From Butyrivibrio sp. (GTDB lineage Bacteria; Bacillota; Clostridia; Lachnospirales; Lachnospiraceae): a stretch of DNA of 64,000 nucleotides. Below are positions 1-64,000 of the stretch, in pieces (the first letter of the stretch is position 1; each line of letters starts with the position of its first letter). The notes below the pieces were generated by a model. That model worked only from the letters and a program-made list of their open reading frames with translations. It was not told the origin of the DNA and searched no databases. A program made the translations under genes and the position numbers. Location of the stretch: contig NZ_JAFRGN010000036.1 in the NCBI RefSeq assembly GCF_017433805.1, positions 173,812-237,811 of the forward strand, given 5' to 3'.

Positions 1-88
1 CGATGTGATCGTTCTGACGATCTACCTCTTTCTCAATAAGAGACGCGATTTCAGGGTCTACTGCCCTTAATTCTTCCAATGAATACAT
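1..88 (-). CDS. glyA: Serine hydroxymethyltransferase, N-terminal fragment (runs off window)
   Basis: Only the first 29 codons are present; the gene continues beyond base 1. The peptide starts MYSLEELRAVDPEIASLIEK and continues through a DRQNDHI segment. This matches the N-terminus of clostridial GlyA just before the conserved ELIASEN motif. GlyA is the PLP enzyme that interconverts serine and glycine and charges tetrahydrofolate with one carbon. A GGAAGGAG ribosome-binding site lies about 6 bases before the ATG. The gene diverges from the lipid-kinase gene at 259, so 89-258 must hold both promoters. The call rests on a short peptide but the match is specific. Confidence 0.8.
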   Translation of the reverse strand, partial: MYSLEELRAVDPEIASLIEKEVDRQNDHI

Positions 89-151
89 TTCTAGACTCCT
101 TCCCAATAACCTTTTACAATGTAATGCGTTAAAGCAACATCTTGTGTATCG

Positions 152-180
152 TATCATATACCGAGAAAAAATGCTATAAT
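152..180 (+). promoter_or_regulatory. Candidate extended -10 promoter for the lipid kinase gene
   Basis: TATAAT at 175-180 is preceded by TGC, giving an extended -10 (TGnTATAAT). The -35 at 17-bp spacing (TATCAT, 152-157) is poor, as is common for extended -10 promoters. It points to the gene starting at 259. Confidence 0.4.
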
Positions 181-258
181 AAATGCATTAATTATTTATT
201 TAACAAGACCAGGTGTTAAATGACTAATTATCAATAACAACACAGGGAAGGCAATTAA

Positions 259-1254
259 ATGTATTACTGCATAGTTAACCCCTCTGCCAGATCAGGCAAG
301 GGCAAAGAGATATGGGAGAAACTAGAAAAGAAATTTGACGAAAAGGGATTTGAGTACAGAGCAGTATTCACAAAGGGACCAGGACATGCAACCAAGCTGG
401 CCAGGAACCTTACAACCAAAGCGCCAGAAGGCGAGAATGATTCCACTAATAAGAAACATGAAAGTCCCATCAAGCTTGTAGTCCTCGGAGGCGATGGCAC
501 TCTTAACGAAGTTGTCAACGGAATACAGGACTTTGAGAACACACTTGTAGGCTATATTCCAATTGGCTCAAGCAATGACTTTGCAAGGGATTTATCTTAT
601 CCCAAGGATATAGATACTTTGTTAGATAAGATTATAGAAGCTCAGAATGTACGCACACTGGATCTTGGCAAACTGACCTATAATTCCATGTCCAGAGAGA
701 CATCAAGACTTCACGATGACAAGATAGCTGTAACCAGGATATTCGATGTAAGCTCAGGAATTGGCTTTGACGCTGCTGTATGCGAACAGGCTCTTTCTTC
801 CGGTACCAAGAATTTCCTCAACAAAATAGGCCTTGGTAAGCTTACCTATGGTTCAATAGCTCTTAGGCAGCTCCTTGGAGCCGAGAAGGTTCCCTGTGAA
901 ATCATCCTTGATAACGGCGAGAGCATTCACTTAAAGCGCTTTATCTTTATAGCTGCAATGATCCATCATCACGAGGGCGGCGGCTTTAACTTCGCCCCCA
1001 AGGCAGACTTAACTGATGGTAAGTTCGACATTGTTTACGCAGGTGATATGCCAGCAATCAAGATGCTCTTTACTCTTCCAATGTCATTTTTAGGTAACTA
1101 CTACTGGATCAAGGGTGTTGGCCACCACGTTGTCAGAAAGGCCACCATCAAGACTGACAAGCCTATGTGGGTTCACACAGACGGCGAAGTATCTGTCAAA
1201 TCAGACCACATCACCTGGGAGTGTCTCCAGCAGAAGCTGCGTATGATGAACTAA
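259..1254 (+). CDS. Diacylglycerol kinase family lipid kinase (DagK/YegS/BmrU type)
   Basis: A 331-residue protein of the DAGK catalytic family, which phosphorylates diacylglycerol or a related lipid at the cytoplasmic membrane face. The N-terminus (YYCIVNPSARSGKGK) has the NP-x-SG-x-GK nucleotide-binding motif. GGDGTLNEVVNG near residue 77 is the family signature, and IPIGSSNDFARD near 100 matches the usual PxGTxNDFAR with G-S for G-T. The C-terminal half has the expected beta-rich fold, including a GGGFNFAPKADLTDGKFD segment. Length is normal. The start has an AGGGAAGG site 8 bases upstream. It stands alone on the plus strand and ends at a bidirectional terminator shared with the convergent PAP2 gene. 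Substrate cannot be told from sequence. Confidence 0.88.
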   Translation: MYYCIVNPSARSGKGKEIWEKLEKKFDEKGFEYRAVFTKGPGHATKLARNLTTKAPEGENDSTNKKHESPIKLVVLGGDGTLNEVVNGIQDFENTLVGYIPIGSSNDFARDLSYPKDIDTLLDKIIEAQNVRTLDLGKLTYNSMSRETSRLHDDKIAVTRIFDVSSGIGFDAAVCEQALSSGTKNFLNKIGLGKLTYGSIALRQLLGAEKVPCEIILDNGESIHLKRFIFIAAMIHHHEGGGFNFAPKADLTDGKFDIVYAGDMPAIKMLFTLPMSFLGNYYWIKGVGHHVVRKATIKTDKPMWVHTDGEVSVKSDHITWECLQQKLRMMN

Positions 1255-1266
1255 ATATTTAGAATA

Positions 1267-1303
1267 AAAAATCAGCCTGACTCGTATGAGCCAGGCTGTT
1301 GTT
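1267..1303. terminator. Bidirectional intrinsic terminator
   Basis: CAGCCTG-a-CTC / GAG-c-CAGGCTG stem (1273-1298) with a 4-base loop. The minus strand continues into TTTTTTATT and the plus strand into TTGTTATT. It separates the convergent lipid-kinase and PAP2-like genes. Confidence 0.8.
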
Positions 1304-1304
1304 A

Positions 1305-2015
1305 TTAGTTGTAACGAACTGCTATCTTCGATTCCTGCTTGATGCAGAAGTTCTCTAGAAGAGATGTGTGATAGTACAATATGTAGAAAATAATAGCCAT
1401 GATAAATGCTGTTATTACATCATAGAAGGAATGCTGCTTAACAAAAAGTGTGGATAGGATAACACTCCATCCAATGAAGTCCATAATGATGCTACCTCTT
1501 TTACCAAAGCGCTTACTGTGATGAACAGCTATCATTGTTCCAATTGAGTTATATACATGGATGCTAGGCCATAGATTAGTTGGTGTATCCGTACTATATA
1601 TAACACGAACAAGATCTGTAAATATGTTATCCCTTGGCATAACTACAGGGCGTAGATTATGCATATTAGGAAATAGTGTTGATATTACAAGGAATATCGT
1701 CATTCCTGTTGCAAGGAAAAAGAAATACTTGTAATAGTCCTCCACATCAAAAGAAAGCAAAAAGAACATTAGTGTAAGCGCCACATATGCAAACCATAAA
1801 TAATATGGAATAATGAATGCCTCCACAAACGGTATGTAATCATCTATTACAGTGTGGATGATTGCATAGTGAGAAAACTTGTGTTTCTCAATACAAATGA
1901 ACCAGGACATATAAATAGGCACATAAACCAGAATTGGCATAGCCAATTTAAATAGATCCATCCGTGTCTCTTTACAGAGCTTACGTCCAGTCCACTCTTC
2001 ATAGAATTTTTTCAT
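1305..2015 (-). CDS. PAP2-like integral membrane protein (phosphatase / sphingolipid-synthase-like)
   Basis: 236 residues with about six hydrophobic segments. The C-terminal half carries WPSIHVYNSIG (residues about 149-159, PSxH motif) and KQHSFYDVITA (about 194-204, HSxxD-type motif). These correspond to the catalytic histidine motifs of the PAP2/inositol-phosphorylceramide-synthase superfamily. The canonical KxxxxxxRP motif is not obvious, so it belongs to the divergent PAP2-like branch rather than the classical acid-phosphatase branch. A GAGGAAAAA site precedes the ATG. It lies next to a glycosyltransferase and near a lipid kinase, which suggests lipid or envelope metabolism (inference). 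It ends at the shared terminator. Confidence 0.72.
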   Translation of the reverse strand: MKKFYEEWTGRKLCKETRMDLFKLAMPILVYVPIYMSWFICIEKHKFSHYAIIHTVIDDYIPFVEAFIIPYYLWFAYVALTLMFFLLSFDVEDYYKYFFFLATGMTIFLVISTLFPNMHNLRPVVMPRDNIFTDLVRVIYSTDTPTNLWPSIHVYNSIGTMIAVHHSKRFGKRGSIIMDFIGWSVILSTLFVKQHSFYDVITAFIMAIIFYILYYHTSLLENFCIKQESKIAVRYN

Positions 2016-2067
2016 AATTTTTCCTCATAATCTGATACTAACAGCTTATAATTCCACAATAATCAGA

Positions 2068-3093
2068 TTAGTTAAAGTGGAATATCTTCTGTAAGAGCTT
2101 GTAACCAGCAAGTGTGATCTTTCTTCCGCCCTTACCTGGAAGATAGATATAAGTACCTTCGATACTATATCTGATCTTCAAATATAAAAGAAAGTTCTTA
2201 TCCTTGATATAATCAAGAAGTTCTTTTCTCTTAGCGAGATTCTCAGGTGTATCCTCTGTGATCAAAAGAACTGAGGATATAGCTGTAATGATCTCAAGAT
2301 AGTTGAACATGTATTTATGACGCTCTCTCTGAGAACGGATCATACCATAATTCTCAACATAGTAATCAACCATCAGCTTGTTAACGCGAATCTGCTGATC
2401 GATTCTGGACAACATGATCTTCTGGTTAACTGACTGGTCTTCTCTACCAATGTAGTAGTAATAGAAGTTAACATCCAGATAGTACATGGTCTTAACAAAT
2501 GGCAGTGGGTTGAACACATAAATGTTATCTACATAGAAGGTATGCTCTGGAAGCTTAAGTCCACACTGCTGCAGAAGCTTGGTTCTGAAAATAACTGAAT
2601 GCATCAAAAGATAATGTCCCTTAGGAGTTCTCTTTACATCCTTCCATGTAAAGAGCTGTTCAATAGGAAACATCCTATTGTAACGCATTACCTTATGTCT
2701 TTTTTCGCCAACCTTGTTATATACGAAATTGCTGATGAGAAGATCAAGCTGTGTCTCTCCTCCTGCAAGTTCTGCTAATGTTGAAAGGATCTTTCTGTAA
2801 GCTATCTCCTTAACCCAGTCATCTGAATCAACAACTTTGAAGAAAAGTCCTGTAGCATTCTCGATACCGGCATTAACTGCGCTTCCATGTCCTCCGTTTG
2901 GCTTATGAATAGCCTTGCAAATTGTTGGATACTTGGCTGCATAAGCATCTGCTATCTCAGCAGTTCTATCTTTAGAACCATCATCTACAATGAGAATCTC
3001 TACATCCTCTCCTCCGACGAGCAGAGAATCAATACATTTCTCCATATAGCTCTCGGAATTGTAGCATGGTACTGCAATTGAAAGTAATTTCAT
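2068..3093 (-). CDS. Glycosyltransferase family 2
   Basis: 341 residues. The GT-A nucleotide-sugar domain is at the N-terminus: LSIAVPCYNSESYMEKC, then ILIVDDGSKDRT near residue 33 and the DxD-like VVDSDDW near 88. The C-terminal third is basic and aromatic, without a clear membrane anchor, so the protein is likely cytoplasmic and membrane-associated. These proteins transfer a sugar from NDP-sugar to a glycan or lipid acceptor, and the acceptor here is unknown. An AAGGAG site lies 11 bases before the ATG. About 50 bases separate it from the PAP2-like gene, so the two may be co-transcribed. Confidence 0.88.
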   Translation of the reverse strand: MKLLSIAVPCYNSESYMEKCIDSLLVGGEDVEILIVDDGSKDRTAEIADAYAAKYPTICKAIHKPNGGHGSAVNAGIENATGLFFKVVDSDDWVKEIAYRKILSTLAELAGGETQLDLLISNFVYNKVGEKRHKVMRYNRMFPIEQLFTWKDVKRTPKGHYLLMHSVIFRTKLLQQCGLKLPEHTFYVDNIYVFNPLPFVKTMYYLDVNFYYYYIGREDQSVNQKIMLSRIDQQIRVNKLMVDYYVENYGMIRSQRERHKYMFNYLEIITAISSVLLITEDTPENLAKRKELLDYIKDKNFLLYLKIRYSIEGTYIYLPGKGGRKITLAGYKLLQKIFHFN

Positions 3094-3124
3094 TCCTGGT
3101 AAAACTCCTTAAACCTCATAATAT

Positions 3125-3757
3125 TTATCTTAATCTAGTACTCTCGAATTTCTCCATAGTACTGAGACAAGTTCTCAGATCATTAAATCTGTCATACACA
3201 TCTCCCTCGTTAACAACAACGCCAAGAGACATAGCCATTATGTCAATCATATCATTCGTTATTGTCGGGCGGAGCTTGGACAATATATCATTCTTATCAG
3301 CAGCAAGATCAGCATCCATGAACTCAATAACAAGAGGATCCATGTTGAGCTCCTGCGCTTCTTCGTCGACGCTTTTCTCCATGACTGCTGAAGGCTTGTA
3401 TGGTTCCTTACGAAAGTTGTTGCGCTGCTGATCAAGGCTTGATGCAGGCGTGGATGCTTTGGAATCAGATGTCTTGCATTCAGAGGCTTGAGCTTTTGAA
3501 GCTACTGGCTCTGACGCTTCTGCTTTGGTATCAGTAACTTTCTCAAATCTGTATTTCTGCTTAACATCAGGATACTTATCCCTGTCTACCTCAGACATGA
3601 ACATATCCAGTGGTCTGACATATACCTTGTAATCACCATACAAAGCTTGGTAAACTACCATCTCTTCTCTTGTCTCAGAGTGAGTAGCTATAGTAACTAC
3701 CTGATACAGATTTCCCTTAAAATGTCTATAAAGTTCCTGTGGTCTTGGTCTATCCAA
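3125..3757 (-). CDS. DUF1653-domain protein with disordered linker and C-terminal domain
   Basis: The N-terminal 65 residues are a DUF1653 domain (RPRPQELYRHFKGNLYQVV, then YQALYGDYKVYVRPLDMF). It is followed by a low-complexity Ala/Ser/Lys/Glu linker (about residues 75-115) and an acidic C-terminal region of about 90 residues that I do not recognise. The start is placed at a TTG (3757-3755) because a strong GGGGAGG sits 7 bases before it. The upstream in-frame ATG at 3778 has no ribosome-binding site and would put the GGGGAGG inside the coding region. Usual DUF1653 proteins are under 100 residues, so the extension is notable. Function unknown. Confidence 0.7.
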   Translation of the reverse strand: MDRPRPQELYRHFKGNLYQVVTIATHSETREEMVVYQALYGDYKVYVRPLDMFMSEVDRDKYPDVKQKYRFEKVTDTKAEASEPVASKAQASECKTSDSKASTPASSLDQQRNNFRKEPYKPSAVMEKSVDEEAQELNMDPLVIEFMDADLAADKNDILSKLRPTITNDMIDIMAMSLGVVVNEGDVYDRFNDLRTCLSTMEKFESTRLR

Positions 3758-3869
3758 AACTAAACCTCCCCGGGCCATACGAAATGATTAAGAAAATAAT
3801 CTTTGTCTAGTATAATCCCTTAGTAATATTATTTCAAATAATGTAACAAATTTCTCAACTCCAAAAGTA

Positions 3870-4880
3870 TCACGCTGTGCACTTAATGATCACCATCTCA
3901 ACACTGATCACATAGTCAAGCTTACCAGTCTTGACCGCCTCATCATTAGCGGCGCACAGTTCAAGTGCATCCTGAAGCTCCTGTCTGGTGTAACCTCTCG
4001 CCCACCCAATGTACTTATTAACAAGGAAAGGTGCAAGCTTAACAGCACTTGCTATAGAACCATTATCCTTATGATTCTCATTCATCTCCTTGACCTGAAG
4101 CATCAGATTAAACTGCCTTGTTATAAGAGCCAGTATCTTGGCTGGTGGCTCCTTGAGAGCAAGCAGATCATAGTACAGATCTATAGCTCTTTTCTGATTC
4201 TTTTCAACAATGGCATCTGTCATTGCAAAGATCCTATTGGTAAGCCAGTTAGCGCAAACTGCCTCGATATCCTCTTCTGTTATCTCGTTTCTATCAAGAC
4301 AATAGCATATAAGCTTCTCAAGCTCGGTGCTGATATTGGACATGTCAGTACCGACTCTGTCGATCATAAATGAAAGAGCTCTTGGAGAAATAGTCTTGCC
4401 TTCACTCTTTACCTTGCTGGCAATCCAACTGGCCAGAGTTCTCTCGTCCTGTTCCTCACAGCATATTTCAAAGCCTGTCTTGGAAACAGTTTTGTAGATA
4501 TCCTTACGCTTATCTACTTCCTTTTCTGCAAAAATAAAGAACGTGGTCTCTGAGGGACTTTTGAGATAATCTGCAAGTTCTGGACACCCGCTCTTAAAAA
4601 GACCACTATTCTCAATAAGAATAACTCTTTTATCAGATAAAAACGGCATTGTCTCGGCCATGTCGATGATCTCGCCTGGATTGACGGAGTCTCCCTCGTA
4701 TCTGGAGAAATTCATCGATGTAACATCGCCGGCAAGAGCTTTCACAAGCTTATCCCTGTTCTGATTTCTCAAATATGCTTCTTCTCCATATACAAGATAG
4801 CACCTCTGAAAGTTGCCATTTTTAATATCTTCATTAAGTTGTCTTTGTTTTACTGGAAAATCTGTTGTTTTAGCTGCCAT
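3870..4880 (-). CDS. holA: DNA polymerase III subunit delta
   Basis: 336 residues, normal for HolA, the clamp-loader subunit that opens the beta ring. Typical segments are RCYLVYGEEAYL (residues 25-36), a PFLSDKRVILIENSG stretch near 80, and a C-terminal collar with ILALITRQFNLMLQ and LAPFLVNKYIGWAR. The start is the ATG of MAAKTTDF at 4880, with GGAG 7 bases upstream. A GTG two codons earlier is less well placed. It is the last gene of the run that begins with comEA; the comEC-holA linkage is common in Firmicutes. Confidence 0.93.
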   Translation of the reverse strand: MAAKTTDFPVKQRQLNEDIKNGNFQRCYLVYGEEAYLRNQNRDKLVKALAGDVTSMNFSRYEGDSVNPGEIIDMAETMPFLSDKRVILIENSGLFKSGCPELADYLKSPSETTFFIFAEKEVDKRKDIYKTVSKTGFEICCEEQDERTLASWIASKVKSEGKTISPRALSFMIDRVGTDMSNISTELEKLICYCLDRNEITEEDIEAVCANWLTNRIFAMTDAIVEKNQKRAIDLYYDLLALKEPPAKILALITRQFNLMLQVKEMNENHKDNGSIASAVKLAPFLVNKYIGWARGYTRQELQDALELCAANDEAVKTGKLDYVISVEMVIIKCTA

Positions 4881-4904
4881 TTTCACGCTCCAACATATAT
4901 GTTA

Positions 4905-7172
4905 TCACAGAGGCGCCAAAAATTCATCAACGTAAACCCTGTTATTATTCACAATTACTGTTATTGCTCCGGATTTATCCGTGCGATAGATCCTGGCGCC
5001 AACAGCATCAAGCCTTTCTATAAGTTCCCTGTGAGGATGGCCATAGGAGTTGCCTTCTCCGCAGCTTATAAGCGCAATGCCAGGACGTAGCGCCTTAAGG
5101 AATTCTTCATCGCTTGTGTACCTTGAGCCATGATGTGCAACTTTTAGAAGATTTATATGAGAAAGCTTATCAGAATTAGCCCTCACATCCTTCATGATAT
5201 GTGCCTGTCCCTCTTCTTCAACATCTCCAGTAAATAGAGCTGTGAAATTCTCATATTCCATAAAAAGAACTGTCGAATAGGCATTGGCCCCATCTGTAGT
5301 CATATCTTTAACCGGATTAAGACAGGTCAGCTTCATATCATTAAAAGCTAATCCCTGTCCACAGCTGATATAACTTACAGGAATATGAAGCTCTCTTGCT
5401 CTTTCTTCAAGCATTCTGTAGTTAGAGCCTCTGGATGAGCTTCCCACATCAGGAAGAATAAGATTCTTAATACTTATCCCTCCCTTTTCCATATCATCCA
5501 TTATCTCAAAAATGCCGGATATATGGTCTTCGTCTTCATGCGTCACTATAGCTGCGTCAAGTTTTCCAACTCCTTCATGTTGAAGATATGGAATGATAGT
5601 ATATTTCCCCACCTGATTTTTGTCTGTACTGCCACCATCGATCAGAAGAGCTTCTGTCCTGGTTCTAATCAGTATCCCATCTCCCTGACCTACATCAATT
5701 GCAGTAATCTTAAGATCTGGCACGGGATTGATAATCAGAAGAAAAAGAACTGACAGATAGGAAGCCGTAATTGTAGCCTTATATTTACTAAATTTCTGAT
5801 TCATTGTAAGCACTGAAAACATGATAAGTGCTGCCACATATAAAACAATCTTCCATTTTGGGGCATTTCCCATATACCACTTTCCTCCTGGGAATGTCCC
5901 TACTACCTTGCATAGAAGGCTAAAGCTTCTGAGAATGACATGTATCATAACGCCCGGTATCAAACCTAAGCTTCCCAGAAAGCTTCCAAGAAGCATGCAG
6001 ATTATTCCTAGCAGCATCAGAGGTGGCATAAGTGGCAAAATAAAAAGATTAAGTATAATAGAGTAAATAGGATATACATAGTAAAAGCTCATGTACACAG
6101 GTATTGTAACCAGTAGGATCGATATACTCACAAGAAGAGCTGATCCAATGTATTTATATGCCATAGTCTTAAAAACGCTCTCTTTATCATCAGAAAACTT
6201 CATCTTCTCAGCCTCTGCATTAGGAATAAAACTCTTAATAGCTGGCATAACGAATCCGATAGCCACCACAGCACCAAAGGAAAATAAAAATCCGCTGTTA
6301 TATAAATATAAAGGCTGTTCTATAAGAAGCATTATCTCTACAAGGCTAAGGGCTGATAAAAGGTCATAGGTTCTTCCAAGCACAGGCGCCATGAGCCTTA
6401 CTCCAAACATAACAATTGCTCTTACCGATGAGGCGCTCATTCCACACATCTGCCCATAGGCAAACATGAATGCTATAGGTAATATAGTCGCCGGTATCAG
6501 TGGAATACGAAGCCTTCTAAGGAGCTTATATAAGCCCATACCAAGAATGGAAATATGAAGACCACTAACTGCCATGATATGAATGATTCCAGCATCCTTA
6601 TAAAGGCTCTTGGTTTCTTCATCCATAAACGCCTTATCCCCCAGAATGATAGCTTTCATTATGGAAGCATCTTCTGACGATAGGCTCTTATCCAGCACAG
6701 ATTCCAGCTGATATTTTATCTGATACAAGCCCTCTTTGATCGTATCTTTTTTACCGGTAACTGCCAGTATCTTTGCGTTTTTTATTCTATATGCAATTTT
6801 CAAAGTTGAATAATAAAGGCGTGAGTCAAATTCGCCCGGATTTCTCCCAGGCTCAAAGGATTTTTGCGTTCCTGCCACTTTGACATACTGTCCAATAGCA
6901 GGCTCTTTATAATCCTCTTTAGACATATAACATTGAATATACTTATTATTTCCTAAGTCATTGATTCCTATGGGAATAATATAGATTACCGGAGATACTT
7001 CACCCAAATAGTCGACTCGAAACTCTTTTCTGTCTACAATGCCAACTATTTGAAGTGAACGCCCATCTCCTGTATTAGAAACATCTACAAGATTTTCAGA
7101 TCCAGATAATTCAAGATATAAATAGACTAACGCCGTTATTAAAAGTGCTGCCAAGCATAACGGTCGTTTCAT
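4905..7172 (-). CDS. comEC: ComEC/Rec2 DNA-internalisation channel
   Basis: 755 residues. An N-terminal membrane segment is followed by a DUF4131-like soluble domain (about 30-170) and then the multi-TM Competence domain (about 195-470), which opens with the conserved IIHIMAVSGLHISILG. The C-terminal beta-lactamase-like domain (about 485-745) has AIDVGQGDGILI, LLIDGG and the metal motif THEDEDHISG. All three parts are intact, so this is the full-length nuclease-type ComEC of natural transformation. Its partner comEA lies four genes upstream in the same run. An AAGGA site precedes the ATG. Type IV pilus and late competence ATPase genes are not in the window. Confidence 0.93.
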   Translation of the reverse strand: MKRPLCLAALLITALVYLYLELSGSENLVDVSNTGDGRSLQIVGIVDRKEFRVDYLGEVSPVIYIIPIGINDLGNNKYIQCYMSKEDYKEPAIGQYVKVAGTQKSFEPGRNPGEFDSRLYYSTLKIAYRIKNAKILAVTGKKDTIKEGLYQIKYQLESVLDKSLSSEDASIMKAIILGDKAFMDEETKSLYKDAGIIHIMAVSGLHISILGMGLYKLLRRLRIPLIPATILPIAFMFAYGQMCGMSASSVRAIVMFGVRLMAPVLGRTYDLLSALSLVEIMLLIEQPLYLYNSGFLFSFGAVVAIGFVMPAIKSFIPNAEAEKMKFSDDKESVFKTMAYKYIGSALLVSISILLVTIPVYMSFYYVYPIYSIILNLFILPLMPPLMLLGIICMLLGSFLGSLGLIPGVMIHVILRSFSLLCKVVGTFPGGKWYMGNAPKWKIVLYVAALIMFSVLTMNQKFSKYKATITASYLSVLFLLIINPVPDLKITAIDVGQGDGILIRTRTEALLIDGGSTDKNQVGKYTIIPYLQHEGVGKLDAAIVTHEDEDHISGIFEIMDDMEKGGISIKNLILPDVGSSSRGSNYRMLEERARELHIPVSYISCGQGLAFNDMKLTCLNPVKDMTTDGANAYSTVLFMEYENFTALFTGDVEEEGQAHIMKDVRANSDKLSHINLLKVAHHGSRYTSDEEFLKALRPGIALISCGEGNSYGHPHRELIERLDAVGARIYRTDKSGAITVIVNNNRVYVDEFLAPL

Positions 7173-7188
7173 AATGTAATTCCTTTTG

Positions 7189-8136
7189 TTATTCTACCAG
7201 ATCAAGATTCCTTTCATATGATCCGCTTATAAGATAATCCATAAATGTAAAGGCAGACTCTCCGTTAACAGAGAATACTACTTTGTTGATATTTGGAAGT
7301 TCCGTAACAGTATTTACTATTGAATAAATAACAGCTTCTGCAGAAGCTGAACCAGTCTGAGATAAAAACGCAGAGTCAAAGTCTATATAGCAGACACCAT
7401 CCTTGGAATTTATACTTCTGACCTTGGTTTCCTTGGATACCGTTGGAAAGGCAATATCTGTGTTAGGCCCGTTGATAACCTGCTCAACTGCAAGCTTTTC
7501 CATTGAAATATTACTGTTATATACAACAGATCTGTATACGGGAATCAGCTTCTTGCCATCTTCACTGGCAAAATACAGCTTAAGCTCAACCTTCTCATAG
7601 GTATTAATCTCGTTACCAGCATTATAGATGAAGGTATCTGCAGACATATTACCAATAACATTTCCGTAATGGTCAGTAATTGGTGTTCCCTCGATCTGGA
7701 AGGATACATAATCAATATTCTCTAGCTGAGTAAAAGTTCTGACTATGGCTGCTCTGTCCAAAATTTCTATTGTTCTACCAAGGTTAGTGTAATTAGGGCT
7801 GAAATTCATGGTCAGAAGCTTATCATTAAGTGAATAGCCAATCAAATGAATATCACCTGATATCGGTGCCTCGTACTGAAGTCTGTCAGGCATCTGTCCC
7901 AATACATCAATGAGCTCTTTGATAGCTGCGTCAGTATCTGTTATAGGCGCAATAAGCTCATAGTCCTGAGATATGATTCCGGTCTCACTGCTATTTACGT
8001 AGTAAACCTTGATCTGCTGCTCAGGAGAAGCTTCCTCTTTGCCACAACCAGCCAGAAGTGGCATAAGCATTACTGTAGCCAGAAAGACGCCCAGATTCCG
8101 TATGCAATTTGAATGTCTGTTAACTGTTTTCATCAT
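7189..8136 (-). CDS. GerMN-domain lipoprotein
   Basis: 315 residues with a signal peptide and lipobox (LLAGCGKEE, Cys near residue 31), so probably anchored outside the membrane. Two GerMN (sporulation/germination) domains follow, each with the IKVYYVNSSETG or VELKLYFASEDG start and the conserved end seen in GVCYIDFDSAFL. Its ATG overlaps the kinase stop codon (ATGA), indicating translational coupling with the histidine kinase. That pairing, a sensor kinase followed by a GerMN lipoprotein, recalls MtrB-LpqB of actinobacteria (inference). The role could be cell-envelope sensing. Confidence 0.82.
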   Translation of the reverse strand: MMKTVNRHSNCIRNLGVFLATVMLMPLLAGCGKEEASPEQQIKVYYVNSSETGIISQDYELIAPITDTDAAIKELIDVLGQMPDRLQYEAPISGDIHLIGYSLNDKLLTMNFSPNYTNLGRTIEILDRAAIVRTFTQLENIDYVSFQIEGTPITDHYGNVIGNMSADTFIYNAGNEINTYEKVELKLYFASEDGKKLIPVYRSVVYNSNISMEKLAVEQVINGPNTDIAFPTVSKETKVRSINSKDGVCYIDFDSAFLSQTGSASAEAVIYSIVNTVTELPNINKVVFSVNGESAFTFMDYLISGSYERNLDLVE

Positions 8137-9647
8137 TTTGTTCCTACACTTGAAAGAGGTATCTTAACTGTGAAGGTTGTGCCCTCTCCCACAGTACTCT
8201 TAACATCTATTGAGCCTCTGTGCATGATTACTACGTTTCTCGCTATAGATAGACCAAGACCTGTTCCACCGATTTCTCTGGAACGTGACTTATCTACGCG
8301 GTAAAATCTCTCGTAAATATGATCCAGTGAAGCTTCCGGAATGCCCATTCCAGAATCTGCCACAGATGCATAGAAATACTGATGGTCGGCATCAAGTGTT
8401 ACTCTTACCCAGCCATTATCCTTGTTGTATTTAATAGCATTCTCAACCAGGTTCATGATGAGAAGCGAGATCTTAACTTCATCAATTTCAGCTGTTATTG
8501 CTCTCTTACTCTCAAGGGTCAGCTCTATATTATGCTTTCTGGCTATAGGCCTCATCCTCTTAAGCACGCTTTCTGTGAGTGCAACCACATCAACCTCGGT
8601 AATAGAAAGACCTGCAGAAGTCTTGTCCATCTTAACCAGAGCAAGAAGGTCATTGATGATCTTATCTTCTCTGTCTATCTCATTACCAATATCTGTCATG
8701 AACTCTCTGTACACTTCATTAGGAACATCTTCCTGTGCCAGAAGAGAATCAGCTAATATCTTGATGGAAGTAATAGGAGTCTTAAGCTCATGAGAGACAT
8801 TGGATACAAATTCCTGTCTGGAGTCGTCCAAAACCTTCATTCGCCTGAGGAGAGCATTGAAAGCCTTGATGATCTGCTCTGTCTCCATATAGTTGGGGCC
8901 AACAATAGGCTTATCTGTATAACCTTCCTTGATGTCATTGATAGCAGCTGTAATTCTATCAAACGGCTTAAGAAGCGCATATGCAACAAGTGCTGCAAAT
9001 ACCAGAATCACCATGGCAATCAATATCTCAATTGTAGTAGCACGCCTATCAAGGATCTCCATTGTGGTAGCAATAGTGTCAGTAGATACACTAGTCAAAA
9101 GAACTCCTCTAACCACCTCGTTCTTATCGTCGCTGTCATATACATCCTGCTCTTCTATAAGCTGTGTCTCTACAATAGGTGTCAAAAGCTCAATATATCC
9201 ATTGGCCTGATCGTACCTTGACATAGTTCCCTTTGTTCCTGTCTTCAGGCAGTTTACAACTTCCTCAGAAATAATTGTCTTGCCCTGACTGATACTATAA
9301 GTATCTTTGACAACCTTGAGATCATCATTGATAACCATTACTCGTCCATCATAGAGATTGGCAAGCATATCCAGCTCAGCATTGATAACATCTGATGACT
9401 GGTTCTGTAAATAGTTGTAAGTAATAAGGTGATTGGCCAGAATCTTGAGCTGCGTCTGCACCTCTGTAGACTTGACACTGACGGCACGGTTCTCATAGCT
9501 ATCAAGAATCATCATATGCACAGAAAGGCATGATAATAATCCTGTAATAGCTACGACAAAAAAGAAACGTACTCTTAGACTTTTTAGAAGGTCTCTGATT
9601 TTTAATTGTTTAAAAGATTCAATAATTCCATCTACAAACTTTTTCAT
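8133..9647 (-). CDS. Membrane sensor histidine kinase with HAMP domain (WalK/PhoR-like)
   Basis: 504 residues: TM1 about 24-46, an extracytoplasmic sensor of about 160 residues, TM2 about 208-228, HAMP about 230-280, HisKA with phosphoacceptor motif FVSNVSHELKTPITS (His near 290), then HATPase_c. The N box is NLVENAIKYN, G1 is ADSGMGIPE and G2 is GGTGLGLSIARN. All catalytic motifs are intact, so it should autophosphorylate and pass phosphate to the OmpR-type regulator 13 bases upstream. No strong ribosome-binding site is seen before the ATG, so coupling to the regulator gene is likely. The sensed signal is unknown. Confidence 0.92.
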   Translation of the reverse strand: MKKFVDGIIESFKQLKIRDLLKSLRVRFFFVVAITGLLSCLSVHMMILDSYENRAVSVKSTEVQTQLKILANHLITYNYLQNQSSDVINAELDMLANLYDGRVMVINDDLKVVKDTYSISQGKTIISEEVVNCLKTGTKGTMSRYDQANGYIELLTPIVETQLIEEQDVYDSDDKNEVVRGVLLTSVSTDTIATTMEILDRRATTIEILIAMVILVFAALVAYALLKPFDRITAAINDIKEGYTDKPIVGPNYMETEQIIKAFNALLRRMKVLDDSRQEFVSNVSHELKTPITSIKILADSLLAQEDVPNEVYREFMTDIGNEIDREDKIINDLLALVKMDKTSAGLSITEVDVVALTESVLKRMRPIARKHNIELTLESKRAITAEIDEVKISLLIMNLVENAIKYNKDNGWVRVTLDADHQYFYASVADSGMGIPEASLDHIYERFYRVDKSRSREIGGTGLGLSIARNVVIMHRGSIDVKSTVGEGTTFTVKIPLSSVGTK

Positions 9648-9660
9648 ATTAGAATGCTAC

Positions 9661-10341
9661 TTACGCCTGGAAATAGTAGCCACTGCCCCATTTTGTTCTG
9701 ACATATCTGGGTTCACTAGGATTGGACTCAAGCTTTTCTCTAAGTCTTCTGATATGAACGTCAACAGTTCTGACATCCCCAGGATACTCAGTTCCCCATA
9801 TTGTAGTGAGCAGTTCTTCTCTTGAATAAACCTTGCCAGGGTTAGAAGCAAGGAGCTCCAAGAGCTCATATTCACGGCTGGTAACATTTATTTCCTTATT
9901 ACCAACGAATACTCTTCTATACTCCTCATTAAGCTTGAGGTCGCCATAGGCGATAACATCTTTACTATCAGAATTCTTGGATGCTCTACGCATAATTGCC
10001 TTGATTCTGGCCTTAACTTCAAGAATATTAAATGGCTTGGTGATATAGTCATCAGCACCATACTCAAGACCAAGGATTTTGTCCATATCATCGCCCTTAG
10101 CTGTGAGCATAATGATAGGAACATTTGAAAACTCTCTGATCTGCTGACATACTTCAAAACCTGTAAGTATAGGCAGCATTACATCTAAAAGAATAATATC
10201 GTATTCATTGGCTTTTGCCTTATCAAGAGCTTCCTGTCCATCATAAGCACAGTCAACAACTATGTCATCCTGTTCAAGGCTATACTTAATGCCCTTGACT
10301 ATCACTTTTTCATCATCAACAACAAGTGCTTTTTTACTCAT
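9661..10341 (-). CDS. OmpR/PhoB-family response regulator (WalR-like)
   Basis: 226 residues. The receiver domain has VVDDEK (acidic pocket), the phosphoacceptor Asp in IILLDVMLP (about residue 52) and the Lys in YITKPF (about 101). The C-terminal winged helix ends in VRTVDVHIRRLREK and VRTKWGSGYYF, typical of WalR/PhoB DNA-binding domains. The start is set at the ATG at 10341, before KKALVVDDE, with GGTGG upstream. The in-frame ATG 4 codons earlier has no site. It partners the kinase downstream and follows comEA by 14 bases. Confidence 0.92.
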   Translation of the reverse strand: MSKKALVVDDEKVIVKGIKYSLEQDDIVVDCAYDGQEALDKAKANEYDIILLDVMLPILTGFEVCQQIREFSNVPIIMLTAKGDDMDKILGLEYGADDYITKPFNILEVKARIKAIMRRASKNSDSKDVIAYGDLKLNEEYRRVFVGNKEINVTSREYELLELLASNPGKVYSREELLTTIWGTEYPGDVRTVDVHIRRLREKLESNPSEPRYVRTKWGSGYYFQA

Positions 10342-10355
10342 ACAAACCACCATTT

Positions 10356-11012
10356 CTACACAGTTATCTGATCTTTTATCTTGGAAAAGAGCTTATTCTT
10401 GATCCCTGAAACCTTCATAATATCCTCGATACAGGAAAAATTACCAGTCTCAGTGCGATAACTAACTATCTTGCCAGCTACCGCGTCTCCAATCCCAGGA
10501 AGCACCTTAAGCTCTTCTATTGAAGCTGTGTTGATATTAATAAGTCCATTGTTACTGTCCGCTGATCCAGTCCCTTGTCCTGAAGTATCACCAATGTCAA
10601 AGCTCTCGGCCTTGGCACTCTTATCAGAAGCTTTCTCTGCTTCTGCCACTTCAGCTACTGTCGGAATCCTGAGCCGTTGTCCATCCTGAATCAGCGCCGC
10701 AAGATTGACATAAGCTTTGTCAGCATCCTCAGTAAAGCCACCTGCAGCATCAACTGCATCCACGATCCTGAGATCATTATCAAGATAATAAACTCCAGGA
10801 TTAACCACTGCGCCGCATACAAACACTGCGCAGGTCACCTTCTCTATAGCTTCTGCAGTCTCTGTCTCTTTCGGAGTTTCCTCCGCTGTGTCTGTTTCCA
10901 GAACCAGCTCCTGCTCTACATCCTGAGAAGATAATACCATCACCTGTGAATCTGCCCTCTGACAGCCCACAAGTAACATCATTGTAACTAGTAATACTAT
11001 AATATTTCGCAT
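10356..11012 (-). CDS. comEA: ComEA-family DNA-binding lipoprotein
   Basis: 218 residues. A signal peptide with lipobox (LLVGCQ) is followed by an acidic Thr/Glu linker and an SLBB domain (about 50-125: CAVFVCGAVVNPGVYYL, then RIVDAVDAAGGFTEDAD). A spacer leads to a C-terminal tandem helix-hairpin-helix domain (ININTASIEELKVLPGIG). This is the ComEA layout that binds incoming double-stranded DNA and hands it to ComEC. The start at 11012 has GGAGG 5 bases upstream; a longer in-frame start at 11084 lacks a site and would bury the signal peptide. First gene of the run to holA. Confidence 0.92.
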   Translation of the reverse strand: MRNIIVLLVTMMLLVGCQRADSQVMVLSSQDVEQELVLETDTAEETPKETETAEAIEKVTCAVFVCGAVVNPGVYYLDNDLRIVDAVDAAGGFTEDADKAYVNLAALIQDGQRLRIPTVAEVAEAEKASDKSAKAESFDIGDTSGQGTGSADSNNGLININTASIEELKVLPGIGDAVAGKIVSYRTETGNFSCIEDIMKVSGIKNKLFSKIKDQITV

Positions 11013-11049
11013 GTTTCCTCCCTTAGAGAGGACCCCGCCATGCATTTTA

Positions 11050-11078
11050 ATTTTATAAAAGTTAACTTGATAACGCAA
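11050..11078 (-). promoter_or_regulatory. Candidate sigma-A promoter for the comEA-holA run
   Basis: On the minus strand TTGCGT (11078-11073), 17 bases, TAAAAT (11055-11050). It lies between the end of the solute-binding gene and comEA. The stretch just before the comEA start can pair TCCTC with the GAGGA of its ribosome-binding site, a possible minor control (inference). Confidence 0.5.
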
Positions 11079-11101
11079 TACCATTTATGGCATGCACATC
11101 A

Positions 11102-12601
11102 TCAATCACTTTCCTCTGTAAGTCCAGCTGTAATAGCCTCATCGTCAGGATCAGGAATAAATTCCTCAGTGTAAGCTTCTCCTGTAATCTGAGTCATAAT
11201 GCTCTCAGATACCGCTCTAAGAGTAGCGTTACAATCCTCTCCATTCCAGATCTTGGTAAATGCAATCTCAAGCTCCATCCAAAGATTACTTGTCTCAATA
11301 GTCTTAGGCATAGGAACTGAATCGTTATATACATCAACAAAAGTATTAATATTGCTGTCATTATATTTAACGCCATAATGAGCAGCCACTTTGCCACTAT
11401 TGACGTAAATATCTCCTGAGTTATCGTTGCAAAGATATCTTGCTACGGCATTAGCCTCTGTAATGTGCTCAGTATATCCATTAACTACAAGGCAGTTTGT
11501 AACTGACATAGTTCTGGTACCAAAATCAGCTGTAAGCCCTGGCATATCAGCAACAGCAAATTCGTAAGGACATTCGCCTGCATCCTGAGCCTCTTTGATC
11601 TTGCCAAGAATATCTGTTGTCGCTACGGTAAATACAATCTTACCATCTATGAAATCGCTGACGATCTTGTCGTAGTCGATGTCATCTGCATCAATAGCAA
11701 AGAACTGGTTAAGCTGCTGATAAATCTTCATACAGCTGATTGTGTCTGTATTGTAAATATCAATAAGACTAACATCGTCACCAGCCTTACCACCAACATT
11801 CATATAATTACCTACAAAGAAGTAATTATAGAAAATATCAGTAACATCCCATTTAAATACGGCCTCAACCTGCTCTGGAGCATTGTAGCTCTCAGCAAAC
11901 TTGAGGATATCAGATATTGTAAGAGGAAGGTTATGTGCAATCTCCTCCTCAATCATGACCTGAGTAATCTCTGTAGGTACATCCGATGTAGCCTCGCTTG
12001 AATCAGCCTCAGACGCCTCATCAGAAGAAGCATCTATCTCAGCCTGAGCAGCTTCACCCTCAGCAGCATCTATTTCTGACTGCATGTTGGCAACGGCCAT
12101 CTCTTCCATGTAGGTCTTGTTATACACAAGACTACTGGTCTCAAAATACATAGGATAGGCTATATATCTGCCATTATATGAAACAGAACTGATTGCAGCA
12201 TCAGGGAACATCTCAGGTGAAAGATAATCCTCACCATCAGTAATCTCCATGGCAAGTCCAGCCAGATAAGCCTTTTCCAATGAATCATTAGTTATAATAA
12301 ATAGATCCGGGTAGTTATCATTTGTAAGAGAAGCCTTATTGATTGCTTCCAGATACTCAAGACCAGACACAAGCACAGGCTCAACTCTGACATTCTGATT
12401 GTTCTCAGAATAAGCAACAGCCTTGCTCTGAAGATAACTGGTAAGGGAATCATCCGTGTACCACAATCTCACTGTTGTTCTGCTCTTGGGAAATAAAGAA
12501 CGATTTTCAAAAATGCTCTGTCCCGAGCGGGCGTACACAATTGTGCCCGCAAGGGTACATGCAATAAGTATAATAGAAAAAATTCTTACTTTTAATTTCA
12601 T
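11102..12601 (-). CDS. Extracellular solute-binding protein (family 1-like), coupled to argD
   Basis: 499 residues. An N-terminal hydrophobic segment could be a signal anchor; a LIAC lipobox-like sequence is present but lies inside the hydrophobic stretch, so lipidation is uncertain. The body resembles SBP_bac_1 proteins (TVRLWYTDDSLTSYL, then YPDLFIITNDS, and WMELEIAFTKIWNGE near the end). Residues about 168-215 are an Ala/Glu/Ser-rich acidic insert, probably an exposed linker. The start ATG at 12601 overlaps the argD TGA (ATGA), and GGAG lies 6-7 bases upstream. No permease or ATPase gene is nearby, so the transport partner is elsewhere or the protein only senses. Ligand unknown. Confidence 0.78.
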   Translation of the reverse strand: MKLKVRIFSIILIACTLAGTIVYARSGQSIFENRSLFPKSRTTVRLWYTDDSLTSYLQSKAVAYSENNQNVRVEPVLVSGLEYLEAINKASLTNDNYPDLFIITNDSLEKAYLAGLAMEITDGEDYLSPEMFPDAAISSVSYNGRYIAYPMYFETSSLVYNKTYMEEMAVANMQSEIDAAEGEAAQAEIDASSDEASEADSSEATSDVPTEITQVMIEEEIAHNLPLTISDILKFAESYNAPEQVEAVFKWDVTDIFYNYFFVGNYMNVGGKAGDDVSLIDIYNTDTISCMKIYQQLNQFFAIDADDIDYDKIVSDFIDGKIVFTVATTDILGKIKEAQDAGECPYEFAVADMPGLTADFGTRTMSVTNCLVVNGYTEHITEANAVARYLCNDNSGDIYVNSGKVAAHYGVKYNDSNINTFVDVYNDSVPMPKTIETSNLWMELEIAFTKIWNGEDCNATLRAVSESIMTQITGEAYTEEFIPDPDDEAITAGLTEESD

Positions 12602-13797
12602 ACAGACTCCAGGCATGACCTTAAAATATCGATCATGTCATCCACATTCTCTTTGGTTATAATGAGAGGTGGAACGAATCTGATTATCTCAGCCCCGGCA
12701 TTAATTAAGATCAAGCCCTTTTCAAGAGCCTTGTTTATTATCTCTGAAACAGGTCTGTTAAATACCAGCCCCTGCATCAATCCCGCACCTCTTCTATCTA
12801 TTATGAAGTCGTACTCATCCTTAAGCTCATCTAAGCGCTTTTCTAAATAAGGAGCCACTACTTTCACATTCTCTATTATATTGTCCTGTTTAAATAAATC
12901 AAGTACTTTGCCTACCGCCGCACAGGCAAAAGGGTTGCCCCCGTAGGTAGTACCATGATCTCCGGCAACAAGAGAATTTGCTCCAACTTTTTCTGTCATA
13001 AGGAAAGCTCCAACGGGAACTCCGCAACCTAGTGCCTTGGCTGTTGTCATGATATCTGGCTTAATTCCAAATTTCTGCCAGGCATACATATATCCGGTTC
13101 TGCCCATACCACACTGAATCTCATCCAGTATCAGCAAAATGTCCTTTTCATCGCAGAGCTTTCTTACCTTTGTAAGGAACTCTTCAGTAGCCGGAAAAAT
13201 ACCTCCCTCACCCTGAACAGTCTCCAATATAATAGCACATGTTTTGTCTGTAACGCACGCTTCTACGCTATCATAGTCATTGATATCAGCAAATTTAACA
13301 TTGCCGATCATAGGTTCAAAAGCTTCTCTATAGTGAGGATTTCCAGTAACAGATAACGCTCCAAAGGTTCTGCCGTGGAAGGAATGGTTCATGGCTATAA
13401 TCTCACCATCTGCCTTGCCAGTCTTATTATAATGATACTTTCTGGCAGCCTTAAGTGCTCCCTCTACAGCTTCAGCTCCACTGTTGGTAAAAAATACTCT
13501 GTCCATACCGGAAGCTTCTTTTATCTTCTTGGCAGCTTCTATGGCAGGAACATTATAGTAGTAATTAGAAGTGTGCAAAAGCTTATCTATCTGAGCTTTA
13601 AGAGCATCGTTATACTCCTTATTATTATAACCAAGAGCAAAAACAGCTATACCAGATACAAAATCCAGATATTTCTTGCCATCAAGGTCATAAAGATATA
13701 CCCCATCCCCCTTATCAAGGACGATCTGATATCTGTTATAGGTATGAAGAAGCGCTTTCTCAGCTTCCTCTATATACTGCTTCATTGTCTCACTCAT
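12598..13797 (-). CDS. argD: Acetylornithine aminotransferase
   Basis: 399-residue class III PLP aminotransferase. It converts N-acetylglutamate semialdehyde to N-acetylornithine in arginine synthesis. Seen motifs: LDFVSGIAVFALGY at the start, VFFTNSGAEAVEGALKAARKY, LDEIQCGMGRTG (PLP-binding Asp) and TTAKALGCGVPVGAF (Schiff-base Lys). Start chosen at the ATG at 13797, with GGGAG 8 bases upstream; a GTG lies one codon earlier. It is the fifth gene of the arg operon and its stop overlaps the start of the solute-binding gene. Confidence 0.94.
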   Translation of the reverse strand: MSETMKQYIEEAEKALLHTYNRYQIVLDKGDGVYLYDLDGKKYLDFVSGIAVFALGYNNKEYNDALKAQIDKLLHTSNYYYNVPAIEAAKKIKEASGMDRVFFTNSGAEAVEGALKAARKYHYNKTGKADGEIIAMNHSFHGRTFGALSVTGNPHYREAFEPMIGNVKFADINDYDSVEACVTDKTCAIILETVQGEGGIFPATEEFLTKVRKLCDEKDILLILDEIQCGMGRTGYMYAWQKFGIKPDIMTTAKALGCGVPVGAFLMTEKVGANSLVAGDHGTTYGGNPFACAAVGKVLDLFKQDNIIENVKVVAPYLEKRLDELKDEYDFIIDRRGAGLMQGLVFNRPVSEIINKALEKGLILINAGAEIIRFVPPLIITKENVDDMIDILRSCLESV

Positions 13798-13834
13798 CAC
13801 AATATCTCCCGTTATTTATGAAATCCATAGTACG

Positions 13835-14731
13835 TCAGGCTTCTGCAGCAAAGTCATCAGCATCTGGCATAAACATTGTTCCAATACCTTTATTTGTAAA
13901 TATCTCCAGCAGCAGGCAGTGAGGAATTCTTCCATCGAGGATATGCACTCTCTTAACGCCCTCTCTGATTGCATTGGTACAGTTATTAAGCTTAGGGAGC
14001 ATTCCTCCGCCAATGTTACCACCAGCAATAAGCGCATCTGCCTCAGAACAGGTAAGACGTGAAATAAATGTAGAAGGATTCTTGATATCCTTGTAAACAC
14101 CTTCAATATCAGTCAGGAACGCAAGCTTATCAGCTCCAACTGCCTTGGCAATAGCGCAGGCTGCGTCATCAGCATTGATATTGTAGGTATCAAAATTGTC
14201 ATCAAAACCGATAGGAGCAACAATTGGGAGATAGTCATTATCTATCATGTCAAAGAGGACCTTAGGATCAACCTTATCAACCTCTCCAACAAAGCCAATG
14301 TCCTTACCATCGGAATACTTCTTGGTAACATGAAGAAGTCCTGAATCCTTGCCACTGATACCAATTGATTTAACTCCCAGCTCCTGAACCATAGTAACAA
14401 GCTGCTTGTTAACTCTGCTCAGAACCATCTCAGCAATTTCCATGGTCTCTTCATCTGTAACTCTGAGGCCATTTACAAACTCAGCCTCTTTGCCAACCTT
14501 GGCAACCCAGTTGCTGATAGCCTTTCCACCACCGTGAACGATAATAGGCTTAAACCCTACAAGCTTCAAAAGAGTAACATCTGTTATTACACTCTTTTGA
14601 AGTTCAGGATTACTCATGGCACTTCCACCATACTTAACAACAATTACTTTCTTGTTGAACTTCTGAATATATGGAAGTGCTTCTACCAGCACCTCTGCCT
14701 TTTTTAATACTTCCTGCATATCCTTATCCAT
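13835..14731 (-). CDS. argB: Acetylglutamate kinase
   Basis: 298 residues, normal size. It phosphorylates N-acetylglutamate. Motifs: [11 protein letters not shown] (nucleotide-binding Lys), [11 protein letters not shown] (substrate-binding GG), and [30 protein letters not shown]. The start is the ATG at 14731, with GGGGAGGAG upstream and 16 bases after the argJ stop. An N-terminal helix ([17 protein letters not shown]) is present, as in arginine-sensitive hexameric ArgB enzymes. Feedback inhibition by arginine is therefore likely from the family, not shown here. Confidence 0.94.
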
Positions 14732-14747
14732 GCCACTCTCCTCCCCT

Positions 14748-15971
14748 TTAGCTCCTGTAGTCCGCATTTATCTTGACATAATCGTATGTCAGATCGCAGC
14801 CCCAGGCTGTAGCCTGCGCTTCGCCTTCATTCATGTTTACAAATACAGTAACTGTGTCTGCCTTCATAATCTCAAGCGCCTTGTCTTCATCAAATAATAT
14901 TGGTGTTCCCTTATCAAACACCTTAAGCTTACCGTTTACACTCTCAAAGTAAAGCTCAACATCATTCTGATCAAAGTCTGCTCCGGAATATCCCATAGCA
15001 CAAAGGAATCTTCCAAAGTTGGCATCGCATCCATAGATAGCAGCCTTGGACAGGTTAGAGCCAACAATTGCACGGGACAGGATTCTTGCATCCTGCTTGT
15101 CCTTAGCACCGACAACCTTGGCCTCGAAGAGCTTACTTGCGCCCTCTCCATCCGCAGCCATCTTCTTGGCAAGGAACTCACAGACAAACTTAAGTGCTTC
15201 CTTGAAGGCTTCATAATCAGCGTTCTTGTCTGTTATCTTCTCATTTTCTGCAAGACCATTAGCCATGCACAAAAGCGTATCATTGGTGGATGTATCACCA
15301 TCAACAGTTATCATATTGAAGGTATCCTTAACCACATCGCTGACAGCTTCTTGTAAAAGAGCTTTTTCAATAGCAAGATCTGTAGTCAGAAATGCTAGCA
15401 TAGTACACATGTTGGGATGGATCATTCCTGAACCCTTACTCATTCCACCAAGAGTAACAGTTTTACCTGATACTTCAAAAGAAACAGCGACTTCCTTATT
15501 AACAGTATCTGTAGTCATGATAGCCTTGGATGCATCAGTTCCAGCCTGGATACTACCGTCCAAGGTTGTACTCATGGTCTTAACACCTGCCACCAGCTTA
15601 TCTACTGGAAGCTGCATTCCAATAACTCCTGTTGATGCTACAGCTACAGAAGAGTAAGGAACGCCAAGGCTCTCCTCAACCGCTTTAGCAGTAGCTTCGC
15701 AGGCATCATAGCCCTCTTTTCCCGTACAGGCGTTAGCTATTCCGGAATTGACAACAACTGCCTGCATTGGACTTCCTGACTCAACAATACTTTTATCCCA
15801 CATAACACAGGCTGCCTTAACTACATTAGAGGTAAAAGTTCCAGCGCAGACACATGGAAGCTCTGAATATACAAAAGCCATATCTGTCCTGCCCTGATAC
15901 TTGATCCCTGCCTGGCAACTAGCTGCCTTAAATCCCTTAGCAGCTGTGACGCCGCCATCTATCTTCTTCAT
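14748..15971 (-). CDS. argJ: Glutamate N-acetyltransferase / ornithine acetyltransferase
   Basis: 407 residues. ArgJ recycles acetyl groups from acetylornithine to glutamate. It self-cleaves before a Thr nucleophile: [18 protein letters not shown] contains the CTMLAF cleavage motif (usually ATMLAF, here Cys before Thr). [13 protein letters not shown] and [11 protein letters not shown]-like ([13 protein letters not shown]) segments are typical. Start taken as ATG 15971 ([14 protein letters not shown]) with GGAG 6 bases upstream; ATG 15983 is only 3 bases after AGGAAGG. Whether it also uses acetyl-CoA cannot be read from sequence, which matters for the role of the neighbouring GNAT. Confidence 0.93.
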
Positions 15972-15997
15972 ATCAAGCTCCATCCTTCCTAATCTTT

Positions 15998-16441
15998 TTA
16001 CGGAACAAAAACTGTCTTGTTATCTTCATTAAGAGCAAAATCGTAATAGTACATGTCATCTCTGCGAGTCCAGTTCATCTTCTGCCAGAACTTGTTTCCA
16101 ACAACATTCGTAACAAAAGCGTTCAGACACACCTTACTGATATGCTCTTCCTTAAGCTTCTCACAACAAAACCCAACCATCTTTTTGCCTATACCATGCA
16201 TTCTGTACTTCTCATTAACACATACGTGATACAGACAAGCTCGTCTTCCATCATGGCCGCATAAAATAGCACCTACTATTTTTCCATCCTCGATATCAAC
16301 TACGCTTGTGGTAGGATTTCTCTTGAGAAACCTCTCTATTCCTTCCCTTGAATCATCCAATGAGCGAAGCCCAAATCCATGAATTGAATTCCAAAGCTCC
16401 CAAACCTCATCGTAATCATCCATTGTCATTACACGAACCAT
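15998..16441 (-). CDS. GNAT-family N-acetyltransferase inside the arg operon
   Basis: 147 residues, a single GNAT domain. The acetyl-CoA-binding core is LYHVCVNEKYRMHGIGKKMVGF (R-x-x-G-I-G-K, about residues 79-91), and the C-terminal FWQKMNW is the usual final strand. The start at 16441 has GAGGAG 6-7 bases upstream; the gene follows argC by 10 bases and precedes argJ by 26 bases. Its position suggests an acetylation step of arginine synthesis, possibly a short stand-alone N-acetylglutamate synthase that primes the ArgJ cycle (inference). A YpeA-like protein acetyltransferase carried along in the operon is the alternative. Confidence 0.82.
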   Translation of the reverse strand: MVRVMTMDDYDEVWELWNSIHGFGLRSLDDSREGIERFLKRNPTTSVVDIEDGKIVGAILCGHDGRRACLYHVCVNEKYRMHGIGKKMVGFCCEKLKEEHISKVCLNAFVTNVVGNKFWQKMNWTRRDDMYYYDFALNEDNKTVFVP

Positions 16442-16451
16442 TTCCAACTCC

Positions 16452-17504
16452 TCATGGGCACCTTGGGACAATCCTAAGTCCCATTGTCTCATCCAGCCCA
16501 AACATGATATTCATATTCTGTACAGCCTGACCAGCTGCTCCCTTAACCAGGTTATCTAATGCCCCCATCATGATGATCCTGCCAGTTCTCTCATCGATCT
16601 TGAATCCAATATCGACGAAATTACTGGAGTTAACAAATCTTGTCTCAGGACAAACACCACTGTTTAATAATCTGATAAATATCTCACTACCATAATACTT
16701 CTCGTAGACAGCTCTTACTTCCTGCTCTGTTGGAAGCTTTCCATCCTTTTTAACCAGTGTCGCATACTCAGTAGCAAGGATTCCTCTGTTCATAGGAACG
16801 AGGTGAGGTGTAAAATTTATAACCATCTTCTTGCCAGCTGCATAGCCAAGCTGTTCTTCAATCTCAGGAGTATGTCTGTGAGTTGCTACGCCGTAAGGCT
16901 TAACACTTTCATTAACTTCACAGAACAGATTTGCAACCTTGGCTCCTCTTCCAGCTCCTGTAACACCGCTAAGAGCATCTACGATCAAAGTGTCAGGATC
17001 GATAATGCCCTCCTTAATAAGAGGATAAGCAGTCAGGATTGAACAGGTTGTATAACATCCTGGGTTAGCAACAAGTCTTGCATCCTTGATCTTGTCCCTG
17101 TTGATCTCGCACAGTCCGTACACTGCTTCTTCTATATAAGAAGGTGCCTTGTGTTCAATCTTGTACCATTTCTCATATTCAGCTACATCTTTTAATCTGA
17201 AGTCTGCAGACAGGTCAATAACCTTGACCTTATTAAGAATATCTTCATTTATAAGTGAAGCGCACAGTCCCTGAGGAGTTGCAGTGAATACTACATCAAC
17301 CTGATCAGCAAGCTCTTCCATGTTATCATCAAGGCACTTATCTTCTATTATCTTAAAAAAGCCTCCGAATATACTTGCAAATTCTTCACCAACATAGCTC
17401 TTTGAGCCATACCAGACAACCTCTGCTTCAGGGTGTCCCAAAAGAATTCTTGCTATCTCTGCGCCTGCATAACCAGTTGCGCCAATAATTCCGACTTTGA
17501 TCAT
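16452..17504 (-). CDS. argC: N-acetyl-gamma-glutamyl-phosphate reductase
   Basis: 350 residues. It reduces N-acetylglutamyl phosphate with NADPH. The start is MIKVGIIGATGYAGAE (Rossmann GxTGYxG). The catalytic Cys is in LVANPGCYTTCSI, and SGVTGAGRGAK is the family loop. The C-terminal HxxE-type region is in FTPHLVPMNRGILAT. Start at 17504, 9 bases after GAGAGG; longer in-frame starts lack spacing. It is the first gene of the minus-strand arg operon, diverging from argG. Confidence 0.95.
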   Translation of the reverse strand: MIKVGIIGATGYAGAEIARILLGHPEAEVVWYGSKSYVGEEFASIFGGFFKIIEDKCLDDNMEELADQVDVVFTATPQGLCASLINEDILNKVKVIDLSADFRLKDVAEYEKWYKIEHKAPSYIEEAVYGLCEINRDKIKDARLVANPGCYTTCSILTAYPLIKEGIIDPDTLIVDALSGVTGAGRGAKVANLFCEVNESVKPYGVATHRHTPEIEEQLGYAAGKKMVINFTPHLVPMNRGILATEYATLVKKDGKLPTEQEVRAVYEKYYGSEIFIRLLNSGVCPETRFVNSSNFVDIGFKIDERTGRIIMMGALDNLVKGAAGQAVQNMNIMFGLDETMGLRIVPRCP

Positions 17505-17585
17505 TTTATGCATCCTCTCTTTATAAGAAATAATTAGGAAAATCAAAATAATAACTTGTCAAAATAGCTTGTTTAAACTTTTTTC

Positions 17586-17614
17586 AGTATACGACTCAAA
17601 AATGAATTGCGCAA
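17586..17614 (-). promoter_or_regulatory. Candidate sigma-A promoter of the argC operon
   Basis: Minus strand TTGCGC (17614-17609), 17 bases, TATACT (17591-17586). The spacer contains one copy of the TCAAAAATGAATT repeat, so a regulator bound there would block the polymerase. Confidence 0.6.
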
Positions 17615-17689
17615 TATGTTTTTTAATATTTATGCATCAAAAATGAATTTTTTAAATATTTATGCAAAAATGTGTTGCATTTTATGCAA
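17596..17689. promoter_or_regulatory. Candidate ArgR (ARG-box) operator cluster between argC and argG
   Basis: Two interleaved direct repeats are seen. TCAAAAATGAATT occurs at 17596-17608 and 17637-17649. AATATTTATGCA occurs at 17625-17636 and 17655-17666. The second AATATTTATGCA copy, read with flanks (17649-17668), fits the ARG-box pattern TnTGnATwwwwATnCAnA at nearly all fixed positions. A perfect inverted repeat TTGCAT-ttt-ATGCAA (17675-17689) covers the argG -35. The arrangement suits arginine repression of both units. Repressor identity is inferred; argR is not in the window. Confidence 0.6.
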
Positions 17690-17703
17690 TGATGATTTAT
17701 ATT
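17675..17703 (+). promoter_or_regulatory. Candidate sigma-A promoter of argG
   Basis: TTGCAT (17675-17680), 17 bases, TATATT (17698-17703). The -35 is the left arm of the TTGCAT-ttt-ATGCAA palindrome. A leader of roughly 95 bases follows before argG. Confidence 0.65.
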
Positions 17704-17801
17704 GAACTAGTAGCAGCTATTTGTGATTAATTATTATCAAGTAGCCGTACATAATTAATGATAATCGAAAAAATAATATAAAGAAAGATGAGGTTACGGT
17801 A

Positions 17802-19025
17802 ATGGCTAAAGAAAAAGTTATTCTTGCATATTCTGGTGGACTTGATACAACAGCTATCATTCCATGGCTTAAGGAGAACTTCGATTATGAAGTTGTATGC
17901 GTATGTATCGACTGTGGTCAGGAGGAAGAGCTTGACGGTCTTGAGGAAAGAGCTATCAGCTGCGGAGCAAGCAAGCTCTATATCCTTGATGTAGTTGATG
18001 AGTTCTGCGACGAATATATCGTTCCATGTGTACAGGCTCATGCAGTATATGAGAACAAGTACCTTCTTGGAACATCAATGGCACGTCCTCTTATCGCCAA
18101 GAAGCTTGTAGAAGTAGCTAGAAAAGAAGGCGCTGTTGCTATCTGCCACGGTGCTACAGGTAAGGGTAACGACCAGATCAGATTCGAGCTCGGAATCAAG
18201 GCTCTTGCACCAGACATCAAGATCATTGCTGCCTGGAGAAATGACAAGTGGACAATGGATTCCCGTGAATCAGAGATTGAATACTGCAAGGCTCATGGAA
18301 TCAATCTTCCATTCTCAGCAGATTCAAGCTACAGCCGTGATCGTAATCTCTGGCATATTTCCCATGAAGGTCTTGAGCTTGAGGATCCTTCACTTGAACC
18401 TAATTACAAACATCTCTTAGTACTCGGCAAAACTCCTGAGGATGCACCTGACACTCCTACTACTGTTACTATGACTTTCGAGGGCGGCGTTCCCAAGTCT
18501 GTTAATGGTAAGGAAATGAAGGTTTCAGATATCATCCGCACACTCAATAAGCTCGGCGGCGAGAACGGAATTGGTATCGTAGATATCGTTGAGAACCGTG
18601 TTGTAGGCATGAAGAGCCGTGGCGTTTATGAGACACCTGGCGGAACCATCCTCTACGAGGCACATCAGCAGCTTGAAGAGTTGATTTTAGACCGTGATAC
18701 CTATACAATGAAGAAAGATATGGGCAACAAGTTTGCTGATATAGTATATGAAGGGAAATGGTTCACTCCTCTTAGAGAGGCTGAGCAGGCTTTCATCCAG
18801 TCAACTCAGAAATATGTAACTGGCGAAGTAACATTCAAGCTTTACAAGGGCAATATCATTAAGGCTGGCACCAAGTCACCTTATTCTCTCTACAATGAGA
18901 GCATTGCTTCTTTCAAGACTGGCGACCTCTATGATCACCACGATGCAGAGGGCTTCATCAACCTCTTTGGTCTTTCATGCAAGGTTCGTGCTATGAAGAT
19001 GCAGGAAGTAGAATCCAATAAGTAA
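17802..19025 (+). CDS. argG: Argininosuccinate synthase
   Basis: 407 residues. It joins citrulline and aspartate with ATP. The N-terminal P-loop-like motif is [32 protein letters not shown] and [20 protein letters not shown] are strongly conserved ArgG segments. GAGG lies 8 bases before the ATG. It diverges from argC across the ARG-box region, so both halves of the pathway should respond together. argF and argH are not in the window. Codon choice is strongly biased compared with neighbours, consistent with high expression. Confidence 0.96.
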
Positions 19026-19028
19026 TAC

Positions 19029-19322
19029 ATGAATTCTTTAGTTCTTATAATAGGATATTTGATCTTAGCTAATATAATAGGGTTTGCCTTAATGGGAATC
19101 GACAAACGGAGGGCGCGTAAGAACGCCTTCCGTGTTCCTGAGGCAACCCTATTTTCTGTGGCATTTGTGGGAGGCAGCATCGGCTCTATCCTGGGCATGA
19201 TCATCTTCCGCCACAAGACCAAACACTGGTATTTCACCCTTGGTATGCCACTTGTTCTAGTTCTTCAAATATTACTTGTAGCCGTACTATTTTGGCTTCC
19301 AATCTCTTTTAGCTTCATATAA
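19029..19322 (+). CDS. DUF1294 small membrane protein
   Basis: 97 residues. It has a hydrophobic first segment (LVLIIGYLILANIIGFALMG), then the DUF1294 signature DKRRARKNAFRVPE. Two further hydrophobic segments follow around FSVAFVGGSIGSILGM and VLVLQILLVAVLFW, with HKTKHWYF between. It starts 3 bases after the argG stop with no clear ribosome-binding site of its own, so expression probably depends on argG read-through. Function unknown. Confidence 0.8.
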   Translation: MNSLVLIIGYLILANIIGFALMGIDKRRARKNAFRVPEATLFSVAFVGGSIGSILGMIIFRHKTKHWYFTLGMPLVLVLQILLVAVLFWLPISFSFI

Positions 19323-19373
19323 AATAATGGGGAAGTATGAAAAAGTATCTTTATTTGTTTTGAGGGAAAAGAA

Positions 19374-20108
19374 ATGCATATAGCAGTATGTGATGACAAT
19401 ATAGCTGACAGGAAGCAGACCGAAAGGCTGCTCGGCAGACAGTCAGATAGATTCTTTAAGGAATGTGGAGAAAGGCTCTATATAGACTCCTATGGTAATG
19501 TGGAAGCTTTTTTACGCTATCCGCAGATGTATGATGGCCTTTTTGTAGACATGACATTGGAGGAGCCAAGAGGCTTTGAAATCGTCAAGCTCCTGTTAGA
19601 AGCAGGCGTTGTAAGACCTATTATTCTCTGTGTCTCATCAATTGATTACCGCAAGCAATACGAGGAATCCGGTCTTGAGATTCCTAATCTCATGTTCATA
19701 GACAAGCCCCTCAGAGTTGCTGAATTGACTGCCATGATAGATAAGATCAAGGAAATAAAGGGTGATCCTATCCCGACTCTGGAGCTTCGTGGCAAGGATG
19801 GCACCTTCTATGCCAAGAATGATGACATAGTATATGTCAAAAAACATGGTTCAGAACTCACCATTCATATAGCAGATGGCAGAGACATAACCCTGATCGA
19901 TGAAATCTATAATTTCTACGACCAGTGTGCTATTTTCCCGCAGATCTGCCCAATTAGTGACTATACTCTTATAAATGTCAATCACATCAAAAAGACTGGT
20001 TTTGCCAAAGTCACTATGGACTGTGGAGAGAGCTTTAGCATCTCTTTTGCCTATAGGAACGCGATCACTGAGGCCAGAGAGATCATCAAAAACTCTGCCA
20101 AAGGATGA
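19374..20108 (+). CDS. LytTR-family response regulator
   Basis: 244 residues. The receiver domain starts HIAVCDDNIADRKQ (acidic pair DD), with the likely phosphoacceptor in GLFVDMTLEEP (about residue 60) and a Lys in FIDKPLR. The C-terminal LytTR DNA-binding domain (about 140-240) has the typical IVYVKKHGSELTIHI and FPQICPISDYTLINVNHI. GAGGG lies 5-6 bases before the ATG. No histidine kinase gene is adjacent, so it is an orphan regulator; LytTR regulators often control peptide signalling or cell-wall genes in Firmicutes. Confidence 0.88.
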   Translation: MHIAVCDDNIADRKQTERLLGRQSDRFFKECGERLYIDSYGNVEAFLRYPQMYDGLFVDMTLEEPRGFEIVKLLLEAGVVRPIILCVSSIDYRKQYEESGLEIPNLMFIDKPLRVAELTAMIDKIKEIKGDPIPTLELRGKDGTFYAKNDDIVYVKKHGSELTIHIADGRDITLIDEIYNFYDQCAIFPQICPISDYTLINVNHIKKTGFAKVTMDCGESFSISFAYRNAITEAREIIKNSAKG

Positions 20109-20132
20109 AAAATCAAATAATTTACCAAATAA

Positions 20133-20167
20133 AAATCAACTAGCCACCTGGGTTAGTTGATTTTTTT
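20133..20167. terminator. Intrinsic terminator between convergent genes
   Basis: AAATCAACTA / TAGTTGATTT stem around a short GC-rich loop, followed on the plus strand by a run of seven T. A-rich sequence on the other side lets it also work for the minus-strand LacI gene, whose last codons lie in the stem. Confidence 0.8.
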
Positions 20168-21175
20168 AACGCTTTCGCCTTCTATCATATGTCCTTCAAG
20201 GATCATAATTCCCTGTCTGTATCTCTCACCGCTTATCTTACGGATAAGGTTAAGAACTGCATTTCTGCCCATCTCATAACTATCTACGCCGTAGGTTGTA
20301 AGCTTGATATCACATAGTCCTGGGAACAGATAGTTGTCATATCCTACAACGGAAATATCTTCCGGAACTCTGTAGCCATTTTCATTGAGCTTCTTGATCA
20401 GCATGCTTGCTGCCAGATCGCAGTTACAAAAGAACGCTGTTGGCATATCTTTAGGAAGCTGGAAATACTTATTAGCATCCATTATGCCATTTTCAAGGTC
20501 TCTGTCATTTATTATCCAGTCTTCTCTATAGGGCTCTCCATGCTCCAAAAGAGATTTAGAATAGCCCATGTACCTGTCAGTTATAGAACCTGAAGCCAGG
20601 ATAGTTCCAACAAAAGCAATATCCTTGTGGCCCATCTCAAAAAGATAGTTTGTAAGGCAATAGGCTCCATTATAACTATCTGAAACAACCGCATCCTCAT
20701 CTCCTGAGTGGTTGCAGAAATCCAGATAAACCATAGGAACTCCACTATCATCCTTGATAGCCTTGAGGTAATCATGATCAAGTCTTCCTACGACCACGAT
20801 ACCATCGACCTTGTTATCTTCTACAAGTCTTGGCGTAGCCTTGGCTTTCTCATTTTCAACAGAAATAACCTCCAGCATTGTAAAGCAGCCTTTATCCATG
20901 GCGATCTGCGATACCTGCTGATGCATTCTGGTATAAAAAGAACTATATTCACTCATAAAGTTCTCAGAAATAAGAACTCCAATGGTATAACTCTTGCTCG
21001 TAAAATCCTGCTTTCTGGATACTGAAGGAACATAACCCATCTCATCCGCAAGAGCATGAATCTTCTCTCTGAGCTCTTCACTCATTCCTTTTTGACCAGA
21101 AAGCGCCTTGGAAACCGTAACTGTACTGACGCCTATTCTATCTGCAATATCTTTAAGTCTTACTGTCTTAGCCAT
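20153..21175 (-). CDS. LacI-family transcriptional regulator
   Basis: 340 residues. The N-terminal helix-turn-helix is VRLKDIADRIGVSTVTVSKA, with the hinge helix near residue 50. The periplasmic-binding-like ligand domain follows (about 60-335), ending in a C-terminal inducer-domain segment (ISVVGYDNYLFPGL). The LacI family usually senses sugars or sugar phosphates and represses catabolic genes. GGAGAGGAAA precedes the ATG. Its own upstream region holds two inverted repeats that could be its operators. No sugar gene is adjacent, so targets are unknown. Confidence 0.9.
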   Translation of the reverse strand: MAKTVRLKDIADRIGVSTVTVSKALSGQKGMSEELREKIHALADEMGYVPSVSRKQDFTSKSYTIGVLISENFMSEYSSFYTRMHQQVSQIAMDKGCFTMLEVISVENEKAKATPRLVEDNKVDGIVVVGRLDHDYLKAIKDDSGVPMVYLDFCNHSGDEDAVVSDSYNGAYCLTNYLFEMGHKDIAFVGTILASGSITDRYMGYSKSLLEHGEPYREDWIINDRDLENGIMDANKYFQLPKDMPTAFFCNCDLAASMLIKKLNENGYRVPEDISVVGYDNYLFPGLCDIKLTTYGVDSYEMGRNAVLNLIRKISGERYRQGIMILEGHMIEGESVKKIN

Positions 21176-21215
21176 CGTGATTTCCTCTCCAAGAAATAAA
21201 CTAGTAATAGTATAA

Positions 21216-21276
21216 ACTAAATTTAGTCAATAATATACTAATTAATCTATCGAATTTTGTGAATTTATCTTCACAA
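21216..21276. promoter_or_regulatory. Two inverted repeats in the lacI/DUF5721 divergent region
   Basis: ACTAAATTTAGT (21216-21227) is a perfect 12-base palindrome. TTGTGAA-tttatc-TTCACAA (21257-21276) is a perfect inverted repeat with 7-base arms. Both sit between divergent genes, where operators are expected. The second resembles a CRP/FNR-type site but the half-site spacing (TGTGA-N8-TCACA) is 2 bases too long for CRP. Confidence 0.45.
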
Positions 21277-21410
21277 TTATTATAAAAATTAGCATATTGA
21301 AATGTTGCAATAATATTAGTTTTTCATGATATACTAATCAAGTGGTGCAAAACTTATGGACTCTTTGCATAAAATGCACAAAAAGCACACCAAATCAGAT
21401 AGGAAACAAA

Positions 21411-21914
21411 ATGATCGCAGTTAAAATATCTAACAAAAAAGATTTCATGGGAAGGCTCCTTGCTACAGACCTGTTCGATAGCTACTACGTAGAAGAGGCT
21501 GTGATAGAGACCTTTAACACCTTCCATGTTGACGGACATATTCATAAAGACTTCTACAAGAACGATGAAACAACTACAGAAGCTGATAAAACAGGCGATT
21601 TCTCCAGATGGAGCGATCTCAGGAGCCTCTGCTTTGATCTTATCAAGGGTAAAAGAACTCCTCTTGGCTTTAAATTGGTTTTCCATCCTGATGAAGAGGT
21701 CAAAAAGGCCATTGTAGCAGAAGCAGATGCCGGAATCAGACCAGAAGATGTTCTTCTCGGAATCAATATCCGCTTTAACGGCGAATTCATACAGATTACA
21801 ACAGGAACTACATTCAAGATTTTCTCAATGGATAAGACAATAGAAAAAGCCTGGGATGAATATATCCCAAGCTTTCTAAGCAAATCTAATATTTCCACAA
21901 TAGACTATGACTGA
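21411..21914 (+). CDS. DUF5721 family protein
   Basis: 167 residues, recognised by the opening MIAVKISNKKDFMGRLLATD and FNTFHVDGHIHKDFY, a pattern of DUF5721 proteins of Lachnospiraceae. The middle has WSDLRSLCFDLIKGKRTPLGFK and the end is a compact beta-rich region (FNGEFIQITTGTTFKIF). No signal peptide or membrane segment; cytoplasmic. The start at 21411 has AGGAAA upstream; a longer frame from 21342 has no site. Its last 10 bases overlap the convergent Hpt gene. Function unknown. Confidence 0.78.
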   Translation: MIAVKISNKKDFMGRLLATDLFDSYYVEEAVIETFNTFHVDGHIHKDFYKNDETTTEADKTGDFSRWSDLRSLCFDLIKGKRTPLGFKLVFHPDEEVKKAIVAEADAGIRPEDVLLGINIRFNGEFIQITTGTTFKIFSMDKTIEKAWDEYIPSFLSKSNISTIDYD

Positions 21915-22264
21915 TACTTTTCCAATATTACTATCAGCTCATCATATTTAGGTTTGATCTGATTGTAATAATCTTCATATCCTTCCATGGAGCCAGCTCT
22001 TAAAACCTCTGTAAGCTCTTTGACCGGTGTAAGAAATCCCTTAAGTCCGAGATTGGCGCCTACACCCTTTAGTGTATGTACAGCCTTAAATGCTTCCGAG
22101 ACATTTCCTTCCTCAAGATATTTGGTCAGGTCATTCATGCTCTGATCCTTGAGGAACTTAAACATAAATCTGGCAATGAGATCCTCATTGCCCATAAACC
22201 TGTCTAATATCTCGTCCCAGTCGACACCCCATTCAATTAGCTCAGCCTTGAATCCTGCGTCCAT
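21905..22264 (-). CDS. Stand-alone histidine phosphotransfer (Hpt) protein
   Basis: 119 residues forming one Hpt four-helix domain. The phosphorylated His lies in KAVHTLKGVGANLGL (HTLKG, about residue 63), preceded by RFMFKFLKDQS and followed by the acidic C-terminal helix. Such proteins relay phosphate between hybrid kinases and regulators. No phosphorelay gene is adjacent. GGTG lies upstream of the ATG. It ends inside the 3' end of the DUF5721 gene on the opposite strand. Confidence 0.85.
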   Translation of the reverse strand: MDAGFKAELIEWGVDWDEILDRFMGNEDLIARFMFKFLKDQSMNDLTKYLEEGNVSEAFKAVHTLKGVGANLGLKGFLTPVKELTEVLRAGSMEGYEDYYNQIKPKYDELIVILEKYQS

Positions 22265-22390
22265 ATATCACCGAATACCTTTCACGAAAAAAAGTATAGA
22301 TTATGCGCCATATAATGATTATACAACCTTTATAAACTGGCTTCAACTTAACACATCTTAGTTTATTTTAATTTAAGATATACGTAATTA

Positions 22391-23464
22391 TCAGTTATTT
22401 TCTACCTTGCTGAGCTTCTCTGCCTGATCAGCCGCAATAAGTGAATCAATGATCTCATCGATATCACCGTCCATGATCTGATCAATCTTGTACAGAGTAA
22501 GTCCTATTCTGTGGTCTGTCACTCTTCCCTGGTGGAAATTGTAGGTTCTGATCTTCTCGGATCTGTCACCGCTTCCAACCTGACTACGTCTGAGCTCTGC
22601 CTCATTATTATGCTGTCTCTCCTGCTCAAGCTCATATAACTTGGCTCTCAGAACTCTAAGCGCCTTGGCCTTGTTCTGCTGCTGGCTCTTCTCATCCTGA
22701 CAGGAAATAACGATTCCAGTTGGGAAATGTGTAAGTCTGACCGCTGAATCTGTAGTATTGACGCACTGTCCACCATTACCGGAAGCTCTGAATACGTCAA
22801 ATTTACAGTCATTCATATCGATCTCAACTTCTACATCTTCAACCTCAGGCATGATAGCTACAGTTATAGCTGAAGTATGAATTCTTCCGCCAGATTCAGT
22901 TGCTGGTATTCTCTGAACTCTGTGTACTCCACTCTCAAATTTAAGTCTTGAGTAAGCACCATTTCCCTTGATCATAAAGCTGACCGTCTTGATACCACCA
23001 ATTCCGATGTCTTCAACGCTCATAGTCTCTACGCGCCAGCCCTGTCTCTCAGCATATCTGGTATAAACTCTATACATATCAGCTGCAAAAAGAGCTGCCT
23101 CGTCGCCGCCAACACCGGCTCTTATCTCAACGATAACGTTCTTGTCGTCATTAGGATCCTTGGGAAGAAGTAAAATCTTGAGCTGGCTCTCAAGCTCAGG
23201 AACCCTGTCCTTGGCTGCCTGAAGCTCTTCCTTGAGCATCTCCTTCATCTCAGGATCAGACTCCTCATCCAGCATAGATAAGCTCTCTTCTATAGTCTCC
23301 TTACACTTCTTGTACTCGTTATAGCATGCAACAAGTGGCTCAAGATTCTTTTGCTCCTTCATGAGCTTACGAAATCTCTCCTGATCAGCTATAACTGAAG
23401 GTTCATTTAGTTCCATTGTAATATCTTCGTACTTACGAAGAATGTCTTCTATTCTATCAAACAT
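22391..23464 (-). CDS. prfA: Peptide chain release factor 1
   Basis: 357 residues. It ends translation at UAA and UAG. The catalytic loop is [20 protein letters not shown], with the GGQ motif methylated by PrmC. The PCRF domain is N-terminal ([14 protein letters not shown]). The stop-codon recognition tripeptide is in the [19 protein letters not shown] region (R-x-PATESGG). The start at 23464 has GAGGA 9 bases upstream; an ATG 6 codons earlier has no site. It follows its own modifying enzyme gene prmC, as usual in Firmicutes. Confidence 0.95.
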
Positions 23465-23561
23465 TTCTCTATCCTCGCGCATTTATGGTCATATCCGCAG
23501 TTTCTCTGGCAAATATGATCCTATGTTAGTAGTTACTGATTACTATCAATTTGCGCGCCTG

Positions 23562-24407
23562 CTAATAGAAACATGCTGATACCACTCTGTCATTACCTCC
23601 AAGGTCCTTAACAACCTGAATGTCATGATACACCTTTTTATCCTCAAGCATACGAACTACTGCCTCAGCCTGGTCATAGCCAATCTCAAGAAGCAGATAT
23701 CCGCTTGAATACAGAAACTCAGGTGCTCTGTCAATAATCCGCTTATAAAAAACAAGTCCATCCTCAGAACCATCAAGAGCCAGCCTTGGCTCGTGGTCCT
23801 TGACCTCTGGTGCCAAAGTCTCTATCACACTGCTGGCAATATATGGCGGATTGGAAACAATAATATCAAACTTGCCAACTTCTGTAGTTGGGAAAAGATC
23901 TGTCTCAATAAACTCAGCTCTGTCAGAAAAACCAAGCTCAGCAGCATTGCTCCTTGCAACATCCAGAGCCTTGCTGGAAATATCTGTGCATACAGCCTTG
24001 GTATCATTAGAATAATTAAGAAGACTAAGTGCAATACAGCCTGAACCTGTGCACAGATCCATAATCCTCATAGTATCTTCCAGATTGCGGAGAGCTTCCT
24101 CCACCAGAATCTCAGTATCCTGCTCTGGAATCAGAACATCACTATTCACATTAAAATCAAGTCCCATAAAGCTCCACTTGCCCAGGATATAGGCAACAGG
24201 CTCATGGGCTGCTCTTCTGTCTATCATAGCCAGATACTTCTCTTTATTCTCATCTGATACTTCCATATCAGGATGCGCCAAAAGAGTGCTATGGTCAGTG
24301 CCACACACGTATTCTAAAAGGAGCCGGGAATCCAGCCTAGCTTCCGTGATCCCGGCCCTTTCTAATGTCTCTAATCCAGTTGTAAATAAATCAACGTATT
24401 TACTCAT
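23562..24407 (-). CDS. prmC: Release factor glutamine methyltransferase
   Basis: 281 residues. It methylates the GGQ glutamine of release factors. The SAM domain has IMDLCTGSGCIALSLL, and the catalytic motif is NPPY (FDIIVSNPPYIASS, about residue 190). The N-terminal helical domain is present. The gene starts 2 bases after the DUF1385 stop and reads into prfA after about 100 bases, matching the usual rpmE-DUF1385-prmC-prfA order. Confidence 0.94.
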   Translation of the reverse strand: MSKYVDLFTTGLETLERAGITEARLDSRLLLEYVCGTDHSTLLAHPDMEVSDENKEKYLAMIDRRAAHEPVAYILGKWSFMGLDFNVNSDVLIPEQDTEILVEEALRNLEDTMRIMDLCTGSGCIALSLLNYSNDTKAVCTDISSKALDVARSNAAELGFSDRAEFIETDLFPTTEVGKFDIIVSNPPYIASSVIETLAPEVKDHEPRLALDGSEDGLVFYKRIIDRAPEFLYSSGYLLLEIGYDQAEAVVRMLEDKKVYHDIQVVKDLGGNDRVVSACFY

Positions 24408-24409
24408 TT

Positions 24410-25396
24410 TTACTCTTCTTCGTCATCCTTGAGCCAGCTGTCATCGATCTCATAGCCAAAAGAATCCTTGAGGAATTCCTTCCAGTCGAAAACAGACTCA
24501 ACTGACTTAATGGCAACCTCGATCATGCTGTCATCTGGTTCCTTGGTTGTGAGCCTCTGAAGCCACAAACCAGGAGCTGAAATAAGCTTAATAAGGAAGA
24601 AATCTGTTCTGCCAGCAAGTGAGATAAGCTCATAAGAAATGCCTGCAATAACAGGAATAAGCAGTATCCTGAGAGCGATCTTAAGAGCATATGAATCAAC
24701 TCTGATAAAGAAAAACAGGACAATACTAACGAGCATTACAAACAAAATAAAGCTACTGCCACATCTCTTGTGAAGTCTTGAGCTCTTTCTGACATTGCCA
24801 ACAGTAAGAGGTCTTCCCTTCTCAATGCAGTTAATACACTTATGCTCTGCACCATGATACTGGAACAGGCGTCTGATATCCTTCATACAGGAAATCAGCA
24901 GAATGTACAGAATAAAAATAACTATTCTGAGTACACCCTCGGCAATAGCGATCAGAGAAGCATTTCTGATATATTTGCTCAGAATCTCTGAAAGCGCATA
25001 TGGTAAAACCATGAATAATCCAATAGCAAACAGGAATGAAATAGCTGTAGTAACAACCATAAGGAAAGTATCCTCATGTCCACCTGAAACAGCATCAATC
25101 TCCTCGTCAAGCTTGGTAGGCTTCTCATTACCCTCTTCATAGAATGAAGATGAATAATTAAGAGACTTAAGTCCCAAAATAAGAGAATCTATAAATACGA
25201 AAATACCTCTGACAAATGGAATGTTAAGAAGCTTACTGCCATAAGCAATTCCGTGGTACTCGTCAACTTCAACCTCTATTTCCCCATTAGGCTTTCTGAC
25301 TGCAACAGCGTACATATCCTTATTCTTCATCATAACGCCTTCAAGTACAGCCTGTCCGCCTATTCCCGAATAATGTCTGATCTTACGTTTTTTCAT
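24410..25396 (-). CDS. DUF1385 membrane protein (YqhQ-like)
   Basis: 328 residues. The family signature GGQAVLEGVMMK is at residues 13-24, followed by VAVRKPNGEIEVE. Four or so membrane segments span about 100-240, and the conserved FQYHGAEHKCINCIE (His/Cys-rich) is near 180. The family is conserved in Firmicutes next to prmC and prfA; its molecular role is not settled. No clear ribosome-binding site stands out beyond GGGGAAC upstream of the ATG. The acidic C-terminus (DDSWLKDDEEE) is distinctive. Confidence 0.88.
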   Translation of the reverse strand: MKKRKIRHYSGIGGQAVLEGVMMKNKDMYAVAVRKPNGEIEVEVDEYHGIAYGSKLLNIPFVRGIFVFIDSLILGLKSLNYSSSFYEEGNEKPTKLDEEIDAVSGGHEDTFLMVVTTAISFLFAIGLFMVLPYALSEILSKYIRNASLIAIAEGVLRIVIFILYILLISCMKDIRRLFQYHGAEHKCINCIEKGRPLTVGNVRKSSRLHKRCGSSFILFVMLVSIVLFFFIRVDSYALKIALRILLIPVIAGISYELISLAGRTDFFLIKLISAPGLWLQRLTTKEPDDSMIEVAIKSVESVFDWKEFLKDSFGYEIDDSWLKDDEEE

Positions 25397-25427
25397 GCTA
25401 GTTCCCCGTTTCGTTTAGTCTAGTAGC

Positions 25428-25460
25428 AAAAAAGAGGCTGAGGCTAATTGCCTCAACCTC
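25428..25460 (-). terminator. Intrinsic terminator after rpmE
   Basis: Minus strand stem GAGGTTGAGGC / GCCTCAGCCTC with a 5-base loop, followed by TTTTTT. It lies between rpmE and the DUF1385 gene, so the downstream genes rely on read-through or their own promoter. Confidence 0.85.
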
Positions 25461-25478
25461 TTTATTTTACTAAATAGA

Positions 25479-25685
25479 TTACTGGTTGTTCATGCCGTAT
25501 TTCTTGTTGAATCTGTCAATACGTCCACGAGCACTTGTAGCCTTCTGCTGGCCAGTATAGAATGGATGGCACTTTGAGCAAATTTCTACGTGAATCTCGC
25601 TCTTTGTTGATCCAACTGTGAATGTGTTACCGCAGTTGCAAGTAACAGTGGCCTGATGGAATTCTGGCTGAATGTCCTGTCTCAT
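25479..25685 (-). CDS. rpmE: 50S ribosomal protein L31, zinc-binding form
   Basis: 68 residues of the large ribosomal subunit. Zinc ligands are visible as TCNCGN and ICSKCH, so this is the Cys-plus (type A) form. [20 protein letters not shown] is the conserved C-terminal half. GAGAGGTGAG precedes the ATG. A promoter and a leader of about 70 bases lie upstream. Confidence 0.97.
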
Positions 25686-25736
25686 CTCTTCTCACCTCTC
25701 TATATACAAAAAATCTTCTAATTAACTATAGTTACC

Positions 25737-25789
25737 GCTGTTCATTACAACAGCTATATCAATATAACATACTTAAAAGTCAAGTGCAA
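25737..25789 (-). promoter_or_regulatory. rpmE promoter and leader hairpin
   Basis: Minus strand TTGCAC (25789-25784), 17 bases, TATATT (25766-25761). The transcript would then begin with a small stem GCTGTT / AACAGC (25754-25737), 50 bases before the start codon. L31 leader motifs exist in Firmicutes; whether this is one cannot be decided by eye. Confidence 0.45.
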
Positions 25790-25841
25790 GTATTTTTTCA
25801 TTAAATTCATACTAAAAAACTATATAGGTAAATCCGGCAGT

Positions 25842-26582
25842 TTACAGCTTGTGAAGAGCCCTGTTAAGGAACTGTCTGGTCCTCTCCTCTTTGGGATTTC
25901 CAAAGATTTCCTGTGGCGTTCCCTGCTCAACCACAACGCCGCCATCCATAAATACTACTCTTGAAGCAACCTCTTTTGCAAAAGACATCTCGTGTGTTAC
26001 CACTACCATTGTTGTACCCTCAAGAGCAAGCTTTTTCATAGTCTCAAGTACTTCCCCTGTAAGCTCTGGATCAAGAGCACTTGTAGGCTCGTCAAAAAGG
26101 ATTACCTTGGGTTCAGGAGCAATCGCCCTTGCTATAGCAACTCTCTGCTGCTGACCGCCTGATAATTCACCAGGATAATAGTAGGCTCTATCCAGCATTC
26201 CAACCTTGGCCAGAACCTCAAGCGCTTTCTCTTTGGCTTTATCCTTGGGCATTTTCCTTGCTGTAACAAGTCCCTCCATAACATTTTCAAGGGCTGTCAT
26301 ATTGTTAAAGAGATTAAAGCTCTGGAACACAAAGCCCATCTCCATTCTGAGCATCTTGATATCCTTCTGCGAAATATGGGCCATATCTCCCTTGTAATCA
26401 TCAAAGATAATCTCTCCGATATCAGCCTTTTCCAAAAAGCTCATGCAGCGAAGAAGTGTTGTCTTACCTGATCCAGACTGTCCGATTATGGCAACAACCT
26501 CTCCTTTATCAACTTTAAAGTCCATTCCGGACAGTACTCCTGTTCCAGAAAAAGACTTGTGTAAATTATGTATTTCCAGCAT
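25842..26582 (-). CDS. Polar amino-acid ABC transporter ATPase (GlnQ-like)
   Basis: 246 residues. Walker A is [11 protein letters not shown] (residues 33-43), Q-loop [11 protein letters not shown], signature LSGGQQQR, Walker [15 protein letters not shown] and the switch His in VVTHEMSFA. The [16 protein letters not shown] region is characteristic of PAAT ATPases. It is the last gene of the binding protein-permease-ATPase operon. AAGGTG lies before the ATG. Confidence 0.93.
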
Positions 26583-26610
26583 ATTACTTCACCTTTTACT
26601 TATCCTAAAA

Positions 26611-27285
26611 TCATCTTTTCTTGTCGCTCTTCCAAACAAGCTTCTGCTCCAAATACCGCTGCAGCCATGTAAGGCCTGTTGAAAAGATCAGATATATAAA
26701 TGCAGCCTCAAGATATAGAGCAAATGGCTCATAAGTTCTTGCAGCTATCTGCTGAGCTGTAGTGAACAGGTCGATAACCGTGATACTGGAAGCAAGCGCT
26801 GTATCCTTGAGCAAGCTGATCAGGTTATTAAAAAGGTTAGGAAAAGCTACAGGAAATGACTGGGGAAGTATGATCCTTACCATTGCCTGTGGGTAGTTAA
26901 GACCTATCATATATGCTGCTTCAAGCTGTCCCTTGGGAATAGCCAGAATAGCCGACCTGAAAACCTCTGCATTGTAAGCGCCAAGGTTAAGTCCAAAAGC
27001 CAGCACAGCTGAAGGAAATGCATCCAGCGTGATTCCAATATTGGGAAGACCGAAGAATATGATAAAGAGCTGCACAATAAGCGGTGTTCCCCTGAATACC
27101 CATATATAGAACCTGGCAACCTGGCGAAGTCCCTTGATATCAGCTACCTGGATAAGAGCAAGCAGCAGTCCCACAGCCAGACTTAATGCAAAAGACAAAA
27201 GCGTCAGCGGAATTGTCACCTTGATTCCAGGTATCAGTATTTTAAAAAATGAACTTGTAATTATTCCTATTAATCTTTCACTCAT
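26611..27285 (-). CDS. Polar amino-acid ABC transporter permease
   Basis: 224 residues with about five membrane segments. The His/Glu/Gln family permease motifs are present: FRGTPLIVQLFIIFFGLP and the EAA-type loop EAAYMIGLNYPQAMVRIILPQ. It starts at 27285, 7 bases after AAGGAAC, after the attenuator-like hairpin. Only one permease gene is present, so it likely forms a homodimer. Confidence 0.93.
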   Translation of the reverse strand: MSERLIGIITSSFFKILIPGIKVTIPLTLLSFALSLAVGLLLALIQVADIKGLRQVARFYIWVFRGTPLIVQLFIIFFGLPNIGITLDAFPSAVLAFGLNLGAYNAEVFRSAILAIPKGQLEAAYMIGLNYPQAMVRIILPQSFPVAFPNLFNNLISLLKDTALASSITVIDLFTTAQQIAARTYEPFALYLEAAFIYLIFSTGLTWLQRYLEQKLVWKSDKKR

Positions 27286-27303
27286 AAATGTTCCTTTGAC
27301 AAC

Positions 27304-27330
27304 AAAAAGAAGGTACCCGAGGGCACCTTC
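27304..27330 (-). terminator. Attenuator-like terminator inside the amino-acid ABC operon
   Basis: Minus strand stem GAAGGT / ACCTTC extended by inner GC pairs, followed by TTTTTGTT. It lies right after the binding-protein gene, so most transcripts should stop here and give excess binding protein over permease and ATPase. Confidence 0.75.
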
Positions 27331-27345
27331 CATTATATCAGATTA

Positions 27346-28215
27346 TTACTTGGTGATGTCTCTTCCAAAGTACTTGTTAGAGAGCTCAGTGAGAGTTCCA
27401 TCAGCTGCCATCTCAGAAATAGCAGCATTAACTGCCTCTCTAAGAGATGCTGTCTCATCTCCCTTTCTAAGAGGGATAGAAACCTCTGAAGCCTCATCTG
27501 TCAGAGCAACAATCTCGATAGGTGCATCAGGATGCTCCCCAAGATAATCATAGAAAGAAACCTCTGCATTGAGAGTAGCATCAACTCTTCCGGAAAGCAC
27601 CATATCAATTGTCTCAGAAAGAGTGTCTACATTCTGAACCTCAGCTCCAAGGTCTGCAGCCATATCTGCATAAGTTGATCCAAGTGAATTACTTGTCTTC
27701 TTGCCCTTAAGATCTTCAAAAGAAGTGATCTCTGTATTGTCATTCTTAACTACAAGAGCAGTTCTGATATATGCATAAGGAGTAGTGAAATCATACTTTT
27801 CCTTACGAAGGTCTGTAATCTCAACACCGTTGATGATCATGTCATATCTGCCGCCATCAAGACCAGTGAAAAGGCCATCCCACTCACCTTCTACAAACTC
27901 AGCCTCAACGCCAAGTCTCTTGGCAATCTCCTGTCCAACCTCTGTATCAAAGCCCACAAGATTGCCTGACTCATCGTGATAGGTCCAAGGTGCCCACTGG
28001 CCTTCCATAGCAATAATGAGCTTGCCTCTTTCTCTGATTGTCACCAAAAGATCGTTTGCATTCTCATTAGCTACCTCTGTTACAGCTGCTGTATTGTTAT
28101 TATCTGTGGCATTAGTTGCTACTTCATTAGAGCTTCCACAGCCAGTAAGAACACCTGTTAACAGTGTTACTGCAGCTGTGAGTCCAATGAGCTTCTTACT
28201 TTCAAATAATCTCAT
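27346..28215 (-). CDS. Polar amino-acid ABC transporter substrate-binding lipoprotein
   Basis: 289 residues. Lipobox VLTGCGSS (Cys near 24). SBP_bac_3 domain: GKLIIAMEGQWAPWTYHDESG, then FDTEVGQEIAKRLGVEAEFVEGEWDGLF and the TDLRKEKYDFTTPY segment. ATG 28215 is preferred because GAGGAG is 8 bases upstream; an ATG two codons earlier is only 2 bases from it. Ligand is likely a polar amino acid, not identifiable further. Confidence 0.93.
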   Translation of the reverse strand: MRLFESKKLIGLTAAVTLLTGVLTGCGSSNEVATNATDNNNTAAVTEVANENANDLLVTIRERGKLIIAMEGQWAPWTYHDESGNLVGFDTEVGQEIAKRLGVEAEFVEGEWDGLFTGLDGGRYDMIINGVEITDLRKEKYDFTTPYAYIRTALVVKNDNTEITSFEDLKGKKTSNSLGSTYADMAADLGAEVQNVDTLSETIDMVLSGRVDATLNAEVSFYDYLGEHPDAPIEIVALTDEASEVSIPLRKGDETASLREAVNAAISEMAADGTLTELSNKYFGRDITK

Positions 28216-28239
28216 ATTCATATCTCCTCGTTATATTTA

Positions 28240-28297
28240 ATGCAATCTAATTGCATCTATATTTTGCAATTGTACATGAATTAACACTATCTGTCAA
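28240..28297 (-). promoter_or_regulatory. Promoter and operator-like repeat of the amino-acid ABC operon
   Basis: Minus strand TTGACA (28297-28292), 17 bases, TACAAT (28274-28269). Just downstream is a perfect inverted repeat ATGCAAT-cta-ATTGCAT (28240-28256), about 20 bases before the start codon, well placed for a repressor or roadblock. Confidence 0.65.
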
Positions 28298-28366
28298 ATT
28301 CCTATCATTTTAGTAGGAAATGTTTTTTTTAATATGATGTAACAGGAAGTACCCATTACATCAATA

Positions 28367-28990
28367 TTATCTGTTCAAATACTTTTTGAGCTTATTTCTG
28401 ATCCTCTGCATTGCATTATCAGTAGACTTCTCATCTCTTGATAAAACCGCAGAAATCTGTTTAATGCTCATTCCGGTGATATAAAGGTCAAGAACCTGGC
28501 TCTCAAGCGGGCTTAGCTCACTATCAATCGCCTCTTCCAAAGCCTTGAGATTCTCCTGATCTATCACATGCTGCTCCGGAATCATACTTGAATCCGATTC
28601 AAGTATCTCCTCAAGAGCTGTCGTAGCATCCTCACCAGAATCTTCTCTCCTTGCATAGATCGAAATATAGCTGTTAAGAGGCGTATGCTTTTTCCTGGCC
28701 ATAGCCTTGATTGCAGAGTACATCTGCCTTGAAATACACAGATCTGCGAAGGTCGCAAAGCTGGCATCACGGCCACAATCGTAGTCCCTTACCGCCTTAA
28801 AAAGACCTATCATGCCCTCCTGAATCAGGTCATCCTTGTCAGCTCCAAGAACAAACATGGAAGCCGCCTTTTTCCTGACAAGATTCTTGTACTTGTTCAT
28901 GATATGATCAACAGCACCGGGATCATCACCATCTCTTATAGATAAAATAAGCTCTTCATCAGATTTTTCTTTATATCTGTTATCACTCAT
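28367..28990 (-). CDS. sigH: RNA polymerase sigma factor SigH-like (sigma-70 family)
   Basis: 207 residues. Region 2 is clear: LVRKKAASMFVLGADKDDLIQ, then EGMIGLFKAVRDYD and ATFADLCISRQM. Region 4 is at the C-terminus: LSPLESQVLDLYITGMSIKQI. It lacks region 1.1 and is short, as in the sporulation sigma SigH/Spo0H. Position after rlmB matches the usual clostridial cluster. In Bacillus it serves sporulation and competence; this window also holds comEA and comEC. Confidence 0.85.
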   Translation of the reverse strand: MSDNRYKEKSDEELILSIRDGDDPGAVDHIMNKYKNLVRKKAASMFVLGADKDDLIQEGMIGLFKAVRDYDCGRDASFATFADLCISRQMYSAIKAMARKKHTPLNSYISIYARREDSGEDATTALEEILESDSSMIPEQHVIDQENLKALEEAIDSELSPLESQVLDLYITGMSIKQISAVLSRDEKSTDNAMQRIRNKLKKYLNR

Positions 28991-29003
28991 ATAATCTTTT
29001 TAT

Positions 29004-29753
29004 TTATGAAAGTCTCTGTCTTACTACTTCGAATGCAAGAACACCGCAGGCAACAGATGCATTAAGAGAATCGATATCGCCCTTCATAGGGATAGATGCG
29101 ATCATATCACACTTCTCTCTGACAAGTCTGGAAACGCCACTACCCTCATTGCCGATAACAAGACCGATAGGTCCCTTTAAATTCAGCTGATACATGGTTG
29201 TTCCGCCCATATCAGCACAGGCAAACCAAAGTCCCTTGTCCTTGAGATCCTCGATAGTGTTTGCAATGTTAGTAACCTTGGCTACTGGTGTGTAGTTGAT
29301 AGCACCTGCAGAAGCCTTGGCTACAGTAGCTGTAAGAGATGCTGCTCTATGCTTGGGAATAATAACTCCGTGAGCACCAGCAAGGTTAGCTGTACGAATA
29401 ATAGCACCGAGATTGTGTGGATCCTCGATATTATCAAGAATAATGATAAATGGATCTTCACCCTTTTCCTTGGCCTTTGCAAGGATATCGTCAACCTCAG
29501 CATAGTTATAGGAAGCGCCGTAGGCAATTACGCCCTGGTGCTTGCCAGTTTCAGAGAGCTGGTCAAGACGCTCTTTTTTGACAAAAGAAATAACTGTGTC
29601 CTTGTGTTTCTTGGCTTCGCGAAGGATTGTCTGAACAGGTCCATCCTTGCAGCCATCCAAAATAAACAGTCTGTCAATTGTCTTACCTGAGCGAAATGCC
29701 TCAAGTACAGCATTTCTTCCTTCTATAATTCTGCTCTCAAAATTCTCTTCCAT
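29004..29753 (-). CDS. rlmB: 23S rRNA (guanosine-2'-O-)-methyltransferase RlmB (TrmH/SpoU family)
   Basis: 249 residues. An N-terminal substrate-binding domain (IIEGRNAVLEAFRSGKTIDRLF) precedes the SPOUT knot with motif 1 LDNIEDPHNLGAIIRTA, motif 2 IGLVIGNEGSGVSRLV and motif 3 IPMKGDIDSLNASVA. Motifs are complete. The start at 29753 has AAAGGA 7 bases upstream. It lies between mrnC and sigH. Confidence 0.92.
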   Translation of the reverse strand: MEENFESRIIEGRNAVLEAFRSGKTIDRLFILDGCKDGPVQTILREAKKHKDTVISFVKKERLDQLSETGKHQGVIAYGASYNYAEVDDILAKAKEKGEDPFIIILDNIEDPHNLGAIIRTANLAGAHGVIIPKHRAASLTATVAKASAGAINYTPVAKVTNIANTIEDLKDKGLWFACADMGGTTMYQLNLKGPIGLVIGNEGSGVSRLVREKCDMIASIPMKGDIDSLNASVACGVLAFEVVRQRLS

Positions 29754-29810
29754 TAAAAATCCTTTCATTCAGATAATCCCATTCCAAAAGAAACAGAATT
29801 ACTCACTACA

Positions 29811-30248
29811 TCATAAAACATCAAGACTTAGCTTCTCGATGCCTTTACTAACCAGTTCGCAGGCTCTGTCAAGGTCACCAGTCAGATACAAAAAGCCCAT
29901 GACAGCTTCAAAACCTGTTGCATCAAGATAGTCCATAGTTGTGGCATTCTTGGCCTTGGTGTGGGGCTTGGAATTGCGTCCTCTTCTGTAATAATCCTGC
30001 TCTTCCTCTGTAAGGTCATCCATAAGAGCCTTGACCATAGCGGACTGAGTCTGCGCCTTAACAATACTGCTGGCTCTCTTGTGCAGGTTATTAACAGCAG
30101 TGTTGCCCTTGTTGACCAGTATTGATCTGATGATCACGTCAAAAAAGGCATCACCTATATAGGCCAGTGTAAGGGGCGAATAAGTCCTGATATCCTGTGC
30201 CTGTATTCCAAATTTGTCGTTTAAATAAGCATTTAGATCAGCTGCCAT
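29811..30248 (-). CDS. mrnC: Mini-ribonuclease 3
   Basis: 145 residues, an RNase III catalytic domain without the double-stranded RNA-binding domain. The active-site segment is LAYIGDAFFDVIIRS; the later acidic pair lies in TMDYLDATGFEAVMGFLYL. Mini-III matures 23S rRNA ends. Its start (30248) lies inside the cysS 3' end, a 16-base overlap with GGGAG placed within cysS, so it is translationally linked to cysS. Confidence 0.93.
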   Translation of the reverse strand: MAADLNAYLNDKFGIQAQDIRTYSPLTLAYIGDAFFDVIIRSILVNKGNTAVNNLHKRASSIVKAQTQSAMVKALMDDLTEEEQDYYRRGRNSKPHTKAKNATTMDYLDATGFEAVMGFLYLTGDLDRACELVSKGIEKLSLDVL

Positions 30249-31657
30249 TTAACTCCCTCACGAGTATCCTTGATCTCTACGCCCTTCTCAAGAAGCTCTG
30301 CTCTGATAGCATCAGCTGTAGCAAAGTCCTTAGCCTTCTTGGCATTAGCTCTTCTCTCGATAGCATCAAGAATAAACATCTCAAGCTCTGGATCAACATC
30401 TGGTCCCTCAGATAAGCCCTTGGCATGTCCAATAAGATCAAGTGAAAGAACGCTGTCAAAGCTCTCAACAAGTGCAAGCTTGGTAGCATCATTTATATCA
30501 GCCTTGAGTACATCATAGAGAATTGTGATAGCCATTGATGTATTAAGGTCGTTACTTACAGCATCTCTGAAGCTCTCCTCGAACTTCTCCTTGGCAGCTA
30601 CGTCAACAGCGCCATCCTCTTTAAGCTCAGCAACTCTCTTAACGAGCTTATTAAACGCCTGAGTAGCCTGATCAAGAGCCTCATAGGAGAACTCAAGTGG
30701 CTTACGATAGTGTGACTGGAGGCAGAAAAATCTGTAAACCAGTGGATCGTAGCCCTTTTCCTGAAGTACAGAAACAGTGAGAACTGCGCCCTTAGACTTA
30801 CTCATCTTACCTGACTTGTCATTAAGGTGATTGGAGTGGAACCAGTATTTGCACCACTCATGTCCAAGATAGCTCTCTGACTGTGCGATCTCATTAGTAT
30901 GGTGAGGGAAAATATTGTCAACACCACCGCAGTGGATATCGATAAACTCACCGAGGTGCTTCATGGAAATGCATGAGCACTCAATGTGCCAGCCTGGGTA
31001 ACCAACGCCCCATGGGCTGTCCCACTTAAGAGCCTGATCTTCGAACTTGGACTTAGTGAACCAGAGAACGAAGTCAGTCTTGTTCTTCTTGTTAGTATCT
31101 TCCTCAACGTCGTCACGAACACCAACCTGAAGCTGTTCCTTCTCAACCTCTGAAGAGAATACGTAATAATCCTGAAGCTTACTTGTATCGAAATATACGT
31201 TACCGCCTGCAACGTAGGCATAACCTTTCTCAATAAGAGTCTCAACCATATGGATGAACTCAGGAATGCAGTTTGTAGCTGGCTCAACAACGTCTGGGCG
31301 CTTATTGCCAACTGCATCGAAATCCTTAAAGAAAGCATCTGTGTAGAACTTAGCGATCTCCATTACTGTCTTGTGCTCTCTTTTTGCACCTGCAAGCATC
31401 TTATCTTCGCCAGTGTCAGCATCTGATGAAAGATGTCCAACGTCTGTGATATTCATAACTCTTTTTACATCGTATCCTGCATAACCAAGGGATTTGATCA
31501 ACGCATCCTGCATGATATAAGTTCTGATGTTACCGATGTGGGCAAAGTGGTAAACAGTAGGTCCACAGGTATACATTGAAACCTTGCCCTCTTCTCTTGG
31601 GTTGAACTCCTCAACCTTACGAGAAAGTGTATTATAAAAAGTAAATTTGTGTGCCAT
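30233..31657 (-). CDS. cysS: Cysteinyl-tRNA synthetase
   Basis: 474 residues, class I synthetase. YTCGPTVYHFAHIGNIRTYI has the zinc Cys and HIGN signature. GWHIECSCIS and the zinc-binding CGGVDNIFPHHTNE follow, and the KMSKS loop is GKMSKSKG. The start is ATG 31657 (MAHKFTFYNT) with AGGAG 10 bases upstream; the frame is open 49 codons earlier without a site. It lies between ispF and mrnC. Confidence 0.95.
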   Translation of the reverse strand: MAHKFTFYNTLSRKVEEFNPREEGKVSMYTCGPTVYHFAHIGNIRTYIMQDALIKSLGYAGYDVKRVMNITDVGHLSSDADTGEDKMLAGAKREHKTVMEIAKFYTDAFFKDFDAVGNKRPDVVEPATNCIPEFIHMVETLIEKGYAYVAGGNVYFDTSKLQDYYVFSSEVEKEQLQVGVRDDVEEDTNKKNKTDFVLWFTKSKFEDQALKWDSPWGVGYPGWHIECSCISMKHLGEFIDIHCGGVDNIFPHHTNEIAQSESYLGHEWCKYWFHSNHLNDKSGKMSKSKGAVLTVSVLQEKGYDPLVYRFFCLQSHYRKPLEFSYEALDQATQAFNKLVKRVAELKEDGAVDVAAKEKFEESFRDAVSNDLNTSMAITILYDVLKADINDATKLALVESFDSVLSLDLIGHAKGLSEGPDVDPELEMFILDAIERRANAKKAKDFATADAIRAELLEKGVEIKDTREGVKWQLI

Positions 31658-31676
31658 TATATATGTTCTCCTATAG

Positions 31677-32150
31677 TTATTTGTTCTCCAAAAGGCATAT
31701 AGCCTGAGAGGAAATACCCTCTCCGGTTCCAGTAAAGCCAAGGCCTTCCTCTGTTGTAGCCTTGACATTGACTTGAGAAAGTTCGATTCCAAGGTCATCT
31801 GCAATATTCTGCCTCATGGTATCGATATGTGGTCTCATCTTGGGTGCCTGGGCGATTATGGTCGCATCAACATTTTCGACGCGATATCCAGCTTCGTCCA
31901 GGAGTCTACAGACTTCCCTGAGGAGCACTCTTGAATCCGCTCCCTTAAACTTAGGATCTGTATCCGGAAAATGCTTACCAATATCTCCAAGAGCTGCCGC
32001 TCCCAAAAGTGCATCCGATATAGCATGCAAAAGAACATCCGCATCCGAATGTCCTAAAAGTCCCTTTTCATATGGAATCTTAACACCACCGATTATAAGG
32101 TCTCTGCCTTCTACAAGCCGGTGCACATCATATCCCATTCCAACTCTCAT
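31677..32150 (-). CDS. ispF: 2-C-methyl-D-erythritol 2,4-cyclodiphosphate synthase
   Basis: 157 residues. It makes the cyclic diphosphate of the MEP isoprenoid route. [12 protein letters not shown] carries the metal ligands Asp and His; [21 protein letters not shown] has the third ligand and active-site loop; [15 protein letters not shown] is the conserved end. GAGG lies before the ATG. Confidence 0.96.
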
Positions 32151-32184
32151 GTCAAATACCTCACTATATTATTTAATCATGTTT

Positions 32185-32493
32185 TTACAGTAAAAGAAAT
32201 AGCTCCACAACAAACGCTGTAAGGCAGGAAACACCTGCAACTGTCAGAAGGCTCTTTTTGTTAAAGGCAAGGATCAGCGCAACTGCAAATCCTGCAACAG
32301 ATGAAGCCAGATGATCAGTTGCTGACAAAATGGCAGGGAATGTCATTGCTGCCAGTGTCGCATATGGAACATAGTATAAAAATGATTTGATGAAGCGGCT
32401 CTTTATCTCTTTCCGTATAAGAGTAAGAGGAAGGGCCCTTATCAAGTACGTTACAACTGCCATAAGGAGGATATACAGATATACTTTACTCAT
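32185..32493 (-). CDS. azlD: AzlD-type branched-chain amino-acid exporter subunit
   Basis: 102 residues with three to four membrane segments. YLIRALPLTLIRKEI and FLYYVPYATLAAMTFPAIL are the AzlD pattern. The start overlaps the azlC stop by 8 bases. AzlC and AzlD together form an exporter for branched-chain amino acids and analogues (BrnFE in other genera). Confidence 0.88.
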   Translation of the reverse strand: MSKVYLYILLMAVVTYLIRALPLTLIRKEIKSRFIKSFLYYVPYATLAAMTFPAILSATDHLASSVAGFAVALILAFNKKSLLTVAGVSCLTAFVVELFLLL

Positions 32494-33199
32494 GTGCTTC
32501 CTCCTCTACTGGTGCGGCAATTGCTGCTAATGCTGCAACCACTATAGTTACTATTATAATCCTAAACCCGCCAGAAATCATTTTAAGAACCGGAGCATAG
32601 GTAAATACACAGCTCAAAACCATAGCTGCCACAACAACCACAGCTACAGGCTTCTTAACTCTGGTATCAGGAATGATGATAGCAATAAACATTCCGTAAA
32701 TAGCAAGTCCCAGGCTGCTGACAAGGATCTGAGGAAGAACCTGTCCTGCAACAGCTCCAAGAATTGTTCCAAACACCCATCCAAAAACAGATGTGAGAAT
32801 CAGTCCATAAGAGAACATTGGATAAAGCTTGTCTTTTTTGAAGATGCTGACAGCAAATATCTCATCTGTCACACCATAGGATATTCCGAGTCTGTTAAGA
32901 GTATTAACTCCATCGAGCTTCTGTGAAAGAGCTGTGGACATCAGCATGTATCTGAGGTTAATGATGAACTGCAAAATCGCGAGCTCCACAAAGCTTCCAT
33001 TTCTGGCAATTACCTCAAGAGCCGAGAACTGGCCGGCACTTGTTACATTAAGAAGTGATGTCATCGCCGCCTGAAATGTGGTCATTCCAATCTTGGAGGC
33101 CTCTATTCCAAAGGCAAAAGAAACAGCTATATAGCCAAGGCAGATAGGAATGGCATTTTTACAACCTTCTCTAAAATCCTTAAAACTCCCAACGTTCAT
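32486..33199 (-). CDS. azlC: AzlC-type branched-chain amino-acid permease
   Basis: 237 residues with about six membrane segments. FREGCKNAIPICLGYIAVSFAFG and MTSLLNVTSAGQFSALE are typical; INLRYMLMSTALSQKL is the conserved loop. AGGAGAG precedes the ATG. It precedes azlD, with which it is translationally coupled. Confidence 0.9.
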   Translation of the reverse strand: MNVGSFKDFREGCKNAIPICLGYIAVSFAFGIEASKIGMTTFQAAMTSLLNVTSAGQFSALEVIARNGSFVELAILQFIINLRYMLMSTALSQKLDGVNTLNRLGISYGVTDEIFAVSIFKKDKLYPMFSYGLILTSVFGWVFGTILGAVAGQVLPQILVSSLGLAIYGMFIAIIIPDTRVKKPVAVVVVAAMVLSCVFTYAPVLKMISGGFRIIIVTIVVAALAAIAAPVEEEAHE

Positions 33200-33216
33200 A
33201 GATCTTCTCTCTCCTC

Positions 33217-34449
33217 TTATTCAGATATTGAAGCTATAACAGTCTCTATATCTGAATGATTCACACTTCCCTGAACCATGGCAGGCGCTCCGCCGCCCTT
33301 TGCCCCGAAATCATTCCTGAGCTTATCGCATAAAGCCTTGCAATCCTTGCCTGCTGTTCCAGAAGCCACTATAAATCTGTAGCCCTTATCAGCTGAGCCC
33401 GCAAAAACTCCGCAGTATCCGGCTTTCTTACTGGCAAGCTCATTGACAAGCTTTCTCATCATATTAGAATCATAGGAATTATCTTTGATCACGTATATAT
33501 CGCTGTTGTCACCACTTACAAAGATTCCCTTTTCTCTGTCTGTTGAAGCTGCCTTAACGATGTCCTCAAGCTCGTATTCTATAAGTGCCTCTTTGGCCTG
33601 TGACAACTCAGCCTTCATGGCGCTGTTATCTTCAAAAGCTCTCTTTACAGAAGCTATGACCTTATCACTTGAAGTTGTGAGCATTCCAGAAAGCTCAGAT
33701 ACTATCTCATGCTCGCTCTGCAGATACTCAAGGGATCTCTGGCCGCAGAGAATGTTGACTCTGACGCCGCCCTTATAATTCTGAAGGCCAACCACCTTGA
33801 GAAGCCCGATCTCGCCAGTTCTGATAACGTGAGGCGCACAGCAGGCACAGATATCGATACCTGGAATAGTAACTATTCTGACGTCGCCCTCAAGCTCTTT
33901 TTTGCTCCTATAAGGAATCTCAGCAAGCTTATCAGCCTCAGGAAATTCGCACAAAACCTCAAGGTTAGCCCATATAGCCTGATTAGCCTTAAGCTCAAGA
34001 GCCTTAATATCCTCCGCGCTCAGAACTCCATCGTAGTCCATTGTCACTTCTGAATCACTTAAGTGAAAGCCCACATTGTTATAGCCAAATTCTGAATTCA
34101 CAAGCCCTGAAAAGATATGCTCTCCTGTATGCTGCTGCATATTGCTGAACCTGTGAGCCCAGTCTATAACGCCGTGAACTGTTGTCCCAACAGGAATCTC
34201 TCTATCAACAAGGTGCCTTATCTCTGAGCCAATGCTCACATGCATTACCTTGGCATCATTTCCAGCATCGCCAAATTCAAGAACTCCACTATCACTGCCC
34301 TGTCCTCCCTGCTCTGGAAAAAAGGCTGTTCTGTCAAGGATTACCTCGTAGCAGTCCTTACCACCTTTTCCATCCTTTTTCTCACAGCTTATAACCTCAG
34401 CAAAAAACTCTGATATATATGCACTATCGTAATATAACTCTTTTGTCAT
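33217..34449 (-). CDS. Alanyl-tRNA editing protein AlaX-L
   Basis: 410 residues. The editing core has FFPEQGGQGSDSG and the zinc ligands HTGEHIFSG (HxxxH, about residue 112) and CACCAPHV (CxxxH, about 206). The C-terminal DHHA1-like domain ends in FGAKGGGAPAMVQGSV, so this is the long AlaX form. It clears Ser-tRNA-Ala or Gly-tRNA-Ala errors. The aminoacylation domain of AlaRS is absent. GGGGAAA lies before the ATG. Confidence 0.88.
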   Translation of the reverse strand: MTKELYYDSAYISEFFAEVISCEKKDGKGGKDCYEVILDRTAFFPEQGGQGSDSGVLEFGDAGNDAKVMHVSIGSEIRHLVDREIPVGTTVHGVIDWAHRFSNMQQHTGEHIFSGLVNSEFGYNNVGFHLSDSEVTMDYDGVLSAEDIKALELKANQAIWANLEVLCEFPEADKLAEIPYRSKKELEGDVRIVTIPGIDICACCAPHVIRTGEIGLLKVVGLQNYKGGVRVNILCGQRSLEYLQSEHEIVSELSGMLTTSSDKVIASVKRAFEDNSAMKAELSQAKEALIEYELEDIVKAASTDREKGIFVSGDNSDIYVIKDNSYDSNMMRKLVNELASKKAGYCGVFAGSADKGYRFIVASGTAGKDCKALCDKLRNDFGAKGGGAPAMVQGSVNHSDIETVIASISE

Positions 34450-34563
34450 CTACATTTCCCCAAACTGATATATCTTGCGTCGCCTCTTCACTACACTAAA
34501 GCAACACTACAGCACATTTTATCATATTTCCCGCCTATATAATATCCCCACTTACTCAAATAC

Positions 34564-34592
34564 AAAAAAGAGACCGCAAGTTAAGCGGTCTC
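34564..34592 (-). terminator. Intrinsic terminator at the carD 3' end
   Basis: Minus strand GAGACCGC / GCGGTCTC perfect stem with a 7-base loop, followed by TTTTTT. The stem includes the last codons of carD and the loop holds its stop codon. Confidence 0.9.
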
Positions 34593-35099
34593 CATTGGAA
34601 GTTCTGCAAGCATTTCTAACACCCTTCTCTTGATGTTATCCTTCTCGGTTTCAAGAGAATAAGCCAGTTCAGTGTAAAGAAGCTTCTCTGCCATATTCAG
34701 GTATTTCTCATTAAGTGTTGCAAATCTCTTGCCCTCTGCTTCGCGAGTAGCTTTGATCCTGCGCAAGGACTTCACAAGACCCATCATCTCATCCACAACA
34801 TTTCTCTTAATAATCTCTAGTATTGCGGGCTCGGCCTTCTTACCCTCTGGAAGCTCAATCTCTTCCACTTCCTCGATGTCGTCTATCAAATCTTCAGCAT
34901 AGTCAGCGCTGATGACTTCACGAACCTTGTCTTCGGCCCCCTCCACTGGAACATAGAGGACACTTCCGGCATCAACTGCGGAAATCATCATGTAATACTG
35001 TTTCTCTTTGCCCCTCTCAAGAAACGTTGGTACCAGGATTTCTCGTACCTGGCATAAACCATGACTACCGTAAATTACGCACTCTCCAATATTTAACAT
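34581..35099 (-). CDS. CarD-family transcriptional regulator
   Basis: 172 residues. The N-terminal CarD/TRCF RNA-polymerase-interacting domain (about 1-65) reads FNIGECVIYGSHGLCQV-like (LNIGECVIYGSHGLCQV) and later VLYVPVEGAEDKVREVIS. The helical C-terminal part ends KRFATLNEKYLNMAEKLLYTELAYS. CarD proteins bind the polymerase beta subunit and tune promoter opening. AGGAGG lies before the ATG. The promoter and a leader of about 120 bases containing a cre-like palindrome lie upstream. Confidence 0.88.
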   Translation of the reverse strand: MLNIGECVIYGSHGLCQVREILVPTFLERGKEKQYYMMISAVDAGSVLYVPVEGAEDKVREVISADYAEDLIDDIEEVEEIELPEGKKAEPAILEIIKRNVVDEMMGLVKSLRRIKATREAEGKRFATLNEKYLNMAEKLLYTELAYSLETEKDNIKRRVLEMLAELPMETA

Positions 35100-35139
35100 C
35101 TTGTTCCTCCTTAGTCTGAAACAAAAACCTCTGCTAACT

Positions 35140-35153
35140 TGAAAGCGCTTTCA
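35140..35153. promoter_or_regulatory. Cre-like (CcpA/LacI-type) palindrome in the carD leader
   Basis: TGAAAGCGCTTTCA is a perfect 14-base palindrome and fits the cre consensus wTGnAAnCGnwwnCA. It lies about 70 bases downstream of the predicted start of transcription and 41 bases before the carD ATG, where a bound protein would act as a roadblock. Confidence 0.6.
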
Positions 35154-35228
35154 TGGCTGAAGATTAAAAAACATGGAAGCAGGAATGTCCTTGGTCCCCA
35201 CTAACCATGTCCTTACTCACATGCTAGT

Positions 35229-35257
35229 ATTATAACACGATATTACATATTTTGTAA
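35229..35257 (-). promoter_or_regulatory. Sigma-A promoter of carD
   Basis: Minus strand TTACAA (35257-35252), 17 bases, TATAAT (35234-35229). Confidence 0.65.
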
Positions 35258-35309
35258 TACTTTGCCGCGATAAAAATGTGTATTTTTTATGGCCTGTCGC
35301 AAGCCCAGA

Positions 35310-35873
35310 TCAGCTCCCGATAAGCCGTTTGGCGTAGTACGTACCTCTAGTAATTATGCTCATATGCTCGACTCTGGTCTCACCAAGCATAGGAATATGC
35401 GACCTTTCATTGGTATACATATGTTTAAAGCCGCATTTTTCCTGAACTTTTTTGGATCTCTCGTTGCCATCAAAGTAACCACAGACTATCATGTGAAGTC
35501 CCAGATCCTCAAAGCCATGTCTCATGATTTCTTTTACAGCTTCTGTAACATATCCCTGGTTCCAATAGGGGTATCCGATCCAATAGCCAAGCTCTGCTGC
35601 GCCATCATCTATAGGTCTTTCATTGCTGCCATTCAGAGTAAGCCCAATGCTACCCACTGGTTCTTTTTCCTGGCCCTTGATGCAGATAGCGTACACTTCA
35701 TCCTTGGCAAAAATAGTGCGAATAACCGCTCTGCTATAGCCAACGTCCTTGTGTGGAAGCCACCCGGCATCAGGCCCAATGCGGTCATCGCTGGCATACT
35801 TAAAGAGACTGGAAGCATCTTCCTCTCTCCAGCCTCTTAATATCAGTCTTTCTGTTTCCAGAACCCTTCCCAT
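35310..35873 (-). CDS. GNAT-family acetyltransferase (RimJ/RimL-like)
   Basis: 187 residues. LETERLILRGWREEDA is the typical RimJ/RimL opening, AELGYWIGYPYWNQGYVTEAVKEIM carries the acetyl-CoA loop, and NERSKKVQEKCGF is the conserved late segment. Substrate unknown. It begins 1 base after the stop of the upstream unknown gene and lacks a strong ribosome-binding site, so it is probably translated by coupling. It is the last gene of the run starting at 42875. Confidence 0.88.
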   Translation of the reverse strand: MGRVLETERLILRGWREEDASSLFKYASDDRIGPDAGWLPHKDVGYSRAVIRTIFAKDEVYAICIKGQEKEPVGSIGLTLNGSNERPIDDGAAELGYWIGYPYWNQGYVTEAVKEIMRHGFEDLGLHMIVCGYFDGNERSKKVQEKCGFKHMYTNERSHIPMLGETRVEHMSIITRGTYYAKRLIGS

Positions 35874-35874
35874 A

Positions 35875-36312
35875 TTACAAGCTCATGTACTGGAAGCCAG
35901 TCTTGGCCGTGAAGGCATCCATTGATTTTTTGAAAAGAGTAAAATAAGCAGCCTCTTTGTGCATAGCTTCATGTGAAAGGAAATAGATTACCTTACCGCT
36001 CTTGATATCCCATTCAATATCATGCTGAGGATCAAGGGCAATGATATCCTTGAAAGAAAGGCCATATTTCTCCCTGCAGACATCATCCTTGTTATCCAGA
36101 TCCATAGTCTCTTCCACGATTTTATTCTTGGTCTTAAGAAGATTATCAAGCTGCTCCAGCATGATCTGATGAACAATATTAAGCGAGTTGATCTCATAGC
36201 CAACAAGCTTCATGTCTCCGATAATCCTGTCAAAATCCACCGCTGTCTGTTCAAATGGGTCAACCTTATTCTCGCCGTAGCAAAAAACAGCATTATAAAG
36301 ACCTTCGTTCAT
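35875..36312 (-). CDS. Conserved-looking protein of unknown function
   Basis: 145 residues, soluble, acidic, with no signal peptide or membrane segment. I do not recognise the family. The middle is predicted helical (IMLEQLDNLLKTKNKIVEE) and the C-terminal half has FLSHEAMHKEAAYFTLF, with an HExxH-like spacing only in loose form (HEAMH). The start at 36312 has AAAGGAG 6 bases upstream, lying in the end of the EAL gene; 1 base separates the two. The tight link to the EAL gene suggests a partner role (inference). Confidence 0.65.
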   Translation of the reverse strand: MNEGLYNAVFCYGENKVDPFEQTAVDFDRIIGDMKLVGYEINSLNIVHQIMLEQLDNLLKTKNKIVEETMDLDNKDDVCREKYGLSFKDIIALDPQHDIEWDIKSGKVIYFLSHEAMHKEAAYFTLFKKSMDAFTAKTGFQYMSL

Positions 36313-36313
36313 A

Positions 36314-38233
36314 TTAGTCTCCTTTCGCAAACATGCCCTTTTGTGTTTTGAGGAAATCAATGTATTCTTCTTCTGGTATTGGTCTTGAATAATAGAATCC
36401 CTGTAGATACTCAACGCCCTTATCTATGAGTATCTGGGCCTGGTCCAGTGTTTCTACACCTTCTGCCAGGATGTGAAGCCCGAAGTCCTTGAGGAATTTA
36501 ATGGTATAATCCAGCATCCTCATATTCTCCGGCTTGTCTTTATCAAGACAGCTCCATACAAACTCTTTATCCATCTTGACCAGTGCATAATCCATCTTGA
36601 GGATCTCCAAAAGATTGGAATAGCCTGATCCAAAGTCATCCATGGAAATGGTACTTCCACTTTCACGGAGCCTTGTCACATTTTCTTTAAACACCTCATC
36701 ATTATTGATGTAGGAAGTTTCTGTGATCTCGAAATTGATAAACTTGGGTGGAATATGATATTTGTTCATCTTGTTGATGAGCCTTATGTGTGTCTGCTCG
36801 TCAACAGCTTCGTTACCGGAAAGGTTAACCTCTATAGTCTTGATACCGTAGCTACTAAGGTTCTCTTTGGCAATGAAAGAACAAACCTTTTCGAATACCA
36901 GATCATCAATTTCCTGAATAAGTCCGCATTTCTCGGCAATCGGGATGAAGTCCTCAGGAGAAATATAATTCTCCGTATCAGGTCTCCTAAGTCTTACAAG
37001 CGCCTCTGCAGAACAAAAGCTTCCGTCCGCAACCGACAGGATTGGCTGGTAATATACGTCGAAGCTTCTCTCTTTTACTGCTGTTCTGACCACATCCTCG
37101 ATGGAATTTCTGTAGGTCATCTTGTCCACAACCGTCTGGTCTATCACAAGGTTCGGTGAAGACTGAGTAAAAGCGTACTCTCCAGAAACATAAGCCAGAA
37201 TCTGAAGCGCCTTCTCAGGCTCAGACGCATATTTAGGAAGTTCCAAAACTGCAAAGGTTAGTCTGTAATTCTTACCCTCATTGTCCTTTAAGTTATTGAC
37301 TATGTTCATGAAGGTCTCCACCCTCTCAGGTGTCTTAATGATAGAACATAGCGTATTCCAGTTAAAAAGATAAGCCGGCGCACCTACATAGGTCTCGGAA
37401 ATCTTACCAACTATCTTCATCAGCTCAGTCATCTCGCTCCTCTCCGAATTGGACATGACTGCTGTTTTTCCTGTAAAAATAATAGATACTATAAAGAAAT
37501 CTCTTTTAAGTCCAAGTTTTTCCAAAAGAGCCATTTCAAAGGCATCCCTGTTCCTGATTCCCTCTATGGATCTCTCGTAGTACTCTCTTGGATTTTCCAT
37601 CGACAGGAAAAGAATCAGTGCCATCATCATCATGGCGATGGCCGATACCTGCATTCCTCTGTCAATGAACTGATACAGCGATAATACTGTCCAGATGACC
37701 AGACCAGTAAGTATCGAATAAAAGCTTTCTTTTGGGATTCGCTCCTTAAAATATATAATTCGCATCAGCGACAGAAAGATATATACAAAACCTACCAGGT
37801 AACAGATCTGTGCTGCCGGGCCATAATTGTAGTAATAACCATAAGCGTTTATTCCAACCTTGAGTCCCATGATGGTTGCTGTAACTACGGCAAAAGCCAC
37901 AGGAAGTCCTGTAATTACCACCATTCTGTTGGAAACCGTTCTCTTAAGCGTAGTCTTGGTATAGACATATATGCACATGATAAATGCACAGAACAAAAGA
38001 GATCCAACGTACAGAATCTGAGCCACTCCTCTAAGAGCTGCTGCAGAATCATTTTCTTTAATAAACAGGAACGCTGCGCACTCCAATATCTCACACAAGT
38101 TGTTAAAAAAGACCGACACCAAGAAAACGAAGAAAACTCGCGCAGAAATAAGCTGCGGAACATTCCTTCGAAGGTAGATTACCAACAGTATGATAGATAC
38201 CAATATTGCAATTATAGGTGTACGTATTTCCAT
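36314..38233 (-). CDS. Membrane EAL-domain c-di-GMP phosphodiesterase with degenerate GGDEF
   Basis: 639 residues. About seven to eight membrane segments span 1-215. A degenerate GGDEF-like domain (about 220-370) starts IRNRDAFEMALLEK but lacks the GGDEF signature, so it cannot make c-di-GMP. The EAL domain (about 385-635) keeps its motifs: SAEALVRLRRP, IEVNLSGNE, FEITETSYI, MDDFGSGYSN, KMDKEF and ILAEGVET, so it should hydrolyse c-di-GMP. The nearest AGGAG is about 20 bases upstream, so start strength is unclear. It follows the PL26-like gene by 23 bases. Confidence 0.9.
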   Translation of the reverse strand: MEIRTPIIAILVSIILLVIYLRRNVPQLISARVFFVFLVSVFFNNLCEILECAAFLFIKENDSAAALRGVAQILYVGSLLFCAFIMCIYVYTKTTLKRTVSNRMVVITGLPVAFAVVTATIMGLKVGINAYGYYYNYGPAAQICYLVGFVYIFLSLMRIIYFKERIPKESFYSILTGLVIWTVLSLYQFIDRGMQVSAIAMMMMALILFLSMENPREYYERSIEGIRNRDAFEMALLEKLGLKRDFFIVSIIFTGKTAVMSNSERSEMTELMKIVGKISETYVGAPAYLFNWNTLCSIIKTPERVETFMNIVNNLKDNEGKNYRLTFAVLELPKYASEPEKALQILAYVSGEYAFTQSSPNLVIDQTVVDKMTYRNSIEDVVRTAVKERSFDVYYQPILSVADGSFCSAEALVRLRRPDTENYISPEDFIPIAEKCGLIQEIDDLVFEKVCSFIAKENLSSYGIKTIEVNLSGNEAVDEQTHIRLINKMNKYHIPPKFINFEITETSYINNDEVFKENVTRLRESGSTISMDDFGSGYSNLLEILKMDYALVKMDKEFVWSCLDKDKPENMRMLDYTIKFLKDFGLHILAEGVETLDQAQILIDKGVEYLQGFYYSRPIPEEEYIDFLKTQKGMFAKGD

Positions 38234-38256
38234 AAATAAATTATAATATAAAACTC

Positions 38257-40560
38257 CTATTGCAACAACTTATTTGCTAGTACTGCCTTGACATAGAAGA
38301 AGGTCAATGGCAAAAATGACTGGGCAAAATTTTTGGTAGGTCCATTGCCAACCATTACAGTATCCTCAACTATTTTTTTGGTAAAAGAAACACCGCTCTG
38401 GTTGCCAATCTGTTTCTTAAATGTCTTTATGCCATAATCCAGATATCTTTCCTCTCCTGTAAGCTCATAGCCAATAGCCATGGATTCCAGAAGTAATGTG
38501 TTATTACCGTTTCTGGAAAGGCTTGGGAGCTCTTTGTAGTAAAAAAGTCCCTGAGGTGTTCTGCAATTATCAACGATATCGTCGATGGCTTTTAATATAA
38601 GTTTTTTAACACGTCCACTTGGAACTGCCCTGTAGTAGCGCATCAGTGAGCCAATAGCCACAGATATCATGAAGCCCACTCTGATTGTGGTATTGTCAGT
38701 ATATGGTGACAACCAGTTGCCATATCTGTCGTTCCACTGCTCAAACTGGCCAACAATCCAGTCAGCCCTGGTGAGCCACTTCCTGTCATGGGTCTCCACA
38801 TAAAGAGCTGTGAGGCTCCTAAGGGCCCATCCCGTCTCTCTTGCACTTATCTCGCCAGGCTTCTGATATTCAGGTGTCTCCAAAAGAGCCAGAACATTTT
38901 CGCCAATTCCAATAGCAGCCTCAAAGGCTCTCTCATCGCCAGTGAAATGATAGTGATCAAGAAGTCCCTCTACCCATTCATGGGAACATGCCATGATTCC
39001 TCGTGAGCCTTTACCATCCTCTGACCCGCCAGTATGCTTCCTTTGGTGCTCCCACTGACCATTTATAAAAATAGGATCCGTGTTGTAATGGCAGATATCC
39101 ACATCCATCCAGTGCCAGCAGGCCACATTGGCATAGTCCAGCATTCTGCGGATACCTGTTCTTGCATACATCATGTACATAGCGTGGGGGTAGTCGTACT
39201 CATTGTTAGTCCAGACAAGGTCTCCGCCGCCTCTTCCCTGAGCCGTATAGCCAGGATCAGGTGCATCGCCCCAACACAGCATTCCATAGCACCTTGCATG
39301 GGAATCAGCCTTATCTATAAGCGCAATCTCCACATCATCTATCTGCTTGTCAGGCGCAAGGAAAATATCAGGAAAGACCTTGGCCTCCTCGAAAACTTCA
39401 GTATCTACATAGCCCGTATCCGGCATCTGGTAGATGATACTCCTGTTGTTAAGCTCATAAAGTTCCTCATCAGCATCATGGAAATGCAGAAGGAACCTCT
39501 GCTCTCTTGCCATTCCAGACTCAAACCTCACTGGCTGTGCCTTGGAAATCTGAGACAGCTCGTTTTTATCCGGTAAAAGATATATCTTGATGCCATCACT
39601 GCTGGCACTTATAGCCTTAGGGAAATTCTGCTGAGCCTGAAAAACTGTGGCACATACTCCAACACCTGATCCAAAGTCTGAAACATCTGCCATAAAGGTT
39701 CCGTAGATAACCTCTGCAAAATGCTCATTTGCCTCTTTTTCCAGATACTCAGCTGTTATAGTTTTGGATACTTCTTCTCCATCCTCACTACTTTCAAAGT
39801 TTGTTTTATAGTTGGAAATACCTACAGTTGTTCTAGGAGTTACCTTGTTTTTGCCAAGGTTCCTGAGCTCAAATATAAGCTCATCCGGCTCTATGCTGTC
39901 CTCTGTGCAGTTAATTACCTTGAGCGCTACTTCCAGCCATGGCTTGTCGCTGGTTATGGACAGACGAAGCGTGAACTTGATTCCTTCACCGCTAAGCTTA
40001 TTGTCTGCGTCCTCAAAATGTCCCGTAGCCTCAATTACTGAATAGATTGGGCCATTCTCAATTACGTTCCACAATTCAAATATTGGAGAAAGCGTTTTAC
40101 CATCAAGCTTTAAAACAGGGCCGGAAAACTGCTCTTTTTTGAATACATGATTGTCATAAACAAAGCTCTGGAAGGCCTCCTTCTGGAAATCAGAAACCTT
40201 GAAATTGATAAGTCCGTTCGTGACAGAAATCGTACTGTTAGTCTTAGTCACAAAGTTATTATTGATCTGATCAGCAAAGGCATTACTGCCATCTATAAGG
40301 CTTGAGGTAGTGACCAGCACAAAGTCTTTAGCCTTATTACCTGGAAGTGTTCCAAGGAATCTTGCGTAAACAAACCGGATGGAGCCATCCTCCCAGGTGG
40401 AGGTCACCTTGAACTGGGATGGAATGATGCTGCCCGAATCAAGGACTGCAAGCCTTTCAAAATCTTTCTGGGTCAGTTCTCCCTTAGGAAAAGGCACACC
40501 AATACCAAGTAGCTCATTTTTTCTGTCGTCTTTATATAGTTTGTCGTAGTGAATTTTCAT
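38257..40560 (-). CDS. PcRGLX/YetA-like protein (PL26 exo-rhamnogalacturonan lyase family)
   Basis: 767 residues without a signal peptide, so cytoplasmic. The N-terminal RIFT-barrel-like part reads LGIGVPFPKGEL, SGSIIPSQFKVTSTWEDGS and IRFVYARFLG, typical of the PcRGLX/YetA family. A central beta-sandwich is followed by an alpha/alpha-toroid with WGDAPDPGYTAQGRGGGD, WHWMDVDICHYNTDP and ARETGWALRSLTALY. The family cleaves rhamnogalacturonan oligosaccharides. Recognition is from memory of the family pattern, so substrate is inference. AGGAAAGG lies before the ATG. It sits between a GH13 gene and the EAL gene. Confidence 0.7.
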   Translation of the reverse strand: MKIHYDKLYKDDRKNELLGIGVPFPKGELTQKDFERLAVLDSGSIIPSQFKVTSTWEDGSIRFVYARFLGTLPGNKAKDFVLVTTSSLIDGSNAFADQINNNFVTKTNSTISVTNGLINFKVSDFQKEAFQSFVYDNHVFKKEQFSGPVLKLDGKTLSPIFELWNVIENGPIYSVIEATGHFEDADNKLSGEGIKFTLRLSITSDKPWLEVALKVINCTEDSIEPDELIFELRNLGKNKVTPRTTVGISNYKTNFESSEDGEEVSKTITAEYLEKEANEHFAEVIYGTFMADVSDFGSGVGVCATVFQAQQNFPKAISASSDGIKIYLLPDKNELSQISKAQPVRFESGMAREQRFLLHFHDADEELYELNNRSIIYQMPDTGYVDTEVFEEAKVFPDIFLAPDKQIDDVEIALIDKADSHARCYGMLCWGDAPDPGYTAQGRGGGDLVWTNNEYDYPHAMYMMYARTGIRRMLDYANVACWHWMDVDICHYNTDPIFINGQWEHQRKHTGGSEDGKGSRGIMACSHEWVEGLLDHYHFTGDERAFEAAIGIGENVLALLETPEYQKPGEISARETGWALRSLTALYVETHDRKWLTRADWIVGQFEQWNDRYGNWLSPYTDNTTIRVGFMISVAIGSLMRYYRAVPSGRVKKLILKAIDDIVDNCRTPQGLFYYKELPSLSRNGNNTLLLESMAIGYELTGEERYLDYGIKTFKKQIGNQSGVSFTKKIVEDTVMVGNGPTKNFAQSFLPLTFFYVKAVLANKLLQ

Positions 40561-40590
40561 ATGTTTTATGCCTTTCCTTACAGGTAACTC

Positions 40591-41895
40591 TTATATTTGG
40601 AGAAGATATGCTGTGTAAGCCGGGATATCCAGGCCTCCGCCAAAGTCTATCTCAGCTCCCGTAATCAGGTCCGTTGCTCTTCCAGCTCTTGCATCAAAGT
40701 CAGCATGGAACTGATTCTCATCAGCATTTATTACTACAAGGACTCTGTCGCCCTCAGTTTCTCTTTCAAAAATGCACTGTCTGTTCGTAAGAAGAAGTGA
40801 CTTAAATTCTCCATAGGACAACGCCTTGGAGCCCTCTCTCGCATGGCAGAGCTTACTGATAACATCCGTCAGCTCGTTCCACTCAGGTGCATCAAAGCAT
40901 GGACGAAGAGCCGGATCCCCCTGAGACTTATCAGCCTTGGTTCCCCACTCACTTCCGTAGTAGATTGTAGGAATTCCAGGCATTCCAAACATCAGAGTAT
41001 AAATAAGTGGCAGATGCTGTGGCCTCTGAAGAACACTGGCAATTCTGCTGACATCGTGGTTATCTACAAATGCAAGGAGGTGCTTACCTCTGTAAAGTGT
41101 CCAGTTCTCAGGTCCGAACTGTCTGAGCAGTGAATGAACAATCTCAAAGAGGTTCATGCTGTTAAGAGCTGAATGCATGCCCTTGTAGCACTCATAGTTA
41201 GTAGCACTGTGACAAAGGTCATCTCCCATAATGCGGTTATAATCTCCGCCTATCATCTCGCCCATCAGGAAGAAGTCCTCTTTCCAGGCGGGAGTCTCTC
41301 TGCGAAGCCTTCTGATAAAATCAGGATCTACGCAGTATGCCACATCAAGTCTAAGACCATCTATTCCGAATTCATCAATCCAGAATTTAACGCTCTCCAT
41401 GAGATAATCTGTAACTGCAGGGTTACGAAGATTAAGCTTAACCAGGTCAAAGTTTCCTTCCCAGCCCTCGTACCACAGACCATCATTGTAATTGCTGTTT
41501 CCGTCAAAACTAATATTGAACCAGTCCTTGTAGGGAGAATCCCACTTTTTTTCAAGGACATCTACAAAGCCAAAGAAACCTCTACCAGCATGATTAAATA
41601 CGCCATCAAGAACAACCTTGATGCCTTCCTTGTGAAGTGCATCGCAGACCTTCTTGAAATCAGCATTAGTTCCAAGACGAACATCGATCTTTTTGTAATC
41701 CCTTGTATTATAGCCATGGGTATCTGACTCAAATACAGGGTTGAACATAACTGCGCCGATTCCCAGCTTCTTGAAATGAGGAATCCAGTCGATCACCTTT
41801 AGAATTCTGTGCTCAAGTTTGCCATCATTTTCAAAAGGAGCTCCACAAAAGCCCAATGGATAGATCTGATAAAAAGAAGTTTCATAAGCCCACAT
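40591..41895 (-). CDS. GH13-family alpha-amylase-type glycosidase
   Basis: 434 residues, no signal peptide, so intracellular. The (beta/alpha)8 barrel shows DGVFNHAGRG, the nucleophile in DGLRLDVAY (Asp about 183), the acid Glu in LMGEMIGG (about 212) and FVDNHDVSR (Asp about 279). MFGMPGIPTIYYGSEWG is conserved. The size and motifs resemble neopullulanase or cyclomaltodextrinase members lacking the N-terminal domain. It probably acts on imported alpha-glucan oligosaccharides. AGGAGGG precedes the ATG. Confidence 0.88.
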   Translation of the reverse strand: MWAYETSFYQIYPLGFCGAPFENDGKLEHRILKVIDWIPHFKKLGIGAVMFNPVFESDTHGYNTRDYKKIDVRLGTNADFKKVCDALHKEGIKVVLDGVFNHAGRGFFGFVDVLEKKWDSPYKDWFNISFDGNSNYNDGLWYEGWEGNFDLVKLNLRNPAVTDYLMESVKFWIDEFGIDGLRLDVAYCVDPDFIRRLRRETPAWKEDFFLMGEMIGGDYNRIMGDDLCHSATNYECYKGMHSALNSMNLFEIVHSLLRQFGPENWTLYRGKHLLAFVDNHDVSRIASVLQRPQHLPLIYTLMFGMPGIPTIYYGSEWGTKADKSQGDPALRPCFDAPEWNELTDVISKLCHAREGSKALSYGEFKSLLLTNRQCIFERETEGDRVLVVINADENQFHADFDARAGRATDLITGAEIDFGGGLDIPAYTAYLLQI

Positions 41896-41930
41896 ATTAT
41901 GCCCTCCTGTTATCGCATGACGTCTACTAT

Positions 41931-42875
41931 TTACTTATCTTTGTTAAGAAATCCTTCTGCCTTGAAAAAAAACGGATATACACCGATTGTCAGGAAGGAC
42001 ACTATTGCATATCTAAAAAACCTAACGATATTAGCAAGAAAAACTCCTGAATCCAGGAATTCTTTACTAAATGGCATCTTAAACAACGTGTTAAGTGCGA
42101 AGTAAACAATAATTCCACCAAGAAGTCTTGTTACGCAGAACAGAGGATTTCTTGTTGTCTCGAAATTGACAAATCTCTTTTCAAACAAAGCTGAGCAAAA
42201 GAATCCGCCCATAAGTCCAAGTCCTGAGAAATAATCAGAGGTCTTGCAGTAGAAAAGACCTATAGCTGAAATAAGGAAGATGATAAGATATGCAATCCAC
42301 AGCTTCTTCTCATCTACTCTGCTGATAATAGCTGGCATAACAAACACGATAACTGTACCAGTAAGCCATCCGCACAATACATCTGTTGGATAATGACAGC
42401 CAACAACCACTCTGGAAAAGCCAACGAGGAAAGGAAGTACAAAAGCAAGTACTGTGAACACAGGCTTTTTGTAGAACCTTGCCAGTGATCCATAAACTGC
42501 AGCCGAATTAGTTGAATGTCCACTTGGGAAAGAAAAGCCCTGAGCTGCTATGTCATAGATATCAGCATCCTTTTCAACCGGCCTGAAGCACTTAATGGTC
42601 TCATGATCAAAATAAGGACGTCTTCTCCAGACAACATTCTTAATAAGTGGCGTAAGCACGATACCCATCATTACATTTATTCCCACGTAGGTACCAGCTT
42701 TCTTGTCATAACACCAGAATAAAAAGCCAAGAATCAGAATCAGCATCATTTCCTCACCAAAGGTTGAGAAAAATGAAAAAATATTTACTCCTGTCTCACC
42801 CAGAGTTCTCTGCAAGAACTCCATTAGCCTAACCTCAAAATCAAACCAAAATGAGTTTCCAACAACTACTCCCAT
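41931..42875 (-). CDS. PAP2-family membrane phosphatase
   Basis: 314 residues with about eight membrane segments. All three PAP2 motifs are seen: KNVVWRRRPYFD (KxxxxxxRP), SFPSGHSTNS (PSGH) and SRVVVGCHYPTDVLCGW (SRxxxxxHxxxD). It should remove phosphate from a lipid phosphate or undecaprenyl pyrophosphate outside the membrane. AAGGAGA lies before the ATG. It leads the co-directional run to 35310, 35 bases before the GH13 gene. Confidence 0.9.
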   Translation of the reverse strand: MGVVVGNSFWFDFEVRLMEFLQRTLGETGVNIFSFFSTFGEEMMLILILGFLFWCYDKKAGTYVGINVMMGIVLTPLIKNVVWRRRPYFDHETIKCFRPVEKDADIYDIAAQGFSFPSGHSTNSAAVYGSLARFYKKPVFTVLAFVLPFLVGFSRVVVGCHYPTDVLCGWLTGTVIVFVMPAIISRVDEKKLWIAYLIIFLISAIGLFYCKTSDYFSGLGLMGGFFCSALFEKRFVNFETTRNPLFCVTRLLGGIIVYFALNTLFKMPFSKEFLDSGVFLANIVRFFRYAIVSFLTIGVYPFFFKAEGFLNKDK

Positions 42876-43016
42876 TTCTATCTCCTTTTTTATCGCTATT
42901 TTACTGCGTTTTGCATATGAATGCGATATACTTTATTGTATCACATAGGACTACTACGAATTATTGATAATTTCAAAACGTATAACTAATTTTTTATAAA
43001 AATGCTAAAATCTTTG

Positions 43017-43045
43017 TTGACAACATTGCTCCCACGCGTTATAGT
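43017..43045 (+). promoter_or_regulatory. Sigma-A promoter of tRNA-Met
   Basis: TTGACA (43017-43022), 17 bases, TATAGT (43040-43045), about 31 bases before the tRNA. Confidence 0.85.
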
Positions 43046-43076
43046 ATACAAGTCGGCTGCGGCAGACAACAAATAT

Positions 43077-43150
43077 GGCGAGATAGCTCAGCTGGCTAGA
43101 GCACGCGGTTCATACCCGCGGTGTCGAGGGTTCGAATCCCCCTCTCGCTA
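43077..43150 (+). tRNA. tRNA-Met (anticodon CAU), elongator type
   Basis: 74 bases that fold as a cloverleaf: acceptor GGCGAGA/TCTCGCT, D-stem GCTC/GAGC, anticodon stem CGCGG/CCGCG with loop TTCATAC (CAU at 43111-43113), T-arm with TTCGAAT. The anticodon stem lacks the three G:C pairs of initiators and pair 1:72 is G:U, not a C:A mismatch, so it is elongator Met; a k2C-modified Ile tRNA is less likely. The T-stem GAGGG/CCCCC has an A:C mismatch at its second pair. CCA is not encoded. Confidence 0.93.
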
Positions 43151-43152
43151 CT

Positions 43153-43186
43153 AAAAAAGGAAGTGCAAATCGCACTTCCTTTTTTG
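43153..43186. terminator. Terminator of the tRNA gene
   Basis: AAAAAAGGAAGTGC / GCACTTCCTTTTTT hairpin with a 4-base loop and T run on both strands, placed right after the tRNA. Confidence 0.9.
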
Positions 43187-43225
43187 TAACCCCGTCCGCC
43201 TAAATGGTCCTAGGGGACGGGGTTA
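43187..43225. repeat. GC-rich inverted repeat
   Basis: Perfect 11-base arms TAACCCCGTCC (43187-43197) and GGACGGGGTTA (43215-43225) around a 17-base loop. It immediately abuts the tRNA terminator and lies 3' of the riboswitch-controlled gene. No T run follows on the minus strand, so it is not an ordinary terminator. It looks like a dispersed palindromic element. Confidence 0.55.
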
Positions 43226-43243
43226 GTGGTCCATTTTATGTTT

Positions 43244-43858
43244 TCACGCATTCATAGGGAATTTGAGGTCTCTGATTGCCATGGAATAATCTGAACGTAT
43301 TCCTCTAAAACGAGCTTCACTTTCAAGAATATTGATTCCCTCTTTAAGTGTTTCAGCACGTCCATCATCGATATATTCCATAAGCTTTTCTATATACGCA
43401 ATTGTTACATACTTATCTGGCATAAAGCCATAAATTTCAGGATGATCTGCCACATGTCCCTTCTTCTGCTCTTCGATCTTACCTAGAATTCTCTTTGTAT
43501 CAGCTGTAAGAAGCTCTAATTTCTGATCCACTCTTTTTCTTGCAATAAATGGAAGAGCTATTCCGAACATGATCGCAATTATAACCATACCCAACAGATC
43601 GGCGTCATATTTATTATTGGTATAGTATAAGAACGCTGGCAAAAAAACTGCAGAATACCCGAGGCAGAACCACATAAATATAGTTACGATTCCTCCAGCA
43701 GCCTTTTTAGCGAGCTTTTCTGATTTCTTATTGTAATCGGCTATTATAGAAGCTTCATATACCTCAAGATTTCTATAGGTACCACCACCTAAAAAATCAC
43801 GCGCATTCTTGAGCGCAACACGAAGTTCTTCTTTATTCATCTCAACACCACTTTTCAT
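43244..43858 (-). CDS. Two-TM membrane protein of unknown function, under c-di-GMP riboswitch
   Basis: 204 residues. A basic cytoplasmic N-terminal helix region (about 1-50) is followed by two membrane segments (about 53-75 and 82-103) and a charged, helical C-terminal domain of about 100 residues. I do not recognise a family. The start at 43858 has AAAGGAG 8 bases upstream; the longer in-frame opening runs into the riboswitch terminator and cannot be used. It is the only gene of its transcript, with a promoter at 44050-44079, so c-di-GMP control appears to be its main input. A role in envelope, adhesion or motility is only inference. Confidence 0.75.
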   Translation of the reverse strand: MKSGVEMNKEELRVALKNARDFLGGGTYRNLEVYEASIIADYNKKSEKLAKKAAGGIVTIFMWFCLGYSAVFLPAFLYYTNNKYDADLLGMVIIAIMFGIALPFIARKRVDQKLELLTADTKRILGKIEEQKKGHVADHPEIYGFMPDKYVTIAYIEKLMEYIDDGRAETLKEGINILESEARFRGIRSDYSMAIRDLKFPMNA

Positions 43859-43893
43859 CTTACAAACTCCTTTTTGACCAATGAAAAAACAGC

Positions 43894-43925
43894 AAAAAAA
43901 ATAGTAGCGAATACGCATCGCTACT
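43894..43925 (-). terminator. Expression-platform terminator of the c-di-GMP riboswitch
   Basis: Minus strand AGTAGCGA / TCGCTACT perfect stem with a 7-base loop, then TATTTTTTTT. It lies 10 bases after the aptamer and 36 bases before the start codon, between the aptamer and its gene. Confidence 0.85.
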
Positions 43926-43934
43926 AGTTAAAAT

Positions 43935-43998
43935 GCAACTGGCTATCCTCTCGGACCCTATAGCTTTGCGTCATTAGATTACTCTAATTTTGCCCTTA
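43935..43998 (-). ncRNA. c-di-GMP-I (GEMM) riboswitch aptamer
   Basis: Read on the minus strand, the segment has GGCAAA, a hairpin ATTAGA-GTAA-TCTAAT with a GNRA tetraloop (43988-43973), and the core GACGCAAAGCTATAGGGTC. A short second hairpin TCC-GAGA-GGA follows, then ATAGCCAGTTGC. This order and these invariant blocks are those of the class I c-di-GMP aptamer; the tetraloop and its receptor are both visible. The second hairpin is unusually short. An intrinsic terminator follows at once, so ligand binding should switch transcription read-through. Confidence 0.9.
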
Positions 43999-44049
43999 AT
44001 ATGTAATTCGGAAACTAAATTCCACTAAAATGTTTCCACAGCATTGTTC

Positions 44050-44079
44050 ATTATACTACTGAGCAACTGTTATATGCAA
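44050..44079 (-). promoter_or_regulatory. Promoter of the c-di-GMP riboswitch transcript
   Basis: Minus strand TTGCAT (44079-44074), 18 bases, TATAAT (44055-44050). The leader then runs about 45 bases, with a GGAAAC/GTTTCC pairing, before the aptamer. Confidence 0.65.
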
Positions 44080-44087
44080 CACATTTT

Positions 44088-44621
44088 TTATATGGCGCCA
44101 AATAGCTCCTCCACTATCACATCAGCCATATATAGCTTATAGGAAAGCCTTGATGGCTGATCAGGAACTGTGCAGTGATAGGCCTTAACTCCACTATCTG
44201 TCTCAATAGCAAAAAACACTTCCCCCGGAGTGCTGTCTGCATTGTTTGGATCCACATTTCCAAAGCTTCCTGTGACACCAACAGCTATATCTGCGTCGTA
44301 AGCTCTTCTGCTGGTCTTCGCCATTTCAACCGCCGTCTCAGCTGAATAAACTCCATACTCCTCAATAACGCCAGCAGGTACCCCCATCTGAACCTTGGCT
44401 TCATTGGAGTAGGTAACAAAGGCTCCCTTTATCACAGCGGATGAACCTTCCGTATCAGTAATAAGAGAAGCTAACTGGCCAGAAGTACAGCTCTCCATCG
44501 TAGTGATGGAGAGCCTCTTTTCTATCAAAGACCTTGTTAGCTTCTCATATTTAATGCGCACTGCGGACTCATCTGCCACGCCTCTTGCGCCCACTATTTC
44601 TTTTACCCCAAAATTTGTCAT
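44088..44621 (-). CDS. CinA C-terminal-domain protein (nicotinamide-nucleotide amidase type)
   Basis: 177 residues covering only the CinA/PncC deamidase domain: LSITTMESCTSGQLASLITDTEGSS with the catalytic Ser/Thr region, then FVTYSNEAKVQMGVP and VGVTGSFGNVDPNN (PncC family). The usual N-terminal MoCF domain of full CinA is absent. It should hydrolyse NMN to nicotinate mononucleotide, or act as a competence-damage homologue. GAGGG precedes the ATG. It follows the chemoreceptor gene by about 40 bases. Confidence 0.85.
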   Translation of the reverse strand: MTNFGVKEIVGARGVADESAVRIKYEKLTRSLIEKRLSITTMESCTSGQLASLITDTEGSSAVIKGAFVTYSNEAKVQMGVPAGVIEEYGVYSAETAVEMAKTSRRAYDADIAVGVTGSFGNVDPNNADSTPGEVFFAIETDSGVKAYHCTVPDQPSRLSYKLYMADVIVEELFGAI

Positions 44622-44663
44622 ATTGCCCTCAACTAAACCTTTTTCAATATAATATCTAAAAGC

Positions 44664-46424
44664 TTAGAGAGTTGCAAATTTCTGTGTTGTATCATTAAGC
44701 TGTTCAGTAACCTCAGTATTTCTGTCGATAGCCTTGGATATCTTCTTGATACCACCGACAATTTCCTGCGAGCTCTCAGCAGACTGGGAAATAGCCTGTG
44801 AGCTCTCTCTGATTGAAGTACTGATAAGTGATACAGACTCTACCATCTCATGCATGATCTCATTGAGGTTCTCAGCCTTGTCATTAAACTTACCAAGCAT
44901 ATCCTCCATGAGGTCAGCTGTGTGCTCATACTTCTCACCAGTAGCAACGAATTCATCATAGTCGCCGATTACCTGACCATTGATATAATCAAGCACAGCC
45001 TGAGCATTCTTGGCCAGATTATTAACAGCATCTGTAACCTCATTACTGATGTTCTGGATATTGGCAGCTGTCTGTCTACTGTTATCCGCAAGAGAACTTA
45101 TTTCAGAAGCAACTACAGCAAAGCCCTTGCCGGCTTCTCCTGCTCGTGCTGCCTCAATAGAAGCATTAAGGGCAAGAAGGTTAGTCTGGCTTGCAATTTC
45201 AAGAATGACATTTGTAAGCTCGTTGATCTGAGTAACCTTCTCTGACTCATGAACAGATTCCATAAGTGTGGCAGAAAGGCTCTCCACCTGTTCTCCCGCC
45301 TCAGTCTTTTTGGTATTAACTCTTGCCTTGAGCTCATCTGCCTCTGCTTTGATCTCAGCAGCAGTCTTGGCACCATCTGTTGCCTGATCAGCAATATCCT
45401 GAGCCGCAGCCTTGACGCTATCAACACTGTCATTAATATGAGATACATTGCCGGTTACTGTCTCCATGCTGGCTGCAAGTTCTTCCAATGCTGCAGAAGT
45501 ATTAGTAACGTGGTCATCAGCAATATGAAGCTCTTCCGCAACTTCCTCTGAGGACTTGGTGAGTATTCCGGAACCCTCTTTTACATCCTTCATTATTCCC
45601 TGCAGTGTCTCAATGAAATGGTTGATACCTGTAGTTATGAAAAGAAGCTCCGACTTAGTCTTTGTTCCAATTCTTGCTGTAAGATCGCCCTTGCCCGCCT
45701 CAATATCTGTAATAATACTATTAACTTCGTCACTGATGCTCCTAATCTTTCTGACGATGTTCTTATAGTTGATAAGGAAGCTGAATATGATCAGCATCAG
45801 AATGACAATAACACCAATAAGAGCCGTCATATTACCGGACTTAAGCAAGGTGGTCATCATGAGGATTGTGGCATCAGAGGATGCATTTATTGCCTCATCC
45901 AAAACCTTAGTGGAATGGAAAATAGCCACCTTCTGAATCTCAGCCTTATTAAACAGAATATTGTAGGCTGAATCAGTATCTCCGGCATCACATTTTTCTA
46001 TAGATGAATCAATGAACTTATTAAGCCTTGAATATTGCTGACGTATCTCAGCCATCTGCGCTATCGCAGCTTCATTACCAAGTGCTGTAAAATCTGTCTC
46101 AAGCGATGAAATATCTGCATCTATCGCCGACCTTACTGCTTCAATCTGAGGAAGAAGCGCTGTCTTGGTCTCAACAGCAGAAGCTGCAACATAGCCTGTA
46201 GCCTGATCGTAAAGAGACATGACATCACTCTTTAGTGTTGCCTCATCCTGCGTCAGCTTCATCATGGTATTGAACATGCTCTTACTGCTATTTGTGGAGC
46301 TCCTCATAGACAGAACCACAAAGGCCATAACTATTATGAACGCTATGAAGATCATGACATTTGATGTCGTCAGCTGGAACATAATAGAATGTATCTTTTT
46401 AATACGAACTTTATCTTCTCTCAT
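44664..46424 (-). CDS. Methyl-accepting chemotaxis protein
   Basis: 586 residues. TM1 about 15-38; an extracytoplasmic four-helix-bundle ligand domain about 40-200; TM2 about 203-225; HAMP about 225-280; then the cytoplasmic signalling hairpin with the conserved tip [20 protein letters not shown]. Methylation helices flank the tip. It should signal to CheA/CheW, whose genes are not in the window. AAGGAGGGG precedes the ATG. It begins 9 bases after the stop of a solute-binding protein, a probable sensing partner. Confidence 0.93.
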
Positions 46425-46433
46425 GTCCCCTCC

Positions 46434-47735
46434 TTATAATTTAGCGTACCAGTCTTTGGCAATCTTCTTGATTTCATTAACAAAACCAGCCACATCTGTG
46501 TCGCCCTTTGCGAAATGATGGAAGGCAAAAGACAAACCGTTCTGTCCAAGTCCTTCTGGCATATCCATCCAGTGCCAGCTGGAGGTTTTACCTGCTGAAA
46601 TATAGCTGGAAATTACAGGAGCAAATGGATCTGAAGCCACATATTTGCAATCAACAAATGGGCTTACAAAGCCTGCTTCTTCTACCAGAATCTTCTGCGC
46701 ACTATCCTCAGAGCACCACTGCAAGAATGCAAGTGCTGCATCAACATTTCCTTCTTTTGATACTGCCCACCAGGATGGAGCGCTGGTAAGGATTGTATCC
46801 ATGCCTTCTTCAAAAGCATATGAGATCATTCCAATTTCGAAATTGCCGGCAGCGGCATACTGACTGGCATCATCACCTGTGAGTGTTGCACCGATCCATG
46901 ACCCTTGGGTTATGAAAGCATATTTACCAGATGCAAAGCCCAGCACCTGATCATTATATACGCCATCTGTCAGAAGAGCCGGATCAGAATACTCATTGAA
47001 AAGACCTATCATCTCAGCAAAATGAGTAAGTCTCTCATCGTCAAAGGATCCGCCATTTCCAAGCATATCAATGTATGTAGTGTCAGCCCTGTCAAGGCCT
47101 GAATCGTAATACGCACCCATAATATGGTTTCCTGCGGACCATCCAAGATTCTCAGGTTCTGCGCAATATCCAATAACAGCCTTAAGGCCCAGGCTGTCCT
47201 TCTTAGAATCTATTGTTTCAAAGGCTTTTCTCATTGACTCGGGTCCCGTGATGGACGCTGGATCAACGCCTGCCTTAGCCAAAATATCTGCGTTATAAGC
47301 AAGACCTATGGCCTCAGTTGTATAAGGAAAGCCAAGGGTACCATAAGTCGAATCCTTGTAGGCTGCATCAGTTCTGGAAGCCCAGCCCTGATCGCTCATA
47401 TCAACCAGAAGTCCCTCCCAGTTACCAAAACCGGAGGATTCACAGGCAATGATATCAGGCATCTGATCAGACAAATAATACCCCTTAAGTGTCGCCTGGG
47501 CATCAACGCCAGACTCAACATTAAGGATATTTACTGTCACTCCTGTTTCTTTCTGGTATTCCTGAGCAAGAGTCTGTAACTGAGAGCTTACCTCACTCTT
47601 AATGTTCAGCAAGGAGATAGTAGCTGGCTCTGCAGAATCTGTCACTTCACCTGCAGCTTCTTTATTACCACAGCCAGAAGTAACACACATCAAGGCCAAA
47701 GCTACCGTCAGAAGATATACAATTCTTTTTCTCAT
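46434..47735 (-). CDS. Extracellular solute-binding lipoprotein (SBP_bac_1, sugar type) upstream of a chemoreceptor
   Basis: 433 residues. Lipobox VTSGCGNK (Cys near 22). The SBP_bac_1 fold is seen in ISLLNIKSEVSSQLQTLAQEY, the DILAKAGVDPAS loop, GKYAFITQGSWIGA and WWAVSKEGNVDAALAFLQW. It probably binds a carbohydrate. No permease or ATPase gene is adjacent; instead the chemoreceptor follows by 9 bases in the same direction. AAAGGAAG precedes the ATG. It may deliver ligand to the receptor rather than to a transporter (inference). Confidence 0.88.
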   Translation of the reverse strand: MRKRIVYLLTVALALMCVTSGCGNKEAAGEVTDSAEPATISLLNIKSEVSSQLQTLAQEYQKETGVTVNILNVESGVDAQATLKGYYLSDQMPDIIACESSGFGNWEGLLVDMSDQGWASRTDAAYKDSTYGTLGFPYTTEAIGLAYNADILAKAGVDPASITGPESMRKAFETIDSKKDSLGLKAVIGYCAEPENLGWSAGNHIMGAYYDSGLDRADTTYIDMLGNGGSFDDERLTHFAEMIGLFNEYSDPALLTDGVYNDQVLGFASGKYAFITQGSWIGATLTGDDASQYAAAGNFEIGMISYAFEEGMDTILTSAPSWWAVSKEGNVDAALAFLQWCSEDSAQKILVEEAGFVSPFVDCKYVASDPFAPVISSYISAGKTSSWHWMDMPEGLGQNGLSFAFHHFAKGDTDVAGFVNEIKKIAKDWYAKL

Positions 47736-47847
47736 GTCTCATCTTCCTTTCTACTACGCGGTAATATAATCGCAAATTAATTATACGTTATATCATTTAT
47801 TATTTGCCGGTTAGAGCCAAACCTTAAGAAAGATTTAAGAAATAAAG

Positions 47848-47876
47848 AAGGCCTCAGGTTTAAAAACCTGAGACCT
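47848..47876 (-). terminator. Intrinsic terminator after the DUF975 gene
   Basis: Minus strand GGTCTCAGGTTT / AACCTGAGGCC stem, followed by TTCTTTATTT. It ends the GGDEF-EAL - L,D-transpeptidase - DUF975 run. Confidence 0.75.
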
Positions 47877-47893
47877 TATATCCAGCTAATATT

Positions 47894-48580
47894 TTATCCC
47901 TTGATTGCCTTATAAAGAGCTGCATCAGAACTGAGCTTATATGGGTTAACGTAGAAGATACCTGCAAGCCCAAGTGTTAATACTACCAGGATACCCCACA
48001 AAATAAATGAAAGGTCATAAACAAATGCATTAAACTTGTGGCCCTTCATCATAGCTCTTGACTTCTTAAGAGCTTCAACAGCCTTAATTCCCGGCTCATC
48101 TGCCAAAAGATATGGCACCAGCCTATAGGAATACGACAGTATTATTCCCGGAATAATGAATAGCACACAGCAAAGCGCAATCAAAAAGTTTCTAAGGAAA
48201 ATACCACCAACAGTGCTAAGATAGCCATGTTTAAAAGCATATCCCATCTCACCAAGATCAGCATTTGCATCAAGATTCTGTATAAAGAATCTGTTACATC
48301 CGACCTCAAGTGGATTGAACAGGAACGTATCAAAAAGAGCAACGATAATGGCCACAAACGCCAGAACTGCAAGTATAGCTACAGCAATTATTATCAAAGT
48401 CTGCTCATCGATAGTACCTTCTGCCATAGCCTGTTCAATCTGTTCACCATTCTGTTTCCATGCTACACCTGATGATGATGCAAAGAAAAGAGAATAAACG
48501 ATTCCTACCAGCACAGATTTCCAGTAGTTTCGCTTAAAGCACTCTTTACCCCTAGCCTTAATTTCTTTTCTACTCCACAT
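47894..48580 (-). CDS. DUF975 integral membrane protein
   Basis: 228 residues with about five to six membrane segments. The start WSRKEIKARGKECFKRNYWKS is the DUF975 signature, and ALCCVLFIIPGIILSYSYRL with LKKSRAMMKGHKFNAFVYDLSF is conserved. GGAGG lies 8 bases before ATG 48580; a longer in-frame opening lacks a site. Function unknown. It lies last in the run with a c-di-GMP enzyme and a peptidoglycan cross-linking enzyme. Confidence 0.88.
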   Translation of the reverse strand: MWSRKEIKARGKECFKRNYWKSVLVGIVYSLFFASSSGVAWKQNGEQIEQAMAEGTIDEQTLIIIAVAILAVLAFVAIIVALFDTFLFNPLEVGCNRFFIQNLDANADLGEMGYAFKHGYLSTVGGIFLRNFLIALCCVLFIIPGIILSYSYRLVPYLLADEPGIKAVEALKKSRAMMKGHKFNAFVYDLSFILWGILVVLTLGLAGIFYVNPYKLSSDAALYKAIKG

Positions 48581-48627
48581 TATCTCTACCTCCATAAATG
48601 TTTTATAGATAAATTGTATCATGTTAT

Positions 48628-49254
48628 TTAGTGTACAACAACCATGGTTCCAACACTAACCATATCATACAAGGTGTTAGCCACATCACTAGGGAGGTTC
48701 ACACAACCATGAGATCCGTTATAGGTATAGATATCGCCGCCAAATTCGCTTCTCCAGCTGGCATCGTGAAGTCCTACTGCCCCTGTAAATCTCATCCATC
48801 TGTTGACCCATACATTCCAGGTTGGCCCTACAAGGTACTTACCAGGAACCTTTGAATCAATAAAGAACACTCCTCTTGGTGTTCCATTGCCATTTTTGAT
48901 ATTACCGGAAACTATAGGGGACGACAGTACAGATACGCCATCCACATAGTAGTTCATGGTCTGATTATCGAGGTCCACATCCACATAGGTTGTAGGTGCA
49001 GTATATGCCTCATGTTCTCCAGAGGCTGCTTCCTGCGCATTTTTATATCTGCCTTCATTTATTCCAAAATTCACATAATGACTATACAGAGCGTTCGGAT
49101 CTCTTCCATAGGCAGCCACAACATCCGGATACTGAGCTGCATAAAAAGACGGGTCAAAGTCGCTGGCCTGTGCTCTCACGCAAGACCCACCAAGTACCCC
49201 TAACACAAGTAGTAAAGCTGCAAATCCTTTGCAAAAAAACTTCATTCCCTTCAT
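48628..49254 (-). CDS. Secreted L,D-transpeptidase (YkuD) with an N-terminal YPD-type module
   Basis: 208 residues. A signal peptide ends near residue 30 (VRAQA-S). Residues about 32-75 form a module FDPSFYAAQYPDVVAAYG..HYVNFGINEGR, found in many secreted bacterial proteins. The YkuD domain (about 90-208) ends with the catalytic GSHGCVNLPSD (Cys about 187). It should make or edit 3-3 peptidoglycan cross-links, or anchor a protein to the wall. It follows the GGDEF-EAL gene by 41 bases. Confidence 0.9.
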   Translation of the reverse strand: MKGMKFFCKGFAALLLVLGVLGGSCVRAQASDFDPSFYAAQYPDVVAAYGRDPNALYSHYVNFGINEGRYKNAQEAASGEHEAYTAPTTYVDVDLDNQTMNYYVDGVSVLSSPIVSGNIKNGNGTPRGVFFIDSKVPGKYLVGPTWNVWVNRWMRFTGAVGLHDASWRSEFGGDIYTYNGSHGCVNLPSDVANTLYDMVSVGTMVVVH

Positions 49255-49295
49255 AAAACTTCACGCCCTTTCATGTCATTATAGTTTGGAAAATA

Positions 49296-51821
49296 TCAAT
49301 TCATGTTTGCCACGAAATCAATCGCCATATCAGCTTCGAGTGGCCTGCTGAAATAATAGCCTTGTACTGCATCTGCTTTGAACTCGCAGAGCCTGTCATA
49401 CTGCCATTTTTCTTCAACGCCCTCGATGATGATTGTCTTGTTCATGTCGTGTGCAAGCTTAATTACATCACCGATAAAGCTGTCCTTACCAGGAATCAGA
49501 TAAGCATCCACCAGGGACTTATCCAGCTTTATCTCATCTATAGGAATATAGATCAGATAACCAAGGGACGAATATCCTGTTCCAAAATCGTCCATCAGAA
49601 TCCTGAAGCCCAAATCCTTAAAGTCTTCGAACAGCTTCTTGGTCTGGATATTTTGCTCTATCAAAAGAGATTCCGTAATCTCTATCTGTATATATCTATG
49701 TGGTATCTGATACTCTGCCAGCAGTTCTTTTAAGAAGCTCATAAAGCCCACATCATTAACCTGCTTGGATGAGAAATTTATGGAAACTGGAATGAGCTCT
49801 TTTCCCTGATCTCTCCATTCTGCCATCTGCTTAACAACCTGCTCTGTTATGATTCTTCCAAGCCTGATGATCCAGCCATTTTTCTCAATAACAGGAATAA
49901 AGGTACCTGGTCCCTGTGCAATGTTTTTCGCCCTTACAAGAGCCTCAAAGCCTATAGTTTTGCCTGTAGCAGTCTCAATCTTGGGCTGATATACCATGTA
50001 GAACAGATTATTATCAAAGGCTTCATTCACCAGAGTCTTGAGATAGCTCTCTTCCTGAAGCTTTTTCTGCATCTCGTCAGCATAAATAAATGCTGTATTC
50101 CTGCCATGTTCCTTGGCTTCATACATAGCGATCTCAGCATTTATAATGTGCTGCTCAGGATAGCTATCTCCGGATGCATTTGACACACCTACGCTGGCAG
50201 AAAGTGCCAGAGTGTCTTCGCCTGCTACTATCGGTTTTCTAAAGGCTTCCAGAATCTCCTGTACTTCCTCAGAATCCGCCTCCAGATTTTTGCCCGGAAC
50301 CATAACAATGAACTCATCTCCGCCATATCTTCCGACCTGCCATCGCTTATCAATAGCAAGCTGTTTGAGTTCTCTGGACAAATGCCTGATGATATAGTCA
50401 GCCATACTGTGCCCATAGTTCTCATTTACAACCTTGAAGCCGTCTATATCAACCATCATGACCGCATATTTTTCGTCGCTCTTGATTTCTCTGTTCAGAG
50501 TTTCAACAATGGCTCTTCTGTTCAAAAGATCTGACAGATCATCATGTTCAGCCTGATAACGGAGCTTGTTCCTCGATTTTTCCAGCTTCTCAGCTGAGAT
50601 CTTAAGCTGCTCATTATCATACTTTTGTTGCGTGACTGTCATATTCGCAGTAACCATCAGTAGCATAAGGGCTGTAACAATAAGCATCGATGCCGGAATA
50701 ATATTCTTATAGTATTCCAGAGGATTAAAAGGCTTATTGACGTAATTCGTATTTGGCGGAAGCATACTCTCTTTTATGCCATATTTCTGCATGAGTTTAT
50801 AGTTGAACTCAGCCTTACTTGGAGTGACCAGATCAAGAGGATACATTGAAATATCCGTGTCATTTTCAAGGACATCAACAATAATAAGTCCTGCGTCCCT
50901 TGTCTGTATGGAAAAATCCATGTATATTCCGCCCAAAACGCCCTGATCTCTTCCACCGGAATAATTTCTGATGATAGGCACATCAGCATATGTCACAACC
51001 GTATTTGTGCGATCCAGCATAGAATAAGTATTTCCGTTGCGATCTGTATAACTGGTCATGTAGAAAAGAACTGCGTCATCTTTGGGAAGTCTCTTAAGCA
51101 CTCCAATAAGCTCTTCCTGAGTGAGACTTTCTGTGTTTATATCAGTAAAGGTATAATCCGGATACTTCTGGTCATAGGAGAAAAAGATATCCATATCCGC
51201 CTTACCAGCAGCTGACTCATCGTGAAGCGCCACGAAGGTCTTTCTATCTGGCATAGTTTCCATGGCAAGTTCCAGGCAATCTCTCAGGTAGTCTTTTTCA
51301 TAAAAGCCTGTCATCATAGGATTTTCTGCAGATTTCACAGCAAAGTCCGCATCATTTATGCCAAAGAAAACCATTGGAAGCCCCTTAAAAAGCTCCTCCT
51401 GATATTTGAGTGCAAATGCAAGGGCATCATCATCTCCTAAAAGAACTGCTTCGTAGCCCCTGTCTTTGGATTCCATCCTCTTCTTTAGGAAATCATGGAA
51501 ATCAAGCTTATCAGCATCAGTGCCATAATTCTTGGCATCCATGTAAATCACATCAAACTCAATACCCTTAGGATAGAGAGCCTGTTTGAGGCCTTCTATC
51601 TGATCATCATATGTATAATAAAGTGGATTATATGCGCACAGGAACAGTACGCGGTGAGTGACCATAGTTGGTCTTTTGACTTCAGTATCCTCATTTTCTG
51701 AGCGAATACTAAAAACAAGCGTAATAATAGCTGCAATCAGAAGCATGATTCCAATTGCAGTCAGGGTGTAGCGTATATATAAGAAAAGCTTTCTTTTTCT
51801 CTCTTCCATACGTTTCGCCAT
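49296..51821 (-). CDS. Membrane GGDEF-EAL protein with periplasmic binding-protein-like sensor
   Basis: 841 residues. TM1 about 15-37, an extracytoplasmic domain resembling ABC_sub_bind-type sensors (VLFLCAYNPLYYTYDDQIEGL) about 50-370, TM2 about 378-400, then GGDEF and EAL. The GGDEF motif GRYGGDEFIVMV (about 499) is intact, and EAL keeps FEALVRAKN, INFSSKQ, IEITESLL, MDDFGTGYSSLG and IIEGVEEK. Both activities look possible; which dominates is not readable. No good ribosome-binding site precedes either Met. It leads the run with an L,D-transpeptidase. Confidence 0.9.
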   Translation of the reverse strand: MAKRMEERKRKLFLYIRYTLTAIGIMLLIAAIITLVFSIRSENEDTEVKRPTMVTHRVLFLCAYNPLYYTYDDQIEGLKQALYPKGIEFDVIYMDAKNYGTDADKLDFHDFLKKRMESKDRGYEAVLLGDDDALAFALKYQEELFKGLPMVFFGINDADFAVKSAENPMMTGFYEKDYLRDCLELAMETMPDRKTFVALHDESAAGKADMDIFFSYDQKYPDYTFTDINTESLTQEELIGVLKRLPKDDAVLFYMTSYTDRNGNTYSMLDRTNTVVTYADVPIIRNYSGGRDQGVLGGIYMDFSIQTRDAGLIIVDVLENDTDISMYPLDLVTPSKAEFNYKLMQKYGIKESMLPPNTNYVNKPFNPLEYYKNIIPASMLIVTALMLLMVTANMTVTQQKYDNEQLKISAEKLEKSRNKLRYQAEHDDLSDLLNRRAIVETLNREIKSDEKYAVMMVDIDGFKVVNENYGHSMADYIIRHLSRELKQLAIDKRWQVGRYGGDEFIVMVPGKNLEADSEEVQEILEAFRKPIVAGEDTLALSASVGVSNASGDSYPEQHIINAEIAMYEAKEHGRNTAFIYADEMQKKLQEESYLKTLVNEAFDNNLFYMVYQPKIETATGKTIGFEALVRAKNIAQGPGTFIPVIEKNGWIIRLGRIITEQVVKQMAEWRDQGKELIPVSINFSSKQVNDVGFMSFLKELLAEYQIPHRYIQIEITESLLIEQNIQTKKLFEDFKDLGFRILMDDFGTGYSSLGYLIYIPIDEIKLDKSLVDAYLIPGKDSFIGDVIKLAHDMNKTIIIEGVEEKWQYDRLCEFKADAVQGYYFSRPLEADMAIDFVANMN

Positions 51822-51907
51822 AATTATTTATACGAAAATTTACTACACCCTAATTATATTGGAGATAAGATTCTTATTTAATTAAAAAACCATTAAAAGA
51901 CTAATAA

Positions 51908-53248
51908 CTATTCGACAACTTTGTGAATCCATTTTCCGCTGGCAAATCTGATAGTAAAAATAATGCCTCGGATTGCCCAATCTGCAAACATTCCGATCCA
52001 CACACCCATTGCACCCATACCAACCACGCGGATAAGGAAGGTAGCAAGGGTAACTCTGCAAAGCCACATGGTAAGTGTAGCGATTATCATTGAGAACTTA
52101 ACGTCTCCAGCTGCTCTCATGGCATATGGAGTAATGAAAGATGGCGCCCAGAGCAGTGGCTTGGCTATAGTGATCCAGCCCAGCATGTAAATGCAAAGCT
52201 TAGCACTATCTGGTTCCATGTGAGCAAGGATAGTTACTGGTCTTGCAATAGCATAGGTAAACAGACAGCTCGCCAGTATTGCAATGTAGCCCCATCCTAT
52301 CATCTTCTTGGTGTAGTAGATGGCTTCATCCTTCCTGCCTGCTCCAAGACACTGACCAGTTATGGTCATGAGACCTATACCAACTCCAATACCCGCAACA
52401 CCGTTGACGTTCTCAAAGATATTGGTCATAGCCTGAGCTGCAATCGCCATTGTACCAAGGGTTGATACAGATGACTGAATAGCCAGCTTACCAAACTGGA
52501 ACATGGAATTCTCTATACCGTTTGGAATACCCATTCCAAGGATACGTTTGATCTTGTCAAAATCAGGTCTGATATTGTGATACTGCCTGATGAAGATTTC
52601 CTGATTATCTCTGCGAAGAAGCCATAACAGTACAACTGCAGAAAATACTCTTGAAACCAGAGTAGCAATAGCTGCTCCGTAAACTCCAAGCCCAAATACA
52701 TAGATAAGAACCGCATTACCAGCCACGTTCAGAATATTAGAAACAATGGCTACGTTCATAGGAAGTCTTGTATTGGACTGAGCCCTGAATATGGCACTTC
52801 CGGCCGCAGCCAGAGATATTCCAGGGTAAGACAGAATAGTCAGGATAAAATAGATACTAGCTGCCTGATAAACATCTGCATCTATCTGTCCAAATATTCC
52901 TCTAAGGAGCTGTCCTCTGAAAAGAAGACAGATCAGCATAACAGCAAGAGATATGAAGGCAGATACCAGAATAACCTGTCTGGCTGCCTCATTAGCTCTT
53001 CTGATGTCCTTCTGGCCAATATAAGTTGAACAGATGATAACTCCACCTGTTGCAAGGGCATTAAAAGCCTGAACTACCAGATTGTTGATGGAGTCAACGA
53101 GGGATACACCGGAAAGAGCCGCTGCTCCTACGTTGCTGACCATCATGGAATCAGCCATTCCCATAAGGGAGTTCAGAAATTGTTCAGCTATAATAGGAAT
53201 CAGCAACAGGAGAAGTTTCCTGTTGCTGAACATGTGATTTTGATTCAT
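51908..53248 (-). CDS. MATE-family exporter
   Basis: 446 residues with about 12 membrane segments and the two-lobe MATE pattern: LLIPIIAEQFLNSLMGMADSM near the start, and the repeated lobe start AIQSSVSTLGTMAIAAQA near 270. It should export cationic compounds or drugs with Na+ or H+. A palindrome-rich spacer separates it from argS upstream. No strong ribosome-binding site is seen. It is intact, unlike the MATE fragment at 63946. Confidence 0.9.
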   Translation of the reverse strand: MNQNHMFSNRKLLLLLIPIIAEQFLNSLMGMADSMMVSNVGAAALSGVSLVDSINNLVVQAFNALATGGVIICSTYIGQKDIRRANEAARQVILVSAFISLAVMLICLLFRGQLLRGIFGQIDADVYQAASIYFILTILSYPGISLAAAGSAIFRAQSNTRLPMNVAIVSNILNVAGNAVLIYVFGLGVYGAAIATLVSRVFSAVVLLWLLRRDNQEIFIRQYHNIRPDFDKIKRILGMGIPNGIENSMFQFGKLAIQSSVSTLGTMAIAAQAMTNIFENVNGVAGIGVGIGLMTITGQCLGAGRKDEAIYYTKKMIGWGYIAILASCLFTYAIARPVTILAHMEPDSAKLCIYMLGWITIAKPLLWAPSFITPYAMRAAGDVKFSMIIATLTMWLCRVTLATFLIRVVGMGAMGVWIGMFADWAIRGIIFTIRFASGKWIHKVVE

Positions 53249-53267
53249 TATATATACCCACTACTTA

Positions 53268-53440
53268 TGAGCGATATTACGGATTGCTCCGCTTCGCTCA
53301 CGCAATCCTACGTCCATTCGGAAATCGACCTACTCACTTCGTTCGTATGTCTTCTTTCCTCATGTCCGTTATGTCATCGAGGTTTCAAGTATATGCATGC
53401 GAGCATGCATACTTGAAGCTTCTCTTCCATATATCGCTCA
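53268..53440. repeat. Nested inverted repeats between argS and the MATE gene
   Basis: Outer arms TGAGCGATAT (53268-53277) and ATATCGCTCA (53431-53440) are perfect and enclose about 150 bases; the right arm ends at the argS stop codon. Inside are GGATTGC / GCAATCC (53281-53287, 53302-53308) and a strong hairpin TCAAGTATATGCATGC / GCATGCATACTTGA (53385-53416) with a 2-base bulge. No long T run follows, so it is not a plain terminator. Confidence 0.6.
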
Positions 53441-55207
53441 CATCCTCTCAGGTGCACTAAATCCAAGAAGGTCTATACCTGTCTCAAGTACCTTGAGTGT
53501 TGTGCTAAGAAGTGCGATATAGCTGCTCTTCTTGTCTGCATCTGTCTCAGCGAGGATCTTGGTTCCGTGATAGAAACTGTTAAATGCATTACTAAGATCA
53601 TAGATATATGCACAGATTCTGTTAGGAGAAAGATCTCTTGCTGCGCTCTCTACTGCATCAGCAAATCTTGTAAGCTGAAGCATGAGCTCCTTCATAGCAG
53701 GGCTGTCTGGGTTACCGAGCTTGGCTTCCTTGACGTTACCGCCCTCTGCCTCGTATTTCTTGAGGATTGATTTGATACGAACCATAGTGTAGAGAATGTA
53801 TGGGCCTGTATCTCCCTCAAAGGAAGTGAATTTATCAATATCAAAGATGTAATCCTTGGCTGGTTGGTTGGAAAGATCACCATACTTAAGAGCTGAAAGA
53901 GCTATCTTGTGTGATGTATCCTTAGCCTCCTCTTCACTGATGTCAGGATTGCCTTCCTTGATTCTGTTGTACATCTTGTCATCAATCTCGCCGATGAGCT
54001 TCTCAAGACGCATAACGCCGCCTTCTCTTGTCTTGAAAGGCTTGCCATCTGAGCCATTCATTGTACCAAAGCCTACGAAATGAAGCTCTGTCTCAGGCAT
54101 AACAAGCCTGGTCTTGCGAGCGCATCTGAAGACCTGTGTAAAGTACAGCTCCTGTCTCTTATCTACTACGTAGATAATTCCAGCTGGATGCTCACCATCC
54201 ATACGCTGCTTGATTGTAGCAAGGTCAGTTGTGTTGTAAAGTGAAGCTCCGTCTGACTTGAGGATCATACATGGAGGAATCTCCTTGGTATCTGTCTCCT
54301 CTGCAACGTCAACAACAAGTGCTCCCTGGCTCTCATGAGCATAGCCATGAGACTTCATGTAATCTACCATTCCTGGGATAGTCTCGTGTGCATCAGACTC
54401 ACCCTTCCAAAGATCAAAGCTTACACTAAGCTTGTCATAGTTCTTCTTAAGGTCTGTAACTGAAACATTGAGGATGTGGTGCCAAAGTGCTCTGTATGGC
54501 TTGTAACCATCCTGAAGAAGCTTGGTTGCTTCCATAGCTTCTGCCTTGAAAGCCTCGTCCTCTTTGGACTTCTTGCTGGCTGCAGGATAAATCTCCTCAA
54601 GCTCTGTAACAGTAAATGGTGCCTCCTTAGGGTAAGCACCTGTATAATCAGGATCAAAGTAGCACAGATCTGGCTTCCTCTCCTTGAGACCTGTAATAAC
54701 AAGTCCCATCTGAAGTCCCCAGTCTCCAAGGTGAACATCACCGATTACCTTGTTACCTGTATATCTAAGGATTCTCTTAATACTCTCACCAATTACTGCA
54801 GAACGAAGATGTCCTACATGAAGAGGCTTAGCAACGTTTGGTCCGCCATAATCTATGATATATGTAGGCTCGTGACCTGGCATTGTAACGCCCATGTGCT
54901 TCTCGTGGAGCATTCTAACGATATAGCTTCTTGCGAAGTCTCCGCTTACTGTGATGTTGAGGAATCCAGGCTTAACAGATTCAACCTTGTCAAACATGTC
55001 GTTACCCTGAAGTTTCTCAGCCACCTCATCAGCAATGATGAATGGAGCCTTGCCATATTTCTTGGCACCAGCCATAGCACCATTACACTGATACTCGCAC
55101 AGGTCAGGTCTGTTAGAGATAGTTACCCTTCCGAGCTCCCTATCATATCCAGCTGCCTCAAATGCATCTCCTACTTCTTTAGAAATTAGTTCAAGTACTT
55201 TTTCCAA
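53438..55207 (-). CDS. argS: Arginyl-tRNA synthetase
   Basis: 589 residues, class I synthetase. The HIGH motif is VAKPLHVGHLRSAVIG (about residue 130). The C-terminal anticodon domain ends YDLSNAFNSFYH and LGFSAPERM. KMSKS is replaced by a FKTREGG-type loop, as is common in ArgRS. The start is a TTG (55207-55205), the codon for residue 1 with AGAAGG 7 bases upstream. Alone on its transcript with a promoter at 55274-55302. Linked to arginine by function only. Confidence 0.95.
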   Translation of the reverse strand: MEKVLELISKEVGDAFEAAGYDRELGRVTISNRPDLCEYQCNGAMAGAKKYGKAPFIIADEVAEKLQGNDMFDKVESVKPGFLNITVSGDFARSYIVRMLHEKHMGVTMPGHEPTYIIDYGGPNVAKPLHVGHLRSAVIGESIKRILRYTGNKVIGDVHLGDWGLQMGLVITGLKERKPDLCYFDPDYTGAYPKEAPFTVTELEEIYPAASKKSKEDEAFKAEAMEATKLLQDGYKPYRALWHHILNVSVTDLKKNYDKLSVSFDLWKGESDAHETIPGMVDYMKSHGYAHESQGALVVDVAEETDTKEIPPCMILKSDGASLYNTTDLATIKQRMDGEHPAGIIYVVDKRQELYFTQVFRCARKTRLVMPETELHFVGFGTMNGSDGKPFKTREGGVMRLEKLIGEIDDKMYNRIKEGNPDISEEEAKDTSHKIALSALKYGDLSNQPAKDYIFDIDKFTSFEGDTGPYILYTMVRIKSILKKYEAEGGNVKEAKLGNPDSPAMKELMLQLTRFADAVESAARDLSPNRICAYIYDLSNAFNSFYHGTKILAETDADKKSSYIALLSTTLKVLETGIDLLGFSAPERM

Positions 55208-55273
55208 AATCTAACCTTCTTTCTTATCTAAAGTAGCTATCCAAATAGCTAATATTTAATCACAATCTACAAG

Positions 55274-55302
55274 ATTCTACCAAATAATTACTTATACATC
55301 AA
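55274..55302 (-). promoter_or_regulatory. Sigma-A promoter of argS
   Basis: Minus strand TTGATG (55302-55297), 17 bases, TAGAAT (55279-55274). The leader is about 60 bases, too short for a T-box. Confidence 0.6.
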
Positions 55303-55312
55303 CAAGCTATTT

Positions 55313-55774
55313 TTATAGATCAAATATCTCCATAAGTTCATAGATAAAATCTGAGAATTCTGCTGAAGAATAGGTACTAAGGATACCAAAGAGCGCAACC
55401 AGAACACCTATTCCTATTAAAAATGAAATAACTGCATTAGCTATAAGACCTATCAAAAGCCCCTTAGCTATACTATTCTTGGGATACTTAACTCTTGTAA
55501 TGATCAGAATAACAATTGCTGCAATAAATAAAAGGATGTTAAAGCTTGATGGAACGTAAGGCATATCAACAAACCTTTCGGCCGACATAATGAGCATGCT
55601 GATTGCCGGGAAAAACTTGGAAATGCACATACATATAACCGCTGCCAAAATATATTTTTTAGCTATTGGGTTATTATTGTCATCTGCCATGCTATAAGGT
55701 GTCACCATTATGATCTTCTGCTGTGGTGGCATCATCTGTGATGTATACTGCTGATCGAACTGCTGATTATCCAT
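55313..55774 (-). CDS. Small membrane protein of unknown function
   Basis: 153 residues. A polar Gln/Met/Pro-rich N-terminus (about 1-40) precedes three hydrophobic segments (about 44-65, 75-95 and 105-130). No family recognised. The start at 55774 overlaps the queH stop by 8 bases, and GAGGAG lies 10 bases upstream; longer in-frame openings lack a site. It is the last gene of the aroEK-queH run. Confidence 0.65.
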   Translation of the reverse strand: MDNQQFDQQYTSQMMPPQQKIIMVTPYSMADDNNNPIAKKYILAAVICMCISKFFPAISMLIMSAERFVDMPYVPSSFNILLFIAAIVILIITRVKYPKNSIAKGLLIGLIANAVISFLIGIGVLVALFGILSTYSSAEFSDFIYELMEIFDL

Positions 55775-56477
55775 TTTCTTTTCTCTCCTCTTTTTCTCTT
55801 TCCCTCTGAGCCTTGGAAAAACTGCATCCGCAGAAATCCTGCCTGTACAGATCAAATCTATGGGACAATTCTATAGAGCGCTTATACCCGTTCTTTTTCT
55901 TAAAGTCTGATGGAAGGAAGTTTACAGTGCCTTTACCCTCTGTATTAATTCTCTCCGCAGCAAGCTCTCCAACTTCGTTCAGCACATCGGCGTTTTTGAG
56001 AGGGCTGATAGTAAGAGTCGTGGTAAAAAACTCAAAGCCCTTATCCCTTGCTATTCTGGCTGTCTCGTCAAGTCTAAGTTCAAAACACTTCCTGCATCTG
56101 TCGCCGCCCTCAGGGCAATCCTCATAGCCCTTGACCGCGCTGAGGAAATCTCCAGGGACATAATCCCCTTCCATGATTTCAATGCGTCTGGCTCTGGAAT
56201 CTGAATTCATCCCTTCAAAGTTCCCATCCTCGACCTGTTTGTTGTACTCAGCGATAAGTCTCTTTTCCTCTTCAACTCTTTTCCTGTACTCACGCTCTTC
56301 TGTGATATTAGGATTGTAGAAAAAGACTGTAACGTCAAAATACTCTCTAAGATACTCCAGACAGTATGACGAGCACGGTGCGCAGCACGCATGTAAAAGA
56401 AGCTTGGGTGCCCTTTCCTCTTTTTCAAACTCCGCTATTTTGTTCTCTAATTCTTTGGAATAATTTCTTTTGTTCAT
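55767..56477 (-). CDS. queH: Epoxyqueuosine reductase QueH
   Basis: 236 residues. LLLHACCAPCSSYCLEYL has the adjacent CC and CxxC cysteines, and the second set is CPEGGDRCRKCFELRL, followed by TTLTISPLKNADVLN. These match the QueH family, the iron-sulfur enzyme for the last step of queuosine synthesis, used in place of QueG. The C-terminus (QDFCGCSFS) has two more Cys. It lies 18 bases downstream of the fused shikimate gene. Confidence 0.92.
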   Translation of the reverse strand: MNKRNYSKELENKIAEFEKEERAPKLLLHACCAPCSSYCLEYLREYFDVTVFFYNPNITEEREYRKRVEEEKRLIAEYNKQVEDGNFEGMNSDSRARRIEIMEGDYVPGDFLSAVKGYEDCPEGGDRCRKCFELRLDETARIARDKGFEFFTTTLTISPLKNADVLNEVGELAAERINTEGKGTVNFLPSDFKKKNGYKRSIELSHRFDLYRQDFCGCSFSKAQREREKEERKENG

Positions 56478-56495
56478 ATCTTCTAATTTCTAATA

Positions 56496-57989
56496 TCAAA
56501 AGACGATTCCAAGTCCCTCAATGATCTTGTCAGCGATCTGTGATGGGGTAAGCTCATCAGTATCTATTATATAATCAGCCGCGAGCTCATAAATGTTGCC
56601 ACGTTCCTCCTGCATCTTACGAATTTTCGCAAGAGGATCCTCAGTCTTAAGTAGTGGCCTCGAATCGTCAAACTTAACTCTCTCATAAACTGTCTCAGGC
56701 TTGGTGCGAAGGTACACTACCTTTCCAAGCCTTCCAAGAAGCTCTCTGTTCTCCTCTCGAAGTGGAAGCCCTCCTCCAAGTGAAATAACCATTTCTCTGA
56801 AATGCTCGCTGGAAGCGGTCTCCAAAAGAGCTGTCTCCATATCCCTGAAGGACTCTTCGCCCTCAGTGGCAAATATATCATTGATGCTGCGACCTTCTGC
56901 CTCAACAATGGCAGCATCGGTATCAAGAAGCTCAAGTTCAAGCTTATCTGCAAGGATCTCAGAAACAGTGGTCTTGCCACTTCCCATAAATCCCTCAAGA
57001 ATAATATTGCGAGCTCCTGTAACCTCCATTACAAGTGACTTGTAGATCTCATCAGCCTGTTCCCTGCTGATACTGATCTGAGCCTCATATCCCTCGCTGG
57101 TAGCACCGTTAAACCACAGCTCATAGGCATCGATTGCCTGATATAACAGCATCTTAAGACCAGAAACCACCTTGGCACCAGCCTCCCCTGCCAGCTTCAT
57201 GAACTTGGTATCAAGTGGTCTGTATACCATATCTATTCCAACGCTGACGTGCTGGTAGAACTCCGCATCCTCGATAACAGCACTGTTAACATCCGGGAAA
57301 AGACCCACTGACGTACACTGAAGCGCTATGAATTTATCTTCCTCAGTATATAAATCCCTGTACTCCTCAAGCCTCATAGGAATAACAATCTGAGGAATAT
57401 CAGAAGGCTCACCCTCTGCATTTACGCCATCTTCTGTGAGACTATCCTCTCGTCCCATTTCAAAAAGAGCTCTGTTAACTTCATCAGCTACATCTCTTGC
57501 TCTTTCAAAGGTTCTGTTGAGAATATATATTCTCCTGGCTCCCTTACTGCCACATAGAAACGCTGAAGGTCTGGCAACTCCGCCAGCTCCAAGGATAACT
57601 ACAGTTTTACCCTCAAGCTCAACGCCCTCATCCAGCATGGAACGATACAGGCCTGTCATATCTGTGTTATAGCCCTTAAAGCCGCCGCTCTCTGTTCTCA
57701 CAAGCGTATTAACTGCTCCAATTCCCTTAGCCAGAGGATCTATATCCTCAAGATAGGGAATAACATCGCTCTTATAAGGGATAGTTACGTTAAGTCCTCT
57801 GATGCCCAGAGCAAGCGCGCCCTTAATGGCATCGCCGACTCCGCCTTCCGGAACCTCAAAAGGCACATAGACCATATTGATTCCAGTGAGTTCTGACAAA
57901 CTATTATGTATAAGTGGTGACAGGGTGTGCCTTACAGGGTTACCTATCAGTCCACATACATTCGTATTACCATCAGTAAAATTAGCCAT
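56496..57989 (-). CDS. aroE-aroK: Bifunctional shikimate dehydrogenase / shikimate kinase (AroE-AroK fusion)
   Basis: 497 residues. The AroE half (about 1-310) has GLIGNPVRHTLSPLIHN, LNVTIPYK (catalytic Lys about 71), GYNTDMTGL and ILGAGGVARP (NADP Gly motif). The AroK half (about 325-497) has the P-loop LEGFMGSGKTT (residues 334-344), DTDAAIVEAEGRSI, SFRDME and SLGGGLP, plus the lid SRPLL. All key residues of both enzymes are seen, so it should carry out two consecutive shikimate steps. GGGAGG precedes the ATG. A -10 TATAAT at 58021-58026 is likely its promoter. Confidence 0.93.
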   Translation of the reverse strand: MANFTDGNTNVCGLIGNPVRHTLSPLIHNSLSELTGINMVYVPFEVPEGGVGDAIKGALALGIRGLNVTIPYKSDVIPYLEDIDPLAKGIGAVNTLVRTESGGFKGYNTDMTGLYRSMLDEGVELEGKTVVILGAGGVARPSAFLCGSKGARRIYILNRTFERARDVADEVNRALFEMGREDSLTEDGVNAEGEPSDIPQIVIPMRLEEYRDLYTEEDKFIALQCTSVGLFPDVNSAVIEDAEFYQHVSVGIDMVYRPLDTKFMKLAGEAGAKVVSGLKMLLYQAIDAYELWFNGATSEGYEAQISISREQADEIYKSLVMEVTGARNIILEGFMGSGKTTVSEILADKLELELLDTDAAIVEAEGRSINDIFATEGEESFRDMETALLETASSEHFREMVISLGGGLPLREENRELLGRLGKVVYLRTKPETVYERVKFDDSRPLLKTEDPLAKIRKMQEERGNIYELAADYIIDTDELTPSQIADKIIEGLGIVF

Positions 57990-58051
57990 TACAAACCTCC
58001 CAGAAGCATGAACTATGACTATTATACTAAATCCAAAGTCACTTCTGCCAT

Positions 58052-58087
58052 AAAAAAATAGAGAAGTTTTCCTTAGAAAACTTCTCT
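58052..58087 (-). terminator. Intrinsic terminator after the unknown gene
   Basis: Minus strand AGAGAAGTTTTC / GAAAACTTCTCT stem (58060-58087), followed by TTTTTTT. It separates the unknown gene from the aroEK transcript. Confidence 0.9.
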
Positions 58088-58126
58088 GATACGTCTATTA
58101 TGCTGGTTTCTATAACCCTTCTCAGA

Positions 58127-58555
58127 TCACAGCTTGATAACGATACCGTCGTCTGTACCTGCGATGATATTGCTCGGCTTACCTGTAAGATCCTTGCCAC
58201 CTACAAAATACTGGTACTCATGAAGGATCTTATCCCTCTGCATTCCGGATATTGCCTGCTTCATATCTTCTGATGCAAGGCCCTTCTCTCCGAAAAGATC
58301 TATAGATGAACTGTCGTACATACCAAAGGAAATGGCCACATTCTCGATGGAGGCATTTTCTCTGGAAGGAAGCTCCTCAATAGAAAGATCCATACCCTTC
58401 TTGGGCTCTTCTACCTTGGCTTCTACTGGCTGCTCTGGTGCCTTCTGAGGGGCTGCCTGAGGAGCCTGTGTACCCACCTTGATGTTATTATCTACTGCGG
58501 GAGGAATATTGTAAGCATTATAGTTACCAAAGCCATTAAGTCTATCTAATGCCAT
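58127..58555 (-). CDS. Soluble protein of unknown function behind a sigma-D-like promoter
   Basis: 142 residues, no signal peptide. A Asn/Tyr-rich start (DRLNGFGNYNAYNIPPA) leads to a Pro/Ala/Gln/Glu-rich disordered linker (about 28-55). The compact C-terminal domain has LSIEELPSRENASIENVAIS and a final KPSNIIAGTDDGIVIKL. No family recognised. AAAGGAG precedes the ATG. Its TU is closed by a strong terminator, so it is monocistronic. The sigma-D-like promoter points to the flagellar or chemotaxis regulon (inference). Confidence 0.7.
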   Translation of the reverse strand: MALDRLNGFGNYNAYNIPPAVDNNIKVGTQAPQAAPQKAPEQPVEAKVEEPKKGMDLSIEELPSRENASIENVAISFGMYDSSSIDLFGEKGLASEDMKQAISGMQRDKILHEYQYFVGGKDLTGKPSNIIAGTDDGIVIKL

Positions 58556-58601
58556 GTCCCTCTCCTTTCCAATAAAAATAACACAATGAGTTTCAAAGTA
58601 T

Positions 58602-58628
58602 ATATCGGAAAAACAAAACTATACTTAA
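58602..58628 (-). promoter_or_regulatory. Candidate sigma-D (sigma-28) flagellar promoter
   Basis: Minus strand TTAA (58628-58625), 15 bases, TCCGATAT (58609-58602), close to the Bacillus sigma-D consensus TAAA-N15-GCCGATAT (3 of 4 and 7 of 8). It lies about 47 bases before the ATG of the unknown gene at 58555. Just upstream is TAGTATTATACTA (58629-58641), a perfect palindrome around a central T. Confidence 0.55.
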
Positions 58629-58684
58629 TAGTATTATACTATATTTAGTAGGTTTTATAATATTTTAATACTAATTTCAAGTTT

Positions 58685-59443
58685 TTATCTGGTAATTCCT
58701 GCAGCCTTAAGGAGCTGTCTTGTGTACTCAGCCTGAGGATTTCTATACACATCCCTGGTAGCGCCATATTCCACAACTTTGCCATTTTTCATGACCATAA
58801 CATGATCACTTATCTGATAAACAACTCGAAGGTCATGAGATATAAAGATAATGGAAATACCATGTTTCCTGTGAAGGTTATCAAGAAGCTCCATGATCTG
58901 TGCCTGAATTGTTACATCAAGAGCTGAAACAGGCTCATCAGCAATGAGAAGCTTGGGCTCACGCATAAGCGCTATTCCAATGCAAACTCTCTGTCTCTGA
59001 CCACCAGATAGCTGAGAAGGATATCTGTCCAGCATGCTGATGGGGAGCTCAATCTCCTGCATGATCTCTTCTACTCTCTTGCGACGTTCTTCCTTGGTCC
59101 AGGTACGCTCCTTGTCAACCTTGAGAGGTTCCTCTAAGAGCCATCCGATCTTCTTGGCAGGATTAAGGGAATTGTAAGGATCCTGAAATACCATCATAGG
59201 CCTTCCGTACTTCTGCCAGATCTCGCCCTGATAGTCCTTATTGATACCAACGATAGCTCTTGCAAGCGTAGATTTACCACAGCCCGACTCACCAGCTATA
59301 GCCAGTACTTCTCCCTCTTCCATGTCAAAAGAAACATCGAAAAGAGCCTGTATTTTCTTGTTTTTCCTGGAAAAGAGCTTGCGCTTTCTGTTCTTGTAAA
59401 AGACATTAAGCCCAGTAACTCTTAATACTTTTTCTTTTTCCAT
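58685..59443 (-). CDS. Oligopeptide ABC transporter ATPase, OppF/DppF type
   Basis: 252 residues. Walker A is IAGESGCGKSTLA, signature LSGGQRQRVCIG, Walker B LLIADEPVSALDVT, switch His ISHDLRVV. EEPLKVDKER is a typical OppF/DppF linker. It powers import of oligopeptides with the OppD partner. It is the last gene of the operon and ends before the divergent-looking spacer of the unknown gene. Confidence 0.92.
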   Translation of the reverse strand: MEKEKVLRVTGLNVFYKNRKRKLFSRKNKKIQALFDVSFDMEEGEVLAIAGESGCGKSTLARAIVGINKDYQGEIWQKYGRPMMVFQDPYNSLNPAKKIGWLLEEPLKVDKERTWTKEERRKRVEEIMQEIELPISMLDRYPSQLSGGQRQRVCIGIALMREPKLLIADEPVSALDVTIQAQIMELLDNLHRKHGISIIFISHDLRVVYQISDHVMVMKNGKVVEYGATRDVYRNPQAEYTRQLLKAAGITR

Positions 59444-59462
59444 CTGTTAAATCACCAATCTA

Positions 59463-60263
59463 TCAGTTATCCAGATCAATCTTGGGTATCGCTGCTATAA
59501 GCTTCTTGGTATAGGTGTGTCTTGGTCTTGAGAAAACAGTCTTGGTATCTCCAGACTCAACAATATTGCCCTTCTGCATTACTATTACTCTCTCGCAGAG
59601 CTGACTCACAAGACTAAGATCGTGGGAAATAAAGATGATAGAGGTTCTCTTTTCCCTGTTGATCTTCTTGAGCAGTTCAACGATTTGCGCCTGAACCGTT
59701 ACATCAAGGGCGGTTGTAGGCTCATCAGCTATCAATATCTGCGGATTACCTATCATGGCAGCTGCGATCATAACTCTCTGTCTCATACCACCTGAGAGCT
59801 CGTGAGGATACATGAAGTACACCTCCTCAGCATTCTCAAGGCCAACGTCTCTGAGCATTGCGATGGCGCGCTCTTTGCGCTCCTGCTTCTTGATCTCAGG
59901 GTGGTGGATTCGAAGCGGTTCCTCCACCTGCCAGCCAATTCTTTTAACCGGGTTAAGACTTGTCATAGGCTCCTGGAAGATAATGGAAATCTCATCCCCC
60001 TGGAAAGACCTCAATGTCTTTCTATCGCAGGTCAAAAGGTCGTGGCCTTCGAACATGATCCTTCCTGTCTTCTTGATGGCATGTCTGTTAAGGAGACCAG
60101 CAATTGCCAGGGCGCTCATACTCTTACCTGAGCCAGACTCGCCAACTATTCCAACAATCTCGCCATCAGCAAGCATAAGGTCAAAATCCTCTACTGCTGT
60201 CTCAGGAGAATCTGAATCATGAAATTCTATATGGAGATCAGTAACATCAAGAATTATTTCCAT
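59463..60263 (-). CDS. Oligopeptide ABC transporter ATPase, OppD/DppD type
   Basis: 266 residues. Walker A IVGESGSGKSMSA, signature LSGGMRQRVMIA, Walker B ILIADEPTTALDVT and switch ISHDLSLV. The OppD signature FQEPMTSLNP is present. It starts inside the oppC 3' end (10-base overlap) and is followed by oppF after 19 bases. Confidence 0.93.
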   Translation of the reverse strand: MEIILDVTDLHIEFHDSDSPETAVEDFDLMLADGEIVGIVGESGSGKSMSALAIAGLLNRHAIKKTGRIMFEGHDLLTCDRKTLRSFQGDEISIIFQEPMTSLNPVKRIGWQVEEPLRIHHPEIKKQERKERAIAMLRDVGLENAEEVYFMYPHELSGGMRQRVMIAAAMIGNPQILIADEPTTALDVTVQAQIVELLKKINREKRTSIIFISHDLSLVSQLCERVIVMQKGNIVESGDTKTVFSRPRHTYTKKLIAAIPKIDLDN

Positions 60264-61069
60264 CTCTTAATCCCCTCTCCAAGGAATGCAAAGCCTAGTA
60301 CCATCAGTACGATAACAATACCAGGGCACAGAACGTAGCTGGGTCTTGTGAACATGTACTGCTGCGCATCTGACAGCATACGTCCAAGACTTGCGTAAGG
60401 AGGCTGTGAACCAACTCCAAGGTAGGAAAGACCAGCCTCAGCCAGAACTGCGTTGTTAAAACCAATAAGTATTGATGAAGCCAACACTCCCTTGATATTA
60501 GGAAGTATGTGCAAAAAGATCATTCTGAAATCCGAAACGCCTTGGAGACGTGCATTCTCTATGTAGTCCATATTCTTGCACCTGAGAACTTCGCCTCTTA
60601 CAATTCGTGCAAAGCTAGGCACAAAGGCTATTCCAAGAGAAATGACAAGCTGAGGCCAGCCAACACCGAATACACTGACGATTACCAGCGCCAGAAGGAT
60701 ACTAGGAAAGGCAAAAAGAGCATCAATAACTCTCATTGTGACCTCGTCGATCATTCCACCGTAGTAGCCTGTGATTGAGCCAATGATAGTGCCAACACCT
60801 GCTCCGATGATAATGGTTCCGATAGCGATCATAAGTGTTACTCTGCTACCGTACATAACTCTGCTAAACACATCGCGTCCCATGTTGTCTGTTCCCATGA
60901 TGTGGCGAAGAGATATGCCCTGAAGTTTCTCTGAAGCACTCATCTTTGTAGGCTCATAGGGCATCCAGAAAAAGCCGACGATTATCATAAGGAGAATCAG
61001 TCCCATGATAATGCCGCCAATAAATACATATGGATTTTTCAGTAATTTCTTAAGTTTGGAATTATTCAT
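60254..61069 (-). CDS. Oligopeptide ABC transporter permease, OppC/DppC type
   Basis: 271 residues with six membrane segments. HIMGTDNMGRDVFSRVMYG is the highly conserved DppC opening, and IVRGEVLRCKNMDYIENARLQG the EAA-type loop. AEAGLSYLGVGSQPPYASLG is also typical. It follows oppB by about 20 bases and overlaps oppD. Confidence 0.94.
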   Translation of the reverse strand: MNNSKLKKLLKNPYVFIGGIIMGLILLMIIVGFFWMPYEPTKMSASEKLQGISLRHIMGTDNMGRDVFSRVMYGSRVTLMIAIGTIIIGAGVGTIIGSITGYYGGMIDEVTMRVIDALFAFPSILLALVIVSVFGVGWPQLVISLGIAFVPSFARIVRGEVLRCKNMDYIENARLQGVSDFRMIFLHILPNIKGVLASSILIGFNNAVLAEAGLSYLGVGSQPPYASLGRMLSDAQQYMFTRPSYVLCPGIVIVLMVLGFAFLGEGIKRWK

Positions 61070-61090
61070 GTCTAGTTTATTCCTAACTAT

Positions 61091-62035
61091 TTAGTCATCT
61101 ATATCAATTCTAGGATCGATGATCCTGTAAATTATATCCACAAGGAAATTAGTACCAATAACGATAATGGCAATACCCATGATGATTGCCTCAACTACAG
61201 GATAGTCTCTGTTACTGATACTGGACAACAGTATACGGCTGATGCCAGGGATATTGAATACCTGTTCAATAACGATACTGCCTGCAACCATATCTGCTAG
61301 CGCCATTCCAAGGAAGGTGATAACTGGGATCATGGCGTTTTTAAGAACGTGTCTGTAGAGAACACCGTTTGTATTATTACCCCTTGAATATGCTGTTCTC
61401 GCATAATCTTTGCCCGATTCATCTATGAGATTACCTCTTAGCATCTTGACTGTCATGGCAATCTTGGGAAATGCAATGGCAACTGATGGGAAAAGGAGAT
61501 ATCTCAGGAACCCTCTGACGTCATCTGTGTAGGACACAAAGCCTCCAGGGGTAAAGAACTTAAATATCATTCCAAATATAAAGGTGATCAAAATACCTGA
61601 AAAGAAAGGTGGAATGGCCATAATAACCTGATTGACCACAGTAATGGTCCTGTCAAGAATACCATTCTCATACTTGGCTGTGGCAATGCCCACAGGAATA
61701 GAAATAACAACTGTAAAAAGAAAAGCAAGAAGTCCCAGTGTAAGTGTTATAGGAATCTTACTAAGAATAAGGCTTGCTACTGGAACACTGTAGGTATAGG
61801 AAGTTCCAAAGTCTCCCTGCCAGAAAGCTACAAACCATCTAAAATATCTGACAAGAACGGGATCATTAAGTCCCATCTTCTCTCTTGTCTGAGCAACAAG
61901 CTCAGGTGAAGCCTCAAGTCCCAGCATACGAATAGCTGGATCTCCAGGCAATACATTAAAAGCGAGGAATACGCATAGTGAAACCACTATCAAAGTAACA
62001 ATCGTAGATGAAAGTTTTTTGAGTGTGTATTTCAT
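61091..62035 (-). CDS. Oligopeptide ABC transporter permease, OppB/DppB type
   Basis: 314 residues with six membrane segments. FNVLPGDPAIRMLG is the conserved opening, FGTSYTYSVPVASLI the periplasmic loop, and DYARTAYSRGNNTNGVLYRHVLKNA the EAA-type loop. The start is ATG 62035, 8 bases after GGGGA; an ATG two codons earlier is too close to that site. It follows the binding-protein gene by about 80 bases. Confidence 0.94.
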   Translation of the reverse strand: MKYTLKKLSSTIVTLIVVSLCVFLAFNVLPGDPAIRMLGLEASPELVAQTREKMGLNDPVLVRYFRWFVAFWQGDFGTSYTYSVPVASLILSKIPITLTLGLLAFLFTVVISIPVGIATAKYENGILDRTITVVNQVIMAIPPFFSGILITFIFGMIFKFFTPGGFVSYTDDVRGFLRYLLFPSVAIAFPKIAMTVKMLRGNLIDESGKDYARTAYSRGNNTNGVLYRHVLKNAMIPVITFLGMALADMVAGSIVIEQVFNIPGISRILLSSISNRDYPVVEAIIMGIAIIVIGTNFLVDIIYRIIDPRIDIDD

Positions 62036-62114
62036 ATGCATATTCCCCGCTAGCATTTTTTACTTATATTATATATGCAGGAATACCTGTTGTGTATCAG
62101 TATTTATCTGCATT

Positions 62115-63719
62115 TTACTGTGCTGGTCTGATCTTGGCGATATCCTGCACATAAAGAGGATAGAAAACATATCCTGTAAACTTCTTGTTGAGTACTACAA
62201 ACTCAGGAAGGTCCTGAATGTATACGCTGGCAGCTTCCTGTGAAAGGATTGTCTCGCACTCTTTGTAGTATTTGGTCTTCTCAGCATCATCTGTAGCTGC
62301 TGATGCATTAGCATAAGCTGCATCGAAGTCTGCGCTGTTGAAGTTAACGAAGTTCTTGCCGTTATCTGAAACGTATCTTGAAAGAAGAGCTGATGCTGAA
62401 AGTGTTGATGCATCAATACCTACTACTGTAGCCTCGTACTCTCTTCCTGAGTAAACATCGCTTACCCATGAGTTCCATTCTATCTCCTGAATATTAGCTG
62501 TTACGCCAATAGCCTTGAGCTCCTCAGAAATAACCTGAGCTGTGTCAACGTGCTGACCATAGTTGGATGGAACTGTGATTGTAAACTCAAAGCCGTTTGG
62601 ATATCCAGCCTCTGCAAGAAGAGCCTTGGCCTTGTCTACATCTGTGTTGTATGTATCGTTGAGTTCAGGCATGTAGTACTTGCTGAATGCAGGGAACATA
62701 GCACTTCCTACCTCTGTTCCAGCACCCTCAGATACGAAATCCATGATCTCCTGTGGGTTAACTGCATAGCAAAGAGCCTGACGAACCTTAACATCATCAA
62801 AAGGCTTAACTGCGTTGTTGAGGTAAAGAGCCTGAACAAGGTTCATTGTTCCCTCGTAAACCTCGAACTTGTCTGAAAGCTGTGCAACCTGAGTAGGTGT
62901 TACACGAGCCATCATGTCAATTGAACCGCCCTCAAGGTCGAGAACGATTGCATCCATATTGGCCTCAATCTTGAATACTACATCCTTGATATAAGCCTTC
63001 TCTCCCCAGTAATCATCGAATCTTGTTACTACGAAGTTCTCCTGAGGTGAATTGGAAACATACTTGTATGGGCCTGTTCCAATAGGTGTTGTCTCTGGAT
63101 GTTCGTTAGCTGCTGGGATAATAGCTACTGTGAGCTGTGTAAGGAAATCTGAATCAGCATCCTTAAGCACAACCTCTACGTGGCTGTCATCAAGCACATT
63201 TACACTGTCAATCTTGCCGTAAGCCTTGATAAGTGGCTCACTTCCGTCTACGCCCATATTACGCTCAAGGGAATATTTGATATCCTCTACTGTAACATCG
63301 CTTCCATCATGGAACTTGATACCATCTCTGAGTGTAAAGGTGTAAACCTTACTATCTTCTGAAATCGTATACTCACTGGCTACAGCAGGGTTAAGATTAC
63401 CATCTGAATCAGCCTTAACGAGGCCTTCAAAAATGTTGTAGAATACTTCTCTTGTTCCTGCTCCTGTTGAATTGTGAGGGTCAAGACCATCGATATCCTG
63501 AGGTATTCCTACGGTAAGCTTAGAAAGATCATCCGTTGTCTCTGTAGAAGCAGCTGTCTCTGTACTGGTCACTGTATCAGTGCCTGTCTCTGCGCCTGTC
63601 TCTACCTTAGCGGAATCTCCTGCCTTGTCACTTGAGCATCCACTCAATGCAACAGTCAGTGTTGTTAACACGACCATCAGAAGTGCACTACCTGTCCTTC
63701 CAATTTTCTTCTTCATCAT
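62115..63719 (-). CDS. Oligopeptide ABC transporter substrate-binding lipoprotein
   Basis: 534 residues. Lipobox VALSGCSS (Cys near 28), followed by a Thr/Glu-rich linker. SBP_bac_5 family: TVGIPQDIDGLDPHNS, TFTLRDGIKFHDGSDVTVEDIKYS and the late VRQALCYAVN segment. It is the first gene of the operon and captures peptides or small cations for OppBCDF. AGGAGG lies 11 bases before the ATG. The promoter is at 63806-63834. Confidence 0.94.
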   Translation of the reverse strand: MMKKKIGRTGSALLMVVLTTLTVALSGCSSDKAGDSAKVETGAETGTDTVTSTETAASTETTDDLSKLTVGIPQDIDGLDPHNSTGAGTREVFYNIFEGLVKADSDGNLNPAVASEYTISEDSKVYTFTLRDGIKFHDGSDVTVEDIKYSLERNMGVDGSEPLIKAYGKIDSVNVLDDSHVEVVLKDADSDFLTQLTVAIIPAANEHPETTPIGTGPYKYVSNSPQENFVVTRFDDYWGEKAYIKDVVFKIEANMDAIVLDLEGGSIDMMARVTPTQVAQLSDKFEVYEGTMNLVQALYLNNAVKPFDDVKVRQALCYAVNPQEIMDFVSEGAGTEVGSAMFPAFSKYYMPELNDTYNTDVDKAKALLAEAGYPNGFEFTITVPSNYGQHVDTAQVISEELKAIGVTANIQEIEWNSWVSDVYSGREYEATVVGIDASTLSASALLSRYVSDNGKNFVNFNSADFDAAYANASAATDDAEKTKYYKECETILSQEAASVYIQDLPEFVVLNKKFTGYVFYPLYVQDIAKIRPAQ

Positions 63720-63754
63720 GTTAAAATCTTCCTCCTATTCAATTACTTGCTGCT

Positions 63755-63946
63755 CTATAGAAAAGAGTCAGCGAACGTGATGCACTCCTCTAGCATCACA
63801 TTGAAAATATAAGACTTTGACAAGAAATTGTCAAGCATAATATTATCCGCCATATTAACGCCAACAGTTATAAGCTGCTGAAGCGCAATAGGCAGTGCAA
63901 AAGCTACAAGTGTAGTGTAAAACTTCTTATCCCTTACAAAAATCAT
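63755..63946 (-). pseudogene. Truncated MATE-family exporter (N-terminal remnant)
   Basis: A 63-codon frame. The first 38 residues match the MATE N-terminus: FYTTLVAFALPIALQQLITV followed by NMADNIML. Similarity stops at about 63833, at the -35 of the oligopeptide operon promoter, and the frame closes after 25 unrelated residues. No other frame downstream continues a MATE-like pattern, so this is a truncation, not a frameshift. It has a start codon with GGGG upstream, so a short peptide could still be made. Confidence 0.7.
63806..63834 (-). promoter_or_regulatory. Sigma-A promoter of the oligopeptide ABC operon with operator-like repeat
   Basis: Minus strand TTGACA (63834-63829), 17 bases, TATATT (63811-63806), near consensus. 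The -35 is half of a perfect inverted repeat TTGACA-N6-TGTCAA (63817-63834), a likely repressor site. It overlaps the 3' end of the MATE-like reading frame. Confidence 0.75.
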
Positions 63947-64000
63947 TTCTTACCCCATCCCCTTAAATTATCTTAATCGAGTAGGCCAAGTGGCTTTACA

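What the first reader, a model, noticed from the sequence alone, without database searches (positions are those of the whole stretch)
43894..44079. c-di-GMP-I riboswitch with terminator driving a single gene
The minus strand shows a complete GEMM core (GGCAAA, GNRA hairpin, GACGCAAAGCTATAGGG, ATAGCCAGTTGC), preceded by a consensus promoter and followed by an intrinsic terminator 10 bases later. The second hairpin is very short. The window also encodes two c-di-GMP enzymes, so signal and receiver sit together.
Basis: partly seen in the sequence, partly recalled or inferred. Interest (0 to 1): 0.75.

Follow-up and report, generated by a model that had tools for sequence, protein, structure and literature searches.

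The report
c-di-GMP riboswitch, predicted off-switch
A bacterium of the rumen genus Butyrivibrio (inferred) carries what is by sequence a genuine c-di-GMP-sensing RNA switch in front of one uncharacterised membrane-protein gene; the RNA is of a known kind and probably shuts the gene off when c-di-GMP is high.

Summary
The minus strand at 43931-44004 matches Rfam c-di-GMP-I (RF01051) over the full model at 57.9 bits (cut-off 35, E 9.9e-9). A terminator follows at 43926-43902, then one 204-codon gene. The promoter has a perfect -10 but only 3 of 6 at -35. "Signal and receiver together" carries little weight: the genome has 49 GGDEF and 20 EAL matches.

The short second hairpin marks a receptor-less (type II) aptamer, common in the survey. 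Added here: the likely switching logic. The terminator's 5' strand (43924-43913) can pair with the ligand-pocket strand (43971-43960) as an antiterminator. Selected by aptamer alone, 15 of 16 loci with this P3 carry the strand, against 5 of 93 with other P3. No covariation supports it. In the window it persists although five of its bases lie in the terminator loop. Predicted: an OFF switch, as in C. difficile Cd1.

The target is an uncharacterised, probably two-helix membrane protein; full-length homologues occur in 3 of 79 genomes of the genus, and all four copies lie downstream of this riboswitch subtype. New member of a known kind; binding and polarity untested.

The parts
44074..44079 (-). 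possible -35 (TTGCAT, 3 of 6 to TTGACA, 18-nt spacer)
   Evidence: sequence; not listed by the promoter scan
44050..44055 (-). -10 hexamer TATAAT (6 of 6); start site inferred near 44043
   Evidence: sequence; start site is inference
44009..44038 (-). small hairpin (7 bp) in the leader ahead of the aptamer
   Evidence: minimum-energy fold
43931..44004 (-). c-di-GMP-I aptamer (RF01051), short-P3 / receptor-less type
   Evidence: 57.9 bits, gathering 35, E 9.9e-9, full-length model match
43973..43988 (-). P2 hairpin with GUAA (GNRA) tetraloop
   Evidence: alignment
43994..43994 (-). base taken as equivalent to Vc2 G20 (G, not A): c-di-GMP-type rather than cGAMP-type
   Evidence: Rfam alignment; Vc2 numbering partly recalled, the names G20/A47/C92 seen in a passage of PMC11218506
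43960..43971 (-). pocket strand ACGCAAAGCUAU, predicted antiterminator partner
   Evidence: duplex and growing-transcript folds; aptamer-only test
43941..43964 (-). short P3 region, capped by GUCC-GAGA-GGAU
   Evidence: alignment, fold
43902..43926 (-). intrinsic terminator hairpin, 9 bp, loop UGCGUAU
43913..43924 (-). switching strand GUAGCGAUGCGU (terminator 5' arm plus five bases of its loop), complementary to 43971-43960
43894..43901 (-). U-tract (8 T) of the terminator
43867..43870 (-). ribosome-binding site GGAG, 8 nt before the start codon, outside the terminator
   Evidence: sequence
43244..43858 (-). target gene, 204 codons, predicted two-helix membrane protein of unknown function
   Evidence: start supported by the N-terminus MKxGxEM shared by 4 of 4 aligned homologues; hydropathy peaks 53-78 and 84-110 in the window protein (the same simple measure gave one segment for L038 and an unclear pattern for L040 and L039); no Pfam or NCBIfam match over the curated cut-off, no PADLOC match

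Best explanation
A c-di-GMP-I (GEMM-I, receptor-less type II) riboswitch that ends transcription of a single gene when c-di-GMP is high (OFF switch). Without c-di-GMP, the switching strand of the nascent RNA (43924-43913) pairs with the pocket strand of the aptamer (43971-43960). This both opens the binding pocket and hides the 5' arm of the terminator, so the polymerase reads on into the gene. With c-di-GMP bound, the pocket strand is locked in the aptamer, the switching strand pairs with its 3' arm instead, and transcription stops at the U-tract. Aptamer and terminator do not overlap, so both can exist together, as in Cd1 of Clostridioides difficile. Shown by sequence and computation: aptamer identity, terminator, complementarity and its spread, energy order of the folds. 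Inferred: ligand binding, direction of control, start site.
For: RF01051 match at 57.9 bits. In growing-transcript folds the antiterminator is complete at ends 43912 to 43906 and the terminator replaces it from 43903 on. Antiterminator against leaving the strand single: -8.8 kcal/mol here, -3.9 to -10.2 over the 16 rows of alignment A2; letting the 3' arm pair: a further -3.9 here, 0.0 to -8.4 over the 16. Unbiased test, loci chosen by the aptamer alone: of 16 distinct loci with this P3 (window included), 15 carry GCG[AG][TC]GCG within 60 nt downstream and 15 reach at least 9 of 12 pairs with their pocket strand (shuffles of the same downstream DNA: 30.7%), 8 reach 10 (shuffles 5.5%); of 93 with other P3, 5 carry the motif and 31 reach 9 (shuffles 29.8%). 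The 1 of 16 without it is the degenerate upstream copy in L050. In the window 43917-43913 lie in the terminator loop, where the terminator does not need them, yet still match the pocket strand. TAGCG[AG][TC]GCG occurs at 17 distinct places in the 993,027 bases held (overlapping loci, mostly fetched around aptamers): 16 within 100 nt after an aptamer core, the last (L055) after an aptamer with a variant core. Class I switches of C. difficile are reported as transcriptional OFF switches (passages of PMC11477304, and PMC9262584).
Against: No covariation: 0 pairs with changes on both sides; little can be expected where ligand binding fixes the aptamer strand, but it is not positive support. The 95.0% of paired cells in A2 (shifted registers 6.9 to 46.6%) is partly circular, because the 16 rows of A2 were picked with a pattern that contains GCG..GCG. 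In the two rows where the aptamer base of the last pair is A (L037, L053) the partner is G, so that pair is lost, not compensated. The loci are related, so they are not independent. In single-locus duplex shuffles 8 of 500 do as well for the window; over the 12 loci of this platform among the 37 tested the count runs from 0 to 84 of 500. In 1 of 16 loci (L050) the antiterminator is not the minimum at that length, and in 2 (L040 minus strand, L057) the full-length minimum keeps it. Energies ignore the ligand, tertiary contacts and kinetics.
Confidence: 0.77

Rival explanations
1. ON switch: the terminator is the default fold and c-di-GMP binding, by stabilising helices at the end of the aptamer, favours read-through.
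For: The full-length minimum contains the terminator without any ligand. An ON design exists in the related pilM switch (PMC9262584, passages). The antiterminator has no covariation support.
Against: Aptamer and terminator share no bases, so binding cannot directly break the terminator; the shared strand links the pocket with the terminator's 5' arm instead. Class I switches in C. difficile are reported OFF.
Confidence: 0.14
2. The aptamer binds another cyclic dinucleotide, such as cGAMP, rather than c-di-GMP.
For: 14 of 110 distinct aptamers in the fetched loci have A at the G20-equivalent position, so such variants exist in the genus.
Against: The window's base at that position is G (43994). 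The genome has 49 GGDEF matches, so c-di-GMP signalling is likely; whether any of these enzymes makes cGAMP was not looked at.
Confidence: 0.04
3. Decayed or non-switching element: an aptamer with a constitutive terminator that insulates the gene or ends read-through from the upstream chemoreceptor and cinA-type genes.
For: The upstream genes run in the same direction, and the scan listed no terminator between cinA (44088) and the riboswitch on the minus strand.
Against: Aptamer core, terminator and switching strand are all intact and match the relatives. A degenerate copy looks different (L050 upstream copy, 42.7 bits; no switching strand).
Confidence: 0.05

Closest known systems
c-di-GMP-I riboswitch (GEMM-I, Rfam RF01051), type II without tetraloop receptor
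   Same: Aptamer core; P2 loop GUAA fits GYRA; P3 too short for the receptor
   Different: Relatives with the same P3 mostly have a GAAA loop (13 of 16; GUAA 2, AAAA 1), so the type rests on the missing receptor; target gene and details of the expression platform differ
Cd1 riboswitch of Clostridioides difficile (class I)
   Same: Terminator and aptamer can coexist and compete with an antiterminator; reported OFF
   Different: In Cd1 the antiterminator pairs with the 3' part of the aptamer (G86, C87; passage of PMC9262584). Here it is predicted to pair with the inner strand between P2 and P3
Sister platform ahead of chemoreceptor genes of about 577 aa in the genus (own genome C14:69128-69203, locus L042)
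   Same: Short P3; in several loci the terminator 5' arm or loop carries a strand (GGGACATG) complementary to the aptamer; the L042 gene has an MCP signalling domain
   Different: Partner is the 3' strand of P3 (CAUGUC), not the pocket strand; support by shuffles is uneven

Membership tests
c-di-GMP-I riboswitch (RF01051) | Score above the curated covariance-model cut-off | tested here: met
   57.9 bits against 35, model 1-87 of 87
c-di-GMP-I riboswitch (RF01051) | Conserved core: GGCAAA, P2 GNRA hairpin, GACGCAAAG, 3' strand ending GUUGC | tested here: met
c-di-GMP-I riboswitch (RF01051) | G at the ligand-contacting position equivalent to Vc2 G20 | tested here: met
   G at 43994; position placed from the Rfam alignment, Vc2 numbering partly recalled
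c-di-GMP-I riboswitch (RF01051) | Binds c-di-GMP and changes shape | not testable with these tools
   needs in-line probing or calorimetry
c-di-GMP-I type II (no tetraloop receptor) | GYRA-type P2 loop and no receptor in P3 | tested here: met
   GUAA loop at 43982-43979; P3 is 24 nt from GCTA to AGCC, receptor judged absent by length and by eye. Definition from a passage of PMC11218506
Transcriptional OFF switch | Intrinsic terminator compatible with the folded aptamer | tested here: met
   terminator 43926-43902 begins after the aptamer
Transcriptional OFF switch | Antiterminator competing with the ligand-bound aptamer | tested here: inconclusive
   computed and subtype-specific, but no covariation and no experiment
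Transcriptional OFF switch | Ligand raises termination | not testable with these tools
   needs in vitro transcription
3',3'-cGAMP (GEMM-Ib) riboswitch | A at the G20-equivalent position | tested here: not met
   G at 43994

The most novel reading that the evidence does not exclude
The target belongs to an undescribed set of c-di-GMP-repressed membrane proteins in Butyrivibrio (two-helix proteins with a C-terminal 'RADxLKEAxNL' element, in one species beside DUF2752 and zinc-ribbon/DUF898 genes and, across a divergent riboswitch pair, a Sel1/Hsp70-like set), and its switch works by an antiterminator that occupies the ligand pocket itself.
Probability: 0.33. Interest if true: 0.55.

Novelty: new member of a known kind. 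Interest (0 to 1): 0.4.

Why it matters
It is an ordinary riboswitch class with an unusually readable platform: a set of related loci makes the switching strand visible by comparison alone. It also points at a small uncharacterised membrane-protein family as a c-di-GMP output in rumen bacteria, testable by simple reporter and deletion work. Paper searches joining c-di-GMP riboswitch terms with Butyrivibrio or Lachnospiraceae gave 1 paper (on LytTR systems), none and 39 of which 10 were listed (none of the 10 with the word Butyrivibrio); from these listings I saw no study of such a switch in these bacteria in the held library.

Tried and rejected
Family of the target: the 4 members scanned singly gave nothing over the curated cut-offs of Pfam and NCBIfam (best E 0.01 and 0.0077), nothing in PADLOC and only E 0.025 or worse in PHROGs; a profile search of solved structures gave at best E 0.037; plasmid and phage records gave no match; a single-protein scan of genome contigs gave none.

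Empty site between cinA and the PAP2 gene: 29 other cinA loci of about 3 kb were read (of 66 other genomes with a cinA match). In two (L190, L197) cinA and PAP2 are neighbours without the riboswitch gene, but cinA is turned round there, so this is not a clean empty site; dropped.

Local signal-receiver pairing: not supported. Covariation test of the antiterminator: none found.

Faulty computations, not used: the 'no-AT' column (the constraint emptied the fold; replaced); the control group (13 of its 93 rows wrongly scored 0; replaced).

Selection and rows left out: alignment A2 (16 rows, window included) was picked with a pattern that contains part of the switching strand, so its conservation there is partly by construction; one search was run to remove this. 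A2 leaves out L047 and L054/L055 of the 18 distinct platforms listed. The survey kept 99 distinct aptamers, 110 with a looser pattern and identical 60-mers merged, 109; 92 of the 99 had a readable P3 end, 41 of these with P3 up to 26 nt, 37 of the 41 with a terminator by the simple search. The genus riboswitch list was cut by the tool, so the survey is not complete.

Full report
What is there. On the minus strand a c-di-GMP-I aptamer lies at 44004-43931 (57.9 bits, gathering score 35, E 9.9e-9, full model). A terminator hairpin follows at 43926-43902 with eight T. The gene starts at 43858, with GGAG 8 nt before the start codon, and ends at 43244. The next feature downstream is a + strand tRNA-Met (43077-43151), so the gene appears to stand alone. 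Upstream in the same direction are a cinA-type gene and a chemoreceptor gene, and the scan listed no terminator in between on that strand; read-through from them would also meet the riboswitch. The -10 is perfect; the -35 is poor (3 of 6).

Host. The window's own genome (3.45 Mb, 74 contigs) is one of 79 that the tool groups in its genus. The own genome has three c-di-GMP-I aptamers; 64 of 79 genomes have at least one over the cut-off. It also has 49 GGDEF matches (48 over the cut-off) and 20 EAL matches, so the two enzymes in the window say nothing special about this locus.

The short second hairpin. P3 is 24 nt from GCTA to AGCC, is capped by GAGA, and has no room for the tetraloop receptor. 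A passage of PMC11218506 defines type I (GNRA loop plus receptor) and type II (GYRA loop, no receptor). The window's GUAA loop fits type II; among the 16 loci with this P3 the loop is GAAA in 13, GUAA in 2 and AAAA in 1, so the label rests mainly on the missing receptor. Of 92 surveyed aptamers with a readable P3 end, 41 have P3 of up to 26 nt. The short hairpin is a known subtype, not an oddity.

Switching logic. The terminators of a subset of these aptamers share the strand AUAGCGAUGCGU, complementary to the pocket strand ACGCAAAGCUAU (10 pairs around two mismatches). In the window the strand is GUAGCGAUGCGU at 43924-43913, the partner 43971-43960. Folding the growing transcript gives the aptamer hairpins, then the antiterminator (complete at ends 43912 to 43906), then the terminator. 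Over the 16 rows of alignment A2 the antiterminator gains 3.9 to 10.2 kcal/mol (8.8 here), and pairing of the 3' arm gains a further 0.0 to 8.4 (3.9 here). In A2 the helix is formed in 95.0% of cells against 6.9 to 46.6% in shifted registers, but those rows were picked with part of the strand in the pattern, so this figure is partly circular. I therefore repeated the test with loci chosen by the aptamer alone. Of 16 with this P3, 15 carry the strand motif and 15 reach at least 9 of 12 pairs (shuffles 30.7%), 8 reach 10 (shuffles 5.5%). Of 93 with other P3, 5 carry the motif and 31 reach 9 pairs (shuffles 29.8%), which is the chance level. The single exception among the 16 is the degenerate upstream copy in L050. 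The window gives a natural check: its terminator has a different stem and UGCGU (43917-43913) falls in the loop, yet it is kept. The motif TAGCG[AG][TC]GCG occurs at 17 distinct places in the 993,027 bases held, 16 after an aptamer core by the script and the last after one with a variant core (L055); most of these bases were fetched around aptamers, so this control is modest.

Against this: no covariation at all, related loci, only moderate single-locus shuffle results (8 of 500 here; 0 to 84 of 500 over the 12 loci of this platform among 37 tested), exceptions in the folds (1 of 16 at the intermediate length, 2 of 16 at full length), and energies that ignore ligand and kinetics. I put the OFF model at 0.77; I lowered it slightly from a first 0.8 because of the circular selection. 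Reported OFF behaviour of class I switches in C. difficile helps (passages of PMC11477304, and PMC9262584). In Cd1 the switching strand pairs with the 3' part of the aptamer; here it pairs with the inner pocket strand. The base that I take as A47 of Vc2 (43967; numbering partly recalled) would be paired in the antiterminator, so antiterminator and ligand binding would exclude each other.

Target gene. A 204-aa protein with two hydrophobic segments (53-78, 84-110). Single-sequence search finds it in 3 of 79 genomes of the genus, four copies. A profile search gives 8 of 79 genomes and 11 matches; the 7 extra ones are partial and mostly weak (E 9.2e-9 to 8.9e-4). In 397 genomes drawn from the family, the window's own among them, the only other match is weak and partial. 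All four full copies lie downstream of an aptamer with this P3 and strand: directly in three (window, L038, L039), as third gene after DUF2752 and zinc-ribbon/DUF898 genes in L040. The N-terminus MKxGxEM is shared by 4 of 4 while codons differ, which supports the start at 43858. The C-terminal part, with 'RADxLKEAxNL', aligns by profile with larger membrane and zinc-ribbon proteins (hhalign E 2.4e-11). One of these, 229 aa with a zinc ribbon in L057 (E 1.9e-7; Zn_Ribbon_1), lies behind the same kind of platform. No family library names the target. Other genes behind the 18 platforms include a Sel1/Hsp70 set and, by N-terminus only, predicted lipoproteins, transporter-like proteins and a large secreted protein; for L047 no gene could be read.

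Verdict. A genuine and ordinary c-di-GMP-I riboswitch by sequence, type II, predicted OFF, with an uncharacterised membrane-protein target. Papers: PMC11218506, PMC9262584, PMC6274999, PMC8835794 and PMC11477304 were seen as passages; all others as search listings only (two searches listed nothing).

Noticed in passing
L050 (both aptamers), L053, L073, L110, L111, L116, L120, L124, L128, L129, L130, L132, L135; also L055: 14 of 110 distinct aptamers have A at the position that I take as Vc2 G20, a cGAMP-type (GEMM-Ib) signature; L055 shows it too. Possible cGAMP or mixed-ligand switches in these bacteria; 'G20A' in GEMM-I with cGAMP seen in passages of PMC6274999.
   Followed up: partly
L050 2723-2796 and 2975-3048 (-): Two short-P3 c-di-GMP-I aptamers in tandem (record titled B. 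proteoclasticus P18); the upstream one is degenerate (42.7 bits, GACACAAAG core) and lacks the switching strand.
   Followed up: partly
L040 6626-6699 (-) and 6903-6976 (+): Divergent pair of c-di-GMP-I riboswitches (record titled Butyrivibrio sp. YAB3001): one side Sel1-repeat protein, 107-aa protein and Hsp70-like protein, the other DUF2752, zinc-ribbon/DUF898 and a homologue of the window's target.
   Followed up: partly
L042 and similar loci: Second platform type: P3 GGGACTTTAACATGTC with a terminator arm or loop carrying GGGACATG in several loci, ahead of proteins of about 577 aa; the one scanned (L042) is a chemoreceptor by Pfam.
   Followed up: partly
L041 3886-3973 (+) and other long-P3 loci: Long-P3 aptamers ahead of a small protein without Pfam match, a signal peptidase (Peptidase_S26 in L041) and a larger protein; no terminator seen directly after the aptamer.
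   Followed up: partly
window 53272-53436 (-): Clostridiales-1 RNA (RF01699), 85.7 bits.
   Followed up: no
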